Shown one piece after another: positions 1 through 64,000 of a stretch of 64,000 nt of DNA (positions within the stretch are counted from its first letter, which is position 1; each line of letters starts with the position of its first letter). The stretch comes from Protonemura montana. Taxonomy: Eukaryota; Arthropoda; Insecta; Plecoptera; Nemouridae. The translations under genes were made by a program, and so were the position numbers. The notes under the pieces are model-generated. The model was not told the DNA's origin. It ran no database searches and saw nothing but the letters and a program-made list of their open reading frames with translations. The stretch is taken from contig OX387603.1 of the NCBI GenBank assembly GCA_947568835.1, positions 15,524,651 through 15,588,650 on the forward strand, read 5' to 3'.

Positions 1-2275
1 CTCGGTGACGGTGACAGCGGGGGTGACCGCCCAACGCAAACGAAAACATCCACGGCCCGTGCGCGTGTATCTTGTTGGAAAACATGCGAGTCATCTTGAG
101 GACGAGTCACTTTACACCGTGTAAGACAAGATCGAGGGACGCTTCTGAAAGTCCAGTGTTAAACGGAATAGGGGGGCACCAGAAGTGGTTTTTTTTTTAA
201 TTACGGATGTTACGGATTTTTTTTTTTTTTACTTTTTTTCATCTCCTATCACTCGCATCACTCACGTCTCTCACTCAAATCACTTATTTCGGCTGCTTAG
301 ACAGTGGGCGAACTGCTAGTTACTCAATGTTAGACTCATCAATCAAATAAGATGCAAGATTCAAAGAAGGTGCCTCTATTAGTCAGTAAAATAAACTCCC
401 CATGGCTGTTCCTTCGTAAGTTCAAAATTATCAAAGTTTGCCTAAGTTCTGTCACAGCTATCCGAAAAAATGTGTAAATAGTTTGAAGAATTGGAGCGCT
501 AAGTTGTAAATCTATACAAATTCGTGTTTCATCTCCCTTTTTTCCAAATGGTTTCATACAGAAGGTACAGAAAACGGTGGTGAGACAATTCGTGAACAAA
601 GATCTATGTCTTCAGCATTTTGTCTCACGTTACGAAGGTTTACTGAACTCCCGAACATTTCATTTATGGTACCTTCATCGTAAGCGGTTTTTAATACCTT
701 TGAAATTCGGTACACGTGTAAGAGATTAATTTATCTATTGATTGATCGATCAAACGATCTTGTCGCCGACGAAAAGTGCGTCGTTAATCGATCTAAAAGT
801 TGCCATCCTCGAAAACCTCACCATCATCTAACATTACAGGTTGTCTAAGATTTATTATCAGGTTACTTTATAAAAAGCCTATATAAACCGTGATGCAGTC
901 GTATTACATTTAAGCTTTAAAATTGTGATTTATAACCAATTCCTCACACACTAGTTTGCGCGCGGCTTGGGCGCTGTCAAAGAACAAATTTCAGATGGCG
1001 AGATCAAAAACTTAAGATCCTTCAAAACATAAAAACTGATTTTATTATGCAACAATTAGTTGTACGTAAAAAACAGCATCACCTCCCATTGTAAACGGGC
1101 TTTATTTATAACACTCAATTCGTTGTGGTCACAAGTTCAAATGTCTTGAAATAGACACGATAATTTCTTGTTCCGCATTTCAGAAATACATTTTAAAAGT
1201 CCATTAGCATACCAATACACACCTAGTTGAAATCCCACCTCCTTCAACCAGCCTCTACACCATGCGTCCAGTGCATCGGGTATACGTTCAAGACACGTTT
1301 GAAATGCATAAAATGTGAGAAACACGCCTATTTAGCGAAGTGTTTAATACCGCAACGCAGGTGGCTACTTGAAGGCTCTCCGACCTGCTTGTGTTGTACC
1401 AAGCACGTACCCCTAGCTCGCTGGCTGACCTCTGACCTCCATGTTCGCCTAGTTGGCTGGTGTCAATAAGCCGGTTGCGATCGCTTATGACGCCCAACTT
1501 GCAGGGGAAACAAGATGTTTCTTATTCGCTGTGGTTTCATGTTAAAACCGCTGGGAAATTATTATTGTGCGTCGTTTGATTTTTGGTAATAGAGTGTGAA
1601 ATGGGCTGGTTCTGCTGTCTGGGTTAGATTCTTGGTGTGAAATGAGTTCTGTTGTAATTTGCTTGCTGTGCGACTTATCTAATTTATTAAGTCACGGAAT
1701 AAATAATTTTACTATGTACGTTACTTTTTCAATCATTTAAATAGGTAATTTAAAGTGCAGTAGGAGAGCAGAGTGTGCATATTTGCAAAAGAACATGCAA
1801 AATTTTACTTCTAAACCTTAATATATTTTATAGGCTGGTTTATGGTTATGCCGGCATCGCTAGTCCGTTCATGGTCCGATGTGCCTTTTCTTTAGGAGGC
1901 TGAAGAACCATGCAATATAAATATCGTAACATTATAATTGTCAACAGAAATATAAGATTGTTATCTTCTCTAAGAAGATCGTAAACATAATGCGTCACAA
2001 AATAAAACAAGAAAAACCTTTCACGATTACGTCTGCCTGACAAAAGGAGTTGCAATGACTGATAAATGATATCACGGGTGGTACTCCACCTTACGAGTTA
2101 GGGAACAAGTGCAAAGTTTCATCATTGTTGATTGCCGTTTTATTTCGTCGACTTCATTCTGGAGAGTTCTGAGTTAAATTATTGCGAGGCATTCTACCAA
2201 AGATCTCCAGAGTATATTTTAAGAGAATCACCCTAAAAAAACGTCTTCCCAGACAGAGAGGTCTTGGACCCCAAT

Positions 2276-2294
2276 CCCCCCCCCCCCCCCCCCC
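2276..2294. repeat. Poly-C tract (19 C)
   Basis: An uninterrupted run of 19 cytosines. The complementary strand is a G run able to form quadruplex-type structures. Such runs are length-polymorphic and are also sites of sequencing length error. Confidence 0.9.
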
Positions 2295-5200
2295 TAAACA
2301 AAATGTGCTCCAAAAATAGTGCTAATCGTACATTAAGTGGTTATGCCAAACATTAACTGCTCACTAAATTGCAAATTAATTTAAGATTTTTTGTTCTAGG
2401 GTGCAGTGAGTAATATTCAAAGATCGCCAACTAACCACAAATTTGCAGCCTGGTGCATTTAGGTAAAATCTGCACTAAAACCTAACCGAAACTTATTTTC
2501 TTTTGCCAACAGAAGCATGAACACGCCCCACATGTGACCCGTAGTAAGAAACATGTCCGAACTCGCCGCACTCTCAAAACGAACGCCCCCATAACATAAC
2601 TACAATGGAGTACAATCACCATCAGTAACCACCGCTGCATTTCTTTCTAATCCACATCTTCACCTATTGACTTCATTCGAGATGCCATCAGCAATCATCA
2701 GCAATGGCCTGCAACTGGCAAGCATCTTCACTAACTTACCTGCCAGACGTGACCGTCGAGTAACCCACGTTAGCAGCATCGACCAAGCGACACACTAGCA
2801 AGCCCTACAGTTCCTAACTGACTTCATCCTCCAGCTACCGAGTTAATTCTGTCTTTCCAGTTTCGAGCAAAAGGGGGCGACCGCTTCGCACGATGCGTCT
2901 GCTTTTAGCTGATGTTTCTGGCTAATATTACAAGAGTTGTTATCATTCAAGGAAGTTAAGTGTGGTATGCTGAAGATGAAAAGCGGACATTGCCTTGGCC
3001 ACTTACCGAGTATCATTGAGAACAGGCAGCAGCTTCAGACCTGGAACAGGAAAAAGAAACTGAATTACTTTGGTGACCTATATTTTGATATCGTTACGCT
3101 AAGAGGTGTTCTGGAAGTTGAATTCGCGCTGAAGTTCGCATTAGGCAGGGTAGGGGGCGATAAAAGAGCAGTGAGTCTTGATTCGGACAAGCACAGCCAT
3201 AGTGTGGTTCACAGAGGAACGCCTCCGCTACAGAATATAAAAATGATCGAATTTGGGTTGATTTTTAACTGTAGTAATTGCTTTATATATACGTGTCATT
3301 CCAAATTTAGCAAGTAGAGTCCTTATCCTTCTCCCTCCACCCCCACCCCAACACATAGTATAAATGTATTACTGAGCTATAATTAGTCGAATATATGAAT
3401 GAGATGTTTCATTGAATAGATGTATCAGTCGGCATCGTGGTTCGGCAGTAAAAATACGAACGATATTTTAAGTCGAAGTTTAGACTTTTTTCATATTTGG
3501 CCAATATTAATCGAGGGATTTCATTAAACTTAAATTTCAGATGGAAAAATACGTAAGTTTGGCAGTTTCTAGTTTCTTCTAGTTTCATCCCCTGTGACTT
3601 TGAGGGATGATTTTGAGAGCAAACACTCTAACGCTGAATGTAATGCACATATTATCCTGGTGCTGGTTACGAGACTCAGGAAATTGAAATAAAATCGTCA
3701 AACCACGATTTTCTTCACATATTATTTTTGTAATTTCTGAAAAATATCCCCCGGCAGTATTTAAAAGAGTGCAAAAATGTGTAGCACGGACAAAGCAATT
3801 GTGCAAGGCACTGCTGAAGATTGATTACCATTGAGAAAGGTTGAATCCGTGTAATAGTACGTTTCAAGCAGAAAGCTGCTAGATCGTGATAAGGCTGGGT
3901 GTTTGTTTATATACAATTACCTAATTAACGGTTATGAGTACCTGCTAAGAGACTTAGGTATGCCGGATATTCATAGATGCAGTTGCATTTACACCAAAGA
4001 GACATGAAAGGGAAAATTGCAGATTGCACAATACCTGAACGTAAATACTTGCATGATCTGAAGATTTAATTTAATTTTAATTTGCTTAGATTTTAATGCT
4101 AGGGATAATTTTTATGCATGGGCAAATTAATATGTTTGCTCTGTATGAAATACACTTTCGATTACAAATTTATCCGAGAGAATTCAAATTGCATTCCTGC
4201 TTTGAGGTAACAGTCGAAAGTCTGGCTCGTATAGGAATTATACCATGACAGTGATGATGGAAGTGTGGCTTTCTCCCCCGATCTCCCATTCATTTGATTA
4301 CGGCGATGAGAGTCACACTTTGCACAAAGAAGTTAGAGTCGATAGGAAGACGCGGCCATGCAAGCCGCAAGTGTAAAAATAACCCACTCAGGCCAATGAC
4401 TAAAGAGCAAAGGAACGGAAATGCGCATAGTGAACACATGGGGGCTAAATCGGCGCTAGCTCAGATGCAGCGTTGCGTTTATCTTTTAAGACAGTGCGTC
4501 GTCAAACTGATGGATTGATGGATTGGTTGTTTAATAATGATGATTGACAGATAGGTGCTAGCTTACTATGAATACACATGCTGGGAGTTGCCAGTGGTCG
4601 TCGGTCATCCAACCTTGCAATTGTCATCGCCTTCACAGAAAGTGCGGGATCTGATTTGAAATCATTGGTCACTAGTCTTCAAATATCGTGCCTTCACCCT
4701 CACACATCGCGTTCACAAGAAATTTGTTGTCTGATTTTCAATGAGAGAATTCTAATTGCTTGGCTGCAGTTTTCAATTGAGATCGGTATTGATTAACGCG
4801 TCATATCACAGATAAATTAGTAAGAGCACTCAAGACTCTATCGCAGTATTGTTTGATTTGATTATTGATATTTTGCGGATTTCACTGCACAAGCGCTGGC
4901 TGTTTAAAATTAGTGAACATAGTTTTTCTCGTTTTTTTTTTCAGTTCACGCCTAAGAACACTGGAAAAAATTTGACTTGCATTATTTTGACCACAGAAAA
5001 ATTAAAATTTACTGCAGCGTGCGAATTACTCTCCTAAATCAGAATTTTAGTCACACAAAATGCGCCATCTCACGAGAAACGTTGAGAACAATGATACACT
5101 TTTAAGTAGAAGCACACACGAGAAGTAAGATTGTCATTTGATTTTTAGTTGCACACGGTTTTAAGAAATGCTTGCAAACAAACACGAACGATTAAACTGG

Positions 5201-6663
5201 AATTGGTTTCCACTTTTGCCATTTTCTTGGCCGCCATGATGTTTAATCAAGATAAATCCCATTAATTTCTATTTACGTAGGACCGCGCTAAAAATTAAAA
5301 CGAGTCTCTTGGGCTGGCACCCACGGCCATGACCGCCGCAAACCTTCACGCACATCATCTGGAATGAAGGTAAAGGCCGCTAGCACAATAACTTAACGAC
5401 CTTCTGATAACTACTATCTTATCACCAAAATGCTTATAAATTCATCAGAGCTTTAAGGAAGAGTGATTAACCTTTTAAGAGTCACCACTGTTGTAATGGT
5501 GCATACTTTCTGTCTCGAAATGAAAGGTAAACCTGTCATTGTTGTGTAAAATTGGTATGATTTCCTACGGAATTGACGCTCACAAATATAATAAAACGTG
5601 GATAATAAATCATATTTCTTTGCGCATTGAGATTGAGATAAAGGATGATGGGCGCGACAGATAATATTTTCGTCTGAAAGAGAAGTTTTCTTTGGCATTG
5701 TCATTACAAATTAAGTTTTTCGTGATACCAAGGGGAATTTTCCAGACAACGCAATCTATTCAGAGACCTAAAATTCTACAACTTTATAACTAACTCTTCG
5801 CCCAAAATAAGAAATCTTACCGATCAAGAAGTAAGTCTGTTCTAATTTCAATAGGAATCCCAGGATTTCCTGTGATTTACGATTACCGGATCCAGTGAGT
5901 GTCCTTGAAGATCGTGCCTCACTCACCCTTCTAGCCTGTTTGGTTTGCTCCACACACCTTAGTCACGACCGCATACGATGTTTACGTATCAACTCCCAAT
6001 TAATAATATGCCCAATCGAGAAAAGCACGCAATAAATGCAAAGCTATAACATATATTATTGATCACCTGCTCTATCAATTCTCAATATCTTAATAGGCAT
6101 CCATCCTACTTAACTTATTCGAATCCTATGTCCAGCCCATTTACTTTATATTTTTACTGCTTCCAGTCATGTGTGTCGGTTGGCTGTAGACTTGGCAATA
6201 AAACGGCTCTGTGGCTCTAGAAGACTTCAGAAAGATCTCATAGCAAAGCTTTATCTCGAAAGAGTAAGCCAATAAATCACACTCGAAAGGAGATTAAAGC
6301 TACGTTTTCTCATCAGAGAACTGATCAATACCACCAATAAACCAGTTGGTAGAAAAAGGTATTCACAGCATGACATGCCATTTATGTCATTTGCGTTTGA
6401 CTACCTTGTGCAAAACGATTTTGTCACCTGCAATGGCGACTCTAGATCCGCATAGTCATTAGCAGTGAGCGCCTCTGCAAGATCAGGACCAATTGATGCC
6501 TACCGTCTCTTTCACTCCTCTCGCGTTTCGTAACCCATGTTTGTATTCATGATCTTAAAACTCTAGACCAACACACATCTCCCACCCCTAACACAAACGT
6601 TTTTTATTAATTGCTAATGAGTTCCACTTCCTATACCATGAACCAGTTGAGTCTTGTATCCTA

Positions 6664-6685
6664 CCGAAAGGATATATGCTTTCGG
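6664..6685. repeat. Small hairpin, 7-bp perfect stem
   Basis: CCGAAAG at 6664-6670 pairs with CTTTCGG at 6679-6685 around an 8-nt loop. It lies in noncoding DNA just 3' of the formin exon. No function is claimed; a 7-bp stem can arise by chance. Confidence 0.4.
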
Positions 6686-6703
6686 CAAGATCCCCATAAC
6701 TTG

Positions 6704-6812
6704 TTTCCAGTAGAATGGAATTAAACGAGAGAAGATTTAGTCTTCATATACTTGTTCTACAGTTAACATTGGAAAACAATGTCTTTTCCATCTTATTCCA
6801 TTCTACTGGAAA
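6704..6812. repeat. Inverted repeat, 18-bp perfect arms
   Basis: The arm at 6704-6721 (TTTCCAGTAGAATGGAAT) is exactly complementary to the arm at 6795-6812, with a 73-nt loop. It sits 120 bp downstream (minus sense) of the formin donor site at 6931. It could be a very short miniature inverted-repeat element or a structured intronic motif. No target-site duplication was obvious. Confidence 0.6.
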
Positions 6813-6931
6813 ATATTACAGAATCGGGGTCTAGGGGTAGGATTCTGTAACTTTCGTTGTAGTGGAAATAGATGAAATGAGGTAAGAAACCAAAAAATAC
6901 ACCCTTAAATATTCATGGAAGTCTGACTCAC

Positions 6932-7091
6932 CAATGCACTCGTTTCGAATCTGCACGCGGTCTTTGAGCTGGGGCGTTGAGATGATGATGCAGTTGATAA
7001 AAGCGATCAGCGCCGTCTGGTAGTCGACTGCCGTTGCATTGCGAAGCTCCGAAACCACCACGTTCATGCGATAGCGTTCACCCTTCAGTGA
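6932..7091 (-). CDS. INF2: INF2-class formin, FH3/armadillo exon (third visible exon)
   Basis: This internal exon of an inverted-formin (INF2 / Drosophila formin 3 type) protein encodes 53 codons plus one base. Formins of this class nucleate, elongate and sever actin filaments; this part belongs to the N-terminal FH3 armadillo regulatory region. It starts with SLKGERYRMNVVVSELRN and ends with STPQLKDRVQIRNECI. The latter matches the conserved family stretch ending R-x-RNEFIG, with Cys replacing the usual Phe. The exon begins after a minus-strand acceptor TATTGCAG and ends at donor GTGAGTC. Its start phase (0) matches the end of the exon at 8619-8734, and its end phase is 1. Without splicing the frame runs on into the intron as a short tail. 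No later exon was found. Assignment to INF2 rather than DIAPH or FMNL rests on remembered family sequence; a search would settle it. Confidence 0.86.
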
Positions 7092-8618
7092 CTGCAATAG
7101 GTCCAAAGCAGGAGTTGGATTATGGCCAACGCTAAGGGTTGCACATGTACGGCCTTATACATTTCGGTAAAGCTTTAAAGACTCGACTCTTTTCTGAAAA
7201 GCACGGACAAATGATAGAAACCTATCCAATATCTGACTCAAAGTCTCCATATTCTTTCGGTTGCCAAAATGGAGCTTCCTATTAAAATTTTTGCCCGTTC
7301 TTCATTCCACCAAGTCTTCACATTTTCTATTTTTTTATTTTGGAAGGGGAATTTTGTAATAATAATCCTTCCTAGGGCAAACTGCACTTTTTTATTATTG
7401 AAAGGTCTATTTTCCTGTTTTACGGCTATTCGTTCTATGTGACTAATTATACTTCTGGTTTCATGGCTGCAATTAGGTCTCTCGATAGCAGTCATTGAAG
7501 TAAATCAGGATCGAATCACAGCTACAAATTAACTGGGAATGCGAAAAAGTTAATTATTGACATTTATCTAAAATGGTGTACGATGCAAGAAACATATCCG
7601 CAAGATACAGCAATGCCACACATGGAACAATTATCAACCACCATTTTGCATCCATAAATAATAAATTAAACTCATATCAATTTTCCGTACTTATGACTTA
7701 ATTCGTTATTATATGAAGTACAATTGCACACTTTATATCCATACCCAGATTATCGATGGACTTAAAGTTGCCTCCAGCTTTGAAAAGATTACTATTAAAT
7801 TGTGTAAAATTGAAAAAAAAAAACTCTTTGTTTGACATTGAACGGTACCGATATGACTTTACGACAGGGAAACATGCCATAGGCTCAGACGTCTGCATTT
7901 ACCTATTTCTCTGGATGGCATTGGGAAAAATGCAGCCTAAGTTTTATCTCATTCCTCTGAAATATTGCTAAAATTACGAATTGAACTCACTTGTAACCGG
8001 TAGCTGTAAAATTTTAATCACATCACAAAGTTCTGGTCATATCGTAAAAAGTCCAAATTGACGTCAAGAAATTACGTATTAAAAAACGAGAACCATTAAT
8101 TACTTGGCATGTAGTTTATTGTAGCTAACTCGATGCGTAGATCCAACTAACTAGGAAGGATGACCATGACAACTTTTTAATAGGTTCGAAACCAATTTAC
8201 GGAAGGCAGTAGCTTGCATCTCATGATCTTACCATATCTTACTACCAAATATCCGGCTCAGTTTTATCACAATGAGAAAATAAACCTACCTCAAAAAGGA
8301 ACAAGAATGTAGTTATACATTTTCGAAACCAACGTAAAATAAAATATTTGCAAATCCTAAAACAAACGTGGCTACGCATTTCAAAAACAACATTCTGCAG
8401 TCCATTTCTACACGTACCCAAAGCGGCAACATTTCAAAACTACTAAACGACCATCCATTTTTCCACGTTTGAAAATCAATGCAATAAAAATGAAGTTGAA
8501 AAATAACAAGCACGCATCAGGCTGTCTACCAGCACAATGATGAAGGGTGCATGGAGGCGCACAGCATATTTGCGCTCGCGCACGCGTACGTGGACGAACT
8601 ACTGATTGTGGTTGTCAC
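7092..8618 (-). other. Formin intron (1,527 bp)
   Basis: This minus-strand intron runs from donor GTGACAAC (8611-8618) to acceptor TATTGCAG (7092-7099). It joins two phase-0 exon ends. It contains the first copy of a 32-bp direct repeat (8401-8432). I see no other structure. Confidence 0.75.
8401..8432 (+). repeat. Direct repeat copy 1, flanking a formin exon
   Basis: The 32 bp beginning TCCATTTCTACACGTACC match 8950-8981 at 30 of 32 positions in the same orientation. The two copies lie on either side of the formin exon at 8619-8734, about 550 bp apart. No TE end is recognisable. Confidence 0.7.
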
Positions 8619-8734
8619 CTTGTAATGCTCGAGGACGTCGAGGGCCCGCGAGTAGCCGTCAGCGCTGTAGACACATAACGCTGAGAGCAGTTCCAGGACC
8701 TGCTTCTTCACCGTCACATTCGGAGTGTCGAGGG
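8619..8734 (-). CDS. INF2: INF2-class formin, FH3/armadillo exon (second visible exon)
   Basis: This 116-bp exon encodes the best conserved FH3 segment seen here. After the split Ala codon it reads [18 protein letters not shown], then [20 protein letters not shown]. The (L/I)DTxNVxVKKQVxELL(S/A)ALC motif is typical of INF2/formin-3 proteins and unlike DIAPH or FMNL. It begins after minus-strand acceptor TTTTGCAG and ends at donor GTGACAAC. The two leading bases complete the codon started by the last base of the exon at 22659, giving KLAA-A-LDTP. The end is phase 0 and continues into SLKGERY of the next exon. In the protein this is an armadillo-repeat helix pair of the diaphanous-inhibitory-like region that controls actin assembly. 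I see no lesion. Confidence 0.9.
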
Positions 8735-8949
8735 CTGCAAAAGTCAAACAAAGCATTGGTTAAAGGTTTGCATTTTCTGGTCAACTGCAAGGGAGGTCAT
8801 GTTTTTATAGGTTACTGTTGTCTGATACCGTTGTGTCACCGTTTTATCCTAAAAATTAAACACTAGAGTGAATTTGCAGTTCGAATGTTAAAATGACATT
8901 GTTCCTCAAGAAAGAACTAAAAGTCTCAACACTAAGAATTCGTGCTGAG

Positions 8950-8981
8950 TCCATTTCTGCACGTACCTAAAGCGGCAACAT
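8950..8981 (+). repeat. Direct repeat copy 2, flanking a formin exon
   Basis: This is the second copy of the 32-bp sequence at 8401-8432 (30/32 identical). The differences are A to G at position 10 and C to T at position 19. Confidence 0.7.
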
Positions 8982-10265
8982 CTATAGGCTAGGATGCAAA
9001 ACTTTTTAACATTTTTCTCTTCTTGGCTCATGACTAAACAGCAATAAGTCGAAGAACCATTAAAGCTAACACTAAATTGTACTGAAAATAGGCGAAAAGT
9101 GAGGAGGTGCCTTATTTTTCGGTGAGCTGTATTTATAGACAAATAATCTAGAACATATTACCGAAATCTTATGATTTAAAGAAATATTTAAATCAGAAAA
9201 CTTTTAGTCTTCTATTTCTTTGTATACATGGAGAACTTCCGCGATTAATATTCTGCGCATAATAGTACTGATGGCATCTTATCTGTGGCGCACGGTCAAA
9301 GTCCAAATTCCATGCGATTAATTCACACGTTCATGGCTAAAATTTAAATAAACAAATGGCAATTTCTCTAGCACGCCACTAAATACGCAACCTTAAACGG
9401 GACTCAGAAGATCACACTTCTCTGGAAACTATCCTTTCCCAATCCCAATTTTTAAATGAACAACATGCAGCATGTTTTAATAATACATTTACCCCCGTCC
9501 AAACCAATTACCATGCATTGTCACTGTGATAATTGATGCGTCTGTTTTGGACTTGAATCACTGATAAGAATTATACATGATATTGATAATAATGCAAGTT
9601 TGATCCGACTATTTTGATAACTTCAAGGAATTGATCCACGATTCTGCGACCACCTCGCGATCTGTTTCGTTCCGTCGCCAACGCGACAGATTGAGATGAA
9701 TGAATGAAAAATAATTACCCAATCCAAATTATACCACGGCTAAAAATTTAAATAAATTATGACATTGAAAATAGCTTACTAAATAATGACAATAGTGTAT
9801 CAACATAAGAGACAACGCCCCTGCACTAGGAGGCTAATTTCATTCACATATTCAGCTCACATCAGATGCGTTTTTAAAATGAAAAGTGATGCAAGAATCC
9901 CAGGTCCACACCAGCTTCTAGTTTAGCTTTATTTTTTGTTTAATCATTATGAAGCGTGATTTTGCCACTGAAGCCATGAATAGCTGGTGATTTGAATCAG
10001 GAAGTGTATGCAGAGTGAAATATCTGGATCATTTCGAGATGATCCGAGCAATGTTCTGCCATGTTTCAGAACCGACCAGTTAGAAAGAAATCTAGACAAA
10101 AAATGAATGTAAGTCGTAATGAGGCGGATCTGTAGATGCATCTTAAGATATTAAGCAACGAATACTCGATGATGATTTCTGGTTCTGATCATTTAGACGG
10201 TTTTTTACAATTTTCTTTTCCTCGTTCAGTTTTACTATCACTGATTTTATGACCCACATCCCAAT

Positions 10266-10727
10266 TTGAAACTTCAAAACAGTAAAATATCATATACCTT
10301 TTTAAGTTCTGCTTGTATTTCTAATTCTCTTCTCAGAAGAAAACGAAGAAAGTACTTCTTTATAGACAAGTTACACATTAGAAGAAAGAAAGCAAAAATC
10401 AATCCCAGAACGGTATATGATAACAAAGTGAACCTCCGTGTTGATTTAGGCACTCCCATTTTCAGATGAATACCACCTTCTACTGACGCGACCACTCGAC
10501 CTGTTTTATATGAACTTTATAATATGCACAATGACCCTTCTATGCAAACTAAAGAATACATTAATTCACAAGTTTATTACAGCGTTACTGACTTGAAGAC
10601 TACACGAAGACGAGCGACACGGATAAAATATGAGAATTATCACCGCAGCATAATTATTCAATTTTCCAAAAATGGAGTCGAGACTATTAATATACCGCGT
10701 TATTCCCTCCCCCTTATTCTCAATTGA
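10266..10727 (+). other. Open stretch with one in-frame stop, unidentified
   Basis: One plus-strand frame stays open for about 150 codons apart from a single TGA at 10467-10469, and ends with TGA after SLPLILN. The reading contains a basic segment (LLRRKRRKYFF) and a later polar segment (ATTRPVLYELYNMHNDPS). No family was recognised. It lies inside the formin intron on the opposite strand. It may be a decayed insertion, or chance openness in AT-rich DNA. No start context or splice sites support it as a gene. Confidence 0.2.
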
Positions 10728-13700
10728 ACGTGTGTAACACAATTCCGTCTTCGCCCACCGAGAAGAAAACATAACACACAAGAGATAGAGAAGTAAGGTA
10801 TTAACAACGGCGTACGGCTAATCGACTGGGGTATCTGATCCTTCAGTGGCGTGCTTCTATCCTCGACTGTGTGGGGCACTGACCACACAAAGTCCCGAAG
10901 GATCAGACTTCTGCCAACTAACCTAGTGTCCTGCTAGTTTGATTATACATGACCAAACCATGAAATAAATACATTGTGTAGAGTGCCAGTTCTGATGAAC
11001 AAATATAGAATTTTTAGAAAAATTAGCTCTATTTAGAAAACAATCTTCAATGCCACATACATTTCTTGTTGCTATACCCACTTTTTGTATTCCTAGCCAA
11101 GGAGACAAATAAAAACTGGTATGTAAAATTAAAACAAAAATATTACAAAATGCCCAGTGCCTTATCAAGTATCTCCCGCGTGGGCCCAAAATAAGAACAT
11201 GCGCCACTGGTTACGCACTTAACTAAACTGACTGGACAACTGACGTTCTTTGCAACAAATTGCCATCGCTCTTTAGTTTTACATGTCATTTGCAAAGATA
11301 TTACAATCAGATCGTTGTAATTGAATACGATTGTACGAGGTGTTACAGACTCTCAGCGTTGGGTGACAGAGATACGGCACGACTAGCAAGTTCTGGAAAG
11401 GAGTGAGACACTATTCTGTCGACTGTTCCCACCGCATTCGACCACAATACTTTACTCAAGGAAGGGGGCAACAGAGCATGCGAATGACTGCGATTTCGCA
11501 GAGTAACAAGTCATGGCATACAGGTAGGTGCTTGGTTTGGTCGAAGAATTGGCTGGAAATGCAGTCGAGAGAAGGTAGATGAGGTTATAAGACACCCAGG
11601 GGTTATATCTGAGTTGGTTTCTTTAGAAAGCCGAAAACGCAATTTCAGCTTTAGTTACTAAAACGAGTTACGTTATACATGGTTGTACTTTGAAAAGTTG
11701 TTGAGTAGTTAGATTGTATTTGTAGCTTAGTTACCGGGATTAGTTTTTTGTGCAAAATGTGATGAAGAGCATAAAAAATGCCAGCAAGGAACCTAAAAAT
11801 AAAAGAACTTCCCTACGATAAATACTGTTAAAACGAAACACTTTTCAGCAGGGATATCAATAGAAAAACAGTAGAAAAAAGTCAGACATAACTGACATCG
11901 TGTAGCTGTCATATTGAGTCTGAGGGTGGTCGCTAACAGTAATGGAGCCGACCGTGCCTTGCGGACAAGGACTGTCCCTTAGCAACTTGCGGTGAGAAAA
12001 CGACAACGCAGACCTCAATGGCACAAGCGGGGAAACCGCTAGACAGAGATACGCTAGAGGATAGTTATTTTGTTTAAAACGCGAGAGAAGTCAACGGGAA
12101 AATGTGGTGGTTTTTCTTTCCTCTGTCCTGTGAAGTTGCGGTTGTCTGGTAATCAGTAAAACCAGCAATGTGACATTGTGGCATCTTTGTTTAGTTGGTC
12201 GTTTTTGGTGCTAATTTAACCTTCACAATTTGCAAGGAAACCGTTGTCGACAAAAGCGAATTTCCCAAGAGCAGTAGTAGTATGTCCAAGTAAGAAATCT
12301 CCCATTCAGGCTAATTGCGGAAATGAAATTCAACACAATCAATGACACAGGCACCCACATGTCTAGAGCGATCCTTCGATGTAAGTGGTAGTGATTTAGA
12401 TACAATAATAAAGTCGTCAATTCTGATATCTCTGTTGGTATTTAGAACCAGATTCACGGCCTCACACAAGCAATAGTAAATTGCATTCCCTGCAGATATG
12501 ACTGTGTCTCGAATTAAATTATTATTTCAACTTGAAAAATCAAAACGGTGTTGGTCTCATTCAAAATAAATTTATTCGTGTTTCCAATACCATGTACGTA
12601 AGCAGACACCAGAGAAGTCAATTACTCAAAGAAGTCACATACCTGAGACAAGGACTATATACACCAAAACTATATGCAACTAGTGTCACGTCATTTCAAT
12701 TTCCACCGGCTCATTTTGGCATAATTACCATATGACAGCTCTGTTAATTACACCATTGGGATCATAGCGCTGGCAGAGCACAGGTTTAGTGGGGCACGAA
12801 ACCCTTTTAAGTGAACTGGGTAATTTGGTTCCCGGCGGCGTTCCTTCTAAGGTGTCTGCTGCGAGTCACGTGCTGCATTCTTGCCTACAGATCAAGACCT
12901 TTTGCCGGTCGCTCGCCTCAATTATTGAAATTGCAAAAACGGTAATGTAAACCTACATAAAAACAAACAATTAACTGCGCTTTTAAGGTGATGCATAAAT
13001 TATCTAGTGACATGCGAGAACGTGCTGATTTCTTGCTTCAGTTCGAGTGTCTGAACGTGGTTATAATCATTTTAACTATTTATTGATGTTTATTCACTAA
13101 ATTGCTGCGAATTATTTTGCTTCCATGTGTTTAAAAAGTAATGGTGATCATTAACTCTCACAATCTTTCTTAGAAATTTTGACATAATTAAATTTCTGGG
13201 TGCCGTTCACTGCTGCATTTTACCACAGATTTATACGATATGCTTGCGATAGAGTACACTTTCGAGCACTTAAGCTAAACAATTAAAGCTAATTATAATA
13301 ATGTTTTAGAAAAGTGTTTAAACAGATAATGTTGACATATACTAATTAAAGTGCCCTCTGGAGGGGCGGCTTGCTGTCATCGAGGCTGTCTTCGAATTGC
13401 AAAGCACACAATGGGTTCGCGTGCTTGTCTCGAACTACCCCGCCTTGCATTATATGCGTGTCTGTAATTGGATGATTGCTTTCAATCAGTTTTTATTTTG
13501 ATACAAAATTACTTTGATTATTGGTTCCGATGCAAAATTAAGTTGTAATTCATGTTCCACTTTCGAAACGCGCATATTTAATTAAAAGAGAGCATTTTCT
13601 GATGTATTTCTTTATATTTTAGCATGACCTATCCCTATATTTCAGATTTTCTTGGCCAGTCTTCAAATGATCTACGATCGTGATCACAAACCGCTTGTCG

Positions 13701-15403
13701 CTAAATCAGACAAAGATCAGCGTATTGTAATATTTCCATACATTCTTTCATTTCAATATCTCCTGCCTGTCCAGCAACCTTCTACACTATTAGCATGTGT
13801 AGGGCACCATCACCAGCCGCCATTTTCCACAGAACAAGCAGATACAACAAATCAAATTGGCATTCTCAAGACATAGACCGCTCTTATTAATAAACTAACC
13901 AGTCGAGATTCAACAAAGAAAAAAAAACACACACCGCACACGTACACAAACACCAAGTGAATTTCATTGTTCATTTCAAAATAAATTCAATACGAAATAA
14001 ATTTATCGATCGATTCTTTAGAGACATTCGGTAGCCGCGCGATACAATCGGAGATGGAAAAAGTTCCTAGAAGAGCAGTCTCCTCGCCGGACGCAAGTCT
14101 CTCGGAGCACTAGCTTGTCGGCGACGTGGTTTTCTGCGATTGTAGACACCGAAGGAATCGCTAATGGGGTAGACGATGCAGGTCCAGATCTCTGTCCAGT
14201 GCAGCATCCTCTTAGCTGCAAAGTGATCTCTCTCAATGTGATACCAATGGACTTTTGATCGCTTATTTTTCTTGTAGTTGTGATTTTGCAACTGCCCAGA
14301 CAGGGGCCATTAGCAGTTGGCCGTCTGGTCAAAATTTTGAGGTATTCATTGAGCTAAAGACGTTGAAAGATCATGTCTTGGTCTCGTCGAAAAGATTGCT
14401 TTATTAGAGCGAATATTGAATAACGAACGTTCAACGAGTTCTGGTGGAGGTGCCGTTTTACAGACATATCTATAGAGATTATCTCAAAAGAGCAGTTGAG
14501 TGTTTTTAAGTAATAAGTAGCAATACAACTCCAGTCAAATCAAAACTACTTGCTGGAATCTAATATTTGCTACAATAAGGAGATGTCAAAAAGATGAGGC
14601 TATTGGTTTTTCTTGTAAAATATTCTATTGATAATTGATAAAATATTCAATTTGATGTTGATAAATATATTCTTGTTCAAGCGTTCTGTTCAAAAGTAGC
14701 ACCTTGGTAGGTTCTCGCAAACACGCTCAATTGTTTTAAGCAAACCTGCACCGCTTCTTTGCAATGTTTTAGGCACCATGACAATCGCAGATAATAAAGC
14801 AACATCGTGGAATGTGAAACGTGGCCCTGGTTGGTGAAATACCACCGCGACTCGTCGACATAATCAGGTCCAGCGATCAGAGATCATGCTAATTATCGCA
14901 GGTAACTGCAGTGAGTTATTAGAGATCTTCTGACAGACTCAAGCGTGATTATTCATAGAGCGGTGAAAATGATACGCATGTGAGATTCGTGTTGAAAACG
15001 TGATTGTATTCTGATGTGCGTGGCAGATTTGAAACTGGACTTGTGAGATTCTTGATTTTGGATTCGTTGCTCTATTCCTTGAGTTTGATACAAACGGAAG
15101 TTAGATCCAATAAAGTTCCTTGCCAACAAAGATCGGACTTGTTAGACTAGATCTAGCTCGGAGACAATCAACTTCTTAACGTACTTGAGGAGAAAGATGT
15201 AACATTTCGTTGAAGTGAATTCTAAAATGTGATATCGCTAAAAAAAAAATGTTTATAAACATCTATAAAGAAAGTTTTTGGTTTTTCTGGCATACAAACA
15301 CACGACCTTTAATCAGTGAACGATAAATTGATAATGTGTCGCCTCGGCCTCTTCCCCCTTGAGGGGAACCCTTATCCCACTCCGCGAAAACTAGAATATC
15401 TCT

Positions 15404-15479
15404 GCCCGGATAGCTCAGTTGGTAAAGCACCCGACCGGCAATTGGGCGGTCCCCGGTACGTAACCCGATTCGGTCGCAC
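15404..15479 (+). repeat. tRNA-derived SINE head (tRNA-Lys-like, degenerate)
   Basis: The sequence starts GCCCGGATAGCTCAGTTGG, a near-perfect tRNA acceptor and D-arm with an A-box-like promoter. An anticodon-like stem CCCGA/TTGGG follows. The T-arm is badly decayed: the expected GGTTCGAATCC is replaced by GGTACGTAACCCGATTC. It is therefore not a functional tRNA. The next 30-40 bp (to about 15520) have the look of SINE body sequence. It is inside the formin intron, opposite to the gene. Confidence 0.7.
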
Positions 15480-16987
15480 ATTTTGCCAGTCTAGCTCCCC
15501 TTTCAAGTATACGTCCATTAAAATCTAGACTGTGAACATTTTGGAATCCAAATATTTTCAATAAAAGATTAGAAAATTCAACTTCAAACTTCTAAATCAC
15601 TGAGAACAAGAACGCGAAATCACAATCAATAATCTAAGCGAAGCAAACACACGTCAAGAAAATGGCGCACGCATATCGTGTTTACGAGACGTACATCGAA
15701 GCAAGATGCCACATTGAATCATTTGCAGAAAGGAGGAAAATAGAAAAACTCGCGTCCCAGAATGAATGTGAAGCAGTTTTACCGGATCGGCCATGTTATT
15801 ATTAGCCCTGCATTATATATCGGGATGGCAATTAAAATGTTTTGCTAATTCATTATACCGGTCCGACGTATATACGTATGCTTTCGGAATACTGATCATT
15901 GCCGGTGACGTCACTTTTAAAACAGAAACCGACCAGAAACTAGTAATTGGTTTTATCAGTTTTGTCAGAATATTATTAGTTTATAGATACACCAATCATG
16001 AGACGCTGGTGCCTAATTGCAAGACAATCCTACGCAGTACAGTTAAAATTTTAATTAATTTTAGTTTTTGATTTTTTTTTTTAAATAAATCTTACGAATT
16101 TGGAGATAAGAATCGATCGATCACATTGCAAAAGGGAATTTAAATACATTTTTTATATTATTATTGTTATTATACTATTTTGTAAGGACCAGTCTGACGC
16201 TATAAACTTGCAAAGATACGTGCTAGGATTGGTTTAATTGAAGACAAGCATGAAGCTGGCATCAGATCAAACCGGAGACATTTTGCCAATCACACCCATA
16301 ATCCAATGACATTGACGTGTTTATATCTAATTATCATCTCTTCTGTGTCAGACAGATGGACAGAGATCTTGAGATCACACAGTGTCCAGACAGATCTCAG
16401 ACAGCATTATATCTACAAGGATCTAAAAGAGCCAAAAACAATTCTACTTACAAATTAAAAATAAAACTTTTACAGACGAAATCTTTTTAATTGGCAGTCT
16501 GGCTGACAGTTTTATACATCAAGCTAGGTGGTAAATAATCAAATTAAAGACACTGTATAACTAGTTTGATAGAAGATTTGTATCGATAACTTTTAAAAGT
16601 ATTTCAATGTTTTCGATTGAAAATCGATTATCACTCCATTCGATGTGCCAAATTTCTTTGAAAATTTGCTGGCAAAACACATTTGACCTGACGCAACAGT
16701 CTTGTCAGTGATGTAAGCAATTAACAACTAAAAAGTACAGTTTCAGATTTTTTTTCGATTTTTTTTTTGACCATGTCAATGTCAATGTTTTTTTATTTTT
16801 ATTTTTTTTTTATTTAGGGCAAATAGGTTTCAAAACTGTGATAAATATCCCAAAATAAAATAATTTTATATCCATGGTATTGCTTGATGTGCTTTTTCCA
16901 AAAATAAGCAAAATTGAGAAGTGTACTCAAATTTATGATGGTTTTTAGACTCATGTCTACTTGATTTATCCTTAGCACTAGTTTTAA

Positions 16988-17080
16988 GAAAAACTATTTG
17001 AAATGGGTTTTGAATGCTAAGTAAAGGACAAGTAAGGCGTGAGGCTAAGTAAAGGGAAAACCCATTCCAAATAGTTTTTC
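16988..17080. repeat. Inverted repeat with 24-bp arms
   Basis: 16988-17011 (GAAAAACTATTTGAAATGGG then TTTT) pairs with 17057-17080 with one mismatch. The 45-nt loop contains two direct copies of GCTAAGTAAAGG. This looks like a small foldback or miniature element; no target-site duplication was recognised. Confidence 0.6.
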
Positions 17081-19003
17081 TGTGCTCAAATTTAGTTGCT
17101 TATGGCCAATTCAGATAAAATATTCGTATCGAAGTCATACACCTATAGAAGATTTTATACCACAGTAGACTAAGGTAATTGAAAAAAACCGATTGAACTT
17201 TCATAAAAGCACATGAACAATTCAAAACAGGTTAAAAAAAACTACGAAAATGTTCACCGTTAACGCTTCTCAAATATTAAGCCAGTTAGATGTGATGTGA
17301 TAAAATCGATATTCACAATCGAATACGATTTCGAATAGCCGCGACTCCATCCCACACAATTTGATCAAACCTGAATCAGTCGACCGTGTGCCTGAGGGTC
17401 ACGACTGAATCTTTGGTCGCCGGGCTCAAGAGACATTGAACTGCTAATTTGATTGATTATCACGGCGGGAAACAATTGGATATTGATTAGTAATGATCAA
17501 GACTAATCAAAATGGTACAGTAATAAAACGCCGTAGAACTTTTTTACGGATTGCAAACCTTGACGCCGACCTATTGCAATAGCATTATGCCAAGATGAAT
17601 TACGAAATGGCACCATTCTCGGTAAATGAATGAACTATGGCTAAGGAGGAAATATTTAAAATTTCAAACTGATAACATAAATCACCAAGGGTTCTGGCAA
17701 ATCAGTTTGCAAGAATATAATTATAGTATAATTTCTGTAGCAATTGGCACAGAACTTTTATCTGCATGTTAAATCGCAAATGCATATTTTAAATTCAATT
17801 ACCGACAGTAGCAAGTTGACTTAGCAACTCAATATACTCAAATTTGTCAAAGAAAGTTATTTTCGCTGCCATCTTTGAAAAAAACAACAAGCATGTAAGG
17901 TTCAATGATAAATTCAACATTTGGTAGCCATGGAGATGCTAAGATCGTCTGACATAGCTTCTAAAATCAGCTCTTTTATCTTATCGCGGATATAAAAGCA
18001 AAAATATATTTTTTTGCAAGTCATATCGCTAATTAGGAGTCGTTAAATTAGTTAATTTCCCCTTATCTAACTGATAATAACATGTAAACAGAGATAACAA
18101 ACTACAGGAGCCACTAATAAGGCTGTGATGTTTATTCAAACATTTGGCAAATAATAACCGAAAATCGTGCGAACTCAATCACCATGTACCACCATCCGGG
18201 TATCACATTGTGGTTCAATCCTTCTTGTACGAATTAAAATCTCTCCGACCAAAAGTAGAACAAGGAGTTGAACTTTAGGGCGCAGGTGGTTTTAAATTTG
18301 AATGGATTTACTGGAAGATAAGAGAGGTAGCAGCCAATAGCATGTTCTTGATGCGAGGAAGCTGGCATTTATTTATGATAATCGATGGTAAATGCTGGTC
18401 GCTTTGCATGAAGGATGAGCATAGGTCAAAAGGTAAGAATAGAGAAAATATTTCCTCTGTATTTATGGTGATGTCTTCATGATAAGCGTACATTCTAATA
18501 GCAGTTTTGAATGGACGCAACATCAATGAAGGCACGGATATTTAGTTGTGGTCGGTGCTTAATACGTGATATGTCTTTATGACAAGCTTTATGTGAAATG
18601 AAGCTAAATTATTAATTTCATTAAACGCATTTCGTAACTTCATGAGGTGTGAAAGTTGAAAGGCATGTTTATTTTTGGGTCGAATTGACAACAATTAGTT
18701 TCATACAAGTTTTTTTGAAAAATTATTATCATTGTGATGAAAGTAAATGAATATCAGGACATTAAACGAACATTAAACAAAACATGTTGTACCGCAAAAC
18801 TGTAATAAATCAATTCTAAGTAGTAAGATAATGTATGCAAATGCTACTGGGCCAGTGTGACGTTCTCAATTTTGATAGTAGGTATACCTTGCATTTTAAG
18901 TATAAACTCTAAAAACAACTTGACCTAAGCCATCGTCTTCCCACGAGACCATTACATGAGGTTGCTGTAATAGCATTTCTCAAGCAAAGATAAAATGCAA
19001 TAA

Positions 19004-19022
19004 CCCCCCCCCCCCCCCCCCC
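19004..19022. repeat. Poly-C tract (19 C)
   Basis: An uninterrupted run of 19 cytosines, the same length as the tract at 2276. Both lie on the same strand. Confidence 0.9.
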
Positions 19023-19189
19023 AGCCGGTCATAACACCCCGAAACAAGAAAATGAACGGGAAATCAAATGTCCAAGAAAATAAACCAAGACTGAAGCCAG
19101 AAAGGTGAACCAAGTCAACTTCAAAGCAATTGCCCCCTCGGCAAGCTCAATCCATATTACACCTCCTCACCGGTCAGCTGACTTTGGCG

Positions 19190-19420
19190 GCATCGCCGGA
19201 ATTCACGTCGGCGTCTGGGGTCAGCTCGCTTCGCTCACGCACACGCACTCACGCGTTCATATCCACGCACGTTACGCACATCCTGGTTGCCATCAAGGTA
19301 TGGTTGGGCGAGAGAGCTGTACAAGCCTACATCACCCGATACGTCGCGCTGCCCGCTGCGCGTGGCTGCGCGTGGCTGCGCCGTGCCTGCGCCGTGCTTG
19401 TCTTCGCTTCTACAAATCGC
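19190..19420. other. CpG-dense patch with short GC repeats
   Basis: A local GC- and CpG-rich block in otherwise AT-rich intron. It includes CTGCGCGTGG twice (19356-19375) and CTGCGCCGTGC twice (19376-19397). Two overlapping plus-strand frames are open here only because the base composition disfavours stops. It could be an unmethylated promoter-like island or a fast-evolving GC-rich insert. No splice signal or protein similarity was seen. Confidence 0.4.
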
Positions 19421-19660
19421 ATTTCCGATCTCGAACTTATCACTTGTGTGACAATTTCTTCACTAGACTTATTAGGAAGCCGCCATTGTTGTTGCCAATT
19501 GGAAGTGATCAGGAGAAATCCTCTTTGCCATAATTGCTGTCAGCTGAATACTGATTTAAATATTTGGTATCACTGGTACGCCGACATAGTATGGCACAGC
19601 TTTAATTAAACTCCAAGACTTGATACTAAGTTCTTGAAACCTCCGCGGTCAATAATTCTG

Positions 19661-19760
19661 AACGGGTTGGCGTGTTGGAAACAATGGTTCTTATTCGATC
19701 ACAAGTTCAGCAACACTGTAGCGAAGCAATGGCACGGATGGGTGACCAATCTATTTACTG
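19661..19760 (+). repeat. 5S rRNA-derived SINE, truncated copy
   Basis: This copy begins AACGGGTTGGCGTGTTGG. It has 5S-like blocks CGATCACAAGTTCAGCAAC (5S: CGATCACCGAAGTTAAGCAAC) and GGATGGGTGACC near the end of the 5S unit. The internal-promoter region is recognisable but mutated. The body beyond about 19760 is not preserved. It is the same family as the copies at 34188 and 38407. Confidence 0.75.
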
Positions 19761-22588
19761 GCCAATCAAATTCTCAACAGCGGTTGGATTGATTTGAAGT
19801 AAGCCCTGTAATCATAACTAGCAGGATAATTGTTTGAAAATCATGAATTCAGTAGTTCAGTATTTTGAATGGAGATTTGTGTTCCTTGACCAGTTTAACA
19901 GTTCCACAGCGCCCCTCCCCCTCCGCATTTCTTCATAAATGTTAAAAGGTAAGAAAAATATGATACCACATCCTTTGCTTTATGAAGACCACTTTGAATG
20001 AACTAGACGTAGAAGACCAATGAGAAAGAACGAGCTTCCATTTGAAATGCACATTTCGATTGGACGTTTCGGCTATCATGAAAATCAGTACTGAAACGCT
20101 GTTTATGTCTGTACATTTGAAAATAATTGGGCTCTCGTTAATTAAATCTGTCTGAAACATGAACATAATTTGTACTTGTCATTTTTGAGTTGCAACGGAG
20201 AGTGCATAATGAGACAAGTCATAAGAAGAACACTTTTACGGAGATGCATTTAGATGAAATGCCAAAAAAGGTCTGAGGACAGACATGTAATAAAAACGTC
20301 CTGATTTGTCAATAAAAAGCAGGCCACATCGAATCCCTCTACGAAACTAAATAAAAGCCACTTCATTTGAAAAACGCATCGAAGTATGGTCTACGATTGA
20401 CACAATTATCATTTGCAACGCCGGATTGAAAAACTAGACGTGCACGAATTCTGTCAGCGTTACACGAGAGAACAGCGCCGTAAAATGAGTTTACTTAGCA
20501 AACAAATACATGCCCATAATAATCGCTGCCGTTCTCTGCTATGATTCATTTTGCATATTGATTCGAGCACTAGATGCATTACCTTGTTCGTAACAGCGTT
20601 GGAATCGAAAAATGCAGGCAAAACTAAACTGGATTTGAATTTCAATTCATATTGCATGGAATATAATGCATCTCTCCTCATTATTTTGTAATCATTAATT
20701 TCAATAACACGGTGTGGCATCATGAAACCGAAAAAAATATTTAAGGATGCATCATACATGCACCTTGTTCAGCTAAATTTAGCAGCAAGGAAAAAAAGTA
20801 AAAAAATCACATGTGCTCTCTTTCCTTTTGCATTGCAATCTAAATATCTCAGCATCATTAAAACAATCTTTGATTCACGCCAAGATGGCCAGGCAAAAGA
20901 GCAAGACAAAGGATTTGTTTTAAATACTTGTGCAGCATCTCTTGGTGTACACTCTCCGGTTCCCGGCGGGCTTTCAAGGCACCTTTTAGCGGTTGATTGC
21001 TACCGTCCAACACCATGGCCGGCGTCTAGCCTGCTAGTTAGCTTTTTGCACCGTGTTATTAGCAACAGAGGGCTGTTTGAGTTGTGCCTTGCAAGGCAGT
21101 GAAGATTTATGCAGAATAATATCAGAGATTAGACGGAGTTTAACACCGGCTTGCGTTTTGACCAGTGGTGGACGTATCTGTAGCATTGCAGTGGCGTACT
21201 GACAGGCTATAATAGAATCAAGACTAGATTTTCGTATGCCAATAGTCGATGCATGTGGAGATTTACTTGGTTTTGCAATAAACACAGATAAAACAAAATA
21301 ATTTTAGCTATTATTAGCTTTTTAAGGGCTGCTATTATCTCATATGAAAGTATTCAAAGTAATAATTAGGTAACATAAACAAATTCTAAATGTCTTTCTT
21401 GAGGATGAGCTGAAATGTTTCTCAATCATCAAGGCTGTTAACGAAGATGATAGTCTTTAATGGTCCGGAAATGTTGCAAAATATATCTTTTTTCCTCCGC
21501 AAATCTTTTTTAGTGTAACTTGACGTAATCCTTAGAATGATCTCAACAAAATACTAACCAAAACGCCTCCGTACGAATTTCCTTCTCTGCGTGGTTTCTA
21601 ATTAAGGAGGCTTCCACATGCCTACACATACCATAATTAATAAACTGCACAGCGAATTTGTAAACACTGCAGATTTCATGCTTGTTGACCAAGTTCTACG
21701 CAAAAAAAAAAACGCGCGCGAAAATCTACCTTCTTTTTCTCCACCTAATTAATGGTCTTTGTTCATCATTTACAGAAATAAGAATGAGCGCGGTTGTCTT
21801 GAGGTTTGTCTTGTGGTGGCTTTGAGCATCTAATCCATCAAGTCTACGGGTAGCCTCTGTCCATGTCATCCACCCACGCACGCAGAATCATTCACTCTGG
21901 ATCACCCACGCACTAGCGCATACGCATTCTCGTGCGTGTTGTGTCCGTGACTTTGCTCTTCAGTTAGCCAGTCCAAATGTTGTGATGTGATCATTTCACG
22001 GGTGCATTACCTATAACTTGGCATGACATCATCTCAGATTAAGAGAATAGACTCTTCGTTCGGGTGGAGTAGGTGAGTCCATGGATATGAATGCCATTGA
22101 CAGTTGGACACATAGTGCCCATGAACAGAATCAAGGGTATTCCTAAACCCTGTACGTATCCTTGCAGACCACAATTAAGGAAGTCTCCTTAGTTAGTAAA
22201 TGTTCCGGGATAACAAAGAGGAATCAGCACTGAAAATATGATAAATAATCCAATTACAATAACTAAATCAGAAAATCTCTGTGAATACACTGTAGTAACA
22301 ATATGATACGTTTGGTGGTCAAGAAGACATTTAATTAATCTTTTTCAGTTATCGATCCCCACTTCTGTCCATTTGCCAACTGGGTCCAGACAATGGGATT
22401 ATTTCTTTCCGAACGCCCGCACCGACGAATATTCTATAGAAGCAGCCCAAAAAAGTCAATTTTGTGTATACGTAGATTAAATACAAGGAAGCTGATAAAC
22501 AAGTGTATTCTAAGAAGTAAGCGGTAAGTTAGGGAAAATGTCTCAAGCCGTATTCTTTAGAAAATATCTTTTGGGGTGTGTGATTTGG

Positions 22589-22624
22589 GTACAAAACGTA
22601 CAAAACGTACAAAACGTACAAAAC
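22589..22624. repeat. 9-bp tandem repeat (GTACAAAAC x4)
   Basis: Four perfect head-to-tail copies of GTACAAAAC. They lie about 30 bp inside the formin intron, beside the donor site of the exon at 22659. Confidence 0.9.
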
Positions 22625-22658
22625 CCAGATATAAAAACCCTGGATGAGAAAAACTTAC

Positions 22659-22841
22659 CGGCGGCGAGTTTACCGATGTACTCGGTGTTGTCGACTATGT
22701 AGTCGAGCCCAATGCGGGAGTCCATGGCCGTGCGCCGCCGGCAGCGCGCATGCGCCCACCTAGACGCCGCTGCCGGGACGACGCCGACGCCGCCGACGCC
22801 TCGGTGAGGGGGAGGACGCCGGGCGTCAAGCTGCCTCCGCA
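22659..22841 (-). CDS. INF2: INF2-class formin, first visible FH3 exon with unusual 5' part
   Basis: The reliable part is 22659-22725, read MDSRIGLDYIVDNTEYIGKLAA plus one base. It matches the FH3 stretch R-x-x-M-(N/D)SR-x-G-(I/L)-(E/D)YI of INF2-type formins. It joins in phase to the exon at 8619-8734 through donor GTAAGT. The 5' boundary is less sure. A good acceptor (GTATTGCAG) at 22842 would give 38 more codons, rich in Arg, Pro, Gly and Ala, that do not resemble the FH3 sequence expected before this Met. The ATG at 22725 has a strong start context (GGCCATGG), so it could begin a shortened isoform, although this Met is also an internal conserved residue of the family. Exons for the earlier GTPase-binding-like part were not found upstream. 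Confidence 0.78.
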
Positions 22842-23221
22842 CTGCAATACGGGGTACAATTGGATTAGATACGTTTGTCAAAGGGACGGTACGGTCAGAA
22901 ATCCAGTACGTGAACCAGAGAGGTGTTGCTTAACTTTCAGTTAAGACTTATGTGTCAAGAGTCATTCAAATTCTGCAATGATTAAGTGAAAAAAAACACT
23001 GGGCTAGCCGCCTGTCTCAAAGGGACGGTGTGATGTTCACCTATTTAAATTCGTCAATTTTAGTAATTTTACATGAGCACAATTATTTATTTACATTTAT
23101 TTATAAATTTATTTTCCATTGCACATTCATGATAATACAATTTAAATGGTAAAAGCATTTCCACCACGGTTTTAAGAATAAAACTAGAGTTTTGGAAACT
23201 GTCAGGTTTATAAAATACAAA

Positions 23222-23680
23222 TCACAATAAACAACTCCGGCCTTCATTACTTGTACTGTTTATTTTCTTTAGATATTCTTTGACGCTATAGAATGCGTGG
23301 TTTAGTAGGTAGTTATTTATTTTGCTTTTATACGAGTCCCTGCTTATATCAAGTATTTTGAGGTAGGTCGGGAGACCGTTATAGATATGGGTTCCAATTT
23401 TAGAGGGGTCTATAGCAGTCACTGAGAGGCGGCTCGCAAAATGATGCAAGTCTTCACGGGATCTTGTGTTCTTCTCGTGAATGTACTGTTTTTCGAGAAG
23501 TATTTTGGGTTGTCTTTTAAGAAGAGCAGCTCATTCAGCAGGTTCAGGCATGGTAATTGGTATTGTTAGGATCTGTTTTGTCAAGAATATTTTTTACATG
23601 ATACCTTTCTTCCCACTTCTTGTATAATACGTAGTGCTCATGTCAAAGAGAATCCCGAACTTTGCTTGGAATTGGGAGCT
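23222..23680 (-). pseudogene. Non-LTR retrotransposon relic (end of reverse transcriptase ORF)
   Basis: The minus-strand frames recover the C-terminal end of a non-LTR reverse transcriptase. Around 23630-23560 the reading includes ALRIIQEVG, SCKKYS and LPCLNLLNELLFLK. After a frame change it reads LLEKQYIHEKNTRSREDLHH, then GTHIYNGLPTYLKILDISRD and NHAFYSVKEYL. The pattern of His/Asn-rich HEKNTRSR, then G-x-x-IYN-x-LP and FYSV-x-EYL, is typical of the region after the RT thumb in arthropod non-LTR elements. At least one frameshift and several stops separate the pieces, so it is dead. No poly-A tail, target duplication or upstream RT core (the catalytic YADD box) was found; it is probably 5'-truncated. 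Confidence 0.7.
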
Positions 23681-26189
23681 GGGCTAACTTACCACCCGAG
23701 GACAGAGTAATGTTATGATAGTTTCACGATGTCAGTCGTCCCAAGAGTCCTCCAGTCATAGCGATAGGGAAGTAGGGAAATAGGGAAACATTAATTATAA
23801 AAATATGGAAGTTCAGTTGGACGAATGAGGCAGATTTTGGGGCAAAGAGATCCCAGAGGCTTTCCGTGTCTATCTTATGAGAGGAAACAAATATATTCGC
23901 TCCAAATTTGAGTGGAAACCAAGAACTTTCGTTCCCCATGAAGGAGATCACGAGTAGTATGATGGCTACACATCAAATAGGAATCTACACTAAATCGATG
24001 TTAATTAACTCCTCCCATATAAACATCAGAGAAGTATCAGGAAAACAGCAACCTTTTTTGGCCCTATGGTACCTCATCGCGGTAGTCCGTGGTGGTTGAG
24101 ATTACGACAAACATTTCACGTCCGGAATTTCACGTGACATTCCTAGTCCATGTCGATGTCGATGTCAAAAAGAAAGCACGCGAGTCGGCATTCACCGCCT
24201 TACAAAAAGCATCGAGTTAGCGCTGCTTTTTGAAATCAAGTCCGCGAAAAGTTGTTCGGGCTTTTTGTGTACAACGTATCATCAGATCGTGTCTAGACGA
24301 GACCTAGAAGTTTAAATTAAATGTCGCATCGAATTGAATAAAAGAGTATTCATTAATATACGGTTTTTGCTTGCCGTCAACCTGCCATCAGCGATGACGA
24401 CTGCGGGAGATTGATATACATTGCAGAATGCCATACATATCCATTTCCCAATTTCAAAAACCTATCATAGAACGCTGTTTGAAATGTATTATCTCGTGGT
24501 GAATGAAACGAAATTATAATGTAGCGAAATAATAATACGCTTGTCAGTTGATTTGGATAATAGCATCCGATTATTCACGTCGTTCCATTTCTTAGCTCGT
24601 GGCAGGTACGCCATATTTTTTTGATACAAATTTTTAATCTTTGCAGTTGCGCGCGCCAAATTTGGCGGAATTCAATTATGGCGGTAGGTTCGGCACAGGT
24701 GGAGGGCGTTGCGGGTAAAAAGAGGATCGAACTTGGGGTCGAATGAGCTGCGAGATCGACTTTGAGTCCGGATTCCGGCTTGAATCTGTCCCACAGTGCT
24801 ACCGATGCAGCTTCTGCATTCGATACCTTTACAATATCCTGTTTATTGATAAATTATCTAACCACAAAAAGCAAAATTTCATGCTACATTTACCCATAAA
24901 GTAAATAGTGAAGTCAGCCGTAGATTATTTTATTATTAGGAACACTACTCTCAAAAATTGATGCCCAAAAGAAGACTCAAACGCCGATCTCCACCTATAG
25001 CGGGTATTGCTCTAACCCGTTGAGGTACTTGGAAACACAATTCTTTAGCGACAGATTCTTTTAGTGCTGAAGACAATGCGACAGTTTAATTGTTTGAAAG
25101 CGGATTGATCGCTGGCCACGGGGAATGTCACCACGGCCAGAAAATTGTCAGAGGACCATCAACGATCATCGTGGTTTACATCAAACAAAACATCCAGCGC
25201 TGAATTCTGATCCAGGAGACAGAAAATCACTATGTGTGGCTGGGCCGTACATTCCTATAAAGTCTTTGTTTGCCCCCCAAATGAACCAACATGGAACGAA
25301 AAGGGAACGAAAATGACAACATTTTTCATCGCAGCCATTTATTTTCTTGCGAAAACGCTGATAAGTTCCGGAAACAACCGTATTCTAAAGTAAACATTAC
25401 TAAAAACAAGCAGTAGTGTTTCATATCGCAATTTTCATAAAACCTAACTTAAATGTTTAAACTGTTAATTTGTTTTCTGGTAAACACTGCTCAATCGATA
25501 CCTTAAACGTATTACATCCAAGATGCTGGGAATGCCGAAAAACGCTGTGTTCTCAGCTTGATACGATGCGTGCGCATGTGGGTAGACGAAGCCGCGTGTC
25601 AGCGCCGCGGTTCGGAGACATGAATGCGCGATCAGGACACTGCTTGAGCGCTTAGCGCCAGGTTTTGGGTTGGGCTTGAACTAAGTGGATCTCCCATATC
25701 GTCATTCAGATTCCTGGCATTAACCGTGTTTCATTTTCAGCTATGCCGTTGAGTACATTGTACCTGATAATTACGTACCTGCACATGCAAATTTCTTGGA
25801 ATACCTATATAGTGCAAAATTGAATCATCATTAGCAGATGGCAATATCATGTGGAAAGATTGGCAATAGCAACAAAAACGTGGTTCGACCAAACACATTT
25901 AAAGATGTCTGTTTGGTCTTAAGTCGTCAATTTGGTCATAGCTGTAAAGATAAGATTATACCCATTACCATTATAAGATTTAACTCTGATGGAATAAAAA
26001 TGTTGGTAACTGAATCCAACATATGACTTTATTAAACAAACCTCCACACAAAATCGTGTAATTTTCTACTCCCTTCATGGATAAAATGCTCACCGAAGTT
26101 TTAAGCAACATAACTTTGATTCAGGGGTTGGGTGGGTCATCACAGTTAACTCGACGTGTGAAGATGTTCCCGGAGTGACAGTAAAAAAG

Positions 26190-26500
26190 TAAGAGTGTCG
26201 TCGCATCGATGGCCTTTTGGTCTGCGAAATTGAGGCCGCCGCTCTGGCTGGCGCCAAGCCGTGGTCACCACACCGGCATTGCTACAACTCTGCGCGCCAT
26301 GCCAGCTGGTCGCTGTCCCCCCTCCACCCTGCCCCTTGGGGGGCGATGACGCAAGCCAACGTCCTTGACTTGGCTGGCGCAGCGCGGCGCTCGATGCAGA
26401 TGGGACGTCGTTCTTTCGACGTCCCGGCGCCTTCGAACGACGCAGACCGCCACGCACACACACCCCTTCGCGAGTTGCAACCAGGGGATGCTTTAGAGAT
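26190..26500. other. CpG-dense patch
   Basis: A GC- and CpG-rich block open in several frames on both strands, the longest giving a 146-codon minus-strand reading (26146-26586). That reading is rich in Arg, Pro, Ser and Gly with no recognisable domain. A perfect 9-bp hairpin lies inside (26402-26425). It could be a promoter island; nothing in the sequence fixes a direction. Confidence 0.35.
26402..26425. repeat. Perfect 9-bp hairpin
   Basis: GGGACGTCG (26402-26410) and CGACGTCCC (26417-26425) are exact complements around the 6-nt loop TTCTTT. Each arm contains the palindrome GACGTC. Confidence 0.7.
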
Positions 26501-29500
26501 GCGTACCTTTTAGGTAAACAGGTTGGTTTTGATGTAATTAGATGTTTTCCAAGCAGATGTGATTGCATTTGCGATGGATTTGCCATGCCGCACCTTGCCT
26601 AGTTCGATGGCATATATGTGTGTGTTTGTGTGAGTACCACTATGCAATGTACGCAGGTTTAACACATATTTATTTATAGTGACTGACTACCTGAGAAACG
26701 TGTTGCCAAACAATATGTGCCGGCATGGATTAAAAATGTGTCAACATTAATTTGGCAGTATTTGTCCTTAAGCCGCTAGGTGTTTCGCGTGATAACGGAC
26801 CACTTTATCAAAGGTTAAAGTCGGGTGGGATATCCTTGGATTGGATGCCTATCATCACGAGTGACTTCTGAAATGGGTTGAGCAAATATTGTTGAGTTGC
26901 GGCTGAGTGTCTCGATGTTCGGACGCAAATTGCCGCAGGCTCAAGTGGCTTCTAGGGTGGCACATAGAGTAATTAATTTGTGTGAATTTGATTGGTTATT
27001 TCCCTTTGGGCCTACAACATGATACTTCAGAGCGTAGCAAACACATGTCAAGAAACTGACTTGTGCCATTAGTGGAGCCCACAACATAATAACATCATTT
27101 AACAGCCATTTACTTTGTAATCATAATTGATATAGCATGAGAAATAATTATAATTTTTAGACAAAAAATAAATTACTTTGTACGCTAATTATACGTGTTC
27201 ACGAAGCAATCATGACCATTTATGCCACATATTCATTTTCAGTTGAGCTTTTTTTTTGGATCGAAATAAAATTAGACCAATTGCTTTGATATTAGGTCAC
27301 GTTCTCGATAATTTGCAATGCCTTTTGTGTAACTTTTGATTCAGATTTGGTACGTACCATCGTGAAGTGATCATTCCGTAATTTTGTTTAAGGAAAAGAC
27401 GAGTTATTTCAAGCGAGAAGCGATCGCAGGGAAAGACCATGAGTGCAATGGACATATAATTCCAATCCACGATCGGAACAAATCAAAAGTGATTCGGTGT
27501 AGGACTCATTTAATGTTCGGTTTAGTGTCGATTCTGTCCATCGTGACTGGTAAGACTCACAAATGTCAGGCAGAGTGGTGTTTTTCTCACCGGAGCTGCT
27601 CTTATAGGGAAGGTTGGAAAATGTCCTGCGCCAAACAGAGAACCTACGCTACGATTAAAACGGCAAATATAGCAAAAGGTTGTACCAAATAGCAAAACAA
27701 AAAAGTGATGGGATAAAAAGCTGTCTGGATTTTCAACACCCAGTCATTAAAATGCAGTTTGTGTATTTCTCGTTAAATTCATGACAAAGCTCGTACCTTT
27801 GGTTTATGAGTGTCAATAGGTTTGCTGTATTTTTTCATTAAAATATATTTTATTACATTATTTAGTCATTTCGGTGTTCCGTAATTGAGTTGTCTGTACA
27901 CGCTGACAGCTGATGGTTTGAAACTTACATTGTATTCAACTCATGTAATACAAAAAAATGTAGGAGAATGTGATAGGTACAATTTTTAAACATCCGCGTT
28001 TTCTTTCGAGCTCAGATTCAAGAATATTTTCAACAACAGGAATAACCTTTCAAAATTGCGCACTCATGTACCGAAAGTCACCTGTCAGAACCAAAAACAA
28101 AACGTCGGAACAGAAATTTCGCAACAATCACAATGCAGTGTTACGTCCTTCGAGTTCGAAGCATAAAACATTAGGTTGTAGGTAGTACAACTTTACGCTT
28201 TCAAGAACGATACAATGTGTCAACTGTCAAAAAGAAGGCCAGGTGACATCCATCCGTTTGTCTGGCAAAGAGGATGGAATTACTGACAGTTGGGTGGCGT
28301 TTTGCCGACTTAGCCCCTGTTGGTAAATCCTTTTGGGGCACGATTCACTCGTTACCTATAGCATCCCTGGATATATGCAAGGTGGAAATGATGTATTTAA
28401 AGATAGACAGACACACTTTTATTTTAGTTTTAGGGTGGATAGCTAAAGTTAGCATCGTGGATTTCAGTAAGGATCGGAAAATATTTTTCCTCGCTGGGCG
28501 ATGACAGCTACAGAGCATAGAAGGAAATTTTTGAATGACAGTGCTCCATGCACTGAGCTCCGCGATATCTTAACTCCTTTATTTTTTAAAAAGTACATAT
28601 TGAATAATGAATCGTAAGAAATTTGTCTCGCGCAATCGCAGTAAACTGCATGTGGCTCCTGGAGGCACAGATGTATGCAGAAAGAGTTTAAATTGTAAGC
28701 CGGAGGAACGTTTCTAATACAAATTCTTGACATTAAATTTAAAGAATGCGAAAATGACCAAGAATACCTGTCTTGATAACAGTCATTGGTACTCACCTCG
28801 TTCTATTTCAACTCAGCTTAAAATTGTGATGGCAATGCACAAAGCGTGCAATATCTTCAAAGCAGTCATTTAGGAGAGTTCCAAGAACTCCTGATAATTT
28901 CAAACAAACAAGATCTCCGAGTATGACGATCTTACATAGTTTTAGTTGCATCAAAGCTTTGATCACACAGCTTTCAGTCAATCAATGTGTTCAAACCATC
29001 ACGTTTTGAACACCAACGAGTTTCCCCAAAAAGTCACAGACAAAAGATAAAAACATCAAATCTTGATGAAACGGCAAACAAAAATTTCACTGCACATATC
29101 CAATACATTGCATGTGTATCCAATACGTTCACATGACTTTCTTCTGTCAATGATTTATGCGCGAAACTAAATACCATACACCGTAAAACCGTTACAAAAC
29201 GATCCACCTCTAACCCAAAAACAGTAACATCATAACGTACTAATTTCTGTTGCTGAAAGATTTATTTCCCACCTCTTTAGATTGTCATCGACGCCTTCAG
29301 GCGGCTGCACACCATAGGTTCTCATCTCTGCGACCTAATTGTCCAGTTTCTCACGCCGCTCCGTGTGGCGACCAGCGATCAAACAACAAGAACATGTTTT
29401 GTTGTGATCATAATTTTAATAACAGTCGACGCGTGCGATTCTTACTAACGACATATTGCCGCTCTTACGTGACTCGCAAAAATCATGCATTTTTTAAAAC

Positions 29501-29904
29501 AAACTTATAATATTTCTGACCCTACATATAGGTGATGGTATTATATATGTGCAGATGTGGGCGTAGTCGCAGACGATTTCATTTTTGCTTTCGTGGATTG
29601 ATGTTGAATTGGTTTTTATTTGGCAGGGTGTTGGCAGTGACCCGGTGGCACTGTTTTGCTGTGCTATTAATTTTTAAAATTATATAGTAAAGAGAACAGT
29701 TTACAGAACAACGGTCAGCTCCACTTAGCGTTATTAATCAACGGGGCTGGACCCGAAGACCACAAATAGGGGTTGCTAGATCTCCACCCATTCTTTATCC
29801 GTTCAATTTATTCTAAACATTTTAGATAGGCTGCCAGAAAGGCGCGTGAAATGTTGTAATACAGCTTCAAATCATGCCTGATCTGACCATGCTCTCTCAT
29901 GACT

Positions 29905-29995
29905 TGGATTGGGTCACCTATCGCGTTACATGACCTAGCGCAATGTTGCTTAACTCTGAGGGCAACATTGTTAAGTGTGTCCTGTCCAGACCACG
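29905..29995 (-). repeat. 5S rRNA-derived SINE fragment
   Basis: Read on the minus strand, this contains AGAGTTAAGCAACATTGCGC and then GATAGGTGACCCAATCCAAG, which align with the 5S internal control region and the GGATGGGTGACC block. The head and tail are diverged. It is the same family as the better copies at 34188 and 38407. Confidence 0.6.
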
Positions 29996-32900
29996 CGCAT
30001 CCAACGCATGATTCGAAAGCTGAGGAACTCAAGCCAGTCTATAAAGACATTTCCGAGTGGCACTAACAAGACATTAATAAGACACAAATGAGGAATGAGA
30101 ATCAAACACAGTAAAGTGACCACTGGCATGCTCAAAGATCTGATTTTCTGGTCGAGTTTCCATTTAAATTTAGTTAAAAATGTAAAGACACAGGCAATAT
30201 TCTGTACATAGTACTTCTTCTACAGCACGAATACGTGCAATTGGTAATCGAACGAATTAAACTGTGCACCCGGTGGCAATGTGTCCATCACAGAGTAAAG
30301 AATGGGCCAAGCTGCAGACCGCAGATATGTATAGTGTATCCAAAAAACATAAAAGAATCAAATTCAACAATGGGCGCTTATTTACGCATTTTTAGAAGTA
30401 ATTATCTACTTTTTAAACATGTCAGCTATCATAATTAATTGATTTCGCTGCGTTATCGGATTTTTCTCCTGCGAAAGAAACCTTTCTTGCAAAGATCACT
30501 GGTTTTACCTTATGGGAAGGGGTAGGGGGTAGATACGTAAGTTGGTAACACAACTTTGATGGCTGCGTCAAGACAGATTAAAAATTTGACATCTGACAAG
30601 ATTGACAAGAATCGAACAAAGACCCATTCTAATTGCCTCTGAAAATCAAAGCCAAATTCATCCAAGTCTTTGTTATACACCATAACGAATTTGCTGCCGC
30701 ATATTCACGAAGCAGCCACATTTTATAATCGCGATTGATAAAAGCAATCGCATTGACAGTTTGCCATAGCTTTCGCTCCAAGAGTCAATTGACAAGGATA
30801 GCACGCTGCAAGGTCGCCAAGCACGAGAGAGCGCGACCGTCTGCAGATTACAGCATCCAGCGTGAGACCTGGCCAGGCTGGTCGAACGCCTTATTTAGAA
30901 ACGAACCTGTTGATGAGTAACCCGAGGTACACTCATTTACTAACATACTGACGAAATGAAAAGAATTTGGCGACCTTTGTTATAATGTTGGATGATCACA
31001 ATGTTTTTGCGGGATGTTTGCCAGCATTAAAAGTGAAATCAATGTTTTAAATGGTATCTTAGCCAAACATTGAGTAGTTATATCATATAGTTTATATGTT
31101 TATTTAAGGAGGTTTTAGTGCCTCAATTATCTTGGGGTATCCAGGGAATAAAATAATATTTAGATGAAATCTGATCTTAACGCTTGCAATGCGCGGGGTA
31201 TTTGATTATTATCAACACCTGAGTTAGAGCCCACTACAACAACCTTACCATTTTAACATTATAAAAGTTAAACATTTTAACAGTTTAACATTAGCGCCAT
31301 GTAGTACCCCTTCCTTTCCTTGAACGTGTTCTCTTGTACTGCTCTTATGGATTGAATGCTGTAATAAAGTATTGACCGTGGTCCTAAATACAACAGCTTA
31401 TCTATCTATGATTCACCATTATGCGTCACTTAGCAATTAATCATTGTCCACCAATTGATCTCATTTAACGGAAAGTGTATGAAAGTAACATAAGATATAA
31501 TGTACGAGCAACATTTTATGATTGAGATACATAAAGCCATTACAGTTTAATATCTGTTACTTACTGTCAAAAAAATAACACTTTTTGTAACTATCTCCCA
31601 TAATTCATTTCATTTCAAATGTCCAGCGCTTTAAGGTCGAAAAGAAATAACAGTCTTCCTCATAAATAATCTCTTAATCTCAACTTGCTCATCCTTGTTT
31701 CGCCTTAGCACGGCTGATTTACATGAAACAGGGCAACCAACGCTAAGAAAACACTCACTTTTCGCTGCAATTTTCCACATCATTTCAATCCTCAACATCG
31801 GTCATCATCATCATCTAAATTGACCTTGTCCAATAATATATTCACCGCTCAAAGTGGACGCGACTACGGCGTGAATTAATTTCCATGGCGAACTCTGTGA
31901 TACTGAGACTAAGAATACCTGTATGTTATTATCTACCTGGGCTTGTCAGCGTCGTTTGCTCCAGACGTTTATCCAGACCTCATCAACCACTTGTGTGGTG
32001 CCCTCCGCCTACAGTGACGCTGAGGACCCACCCCTGTGTGTTTCGAGCATGGCCGAGAGCGTCATGAGATCAGAGTCACGAGTCGCTTCACATAATCGCG
32101 AAACATCTCATTAGTCATGAAATAAATGGGTGTGCGAATTTTGGAAAGAGTTGTTGCTAGTTCCAATCAGAATCGGAGTGAAGTAAGTAGTCGCCAAAGT
32201 CTTGGTTGGAGGGTTTGAATGGTTTTCCAGTAGCTGTTACAATATCTGTACACTTTTTTTTACTGTTTCATTCAAACACTGTTTTCATCCTACTTGATCT
32301 ATTTTCAAAATCTTAAGTCTCATAACGCAGATACATTAACGGCTTTATCAACTGATATTAGGGACGTTGATTTGTTGTTTGCCATTGCTTGAATATTCTT
32401 TTTCGTTCGCTAAATTCGTTACGTTAAGTTCGTTCGCATATTCGTTCGTTTTCGTTTTTATTTGTTATTTATTTTTTGGCGTCACTTTGAAGCAGGGAAA
32501 TATAAGTTTCGTAAATGAACTGATGTTGCATGGCCATCGAATAAAGAAACGAAAAAACAGTCTTAAAAGTTTGGTTCATCACAGTTGAGACGCAGGTGGT
32601 AACATATTAATTTTTCTTCCGTGACCAAGATGGAGTGACCAAATACAAAGTTACATGTCAAAAAAAAAACCCAACCCAGCTACCCTTGTAGTCCCGTCTC
32701 TGACTGGCCGTTTCCACAGAACTAAATCGAACACGGTCCAACCCAATTAACCTCTAGCGTCAACTGGCTCGCGCCGGTGTATTGGTAAAAGATTACGCAA
32801 GCTGCTGCAAACAACAAGGTCCCTCGCCGATAATGCCGCATGAATGTTGGAACAAGTCTTGTGCGCCCACTCGGCATTTCGGCTGGAGTCACCCGCCCTT

Positions 32901-34187
32901 CATTCACCGAGCCAGTCTCGACAGCGCAAAGGAGGCATGTCTGTTTCACGACTTCTTACCAGAGAGTACAGAGCCAGAGGATTGAAATTGATGAATGGCA
33001 TCAAGCAATGACTGACTCATGCTGCCTCTGAGACGTCCAATTCAGAGTGAAAAGACTTGGTGAAATAGAATAGACGGCGTCTGTCATGGTTTGAGTCCAT
33101 CCTGAATCGTGATTAAATCATTTGGACATTTTTGATTGTTTGGTGCACAATTCAACGTGTCTTTAAGCATTGAGCATAAATAATTGTTTGTCTGTGACAA
33201 TCCCAAATGCAAATATCTAATATCTACTTACTTCTTGAGTACAAGTTGGCGAACACGGATTTATGAACAAGTCTAGATGTCTAGGACGACGATGATGTAT
33301 GAGCATAATGGATCGAGATTTACTTGGGTAACTTACCACGGCGATTTATGGTACGATAAAGTTAAAGTACAATTGAATTTTGGTGCATGGTAAAATGAGG
33401 CTGCTGCTGATGTATGTAAAAAAATCACGCCCTTACTGTAAATTCAGTGCGTCTATCCATCTTAAAGCTGAGGTAATCGGAATTGAATGCTCCGTGCTAA
33501 TGTGCACAGGAACTGCCAAAGTCACGGGGTGTGTTCTTATGAGCTTTGTTCCAGACAATTGCGCCTTCAAGACAAATATAACTGCAGGAAAATCAAATAG
33601 TTTTACTTGAGTGCAGCAAAAATCTGCTAAAGATCTAGACGACGGACCGTCTAACGTATATCGACTTACTTTGTATTAGTTTTAAAACCAAAGATAAAAC
33701 AGTTTTATTGTACTTGTTTTAAGGCGTGCGAGTGTGAGCGTGCCGGCATGTCAAACTCGTTTTAATATTTGCAACTCATATCTCCATATTGACACATTAA
33801 AAAACGTTTGAGTAAGTACATATCGTTTTAACTTTTTTATTTGTTAATGTGAGATTGATTGTCGTTACACCGTTCTACTGCAAGTTTTGTCTCACCGCAC
33901 TACCATAGCGCTAATGTTGCACTGTCTTCGCCAGAAATATCCGCCAAATAACTCATTTACCGACAAGAATTAAGTGTCATTTTGAGTGTTAAACATTTTC
34001 ATTTCGTTGTTTCCCGCAGATTACTCGCATAAGAGACTGCTTTACGCTAAATTAATCTCTATAGACGCTCAATTAAACGATTGATATAAATTTAACGATA
34101 TTTTGCGCAGTCATTATTTAATTGTTGAGGATCTTTAAAAAGGATGGCTGTGAGCGCTATCAGGTATCATCCTCCGTTACCCATTCG

Positions 34188-34625
34188 TACCGAACGGTTT
34201 GGCGTGTTGGAAACACCTGTTCTCGTGGGGTCACCGAAGTTAAGCTACACTGCGCTGAGTCAGGTACTACTGGATGGGTGACCATCATACACATGATCAG
34301 TTCTGTTCGGGAGAGAGGTTGGAGGGATAAAAGTTAGTACAACTTCATTTGCCTTGCTTATCAACCTCTCGACAGCATGGATTTGTGGAGTAATCCTGCT
34401 GTCCAAGTAGTACCGTACTTCGGAAGGGACGTTAAGCCGTTGGTGCCCTTGGTGCTCTTTGACAAGAGTAGGCTAAGTGCCGCACCGGCTTTCCCCTCCA
34501 CCCTTCTAGGCTAGGTTGGATTCATCATCCTGTTCATCATCCACTCATTCATCGACGCCATTAGACCAGTGCCACATGGCTAGATGTCAAAACAGTGCGT
34601 CGTTAAACACCACAAATCAATCGAT
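34188..34625 (+). repeat. 5S rRNA-derived SINE, near full-length copy
   Basis: The head (34193-34290) is a 5S rRNA relative: GGCGTGTTGGAAACACC, then GTCACCGAAGTTAAGC and GGATGGGTGACC. A body follows with the conserved central block CGGAAGGGACGTTAAGCCG (34420-34438), shared with many arthropod SINEs. The 3' part ends in GTGCGTCGTTAAAC. The copy at 38407-38868 on the other strand has the same order (5S head, CATGGATTTGTGGAG block, central GGGACGTT block, TGCGTCGTTAA end). This fixes it as a dispersed family with a polymerase III 5S-type internal promoter. It is not a functional 5S gene because the 5S part is mutated and fused to the body. Confidence 0.85.
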
Positions 34626-35048
34626 CATTACCATTTCGTTGCCGGCTCGTTTGATTAGCAGACAATTAAACACTAGCACTAAACACATTAACACTAGGCT
34701 TCTGAGTATACCTATGCACTCAACGGTCTCACTGAATAAGTGAATAGACAGAGGTAATTTAGTGATAATACAATTGAAGTGATTGATTTCCACGTCGCGG
34801 TTATTCATCTACTTTTGTCTGACAGCAATTGCCGGGGCACTTTCGCTGTGTCATAACCCTGCATTAACAAGCAGCCAACCATAATTGGTGTCCTTGTTTA
34901 ACGACGCATCACTGACAGGATTATGCATCCGCCAATCAGCAGGCATTGGTTCACGATATGATCGGCAAATCTTTCTGCAAGTAGCGAACAACAGGTATGT
35001 GCTTCTGACTACCGATTCAAGCATATGTCGGCAAGGTGAGGCATTGAA

Positions 35049-35073
35049 TGTCTGTGAGCTTCACTCACAGACA
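35049..35073. repeat. Perfect 10-bp hairpin
   Basis: TGTCTGTGAG (35049-35058) and CTCACAGACA (35064-35073) are exact complements around the 5-nt loop CTTCA. No associated gene was seen. Confidence 0.65.
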
Positions 35074-35921
35074 GAAGCTTTAACTTCTTCGATGAGTTGG
35101 CGAGGTTCGCTGACCGGAAACGATGAGACTATGGGAACGATCTATCCCGACATGGGGCATGAAGTGCTCACAATCCGCCAAATCTTAAGTTAAAGAATTT
35201 GGCGACATTAGTGGCAAATTTGAAAAGTTTTGCGGTTAGTTAAAGAAAATCTGGAAAGCCAAAAGAAATCAACCCTGGAGCAATGAAACTACCAGCAAGA
35301 TTCGAATGAATTTGCTAAAATTAGGCACAAACACCAACTCCACAGTTAAATCCACCCAATAAATCTGTGCCTATAGCCACAACGAAAGTGCAAGTTGATG
35401 TAGGTGGCGACTAATATTAGTCGTGAATGCCATTATAAACTAATTACAATCTGTTGAGTGGCGTCAATCTTGGGAGGTGTGCGCGAAACAATGGGCCATG
35501 AACCGAGAGAAGGTCACGTCATCGAGGGGCGCCCACATCGGCGACTACCTGCACTTGGAGCACCGCGTGCACACTGCAGTTTACAGCCTTCAAGCTACGC
35601 AGTATTCAAAATTTCAGCTTAAGTATGTATTATTTCCGATTTTCACTTCTCTGGTTTCAAACATTGGTTTTTCTCTTGGTGAGTTACACACAAGTGAGAT
35701 TTAAAATTACTGGAACCTATTCTTATCAGTTGCGAATGACGTACGAAACTCTCAAGCCAGTTTTCTAAATTACTTACAATGAGAAGTACACTGTTTGGCA
35801 AAAATATTGTCAACATCGAACTGAATCACTGGAAATGTACAGATCCTACGGGAATGTCTCAAGCTGTGAGGAGTTTGTGACATCTTTCGACCAAGAATTC
35901 ACCCGGCGGTACTGATTCAAC

Positions 35922-36123
35922 GGGAAAATGTAAGAAAATACATCGAAGCCTTCTCGTAACCATGGAAGGGAAAGAAAATGCAGCGTTACCTGCTTGCAAA
36001 CTTGGGCGGAAAATAAAGTGCGACTTTGCCTGCCCGTGGACTTGGGAGGGAAAGAAAATGATACGTTGCCTGCTCGTGGCCTTGGATGGGAAAGAAAATG
36101 TAGCGTTGCCAGCTTGCTTATTT
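35922..36123. repeat. 40-bp tandem repeat, four clear units plus one degenerate
   Basis: Four 40-bp units start at 35964, 36004, 36044 and 36084. They share GGGAAAGAAAATG, then CGTTGCCTGC, then GTGG-CTT, with moderate divergence; the second unit is the most different. A weaker fifth unit may precede them (35922-35963). Because 40 is not a multiple of 3 the frame shifts between units, so a coding role is unlikely even though both strands happen to be open. Confidence 0.8.
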
Positions 36124-37405
36124 CTGCTCAAGGAGCGGGGCGTTTAGGGATGAATAAGGAGTGGCAAATCCAAAAGTTCTACGTGAATTTTAACTAAGCT
36201 ATTAATTGATAACATCAGAAATGTATGTTGAGAGCAAATTTGGGAATATGCGTTCTCTTTCAACTCTAGACTCTGGAATAATTTCATCTTTCACCTAGTG
36301 ATTGATTTCCTTCGCCAGTCCTGACTAAAATAATTAAATTCGCACCCCTTGGAAAAGCAAGCCGAAATCATTACGCTATTTACGAAGGAGGTCAACGTCG
36401 ATGCACTGACATACGAAAGCGTCGTACATGCCGCTAATAACCCGTACATATGGTATGCAAATTCGGCCTGCAGCTATTGGGAGCCGACCGGCGTGGTTCA
36501 ATCAAGCAGCAAAATGTAAATCACATATTAACAACAAATTACAAAATCGTATCTGCATTGGTGGCATACTGACTGACACAAACCACTTTCTCGCTGGCCG
36601 TTTCAGCGATCGAGTAAAGTGCATTTAAAAACCAGATGCAACCTATAGTCGAGGGTGCATTTCGCTCGATGCACTACGAAGCATGCATGATCGCGCTCGA
36701 TTAAACCTTAACGAGCAATTAAGTAATTATCAGGCTTAGATCGTCTGATTAGCATTATTAGGCAATTAAGTTAGGATATGTTTATGATTAAATCTTCATA
36801 GTTTATTGCACTTTACCTTACTTACGTCCGAGCCAAGGAAAGTAACGCTATGTTTTACATAATAATATTGACGTAGATACCTAATAGTAATGTAATTATA
36901 ACAATTTTACGCTTGTTTTATCGGTGATTACGCCCACGACATCTGCTGAACGAAAGAACGACGCAGCCTTTATGTTTGCTCAACCGGAAAATGCGTTAGA
37001 TTGTTTACTAATTGATTTCCAGATTTAATTTTATTGCCACCTACCTACTGGGTGCTCCGCGCACTGTCGTAATCTGATAGCATATTCATAGCTGTCATAT
37101 TCGCACTACGAGGCAATTACTTTGTTGGCTAAAACTGACAGTCGCCAGTGCTGACGCACATTTCAATAATAGTTTATGCATAAATTACAGTCCTTACTCA
37201 TTTCTTGATTAGAATAAAGGTATTTTCACAAAATTAATTTTCTCGGCGTTGACTTAAAAACTCTGGTCGAATTCAGAAAGCAGAAATTATGTTTAACCCA
37301 CTGATTTAACTCCGAAATTAAAAGATGAGCAGTCGATCACAGACAGTTTTTCCAGATTTTCAGGGTTTGTTACCATGGTGATAACAACTTTACCACCAAA
37401 TGTAC

Positions 37406-37421
37406 GGGGGGGGGGGGGGGG
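37406..37421. repeat. Poly-G tract (16 G)
   Basis: An uninterrupted run of 16 guanines, followed by a CA-rich stretch at about 37475-37500. Confidence 0.9.
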
Positions 37422-38153
37422 CAATTCTAAACTCTACTTTGAGGACCCGGGTGTTGTTTTACATTACCCCCTCTCCACATACACACACAAACACACACAC
37501 GCACCCCAACCCCTTCCCAAAACCTGCATTTTGCCATATTTACTTATCATTTTCATTCTTTTGATAAGAAGTGGCCTATTTTATGGGTTAAAATGGAAGA
37601 AATTCGACAATAACTAGCTGTAACATCAATTGTATAGAGCCAGCGGTAATGCGTAATAATTGTCAATATCAAAACTAAAGAATGACAGGTGCATTGTTGT
37701 AATTTATTATGGTGTCGCGTTCCAAATTTTCTTGTTTACATTAAAAAAAGATCTTACAGAACAAACACTTCACACCTTTCACCTCTTTAAATTTGTCTAC
37801 ACAATTTTTCAATTCAAGCCTCTACACTCGATACTTTTCATTTCGTTATGTACGATTTCTGTTTGTCTTTGGCGTACCTTGAAGAAGTTCTATTGGCTGA
37901 AATGATTAATGTATGACTGCTAGAAATTGAGTAGAGGACCTTTCTTCTCTGTGCTTTAAAAAAAAGCACTTGTAGACATTTCTACACTCGGTTGCATTTC
38001 TGTAAGCGCATCGGAGGAGAGCGTGTGTTTGTGTATGAGTCCAGACAACAGACAAATGAGACAAACGAGACAACTCTGTGCTCTCGCCCGGAAATCTTTG
38101 TCTTCGTAGAGCACGTGGTTTATGACTTATTGTTTCGTCATTACACAAACACC

Positions 38154-38183
38154 TACACGTGTGTACACGTGTGTACACGTGTG
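38154..38183. repeat. Three tandem copies of TACACGTGTG (E-box palindromes)
   Basis: Three perfect 10-bp units, each holding the CACGTG palindrome (38156, 38166, 38176). A fourth CACGTG lies at 38112-38117. CACGTG is the core site for bHLH factors such as Myc/Max and Clock/Cycle. No promoter or gene start was recognised nearby, so regulatory use is only a possibility. Confidence 0.6.
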
Positions 38184-38406
38184 CAATATATACTCATCAG
38201 TTTAACATTAATTCATCTAACTTATCGTTCGGATGGAGAAATTATGCTTTAAAAACACGGTTAACCTACAATGTAAGTCAAGTCAACGTTACCCAACCTT
38301 TTGTATTTGGTAAGTGTTTTCTTTTATATTTTTTTATACCAGTCTGCTAACAATTCCCTGCAATGGCTTCAAATTTTTATGAAATAACCAAGACCCTGAA
38401 TCAGTG

Positions 38407-38868
38407 ATTAACGACGCAATGTAAATTGTCCCCGAGGAACTGATCTTATTTAGTCGGTGAATGAATGAGCGATGGTAAGGATGATTATTTACCTTATGTA
38501 CACTTTAAGGGAAGAGGGGAAACCTGGTGCCAGCACGTACCCTACTCCTGTCGAGAAGCACTAAAAGGACCACCGGCTAAACGTCCCTTAGGAAGACCGG
38601 TACAACTTAAACAATAGAATTCCTCCACAAATCCATGCTGTCGAGATTTGTTACTGATATCGACAAAAACTTCTCTGTCGATGTCTCCAATTGTTGCCAA
38701 TGGTTGCAATTGAAAAAATGAAAGCGTATCGATCAAAAACCATCAAACAAAATCTAAAAATCGTCCCACAAAACAAGCCTCGAGTATGATGGTCACCCAT
38801 CCCATACTTGGCCCAGCACAGTGTTGCTTAACTTCAGTGAACTCAACACGCCAAACCGTACGGGTCGG
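38407..38868 (-). repeat. 5S rRNA-derived SINE, near full-length copy
   Basis: The minus-strand reading begins with GTACGGTTTGGCGTGTTGAG, then CTGAAGTTAAGCAACACTG and GGATGGGTGACCATCATAC (5S-like). Next come CATGGATTTGTGGAGGAAT, the central AGGGACGTTTAGCCGGTGG, and the end TTGCGTCGTTAATCACTGA. It is colinear with the copy at 34188-34625 over its whole length of about 460 bp. Confidence 0.82.
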
Positions 38869-41800
38869 TAATAAAAAATATCAACAAGGTAACTCGGTAA
38901 TAAGCATGCGCAGTCATCCATTAAAAATAATATGATTAAAATAAATATACTAACGTACTAACGTACATTTGGTGTTGCCACTAGCGAAAAAATAGCGTGT
39001 GAAACCCACGTGCCACCAATGATGGCTCTGTTCAAGCTCTGTTATGCCTCATAATCCTGCAGCCAGCACAGAGTAATGAGCAAATAATAGATCTATAGCT
39101 GTCCACGTTCAATGCTATCCCTTCATTGTCCAGTGCTAATCGCATCATGTCAATTAAAATATGCCTACGCGTTTTGAGTAATTGGAAAAATTCCTCTACC
39201 ACGATTTTATAGTGATGTTTTTCCACCTTACAAAAGCGCCGGTCGTCGATTCGGATGTTGGAAGGCGATCACGAGACATGATTTATGGACCCTCGGCGTT
39301 CGCTAACCACACTACAACTTTTTTTTTATGCTGCTCGAATGGCGGCATTTTTTTTTATTGGTGCCTTTGTGAATAGTAAATCGGTGCCCCCTGGGCTTCT
39401 CTGAGATAATAACGTGATAAAAAAGTCAGTGTGATAAAATAATTTGTGAATTTAAAAAGAGAAAAGAGGTCCGAATCGTTTCCACTTTCTTGCGATTTGT
39501 ATAATTTGGCGAATCTAACAGATCTGCTTCAAGGTTTACGAAAAAAAAAACTTCTTCCAGGACTATGTGTTTGAACGTTTGGCAGTTAATAGGTCGAGGA
39601 AACACGAAAAATTTGCATGTAATCTACATACCAGCTTTGAAAATAGCTTTCAAGAAACATTTCGAAAAATAAATCAAAAACTTACTCTCAGAGAAAATCG
39701 GTAACCTGTACCTACTTACGAGTTTGGTCAACGAAACGTTATTTCCCTGCAGGAATCAGTTTTTGATCCGAAAGACCAACCCATTTTCGGAAACGAGTTT
39801 TAAATTCCAGTCCTTGATTTGGTCTCCAAAATTCGCCATACTTTGTGGATAATTGAGTCCACAACCCCTGTAGCCCTGTGAAGGACGAACACATAAGGAG
39901 ACGTCCACGGAGATCAGGAGATTTCCAGGACTTGGCGTTATTCATGGCGCATAGTAATAATAGCAACATCAGTACTAAATATAGCACGAACTGGCTTCCC
40001 AATAAGTAAATGTATGTGTACACCATCTTGAGATGCTGATGGCAACAGCTAAGAACGAGAAATGGTGCAATTCACATATGATTGTGCATTTGTTACGACC
40101 GCGGTATTCGACTCGTGAAGCAACATCATTTCGAATATCACTTGCTATAATTTAATCAAAGTAACACTGATAATCGATTCGTTCCTGACAAGACGCTATA
40201 GATGAACAAACGCACGATCAGAACTGACCACGTGAAATTCCTCGACGTCTTAGCGGATATGACGTCACTTTCGGGACCCACGCAGATATTTTAAATCTTT
40301 ACACATGAGATTCGTAGAAAAACCGCGCACAATTATTTAGCACGTTTTATTCAGCTGTAACGCTCGACCGTCATCTGCGAGAAGTGTGTGCAAGTAATAT
40401 TTTCAGCCTTATATGGCTAGTCGGGACAGCTGGAAGCCTGCAGAAGCCTGATCAAGGAGCATCCTTCGATCTGTCCGTAAAATCAGCAGCTAATCAAGAG
40501 TAAAATCTATCGTAAAGCGCCATCGCTTGTCGTGAAGACCAAACGACCTTTCGACGGTATGCTAATTAAAAATTATGTTGATAAATGAATAAAACAACGG
40601 CAAAATAATCTCGTGATTCGCTTTAGATTATTAACATCTCCTTAATAAGTTTCATGTCCTACATTATATTTACTGAATTACCAATTACAATATTATGATT
40701 ATTAATTAATATCGGTGTATTTTTTTGTTTTAAAATGGTTATGGATACAGCGATATAAAGGAGCGGTAAAAAGTTAATTTATTAGCCAATTGCCATGTGG
40801 CCAGCCCACCTGATGTCACGATGTGCAAGAAACAACCGATTTACATTTTCTTGATCTGTCAGATCTCGGATATTGTACCATGCAGTAAGAAGTGCGGATA
40901 TATCGGGCACTTGATTTTCTTTGCTAGTTACCTTTTGTATCTACCGACATCTCGAACTATGTAGCCTCAAGGAAGCGAATGAGATCTAACTTTGGTAAGG
41001 CACGATACAAAATACGTTTTCTGCCTGCAACCTTCTCACGTTGGCGCAACGATTGCAAGGGAACTCGCATTAGGTTAATAAGCAGTTTTTCAGTGTAAAT
41101 CAAGCCAGATTACAACATTTCTTATTTCATATGCTCCTTTTCATTAAAAATCTGCTTTTAAAATGTAATAGCGCATGAAAAACAGTTTTTTTTTTTAAGT
41201 GAAAACTAAACTCCATGATGACGAAGTTGTCTAAATTTGCGTATCCTTTATGTGAACAACTCTTCGTTAGTTTTCTTTCCTTTCGAAACAGATCGTCGCA
41301 ATCCTCCCCAAGAGGTGCGCTGGTCGATGACCAATGAAGCCTGCACTCTTGGTGTGTCCAAGCGCCTGTCTTCGGATGGTAACCGATTTGCTTCTCGTCA
41401 CTTTTGGCACTTTCGACCTCGCGGCTGTCAAACGTCAGCGCGATGAGCGAATTAACCTCACTCTAATCGCCGTCGCGTGATCTCTTCGATTTCCGAAATA
41501 CGTTGCCCCCGAACGAAGCCACGACAATTAGCGAGGTTTACAATATTAACGAGAGATTTTTTTTCTTTCCTCTTTTTATTGTGCCTTGGAGAAAATTGTT
41601 TTAGGATATCAGATATGTTATGAGAAAATAAGAAAGCGTTTCTCTTAGCCATGCAAAATTATGCGAAGAGGTTTAATTTTTTGCGCGAATTATGTATGGC
41701 AGAGCTCGCCCCTTGGTCAACGAAGTCATCGCGTGGGTGGGTCCAAGAGCCCATCCCATGGATTGTTTCCAATGTCCACAATTTGCGGTTACTTTTTCAT

Positions 41801-43427
41801 TGGTCTCCATTTAATCTTAGATGGGTGTTGGTTGCAACTTGCGTCTTAAAAGAGAATCCAATCGAATTGCTTGTATAGCTTGTGATATAAAACAGATTGT
41901 TGTAACAAAATTGATGTTTTATAGATTCTGCGCCCCTTCTACCACTCAGGCTCAAGCTGAAATGCAGTGTAGGTCAGTCTTCTTCCTCAATCTTCGCAAT
42001 TGGCACTTGACATGTAAAATTTCATTGAAAGAACATCAAAGAATTCGCAACCGTATATTTAAAGACCGTATTATGATTATAAGCTACTTTATAATCCTCG
42101 CCGATGTTATATATTCTGATGAAAGTGATTAATAATCATGAATATCCTTCTCAACCAATATACGCGGACCAAGCCCATATTCTTGCATACATGAAAATCT
42201 CGTAATTTGTCAGCATCATTGATAATTGATCAATTACGCGAATTAATTATTTCCGTCTCAGCTCAGAAGCATAAACGTATGCATCGAGAAACAATGCGTT
42301 TAGGCCAGCTAGAGAGCAAGGTTGTCATTGGAACGGTGCTAAGAATTCGCAGCGACTTATGTCTTAGCTTAGCGTCCTCAAGTTGATGGAAGACAATAGC
42401 TTGGCTGCATGCTCCAGCCATCATCGTATCCACAATCTCACTGCATACAGGTGCGATTGTAATTCACGCCACGCCTATCGGATAGGCACGATAGTCATTT
42501 ATTTGCATTGTGCACTGGTATAAATGTTACATAAGAATAATGGCATGCAGCGCTATGGTTGGTCGATTTAATGGCTTAGCAAATGGATGTATCAAGTATC
42601 AATGATGATATTTTGATGATGAAACAGATTCGGTCGGCGTCATAACCGTGTGGGCTTAGTTGAGAAATGTTTCTTTTGAGAGTCTGGACGTAAGAATTTT
42701 TGAAGACATGTGCCATGCTGTCGATAGGTGTTTTATTCGGCGAATGTTACGTATTCTATTTGGGTGATCATGATAATCGTTTCGTTTTGGATCAAATTAA
42801 ACCCACCACGAATGAATCTGGCGTTGGAGATGAAAGTCTTGAAGACATTTCTCATTTTCAAAGCCGCCGATCGAAGAGTGGACACGCGATGTCGTATCGA
42901 CCAGAATAATTCCATGTTACAGAATGTGCGTAGGCTTATAGATACAGGATGAACCTTAGCACAGAACTATGTTGACTATGGTCTCAATCAATATACGCAA
43001 AACCAAACCTTGTTATGGGAGTAAACTTAAAAAATGTGCAGATAAAAAAATGAGATCACTAGCACTAAGCTTTCAAACTCTGCGTAAAATAAGTAATTAT
43101 CTGCACTTTTCGCTTATCTTTTTCTTAAAAATTAGCCCATAGCTACGGGGGCACTAGGAATAATTGCAATTTCCTCTGAATAGCCAACCAATTAACACAA
43201 TAAGTTCACCATAAAACTGTGTCACCTTTTAAAGAAAAAAATTCACTTATCGACTAACTTATGCACTTTACAAGATCACACGATCGAGTGCATAATTACT
43301 GCAAGATGCAAGTGCACTGTAATCTTTTGATTAGTGCACCTCTCTCCATACTGACAAACTGTGTAAATTGCTAGGAAGGAGCGGCCAGTTCAGGGCATGC
43401 AAATGAGATAGATACCCGCCACGCTGG

Positions 43428-43455
43428 ATTCTGGCTAGCACATTCTGGCTAGCAC
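43428..43455. repeat. 14-bp tandem duplication
   Basis: ATTCTGGCTAGCAC occurs twice head to tail (43428-43441 and 43442-43455) without mismatch. Confidence 0.85.
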
Positions 43456-44489
43456 AAACCATGGCAAACCTGTCTAGGTCTCTTGACTTAGCCCAATAAC
43501 TCTAGCACGCACAAAATGTCAACTTTACTTTGCTGCTAGCAGAACAAACATGGGTGAAGAAACTAGCGTGCAGTATATCGTCGTGTCCTGAACAGAGTAT
43601 ACATTATATACCATTTAAACATGGTTGTAAAATTAAATAATCTGCATCATTGCACGCAATGTATACAGTAATAACATGTAATAATTAAAACTATGTGTTT
43701 GTTTGTAAAAATGTTTTCAATACCACTAATGAATGTATTCAAGCGTTTACTTACAAAAAGCGTTAATAAAGATGGCCCATTCATCTGACGGTACCCGTAT
43801 AAATTGTTATTATGTGCGATTCATTACTGCAAGCGTTCGACATGGACGTGATATTGTATGGAGTGCATTGTGCGTGATGTGATGTTGAGTGTCGGGAGTA
43901 CAGACGCCATCGACGGCGATATCACGGTGCGTTGCTTGTCGGACTCTGGTTTATGGTCTAGTTGTGCGGTATGATTATCGACACCTTCGGGGTGTGTAAT
44001 TATTAAATACATTTATAACAGATTACATTGCTAACACATGTCAGTGTGTGTGTATGTGCAATACCGCTTGCACGAGATTGAGATGTAATCGAAATATGCA
44101 CTAACTTATCATAATTGGCGTGTTAGGTAATTTTCAATAACGATTTTTTATATGGCGGTTACACTCGATTATAATGCCAAGCAACTTGTCAATACTTCTG
44201 GCAAATGTTGATTTATAATTTTGCTGTTTTTGTTTTATAGGTTCAGATTTAAAAAGGGGATTTTACTTGTGGGTATAGGACCAATTCAAACTATTTAGTT
44301 ATATGTTTTGAAATACAAATTATGCCAAATTGACCGTCATTTTAAAAGACAGAAATAAATAAATAATTAAAAAAATAAATATACATACATCACTCGCGGT
44401 TTTTTGAAATCCAATGCGGTCATCCGTGCAGAGCACAATTTTCTTTCGATAAACACAGACACAAAAAAAACCCTCCCTTAAAAATCACA

Positions 44490-44780
44490 ACCCTCTCGTT
44501 CGAAAGTAGCGGGAGTACGGCACGAGGCTGCGAGGTCGCCGTTGAATGAGGGAACACGCGATGCTACACATAAAGCGAGACGCGGTCACGACCGTTCTAA
44601 GATCTGCACTGACTGGTACTTAGCACTCGGTCTCTAGGAGCCCATGCAGCCGTCGCCACGGCGACCTCCACCGTGCGATCAGCTGTGCACTGGCATCGAC
44701 CACTTTCACTGAACTCTGCGTCAATGGGGCGCCGAGCAGCGTTATTTAGGGGCGCCTGGCGTCTTGGGGGTGGTTTCTGT
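44490..44780. other. CpG-dense patch
   Basis: A GC-rich block within AT-rich flanks. It includes the near-palindrome GTCGCCACGGCGAC around 44652. No conserved protein frame was found. It may be a promoter or first-exon region for a gene that I cannot identify. Confidence 0.3.
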
Positions 44781-47185
44781 GGTGTATGTTTTGCAGGCCA
44801 GAAGGGTGGGTTTTCACATGGGAAAATAATTGATTATAATTGTGGTCAACTGTAGAGTGCACTATCACTCTCCACCAATCACAGACATATTCACTGCTGA
44901 ATTAGAGACAGATAACATGAACTTTGTATTCATATAAATAAATAATCAATTCCATGTCGTGGGAAAAGTAAATCCGACGTTATGGGTTAGATTTGCAGGC
45001 ATCAAGCATATTAGTTCCTTCATTATCAAGACAAGACTCCCAGCTCTCAGCAAGTTTCCTTAAATTATCTCAAATATCTCTTCCTCCTCTTCCTAATTAG
45101 TGTGCTTGCCCTCTCGAGGGCTCAAAGTTATAGCTAGTGCACTGTAGCTGTGACCCTACCTTACAAAGAAGGCACTCGACAGGATGTCTGGAAGATGTTT
45201 GAACGATTGAAATTTTTCTCCAGGTAGGAGCAAGAGCTAAAATCCAGGAGTTGGTGCTGCCTTTCGGAAAATGGTAAATATTTCTGCAGGTCAAAAATCA
45301 GGGCAGGGAACGAAAAGATCTTATGCACCATTTATGGGCTGCCGACGTCGCTACGAAAACGACGTCAGAAAACATGCAGGGATTATTTAAGATTTCTACT
45401 AGTACGATTTATATTTTGTGGTAGTCACGTAATAATCATGAACATTGCAGGAGGTTCAGTTAGAGAGAGAAGACCTCTAGTTTGACAGTTTGAAGCAAAG
45501 GGACAGCGAATTCACTCCAAATTGGGATGAGAAACCCTGAACGTTCGTTCCGCATACATTACATTGTAATGTGTCTCTATGTAGATTCGATGGGTAGGGG
45601 GTCATTTTGCTGGGTGAAGATTTATTTGACAAAAGAAAATATATTCCATGCACTCCATGCACTTATTTAGCTCATACTCATAGCGCAAAGCACATACTTA
45701 TACATCGTGCAGCTCAATATGCTCTAATGTACTTTGTTAGGGGGAAAAAATCAAAATTCGAGTCAACTCATAGTTTCCATTAACCTTTAGCTACCTTCCA
45801 GACAGAAAATATTTTAATTTCCTAAAACCACCAAAACAAATCCTTCCTAACCTAAAATCTGGTACGTGTGCATTCCGCAGCTCACGGTCAAAAATTTTAC
45901 TGACAAAAGTAATTACAAAACGACATCGAGTTTCACCAAGCCCTTGAAAGTGGAAGCCCTGATCGTCGCGATACGAGCTTGATGATCTGATTGATACAGC
46001 GGCCAGGCGGATGGTGTTTGGAGGGCACCTCCATTCCTTCCTCTGTGCAGGCAGCATTTTGTTACCAAACAGGAGTCGTCGGTGCAGTGGGGGCCGCTCA
46101 TGCGCCTAGATGAAAACTTCGATAACGCTAAACGCTAAGCGTTCACGCAGGAATGCAGATCCGATAACAATTACTCGCCACCATAATGGAATCTAAGATT
46201 GCGATTGTGAGTGAGGCAAGGAAAGCGAACATGTTTATGATAATCTCTTCCAGGAGGCAGGAGGTAATCACGAAAAAATGATGTGGAAACAAGCTGTGAA
46301 AAATCTGGTAGGGAGTGAGCAACTGACTGTTTTGACCATATGGGAGGAAATTGTGCGTGATTTGAGTTGACAGAGACAACTGACGGATACTTCGGAGCCA
46401 TTGTTAGAATGATTCAGAATGGGTTAGTAGGAAGTCAAACGGTTTCAGGTCTATACGTTTTGCACATGCCCCAAGTATTCGCAGTCGATTGATTAGAGAT
46501 CTTAGCGATTGATAAGGAAGTGTCACAGGTTTAGTCATGGCTAACGCTAACGGAATGACTAGAAACTTTGAGCAGTGACGAATTCGCAAAACAGATTTAG
46601 GAATTTCGAATGTAAAGGAGGTATTTATGACAATAGTTTGATTCATATTTTTAAAGCGATTTGCTTCGTGCAGAGGTGCTTTTTGAGGCGTGATCTCTTG
46701 ACACTTAGAATCACGAAATGTTGCCCTCGTAGCGGTAAAAAAGGAACTTGATTTGGCACCTATAAAAATTATGCAATCTTTAGGTGGTCCATGCCATATT
46801 TACTCTTTTTTCATTAATCGTATGCCGTTTGGCAAATACTCTTCCATAAATAACGACAAGTGAGAAAAAATTACTCGCTGAGAGAGGTACATGTTGTATG
46901 TAAGCGTTTAACGTTAAGATATGTAAAGGTAGACGAGTATACATTATAGACACTTAAATCATGAGAGAAAAAAAAAACTTGAAACTATAAGAAGCAAACT
47001 TGTCCACGGGGAGAAGAAGTCCATGTCGTATCGACCACCGCTTTAACAAAATGAAATAAAATTAGATGACTATTAAATATTATATGACTATATGAATATA
47101 CTAGCAGTACCCGATGCCTAACGGCACCTTACGATTTTGAGGGAGTGGGCATTTTGGTTTAAACGTGTCTCGAGTTTTCTTTGAT

Positions 47186-49648
47186 AGAAAACCATTCAAT
47201 ACCAAAGAAAACGGAAGAAAACCATAAAATTCCATTCAATACACTACAATACCATAAAATGCCATAAAATACCAAAGAAACCCATAAAATACCAAACAAT
47301 ATCATACAATACCAAAGGGGACCTAGAATACCATACAATACAATAGAATACCATACAATACCATACAATACCATAGAATACCTAAAAATACCAAACTGTA
47401 TCATCGAATACCATTCAATTCCTAACAACACCATAAAGTATCTTCTTATACCATAGAAATCCATTGAAACTCATAAAATACCTAAGGATACCAAAAAATT
47501 ACATAAAATAATATAGAAACCCATAGGAACATATGGAATACCATACCATTCCATACAACATCATAGAATACCAAATAATACTATCAAATACCTCCAAATA
47601 CCATAGAGAACCATATTATATCAAAGAAACCCATAAAATTTCATAGAATACCATCCAAAAACATTAAATACCATACACTTCCAAACAAAACCAAACAATA
47701 CCATACAATACTATAGAATACCATTGAATACAATACAATATCATATAATACCATATAATACCATACACTACCATAGAATACCATACAATATCATAGAATT
47801 CCATAGAATACCATAGGATACCCTACAATATCAAAGAATACCATAGAATACCATAGAATACCATACAATGCCATACAATATCATAGAATTCCATAGAATA
47901 CCATAGAATACCATACAATATAAAAGAATCCCATAGAATACCAAAGAATACCAAAGAATACCAAAGAATACTATAGAATACCATAGAATACCATAGAATA
48001 CCATAGGATACTAAAGAATACCATAGAATACCATAGGATACTAAAGAATACCATAGAATACCAAAGAATACCTTAGAATACCAAATAATACCATAGAATA
48101 CCATGGATTACCATAGAATACCAAACAATATCAAAGAATACCAAAGAACTCCATAGAATACCTAAGAATACCATAGAATACTAAAGAATACAATAGAATA
48201 CTAAAGAATACCATAGAATACCTTGGAAAACCAAAGAATACCATAGAATACCATAGAATACCATAAAATACCATAGAATACCATAGAATACCATAAAATA
48301 CCATAGAATACCATAGAATACCATAGAATACCATCAAATACCATAAAATACCATAGAATACCATAGAATACCATAGAATTGTTAGATTACAACAGAATAC
48401 CATAGAAATCCATAGAATTCCATAGAACACCATAGAATACCATAGAATACCATAGCTTACCATAGAATACCATAGAATACCATAGAAGACCATAGAATAC
48501 CATAGAATATCATATAATACCATAGAACTCCATTAAATACCATAGAACACCATAGAATACCATTAAATACCATAGAACACCATATAACACAATAGAATAC
48601 CATAGAACTCCATTGAATACCATAGAACACCATAGAATACCATAGAATATCATAGAATACCAAAGAATACCATAGAATACCATAGAATACCATACAATAT
48701 CATAGAATACTATAGAACTCCATAGAATACCATAGAATATTATAAAATACCATAGAATACCATAGAATACCATAGAATACCGTAGAATACCATAGAATAC
48801 CATTGAACACCAAAGAATACCAAAGAACACAATAGAATACCATAGAATACCATAGCACACCATAGAACACCATGGAACACCATAGAATACCATAGTATAC
48901 CATAGAACACCATAGAACACAATAGAATACCATAAAACACCATAGAACACCATAGAACACAATAGAATACCATTAACTCCATATAATACCATAGAACTCC
49001 GTAGAATATTATAAAATACCATAGAATACCATTGAATACCATAGAATACCATAGAATACCATACAATATCATATAATACCATATTACTCCATAGAAAACC
49101 ATTAAATACCATAGAATACCATAGAATACCATACAATACCATACAATACCATACAATATCATAGAATACCATAGAACTTCATAGAATATTAAAGAATACC
49201 ATAGAATACCATAGAATACCATAGAATACCATAGAACACCATAGAACACCATAGAACACCATAGAATACCAAAGAATACCTTAGAATACCTTACAATACT
49301 ATACAATACCATACAATACCATAGAATACCATAGAAATTCATAGAATATTATAGAATACCATAGAATACCATAGAATACCATAGAATACCATAGAACACC
49401 ATAGAACACCATAGAACACCAAAGAACACCATAGAATACCATAGAATACCAAAATATACCATAGAATATCATAGAATACTGTCGAATACTAAAGAATACT
49501 ATACATTTTCATTCAATACCATACAATATCAAACAATAATATTAAATACCATCCAAAAACATCCAATACCAAAGAATACCATACATAACAATAAAATACC
49601 ATACAATACCATGCAGTATAATATAATCATATACAATACCATACAATG
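47186..49648. repeat. 10-bp-period minisatellite, about 2.5 kb
   Basis: The array is built from the 10-bp unit ATACCATAGA (complement TCTATGGTAT), with variants such as CATACAATAC, CATAGAACAC, CATTAAATAC and CAAAGAATAC. Homogeneity is highest in the middle (about 47,820-49,450) and decays at both edges. Since 10 is not a multiple of 3 and the minus-strand unit contains no stop, all three minus-strand frames translate to the same decapeptide SMVFYGILWY with a phase offset. This is why several long overlapping minus-strand frames appear (the longest 220 codons, 48510-49172). Plus-strand frames are closed by the TAG in each unit. It is best read as satellite DNA, not as genes. AACAC-type units cluster at about 48,530-48,965 and 49,230-49,430, suggesting block duplications within the array. 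Confidence 0.95.
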
Positions 49649-52600
49649 TCGAGATCAATCATGTGACTCTTTTGTATCTTGATAGCCGAACACCAACAAT
49701 ATTTTTGATACTTTACTATACTAAAACACTTTTAAATCATCGTGAAAAAGACGTAGCAGGATGTTGAACTGTATTTGAACAATTGAAGCCAATTTCACAC
49801 GTTTTCCGTTCAGTTTTGGAGATTTTGAAATTGAATTTGACATTGACGTTGACTTTGACGTTTAAATTTGACGTTTGAATTTCCTGAATGCACTGCCGAA
49901 AAGATACATTCACGATTTCGTACACCTTGCCGTGGTGTCAAAAAAGCAAACAATTGATCAAAGCTGTCAGTTGATAAGCAAAATTAATTCTTTTTCACGT
50001 AAAACGATCGCAATTGAATGTGTTTTCGCTCAATTACATCAACAACTTTATTACGAATGCATGAAAAATCACCGCAAAGCTCGAGGCTAGAAAAACTTGA
50101 GTATTAAAATAGTTATAAAATCGAGCTGCATCGCCTGGCTCTGAGATATCTTGCCGTCATATTTAGCAACTTTTCACCATGAAAACGATTTTTAATCGCT
50201 GTGAAAATGTCGCACGCCAATGTAAAAGTTAATTCTGAAAAATTCTAGCCCATTTCCGTACGTTTTGAGTCTCATTTCGCAATTTCCATAACCAGTAGAG
50301 CGGCCGGTTACATCCCAGCCACCCACCCAGCCAGCTACCCACAAACTAAAAAGTTGAACATCACAATTTTAAAGCTTTTATATAAGGTTAATGACTACTA
50401 TTACATGACGGTTATAAAACACCTATCAGGACCCTTGCTTGATTTTGGGGTAAAATTTGATCCAAATAAATGTTTTTCAGAGCTGATTTCAATTTCATTC
50501 TTTCATTATTTTGGATATCATAAGATATTTAACTCAATGGGCATGTCTGTGAGTAGGTACTCCGTGTGTGGTTAACTCAAGCCCCAACTCTTTAAGAGGC
50601 TCGACAACGAACCCAAATTACCAGTTGAAGCTATTCCGCCTCTCCAAACGGACAACGGGAACGAATTTTGTTATGCGTAACCTGTAAACTAGCATCTACA
50701 TTTACACGTCAATGTAATCAATATTATTTAAAGAAGTATACACTTTTTTGGATGTGGTAAACGCCAATAAAGTTACTATTAAAATTATATACACATATAT
50801 TTTTTTGTAATGCATGTAATTATTTCGGTTTTTATATGCGAAAAGTAACCCTAGTTTGGGAGAGAATTTGGTTTTATGACGGCATGAAAAAAGTTTAATG
50901 CGATCTGCATAGGCTGTAAAACTTTTAATTTGAAATTAATTCAGTTTGCGTCATTACCCGATGTAAAAGATTAAATAATTTCTGAGATGGTTTTACTTAG
51001 CAGTAATGAAATTCCAAAGCAGAAGTATTCAGTGCAAAGTGTTGTGCCAAATAAATAAAATAACTTCCTACCATGACCAACAAGTAAGTTAATAAGATAG
51101 AAACGGTGACATTGATAGAAAAATGCATTCCATCATATGAGAAGTGAATTCTTAGAAACATATACACTTTGATTTGGTATTGATTTTCCGGAAAAACACC
51201 AAACCACTGAAAGTAAGGTGTGATACGTAAAAACCACGTTAAACAGAGATTTCTGAGCGTAAAACAACACCGAGGGGTTCCGCTTAAAAATGTAATTATT
51301 GTTCCTCCTCACAACGTTTAACTTAAATTACTGAAGGTTGTCAATGCTGACCCAGATTTGAATAAAATCTGTTTTCGACCAAATGCAGGTGTGACAACAT
51401 TTTAATCAAAGCATTAGCAGCACGTGATACTAAAATATTCTCATGTATTTTCGGTAGGTTTCAAATGGAGAGCCAGAGAGCCACTCAAAGAGCCACGGTC
51501 GCCAACGTGGTCGCAACCACAACCAGTAGCCAAAGAAAGAGAAAATATAACCTTCGCTGAACGCTAACCATAGCATCATTCTCGTGGATTAAATCGTGGT
51601 GCAATTTTGCAATCATTATTCACGTTAGTAAGTCCGATCGACCAGCCATATGGTCGATAACTACACACCCCAAATCAAAATCAAGATCATTGTAACAAAA
51701 AATCGCACACTTTTCGACAACAAGCACAGAGAGTGATCCAAATACCACCAAATGTGAGGCAGCAAAGTGGATAAGGATTTTTCAACATCGTCAAAGCCGC
51801 ACATTTCAGTTCAATATGGCACATTGTGGACTGATTGGTATGGTTCGCGTTTGGAAATTGCAGCATATTATTTATTACTCGGCATGAAACTAAGCATCAT
51901 GCTGCACAATGTTTCTATCTACCCGAAAGGAATGCTTTCCTTTGCCTTGTGCAAATAAGTCGGTGGACTTGCCGATTTGATTATGACCATTTGTGGCATC
52001 TCGAGCGACCTCCTCGACTGATGTGAAATAATTAAAATACAGGCACAAGGACCTCAAATTAAGGTCGATTGATCCTTCGTCAAATAAACAATGTAAGACA
52101 TTTGGAAGCCTTTTGGTTGTTTTTACTTATATAGTAGTAGGTGTATTATCTGTGGTTTTAATCTATAGTTGGAAGGGTCGAGTATTGTCATAATCATACA
52201 ATAATAAGCAAACAATATTGCGACAGGAAAGAAAGACTCAGTGCAAGCTGTGTTTGGCTGAGGTTTTTATTTACTTCGCAGCCAAGCATTCTGGTACGGA
52301 CCTAACCACCATTACCTACCAAACTACAGGCTTCTAACCCAAAAACATCAAACCTAACCGAAAGCATACTATACGAAATTTAAAAGAAATGTCATAAAAC
52401 AGAATTCAAACACCGTACAAAATACATTTTCACGTCTTATGTTAAACCTTTTGAAGACAAAATCAACTTCTCAATCATTCGTGGTTGAGAGGCTGATTAA
52501 TTTACCTATCTATGACGCAAGTCGTATCCAATTCTAATAACGCAAAAGAGCTAGCCCGGCGTCGCGACGTCCCGACATACCTAGACGCCGCCCTAATTTC

Positions 52601-53631
52601 TGCCTTGCACTTTCAGGCTGGCTTTCGCCCGATTTGACGGCTGGTTTACCATTTATTATACTGCTATGAATAAATCAACATGTGTATGGCTACAACGGCC
52701 AGAAGGTAAGGGAAATATGCTATTTAGTGTTTAAAGTATCGGCGTGGTTACTTTCATTTTTATTGGATTTTAGTCTCCAGATCAATTAAAACTTCACTTT
52801 GTACAATGAGTTTTATTATTTAATAGAAGGTAGCAACGTCACAGCTGTGATAGTTATAGTGCGCACACTATATATATATATATTTTTTTTTTCAAATAAG
52901 AATTGTTTGTAATTTTTTATCATCAGCGAGCTTATTGATTGGTTATTGTAGAGAAAGAGTAACTCTTTTGTGGCATTCGACAAATAAATTCTGCAGGTAC
53001 CTGCATAGTCTGTGATTTAAACAAACCTTCGCAAAGTTAGGAGATTTCAATTGCTGTGAAGGTATCGGAAATTGATTCGCTACCTACATCTATCTACACA
53101 GCACAAGCAAAATGGCTTCTTTTACATTTCTGTGAAGTGTGAATACATTTGTGTGTTTGGTAAGTGATCATCATTTCAACTTACCGAGTTCAGGTGAGTA
53201 TAATTCCAGTGAGGACCACCCCATGCTGATCCAAGTGCCCACACTAGGTCATCGAACTTTATCCCGTGAGCGTGGCTTCGCTTGGCAACGATTAATTACC
53301 CGGTAGCATCTTCCTGGTTCTGCATACCTTCAATTCTTCCTGTTCACAATCACCTAATAGCCACATGTTAGCAACAGAATTGAAAAAAATGTACGCACTC
53401 AACAATTTAGTTAAGTTAGGAAAATGTTCACATCCAGATGACCTTCCTGTACAGAACCCTAACAGAAACTGACATTGCTAAATAGCTTGTAAATAAACAC
53501 AGATATCTATCCTCATTGGCAGAAGTACCCTCGGTTTCTTCGATAGTTCGGAGCAAGTTCGGAGGTAGACTTCCATCAACCTATCACCATCGACTGACAG
53601 GCTGAACTTCCACCCACACTTGGCGATACTA
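49649..53631. other. Noncoding DNA, no recognised gene
   Basis: AT-rich sequence with simple repeats, for example TTGACGTT-like degenerate repeats at about 49,829-49,880 and a TA run near 52,868. No exon, RNA gene or transposon end could be supported. Confidence 0.5.
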
Positions 53632-53784
53632 TAAAGTCGATGCACCCTTCGACGGTATGCACAGGTCTGCGTCTCGTGCATAATATTGCTGGCAGTGGCA
53701 CGTGTAGACAATGCGTCCCTTACGGCACGAGTCGTGCTTCCGGCAGTTCCGTTCACGATCTCCTTTGCAATGATGGTCACATGA
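53632..53784 (-). pseudogene. EGF-like module in a broken frame
   Basis: A 51-codon minus-strand stretch between stops contains SCDHHCKGDRERNC, RKHDSCRKGRIVYTCHC and QQYYARDADLCIPSK. The last six cysteines have the spacing C-x7-C-x5-C-x8-C-x-C-x10-C, which fits the six-cysteine EGF pattern including the hallmark C-x-C. EGF modules are extracellular or secreted protein-interaction domains. There is no start codon or clear acceptor, and a TAA lies immediately upstream in frame. The neighbouring frame upstream (read ENAKKTPVNH) may be its continuation after a one-base shift. No good donor follows before the TAG at 53629. It may be a gene relic, or an exon affected by a sequence error. I cannot name the parent protein. 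Confidence 0.45.
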
Positions 53785-54656
53785 TTAACGGGGGTCTTCT
53801 TGGCGTTTTCATTCAATGCTGACACACTACCCAAGTCTCCGATACTTATTTGTTGTGTGGCGTAACTTCTACTAGGGTTGCACGAACGAAATCTGAACGT
53901 TTTACTGTAGTTTTTGCTTTTTTACTTCATGGCGGATCAACTCTGAAGACATGGCGACATTAATTTGATATCAAAAATAAATCTGGGAATTAAAAAATAT
54001 ATAACTTTAGGATCGATCTCGCTAGAAGTGTCCGTTTTTCCTGTAAATTTACAGATGCATGGACCCCAATTTTAAGTTCAAAATGGTACGGGGAAAAACC
54101 TCGCCCTTCTTTCCAGTAAGTAAATAATAGAAAGCCTCCATTCTTTCCCGCTCATTCAACTAAAAGTTGTTTTAAAATGCCATCTCCGTTTTAAAATTCG
54201 AACTTGTTCAAACATGTCCTGCGTATTGCTGCGCTACCTAGCAGCTATATAGTAAACTAAAATTACTGGGGCGCGTGAATCTGAGCGAGCTTTAACCTTA
54301 GAGAAAAGAATGGGCTTTAACTTTTAATTCATGAATTAAATTTTACTCAATTCAATCGTCTAAGTTAGAATACAAATAGTTTTCCAGTATCAAATAAATT
54401 GTCTCACAAGACAATCGGCGATTTGCAATCTTCGTGCAGCACCAATTACTCTGCCCTTGCAAGGGAATATTCTCATTAGTAAATAACTGTCAGCTGTAAA
54501 TTTATAATCCTTTATTTCAATAGAATTGTGAGGGACTGTGCCTAGCGGACACATGCACTAGCCTTAATTAATAATTTCACCATATTGAAATGTTCATTGA
54601 TAAACCAATCTGCTTCTTTGACTTGAAATTTCTTTTCCTTAGCAGACTTTTGCCAC

Positions 54657-55019
54657 AGGAAGAAATTCGGCTAAGAAAACTACCGGTGGGTAACAACCAA
54701 AGCCGAAAGCGGCAATCAACATCCGAGGGTTGCAGCAACTGTGAGTAAATAGGTTGCTTTCAACACATTGTCCCAACAGAAAAAAGATACCTACTTACAA
54801 TTATCTTAACATTGTTCATAGGGGATGACGTTACTGAGAAGCGTTTGAAGTTGGATAAAGAAATGTTGGCAATAAAACGAGAAAGACTTGAGGTATAGCA
54901 GGCTGCAGGAGAGATTGAAGTTGGAGAAGATTAACTCGGAAAATTATTGTCAGCTTGCCGACATTGTCAAAGACTTAGCAGATTTGGTAACACAGTTCTT
55001 GAATAAGGTGGTTAACTAA
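54657..55019 (+). pseudogene. Decayed C-terminus of a transposon-associated (Myb/SANT- or MADF-like) coiled-coil protein
   Basis: The first piece (54659-54739) reads EEIRLRKLPVGNNQSRKRQS then TSEGCSN and ends at donor GTGAGT. An 81-bp intron-like gap (54740-54820) ends in ATAG. The next frame reads DDVTEKRLKLDKEMLAIKRE then RLEV and a stop. A one-base shift later, LQERLKLEKINSENYCQL and ADIVKDLADLVTQFLNKVVN run to TAA at 55017-55019. The Lys/Glu/Leu-rich helix after a basic spacer resembles the C-terminus of Myb/SANT-like or MADF proteins that accompany Harbinger-type transposons. Two frame problems (at the splice join, beside a run of four G, and after RLEV) indicate decay. The DNA-binding N-terminus was not found upstream. 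Family assignment is inferred from general style only. Confidence 0.5.
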
Positions 55020-55294
55020 CAACTTATATCACCTAGCAAGGGAGCATTTTGTTTCATTTCTAAATTGTTGCGAATAAAAACTAATGCTACATTTTACTAC
55101 CTTTGCTGGTATAACCTTATTATATATCTGATTTAATTTTTATAGTACTTTAAAATTTCAATATAACTTCAACAATTTACTCTCTCCAGAAAAAAATGTG
55201 TAAGTATTGACAATAAATATAACGGTTCAATGGTAAAAGTGGTGCTATTATAAAAGTGGCAAGTGAAGCTGCAATATTCTCTTTGGAAACCAAA

Positions 55295-55350
55295 AGTATG
55301 ATTTGGTGTTTTGGAAACACTGGTTCTATAATTCACATCAATCTATCATT
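55295..55350 (+). repeat. Possible 5S-derived SINE head, very degenerate
   Basis: TTGGTGTTTTGGAAACACTG followed by GTTCT resembles the SINE head TTGGCGTGTTGGAAACACCTGTTCT of the copy at 34188. The rest of the 5S unit is barely traceable, so this is tentative. Confidence 0.35.
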
Positions 55351-56856
55351 AGATCCCAATACTTTTAAGGAATAGGTTGATGGCTAGAAGAATTGGTGTC
55401 TAACGCAATAAATGCTAGCTGATGACTACTTCATCTACAAAAATCAGTCAGCGAGAGATGGAGTCACTGTCACTTCAATCGTGATTGGAATTAATTTTTT
55501 TATATTTTGCAGATTACTCACATTTGAGACTGGTTTGCACTCAATTAATCTTTATCAATGCTTACCTCAACAATATATGTGTATATATATATTAATATTT
55601 TGAGTCATGATTTCCTAACAGTAGAGGATTGTTTACAAGGATGGAGCAAGCCAGAAGGAACAAGAAAGTTCACTTGTTCCACTAGCATTTTGACAGGAGT
55701 TCTCACCACTTAGTAAGAAAAGTCGAAGGATCAATCCATTCCCTGTTAATTTAACCATTTTCTGTATGAACTCTGAATTTATCTTCAATTCATAAGCATG
55801 GGAACTTTTACGGATGTGATTAGGAAAGATGATTATTTGGCATTGTCATAAAAAAAAACACTTTTTAGTACAAAAATCACTCATCAGATTTATGTAGGGT
55901 AGTGGGTTTATATAAGCGGCATCTTAATTTATTTTCATCCAGGAAAAAACACAGTCTTCACTCTTCCCAAAAGTGATTAAAACTCCATAGCAAATCGAGA
56001 AGCGTGTGGATAGCGTTAAAAAAAAAACATGTCGGTAGGATATCCGCTACAGCATAAAGACTGGATTCTGTTAATTGTACGGTGAACTGTAAAATCATAT
56101 CAGTTGCTGAATAAATATTTCAAATATATACAAAAAAATATCAGTAAAAACAAGCTGTAACATGTTTGCAAAGGCAGACTAAAACAATAAAGCAAAGATT
56201 ATTAATAAATTACATTATAATAGTGTATTGATCTGCTCTAGGATTCCCACTATCCCAAAATCTTTTTATGTGAACTAAGAGAGAATAATTGATTGAAACA
56301 GAATTCTGGATAGTATTATGCACGTACTATCTGATATACATAGGTAGGTAATATATATATTATCAATCATCTTTATCTTCACTTAGGTATATCATTACTT
56401 CTTCTCTGCTATCAACCAATGATCCACTCACTTACAATAGAGGTTTTAGGTAGTACATTACGAAAGAGTATTTTCAATGTTGCCGACAATTGTAATTGAT
56501 AAAGCGCATAACACTCAAAGGCAAAAAGACAAATTTTATGCTCATTAACCTGAGAGCATTACAGTATTGTTTTATTAAACCCTACAGGTGCCAACTATGA
56601 TTCCCTCGAAAAATGGTTTATTTTAAAAACATTGACCGTTTCCTTTTGTGACATGAAGCTACAATTGAAATGACCTACGAAACATTGGTTTCTGTAAGCG
56701 TATTACCTGTGGTAATTTACAAACAAGACATTTGTTATAAAAATTTGATCTCGAGTGAAAGCGTCGAATCTTTCGATCCGTCAGCCCATCGGGTTAGTAC
56801 AAGAGCACGGGGGATTTCGCACGAGGTTCCGGTCGTAGCTGGCTTCATCTGGGCAT
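55351..56856. other. Noncoding DNA downstream of the Jupiter stop codon
   Basis: AT-rich sequence following the Jupiter C-terminal exon in minus sense; part of it is presumably the 3' untranslated region. I could not fix a polyadenylation site. No other gene was seen. Confidence 0.5.
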
Positions 56857-57071
56857 TCACCACAGCCCGGAGGAGTACCCGCCGGGGGGCACGCGACCGC
56901 GGTTAGGGGTGCTGGCGGGAGCGGCTGGGGCCACTGAAGCCGTACCATTGGTCTTGGGCGCCGAACCGTTGGTCATGCGCGATGGCGCGGGGGCGGCGGC
57001 CACGGGGGCAGCAGCCATTTCCTTGACACCGTTGGCGATGGCGTAGCCCTCCCCTGTCACTGGATTGCCGA
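56857..57071 (-). CDS. Jupiter: Jupiter/JPT-family microtubule-associated protein, last coding exon
   Basis: This exon encodes the C-terminus of a Jupiter-type protein, a small, mostly disordered microtubule-associated protein of arthropods related to vertebrate JPT1/HN1. With the split Val codon it reads VGNPVTGEGYAIANGVKEMA, an Ala/Pro/Thr/Asn-rich linker, and the hallmark ending RGRVPPGGYSSGLW before TGA. Drosophila Jupiter has the same NPVTGEGY and RIPPGGYSSGLW motifs. It starts after minus-strand acceptor CTCCTTCTAG in phase 1. That fits both the cassette exon at 58095 and the large exon at 59406, so either could be its upstream partner. The local GC content is higher than in the surroundings, as expected for coding sequence. 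No lesion was seen. Confidence 0.93.
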
Positions 57072-58094
57072 CTAGAAGGAGGAAAACAAGCAGGAATTAA
57101 TATGGTGTCTACCATTGAAGAAATGGAACTAGAAGATCTACAAGTGTTAATAACAAAGGTCAAAGAAGGAACTAGCTACATACTGAGTTGAGAGATGAAA
57201 TATAGAGTACTCTCAGAAAAAAAAAAAATTATGTTTTGCACCACTTTAACAGCTACATAGGTCATACCAATAAACTTTCACCTCTACTTTGATACATTAA
57301 TTTAAAATTAGACCATGTAGGGCTGAAATTGTCTCAGTCCATTATACTCATACATTTGTAATTAGTCCATCAAATTGCCGGTTCTGTATGCTAATAGATG
57401 CTAAAAGAATAGGTCCATATTCTATAGAAAAAAACTACAGAATTATTTTATCAATATCACAAAATGTACTCTACCAGCAGTATAGACATATTGTATAGAC
57501 CAAGAGTCAGAAAGTAGCCAGCAAATGATCATTTAATTCAGTAGCCGTCAGACCTAATAGAGGAATAATTACAAATTAATTACCAAGAAATCTATTTACG
57601 GCACAGCAATCACCCAGCCATGGTGATCAAGGCCCATGACTAGGTCTTGATTCTACCACGAGCAACTGTAGATCTGCATTGCTTGTGGAGAAAGCAAGTT
57701 TGCATTTCCATGCAAATCCATTATGGCTACAGACTTGCCAACGGCAACTCCTAATGTCAGAAATCTATTATCAATCAACTAAAAATTTTACTGCTTACTA
57801 GTTTACACCAATTTTACAGTGCAATCAGTTTGACCTGAACAACTTGTAATGTTAGACCATCACAGACTTGTTTTTCAATAATTGAAGTTATTTTTTCTGC
57901 CATCAGCGAATAAATATCTGTAGCTCACGACATTTTGAGCAAGCCGTCAGCGAGTCTCTTAAAGATCTCACAGCACTCACTCACACTTTCTTGATACCCA
58001 GGACTGGGCCTGACACTCGAAAGTTACCGACCCCAAACAAGCATGCGGTGTTTGAGGTTATCTACACCCCCGAGCGTGCGACCTGCGGGGTTAC
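57072..58094 (-). other. Jupiter intron
   Basis: It runs from donor GTAACC (58089-58094) to acceptor CTCCTTCTAG (57072-57081). AT-rich, with no other structure recognised. Confidence 0.6.
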
Positions 58095-58196
58095 CTGGCT
58101 TCTGCTGGTAAGTGCGGCTGCGCTGATTGCACGACTGTGTGCAATCCGCTGCGGTCATGCCGTTGTGATTTATAGGATTTCTCCGCGAGTCTCGCG
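58095..58196 (-). CDS. Jupiter: Probable Jupiter cassette exon (102 nt, phase 1-1)
   Basis: A 102-bp minus-strand segment lies between a good acceptor (GTTGGTTCTTTCAG) and donor GTAACC. With the split first codon it reads ARDSRRNPINHNGMTAADCT, then QSCNQRSRTYQQKP. Both ends are phase 1. It therefore fits between the exon at 59406-59773 (end phase 1) and the last exon (start phase 1), and it can be skipped without breaking the frame. SRRNP resembles the SRRNPPGG / NP-x-TGEG motifs repeated in this family. The length is a multiple of 3, and the GC content is higher than in the flanking intron. There is no transcript evidence, so it remains a prediction; it may be an alternative exon. Confidence 0.62.
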
Positions 58197-59405
58197 CTGA
58201 AAGAACCAACACCAACACGACATGCAATGCCAGCCCAGACACAGTTACGATCGAACAATCATGCGCAACAGTAAAGGCATGATGCGTTCCACCAGACACG
58301 AAAAAAAAATGCGAATTGAGCTTTATGTTAGTAAGGACTTTTTTTCAGTTTTGGTAAGTTATTGTGATATAGTGCAGTAAATGAGCTTGATTTAAAGACT
58401 GTTTAAGATAAAGGCAACCTTACTATTTTGCAACCAACAATGTAAGTATGTCTGCAAGAAAGTAAAGGTAGCAAAGAGAAAGTAAACAAAGGCAAATGAA
58501 CCTATTTTCTTCAGAAACTAAATAAACCTATTTTCTTTTAACTAAAAAGTTTTCTCCAGGATATGTTCTCCTTAAATTTAGTGCTTTAATACTGATCTAA
58601 ACATTGGAATTTGTTTAATTTATAACAAAAAGTTATAATTTCTAATCAGATTTAAGTTCAAAGAAGTTTTTTTCTCCAACAATTGTTTTCTTTGATTTTA
58701 CGCATTTGGTTATAATCAAATTTGGGGATGTTATGGTTAGTGCAATTTGCGTTATAAGGCATACCATAAACCACAAGTCATGCAACACATATGAAAAAAC
58801 ACCGAACAATTTAAAAATATTAGAAAATTCCAGAGACACCGGCCCCCAGGAATCCTGGGCATGCGGAACACTTACGCCTGTAGAAAATATCTCCCAAAGG
58901 TTGCACTAGTTGACTTTTAGAAGGCTATACTAGAATAATCAACAAATAAGAATTCCACATCTCAAAACAGATTTGTCTACTTTCTCAATTAAAGGATTGA
59001 GCCTATCAAATAGGTAAGCTTATCTATTTGAGAAATGATTAAATATCATACAATCCAGTTCATAAAGATGGTAGTTAGAACTCATCATCAGATTGACTAA
59101 GTGAGCAATTGAAATGCATGTTTGCTGTATTAATCCACTCCAAAATCAGCTTTATCAAATAACTGAACTGCAGTGGAAAATAGCAAGTTATCTTTGGTAT
59201 TTAAAGTGTCATAATTTCTTAGTTTTATAAAGCTCAATTGAGTTCATCAAGGTCGACTCAAAAGCAAATAATGCATCACGTGTTTGGCTTGGTTGGTGGA
59301 AGAATGCATATCAATAAATGCAAATTTCACCAAGTTTTCATCCAAGACTTTTGAAGTTATAATTATTACTAGTTTGACGTTTTGAGACAGTGGAATGGGT
59401 CATAC
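58197..59405 (-). other. Jupiter intron
   Basis: It runs from donor GTATGACC (end of the exon at 59406) to acceptor TTCTTTCAG (58197). AT-rich, with no other feature recognised. Confidence 0.6.
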
Positions 59406-59773
59406 CTTCGTTCGTTTCTAGAACACTCTCAACCAGAATCGGCTTATCGGCCTCATCAACCTTGGCCAAAAACGATTCGAGTTCTTCATTGGCGGGGACT
59501 CCCTCAGCCTCAGCCAAAGCCTCTTCGTTGTCGAAAAACGAATGCCCCAGTGCGCCGTTCTTGTGATCGCCAATCGTGTCGGTGGTGCCGTTCTCGTTAC
59601 CAAAGAGAGCGATTTGGGGGTGTTCGACGGCGGTTAGCTTACTCTTAGAGGCTGTGGTCTCCATCATGTTGCTGAAAACGGACGACTGCAAGTGGTTGGT
59701 GTTGCGAGCGCGGGGCAGCTCAGCGTCAGATCCGAAGATGTCGCTGCTGCCGCCGCCGGGAGGCTTCAGCACC
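59406..59773 (-). CDS. Jupiter: Jupiter/JPT-family microtubule-associated protein, large internal exon
   Basis: This exon carries the family's N-terminal signature VLKPPGGGSSDIFGSDAELP (Drosophila: VLRPPGGGSSDIFGS). A second conserved element follows, NHLQSSVFSNM, equivalent to the MASNIF motif. The rest is acidic and probably disordered (EEALAEAEGVPANEELES, FLAKVDEADKPI), ending LETNE. It starts after minus-strand acceptor TGTGTTTTAG with the last base of a split codon (Arg or Ser/Lys expected) and ends at donor GTATGACC in phase 1. Jupiter-family proteins bind and stabilise microtubules through PPGG-type motifs. The short first exon with the start Met was not found in the remaining 4.2 kb; it lies beyond the palindromic transposon, either unrecognised or outside the window. 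Confidence 0.93.
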
Positions 59774-59865
59774 CTAAAACACAATGGAGAAGTTTGCGTT
59801 AGTTTGATGTCTCATTTTAACACGAGATAACAACAAAGATACACGGAGAAAGGTTTTTTTAATGC

Positions 59866-59869
59866 AGAT
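59866..59869. repeat. Left target-site duplication AGAT
   Basis: AGAT directly abuts the left terminus GGGTCATTCC of the palindromic element and is repeated directly after the right terminus (63174-63177). A 4-bp match alone has a 1 in 256 chance. Exact abutment to both ends makes a target duplication likely. Confidence 0.7.
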
Positions 59870-61352
59870 GGGTCATTCCATATCAAGTGCCCACACTCAA
59901 AACCTTCACTATCTCAGAACTTGACGAAATTTTCAGGAGGGTTAGAACACCGGAAATAAAAAATCTCTTTTAAAGTTTTTTTCCATATGTCTAGCGGTTT
60001 GCCCGTGGCAGGGGATGGAAAAATAAAATATTTTACTTTTTGCCCCGCACGGCCATTCACTATATTCACTCTAGCGTTTGAACAAATAAACTTAAAACAA
60101 TGGGATTAGTTCTAAAATGATAATCGTGCTTTCATTAACAAGAAAAAATGCATAAATTGCTTACTTATCAAGTTTAGGGGTAGAAAAAATCCACCCTTAA
60201 ATTTCAACCCTTAATAACTCGAGAAGTAATATTTTTTTTTTTTTTTTGTTTTGTTGTGAAGCATCTCCTGTCTATTATCTTTCCATGAAAAAAAAATTAA
60301 TCATTAACAGCCGTATGATCAGAAGTTATGAGATTTTTATTGTATAAATGTGTGTGCATTTAGTTGTGTTTCTGCAAGTCTGTTAGCATGGTCCATGCAA
60401 ATCACCCGTAAATTGATAGATTATATAATTTTTCAGTTTAAAAATTGTGTGTAAGTACTACAAAGATTCTTTTTACTCACTCATTTCTTCGTTTCACTCT
60501 GACCTATCACTCTGGCTTCTTCGAACAACGGCGAGGAGGAGAACACCCGCGTGGCTACTGAGTGCTCAGACACGGGTACGAAGCAATGCAGTTTTTGCGT
60601 GCCGGGAATTGGCCGGGATGACGCAAATCGTGTGGCTAGCACCTGTTCTGTGTCTTGGTGCTCCTCAATAGTTCCGAATGTGAAGTTGATGGTCGGGATG
60701 GCTTCGACCGCCCAATCGAAGAGTTGCCGGGGTGTTATTATTTGCGACTCGTAGGGGCGCTGAAGACTCGCCCGCGCTGCCAGCCGCTTGACCGTCCCTC
60801 CGACGCCGTCGCAGGCGCTCTTCCCATGTGACGTCGCCGTGAAATGCCACTCCACGTCGGCCCCAAAGTCTCTTTGATAGTGGCACAAGTTGGCAAAATT
60901 TTTCCTATTTTTATATTGCGAGGCTGCCCCATCAGAAAAATAGAACATCTTCTTTATGGTCTGAAATTTATTGTGCAAAAAGCTCACGAGTTTTTTTATG
61001 AATAGATGCACTGCGACAGTGTTGTGGATCAAACTCTCGGAAATTACAACAAAGCTGATGTGGCGCTCTTCCCCGCCCTCTTTGTAATATGCCACGAAGG
61101 GGTGGATGGTGGCGGACGCATTGTTCCAGTGGAACCCCTGGGCCTCGTCTTGTAGCACGAACGCATAGTTTTCGGCAAAATCACAGATCACCAAAAACTC
61201 GCCGGGCAGGAGACCGCACTTGATGTCCGATTGGTGCGAAGATTGTTTTTTAGCAATAAAAGAGTGGCGGCACAGAGCAACTAATTTTGCACAACAACTG
61301 TCCACGAATTCCTCGGATGAATCGATGTGCGTTTGCAGGGTGCATCGGTCGG
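59870..61352 (-). repeat. Left inverted arm (1,483 bp)
   Basis: This is the reverse complement of 61691-63173; paired positions sum to 123,043. It includes about 611 bp between the terminus and the stop codon of the coding part (60481), with 16-T and 9-A homopolymers matched in the other arm. It is the same sequence as the right arm, so both terminal sequences are identical well beyond a usual transposon terminal repeat. Confidence 0.95.
60481..61352 (-). pseudogene. Transposase-like protein, truncated arm copy (left)
   Basis: This is the same C-terminal sequence as the right-hand copy from its residue 97 onward, including the motifs DFAENY, YFSDG and SHGKSACDGVGG. It has no upstream coding part. 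Beyond the arm the frame runs only a few codons into the antisense of the centre, to a TGA at 61369-61371, and there is no early ATG. It cannot make the cysteine cluster encoded by the centre. It lacks the N-terminal half of the family and is presumably nonfunctional. It may be transcribed towards the left end. The translation agrees with the right copy along its full length, so no independent decay is visible. Confidence 0.85.
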
Positions 61353-61690
61353 ATAAAAGAGTGGATTTTCAAAATTTGCAGAGCTGCGGCCGAAGAACTG
61401 TGTGTTGCCTGGTGCCAGTGGGACTCATTCGGTGTGCGTGTGCACTATCCACCAAAACGTCAAGCTAATGATCATCGGTGCCGACTTGACGAAGTTGACA
61501 GTGGACCAATCTTATCCGATAACATCTTACCACGACTGCCTTGAGCAGTTGGTCTGCGACAGTCCCCTCCCCGAATGCCATCTAGGCGAGTGTGAGGAGT
61601 GCCCGGGCATCGAGCCGTTAAAGGAGCGCCTCACGCAACTGCTGGACGACGAAATGGTGGACAATGTTATCTACAAGCAGTGGGAGAGCA
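61353..61690 (+). other. Unique centre of the palindrome (338 bp)
   Basis: This is the only non-duplicated part of the element. It encodes about 111 codons upstream of the right arm in one plus-strand frame, from KSGFSKFAELRPKNC to the IYKQWES region. The frame is closed by TAA at 61354-61356, one base inside the left junction. It contains the four-cysteine cluster (C52, C59, C64, C67 of the reading that starts at 61402). Confidence 0.9.
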
Positions 61691-62562
61691 CCGACCGATG
61701 CACCCTGCAAACGCACATCGATTCATCCGAGGAATTCGTGGACAGTTGTTGTGCAAAATTAGTTGCTCTGTGCCGCCACTCTTTTATTGCTAAAAAACAA
61801 TCTTCGCACCAATCGGACATCAAGTGCGGTCTCCTGCCCGGCGAGTTTTTGGTGATCTGTGATTTTGCCGAAAACTATGCGTTCGTGCTACAAGACGAGG
61901 CCCAGGGGTTCCACTGGAACAATGCGTCCGCCACCATCCACCCCTTCGTGGCATATTACAAAGAGGGCGGGGAAGAGCGCCACATCAGCTTTGTTGTAAT
62001 TTCCGAGAGTTTGATCCACAACACTGTCGCAGTGCATCTATTCATAAAAAAACTCGTGAGCTTTTTGCACAATAAATTTCAGACCATAAAGAAGATGTTC
62101 TATTTTTCTGATGGGGCAGCCTCGCAATATAAAAATAGGAAAAATTTTGCCAACTTGTGCCACTATCAAAGAGACTTTGGGGCCGACGTGGAGTGGCATT
62201 TCACGGCGACGTCACATGGGAAGAGCGCCTGCGACGGCGTCGGAGGGACGGTCAAGCGGCTGGCAGCGCGGGCGAGTCTTCAGCGCCCCTACGAGTCGCA
62301 AATAATAACACCCCGGCAACTCTTCGATTGGGCGGTCGAAGCCATCCCGACCATCAACTTCACATTCGGAACTATTGAGGAGCACCAAGACACAGAACAG
62401 GTGCTAGCCACACGATTTGCGTCATCCCGGCCAATTCCCGGCACGCAAAAACTGCATTGCTTCGTACCCGTGTCTGAGCACTCAGTAGCCACGCGGGTGT
62501 TCTCCTCCTCGCCGTTGTTCGAAGAAGCCAGAGTGATAGGTCAGAGTGAAACGAAGAAATGA
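61357..62562 (+). CDS. Transposase-like protein, 5'-truncated (401 codons open, first ATG at 61402)
   Basis: From the ATG at 61402 the protein has 386 residues; 15 further in-frame codons (KSGFSKFAELRPKNC) precede it. Residues are numbered from that Met. SGTHSVCVCTIHQ is at 6-18, and a cysteine cluster at 52-67 may bind zinc. DFAENY is at 154-159, YFSDGAASQYKN at 234-245, and SHGKSACDGVGGTVKR at 271-286. Three spaced acidic positions (D154, D237, D278) in such motifs suggest an RNase H-like DDE/D transposase core; this is inference. I recall similar uncharacterised proteins in many invertebrates that are considerably longer at the N-terminus, so the start here is probably artificial. Residues 1-96 come from the centre and the rest from the right arm. 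There are no internal stops. It could still be an autonomous fragment or a repressor, but loss of the N-terminus argues against a full transposase. Confidence 0.8.
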   Translation, partial: KSGFSKFAELRPKNCVLPGASGTHSVCVCTIHQNVKLMIIGADLTKLTVDQSYPITSYHDCLEQLVCDSPLPECHLGECEECPGIEPLKERLTQLLDDEMVDNVIYKQWESTDRCTLQTHIDSSEEFVDSCCAKLVALCRHSFIAKKQSSHQSDIKCGLLPGEFLVICDFAENYAFVLQDEAQGFHWNNASATIHPFVAYYKEGGEERHISFVVISESLIHNTVAVHLFIKKLVSFLHNKFQTIKKMFYFSDGAASQYKNRKNFANLCHYQRDFGADVEWHFTATSHGKSACDGVGGTVKRLAARASLQRPYESQIITPRQLFDWAVEAIPTINFTFGTIEEHQDTEQVLATRFASSRPIPGTQKLHCFVPVSEHSVATRVFSSSPLFEEARVIGQSETKK

Positions 62563-63173
62563 GTGAGTAAAAAGAATCTTTGTAGTACTTACACACAATT
62601 TTTAAACTGAAAAATTATATAATCTATCAATTTACGGGTGATTTGCATGGACCATGCTAACAGACTTGCAGAAACACAACTAAATGCACACACATTTATA
62701 CAATAAAAATCTCATAACTTCTGATCATACGGCTGTTAATGATTAATTTTTTTTTCATGGAAAGATAATAGACAGGAGATGCTTCACAACAAAACAAAAA
62801 AAAAAAAAAAATATTACTTCTCGAGTTATTAAGGGTTGAAATTTAAGGGTGGATTTTTTCTACCCCTAAACTTGATAAGTAAGCAATTTATGCATTTTTT
62901 CTTGTTAATGAAAGCACGATTATCATTTTAGAACTAATCCCATTGTTTTAAGTTTATTTGTTCAAACGCTAGAGTGAATATAGTGAATGGCCGTGCGGGG
63001 CAAAAAGTAAAATATTTTATTTTTCCATCCCCTGCCACGGGCAAACTGCTAGACATATGGAAAAAAACTTTAAAAGAGATTTTTTATTTCCGGTGTTCTA
63101 ACCCTCCTGAAAATTTCGTCAAGTTCTGAGATAGTGAAGGTTTTGAGTGTGGGCACTTGATATGGAATGACCC
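61691..63173 (+). repeat. Right inverted arm (1,483 bp)
   Basis: This is the partner of 59870-61352. It begins inside the coding region (codon 97 of the 386-residue reading), passes the TGA at 62560-62562, and ends in about 611 bp of noncoding sequence with terminus GGAATGACCC. Confidence 0.95.
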
Positions 63174-63177
63174 AGAT
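63174..63177. repeat. Right target-site duplication AGAT
   Basis: AGAT directly follows the terminus GGAATGACCC and matches the AGAT before the left terminus. Confidence 0.7.
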
Positions 63178-64000
63178 GCTTTTTATTTTGAGTATGTTGG
63201 CAAAATTGAACCTATCTGATTACTTAAAAATCAGGCTAAAAAGTTCAAAATGGAGTGGATTTTAATACCTACCATCATACCCATAATTGTTTACAGGGAT
63301 TACAAAAAAAGCGTTTCATTTTTATTATTTCTTCACTTCTAAAGAACACCTGGCACATAAAACCTCCCTAAAGTTTGATTGAATAAAATATAGTTGTTAC
63401 TTCTAAGGGTATTTTGAGGATAATACATTTTCAAGCTGTTTTGGTATTGTGCGCTTATCCTACACATGGTCGAGAACTCATAACAAGCGTCAATCAAATT
63501 CAGGACACCGATCTCATCAGGATTCAGGGTGACAGGAAACGGTACGTAGCCAACCGACATCGTCAGGGTCAACGTGCTACTTGCCTATGGTGTTTGGGTA
63601 TGCCAGTATACGTGCTACCCCAGAGATCTTGGCAAAATCCGCCGGGTGGCTGAGAGATCCTGAAATCGGTTGCATTCAAACAACGAGCAACTAGACCACC
63701 ACTTGTCCATCTACACACACCGACATCAACTCTAGACGCCACCATCCAAACCGTCATGCAACCCTCTTCTTGTAAGGATCCCATTCCGCATCCTTCTGAT
63801 GAAACGGTGTCACCACCGATGACGCCGTTTCATCGCGATGCCCACCAGATCATAAATAGAATAAAATAAGGGGTGGATATCTTGGCAGGAGACGGAGGCG
63901 TTTTTTGTGAAGTAGTGAGTTAAGTTTGTTAAATCAGTCTAATAAGTAGGTAAATGTGATTTTATCAGAGTAGATGGGTTAAGCGAACATGTTAGGGCAT
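63178..64000. other. Noncoding DNA beyond the palindromic element
   Basis: Probably the first intron or 5' flank of Jupiter, but the first coding exon was not identified. A plus-strand reading at 63414-63653 contains RATCLWC and looks faintly like a mobile-element zinc-knuckle region, but this is too weak to call. An imperfect hairpin lies at 63798-63834. Confidence 0.4.
63798..63834. repeat. Hairpin with 15-bp arms, one mismatch
   Basis: GATGAAACGGTGTCA (63798-63812) pairs with TGACGCCGTTTCATC (63820-63834) with a single mismatch and a 7-nt loop. Confidence 0.7.

Follow-up and report, generated by a model that had tools for sequence, protein, structure and literature searches.

Contig OX387603.1 of the Protonemura montana genome (assembly GCA_947568835.1) carries, in a stretch of 64,000 nucleotides referred to here as the window (positions 15,524,651 to 15,588,650), an element of 3304 bp that reads as one half of a transposon duplicated head to head. 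The locus raises two questions: whether the element is an accident of this site or a member of a family, and how a palindrome of this size could be formed. Base-by-base comparison demonstrated that the arms at 59870-61352 and 61691-63173, each of 1483 bp, are reverse complements of each other but for a single mismatch (99.93% identity), which makes a chance origin impossible. The symmetry breaks off at a centre of 338 bp and at the outer ends of the element. The initial annotation had reported equal arms, this centre and one mismatch; alignment of all 1483 positions confirmed them, with 59996 as the only differing position. The features are the following (positions in the window):

59866..59869: left target site duplication (AGAT), a 4-bp direct repeat
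59870..63173: entire palindromic element, architecture A, 3304 bp
59870..61352, minus strand: left arm, an inverted copy of the parent's right half (parent 1-1482 from the right terminus)
59870..60375: outer part of the left arm, equivalent to the ~505-bp terminal inverted repeat of the parent; of right-end type at 7/7 diagnostic sites
59996..59996: sole mismatch between the arms (G here, A in the natural, right arm)
61353..61362, minus strand: 10-bp remnant of the join of palindrome type C (minus-strand sequence ACTCTTTTAT), which the parent lacks here
61353..61690: asymmetric centre, 338 bp, which apart from the 10-bp relic continues into the right arm just as the parent does
61402..62562, plus strand: open fragment of the parent ORF, 386 aa from the C-terminal side; ~300 residues are absent at the N terminus
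61691..63173, plus strand: right arm, ordered as in the parent (3' portion of the gene, then its 3' flank and the terminal repeat on the right)
62668..63173: terminal inverted repeat from the parent's right end, ~505 bp
63174..63177: right target site duplication (AGAT), a 4-bp direct repeat

The flanking AGAT duplication had not been mentioned in the initial annotation.

The parent transposon and the identity of the palindrome ends

The host genome (258 Mb, 34 contigs) was searched at the DNA level using the left half of the element as query (1652 bp). There were at least 96 matching pieces (40 of 543 candidates scored), including inverted arm pairs with varied centres and single arms running into other sequence. 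A first set of twenty copies was fetched with flanks and mapped on the window element; the genome matches used were the first 100 of 150 and the first 100 of 133. The initial annotation had proposed looking in the genome for full-length parents and for other palindromes, and both were found. The parent is an element of 3780 bp with 505-bp terminal inverted repeats, and the six copies examined were all of this length. In copy L051 the terminal repeats (505 bp) are 98.6% identical, there is a single ORF (702 codons stop-to-stop, 689 from the first Met) and the target duplication is CTAT (4 bp). The five further parents have the length of L051, perfect 4-bp duplications and an ORF of equal length. 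The six copies differ pairwise by 0-3 substitutions. A protein search revealed the complete ORF (688/688 residues without a stop) at a minimum of 49 loci (65 of 467 candidates scored); these loci are known from the ORF alone, the terminal repeats having been checked in the six copies. With near-identical full-length copies and this many whole ORFs, the family is young and probably active. The palindrome was also considered as the standard form of the element, and rejected given the six 3780-bp parents with 505-bp repeats and the whole-ORF loci.

We infer that the ORF encodes the transposase, as it is the only long ORF of the parent. The 688-aa protein matched no Pfam transposase family, which is weak evidence, and a PDB sequence search gave nothing relevant. 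A single Pfam match of the 386-aa fragment to a doublecortin-like domain was below the curated cut-off and was judged spurious. A scan of viral contigs found no relative. MuDR makes target duplications of 9 bp, against 4 bp in this family; this and, weakly, the missing Pfam match would speak against a MULE transposase and a derivation from MuDR. Duplications of 4 bp are of the size expected for the Sola superfamily. However, family targets such as CTGC, GTTG and CTCC are at odds with the AWWT target site of Sola2-type elements, as given in PMC3627910, and the resemblance to Sola is a lead only.

The window element is 99.34% identical to the parent over 1-1821 and 99.46% over 1-1482 (coordinates inward from the right terminus), and both arms are collinear with the right half. 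The head-to-head duplication of a half-element, as first proposed, is thus confirmed by the existence of the parent. Each arm includes the ~505-bp terminal repeat that the parent has anyway, leaving ~980 bp of newly duplicated sequence in either arm. Of the parent ORF, the last 386 codons are kept and the first ~300 are gone, in agreement with the missing 5' part of the gene in the initial annotation; consequently, the window copy was taken as non-autonomous.

The left and right ends of the parent are identical over the outer 476 bp in five of the six copies (the sixth, L056, differs additionally at 362), and they differ at seven constant sites between 477 and 502 in all six. Consequently, only the inner part of the repeat (477-502) discriminates a left from a right end. 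The right-end state was present at 7/7 of these diagnostic sites in every arm of 23 aligned palindromes (9 A, 6 B, 5 C, 1 E and 2 F). In this alignment the inverted arms of L038 and L050 were omitted in choosing the variable sites, though they were displayed, and the E arms were compared to position ~1397 only. As judged by these sites, both palindrome ends are the parent's right end, as the initial annotation had held in calling them the same original end. Its further claim that the second original end is missing stands for the inner repeat (477-502); the outer 476 bp would read the same from either parent end.

Multiplication and remodelling of the palindromes

Six palindrome architectures were distinguished (coordinates start at the right terminus of the parent and run inward):

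C, 3205 bp: 1-1810, then 1398-1 inverted, with CC shared at the join
A (window element), 3304 bp: C's join (CC followed by ACTCTTTTAT) with 10 bp of C's inverted arm, followed by 1482-1 inverted
B, 3090 bp: 1-1611, a local rearrangement of ~12 bp, then 1467-1 inverted
E, 3412 bp: both halves with C's join and inverted arm, meeting at ~1558/~1470 with a 34-bp insert copied from 1305-1338
F, 2723 bp (L053): 1-1372, 4 bp, then 1345-1 inverted
G, 2789 bp (L063): from C's inverted arm across its join as far as 1731, followed by 1315-1 inverted, with TGTG shared

By inspection, the joins are matches of 0-4 bp or fillers of a few to 34 bp. Genome-wide pattern searches (up to one mismatch for A, B and C, up to two for F) located one of the six joins at 42 loci (10 A, 6 B, 14 C, 1 E, 9 F and 2 G); this count covers the known joins, and palindromes with other joins may add to it. 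The C-type join gave 18 matches in 17 elements (14 C, 2 G and the single E, which has two joins). Two loci, C11:11973320 (C) and C3:24464906 (F), had a single arm only among the matches listed.

We examined 27 palindromes (the window element and 26 fetched copies), 24 of which had both ends; L039 (A) and L054 (G) lacked one end in the fetched stretch, and for L062 the fetched stretch did not include the left end. A perfect 4-bp target duplication flanked 23 of the 24, as it did all six parents, the exception being L050, a type C copy with a decayed end. Flanks differ between the palindrome copies. Their own duplications indicate that the palindromes transpose, presumably mobilised in trans by the parent transposase. 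The type-A join was present at 10 loci, and the nine copies with both ends had distinct flanks, their own target duplications and 0-2 substitutions between them. An origin of the window element as a one-off product of its present site was therefore rejected. With its 10-bp relic of C's join, it most likely descends from type C. Large palindromes are a known artefact of long-read libraries, in which a read crosses a hairpin and returns on the other strand. The possibility that the assembly or sequencing created the element is practically negligible, as identical joins recur at the 42 loci over many contigs and matching 4-bp duplications flank 23 of the 24 palindromes with both ends.

Pairwise substitutions were as few in B (0-1, six copies) and F (1, two copies) as in A. 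In C they ranged from 0 to 14 (five copies), and all values above 2 involved L050. The two arms of one palindrome differed by 0-1 substitutions in 21 of the 22 compared and by 3 in L050; small arm indels (L031, L049, L050 and L055) were set aside in these counts, and the comparison for L038 covered 1336 bp. The window mismatch at 59996 corresponds to alignment column 127; the A of its natural arm is also borne by L031 in the natural arm and by L037 in the inverted arm. Variation at column 13 likewise swaps arms among L047, L048 and L049. Exchange between palindrome arms is therefore seen directly.

C's join is contained in A, E and G. In a two-tract comparison to C (L046), A, B and F had 0-1 mismatches and E had 2, compared to 6-10 against the parent over the arms. 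B and F thus share C's haplotype, without C's join. The join inside A, E and G, together with the haplotype in B and F, makes type C the likely founder and the window type A a likely derived product. As B and F lack C's join, the shared haplotype is the one argument for their descent from C, and an unsampled parent with the palindrome haplotype would serve as well. The full haplotype was present in none of the six sampled parents; L056 shares part of it, probably as a conversion patch. The second tract of G had 5 mismatches to C vs. 3 to the parent in L054, and 7 vs. 8 in L063; by these counts C is no nearer to it than the parent is.

Among the palindromes examined, L050 (type C) has diverged furthest, being 12-14 substitutions away from the four other C copies compared. 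Its states at columns 773 and 1426 are parental, whereas the remaining aligned palindromes have the derived states wherever their arms reach. Searching for exact occurrences of the derived state at 773 yielded 77 matches, of which 7 were single and the others formed 35 inverted pairs; the singles were the full-length parent L056, the older relative L061 (about 92%) and five matches in known-join loci. C14:6904609, a lone match to the palindrome haplotype, was rejected as a palindrome, being an older relative (~92%) with no second arm in 3.2 kb. A second reading of the order, in which a deletion between two 12-bp repeats turned A into C, would account for the joins equally well but is at odds with the age of L050. 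F and G could have come from C, and B from an A-like element, by simple central deletion. Explained in this manner, B, F and G leave only A and E requiring fresh copying.

Origin of the palindromes

The parent, the 42 join loci, the target duplications, the right-end origin and the presence of C's join in A, E and G are directly established. As for the mechanism, the window element is probably a transposed, non-autonomous derivative with two right ends of a recently active 3780-bp transposon, made by gap repair and end joining. Template switching or gap repair, the class of origin suggested in the initial annotation, is thus still the best. An excision or break would leave a gap (the model assumes cut-and-paste excision), and both broken ends would copy a template element. 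The parent repeats are identical over ~476 bp and, consequently, the left broken end could enter the right end of the template, so that both ends would copy the right half inward, to ~1810 and ~1398. Joining of the nascent ends via the 2-bp match CC would give type C. With two functional ends, this palindrome could be moved in trans by the parent transposase, and palindromes would then act as repair templates themselves, new stops and joins giving the other types. Type A would be C 1-1820 joined to C 1482-1 inverted, one tract having overrun C's join by 10 bp and the other having copied C's natural arm to 1482. In this model the inward copying from the right terminus would run 1.3-1.8 kb per broken end. 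Two-tract gap repair would explain the central joins, the 10-bp overrun in A and the structure of E (arms of 1644 bp with no mismatch).

Fold-back (snap-back) priming, in which a nascent or resected strand of the right half would fold and copy itself outward to the right terminus, the piece with two right ends being excised later by transposase, is possible though unlikely. In its favour, all the architectures consist of inverted duplications around a small asymmetric centre, with matches of 0-4 bp or short fillers at the join, and the hairpin loops would be the centres of about 30 to 423 bp. By inspection, there is also a short imperfect hairpin at ~1455-1480, the site of the B rearrangement. 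However, E has C's join in both halves and a third short filler, and the A tract crosses C's join; both would need extra switches under fold-back, while two independent repair tracts give them directly. Moreover, no founding copy with an inverted flank was present among the 24 palindromes with both ends.

Conversion between the terminal repeats of one element or between chromatids, overrunning into the gene as proposed for Galileo and followed by arm recombination and central deletions, is improbable. The homogenisation of the parent repeats over 476 bp, the arm-to-arm exchange at columns 127 and 13 and the part of the palindrome haplotype borne by the full-length parent L056 are all in its favour. 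Conversion alone, however, would preserve the parent length or join at homologous places, and C's join links ~1810 and ~1398, which share only 2 bp and an imperfect match; an end-joining step would be required even under conversion.

The founding site was not found among the examined palindromes, as those with intact ends show normal target duplications. These copies have moved from their birth places and consequently cannot decide between gap repair, fold-back and conversion. Left-half palindromes were not seen: for patterns at ~2600 and ~3203 (58 and 63 matches), no two inverted matches lay within 5 kb of each other. This would be due to a single founding event or else to a bias outside the gap-repair model.

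Comparison with known systems and possible function

MITEs and foldback elements have long inverted repeats and a small centre and are non-autonomous, presumably mobilised in trans. The palindromes described here are larger (2.7-3.4 kb), have the 3' portion of the ORF in each arm and are young direct derivatives rather than miniatures. In PMC3440606, Mu killer, a maize MuDR derivative, is described as internally deleted and partly duplicated, with both terminal repeats from the mudrA side and, between them, about 1.3 kb of the transposase gene in inverted duplication. It resides at one locus, its centre could not be sequenced, and it silences MuDR; the authors now favour shorter antisense transcripts in this silencing (PMC3440606). 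The palindromes here are like it, as so described, in having both ends from one parental end and an inverted partial duplication of the inferred transposase gene. By contrast, there are 42 join loci and six sequenced architectures here, beside the 49 or more whole-ORF parent loci.

The '2RT' or extended-TIR copies of Galileo in Drosophila mojavensis and D. willistoni have terminal repeats lengthened by inverted neighbouring internal sequence, for which recombination or conversion was proposed (PMC3573991 and PMC4168063). In these studies neither genome yielded a functional Galileo transposase copy, and in the cases described the recruited internal stretch is either spacer (cases of 121 and 441 bp) or the final 69 bp of the coding segment; in one D. 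willistoni copy the repeats exceed 4.2 kb via tandem repeats and an inserted element (PMC3573991, PMC4168063). Compared to these descriptions, the palindromes here recruit ~0.84-1.14 kb, mostly ORF, in near-identical young copies, and the join of one palindrome reappears inside others. Pack-TIRs in animals (FoSTeST) are described in PMC8277862 as arising when gaps of TIR elements are refilled by template switching (microhomology 1-36 bp, median 2 bp) and multiplying by later transposition. The gap-repair model agrees with this gap filling; the filler of Pack-TIRs comes from outside the element (PMC8277862), whereas that of the palindromes would be the element's own other half, inverted.

Inverted-duplication derivatives of this kind are therefore already known, Mu killer and the recombinant-repeat copies of Galileo being precedents. 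What is unusual here is the multiplication and serial remodelling of the palindromes; a limited literature search found no description of palindromes multiplying beside intact parents and templating further palindromes. Parent, likely founder and remodelled descendants coexist near-identical in one genome, so that both the joins and the succession of events can be followed at single-base resolution. Both the growth of long terminal repeats and the existence of hairpin self-silencers of transposon families in animals are thereby open to testing.

The palindromes might be mobile, self-multiplying silencers or parasites of the parent, that is, portable hairpins of the 3' part of its gene that were reshaped repeatedly, a suggestion by analogy that we regard as rather doubtful. 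Mu killer is a precedent for silencing of a parent by an inverted-duplication derivative; in P. montana such silencing is a prediction from the sequence. If true, read-through of an intronic palindrome would form double-stranded RNA of ~1.4 kb against the parent, and the family would make its own brake. Exon-like stretches of a JUPITER-family gene (PF17054) lie near the window element, which is 97 bp upstream of a splice-acceptor-like site of a JUPITER exon and probably sits in an intron of this gene. Read-through RNA of the window element would fold into a duplex of ~1.48 kb matching the parent.

Position relative to the JUPITER exon-like stretches

Two exon-like stretches of the window matched the Pfam family JUPITER (PF17054, cut-off 27 bits):

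59338-59773, minus strand: exon-like stretch, 27.8 bits, just over the cut-off
56857-57060, minus strand: exon-like stretch, 19.5 bits, under the cut-off

The palindromic element (window 59870..63173) was located 97 bp upstream of the acceptor-like site of the 59338-59773 stretch, which places it, probably, inside an intron.

Clustering of the joins

The joins of palindrome architectures A, B and E were mutually within about 15 bp, at an imperfect hairpin (CGATGCACCCTGCAAACGCACATCG, parent positions ~1455-1483, counted from the right terminus). This hairpin is a possible break or pause site.

Other copies of the family

Among the matches listed, ordinary internal-deletion derivatives seem to be fewer than palindromes; C5:17884428 / 17885958 and C3:26784621-26786573 were apparent cases. 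Two further loci were examined:

C14:6903887: L061, older relative of the transposon family, from position 88 onward
C4:6486531-6490310: L056, full-length parent

L061 showed about 92% identity to parent positions 1-842, and no second terminus was found within the 3.2 kb fetched. The pattern search also revealed six left-half matches that have the variant GGATAATCG in common (C12:7012771, C16:14171499, C16:28943101, C2:3958861, C2:4145887 and C2:4959463), none with a match to the pattern of parent position 2600 nearby. The six loci are perhaps an older or deleted subfamily. At columns 362, 532 and 773 of the alignment, the right half of L056 shared the palindrome haplotype in part, a patch that may reflect conversion from palindrome to parent.
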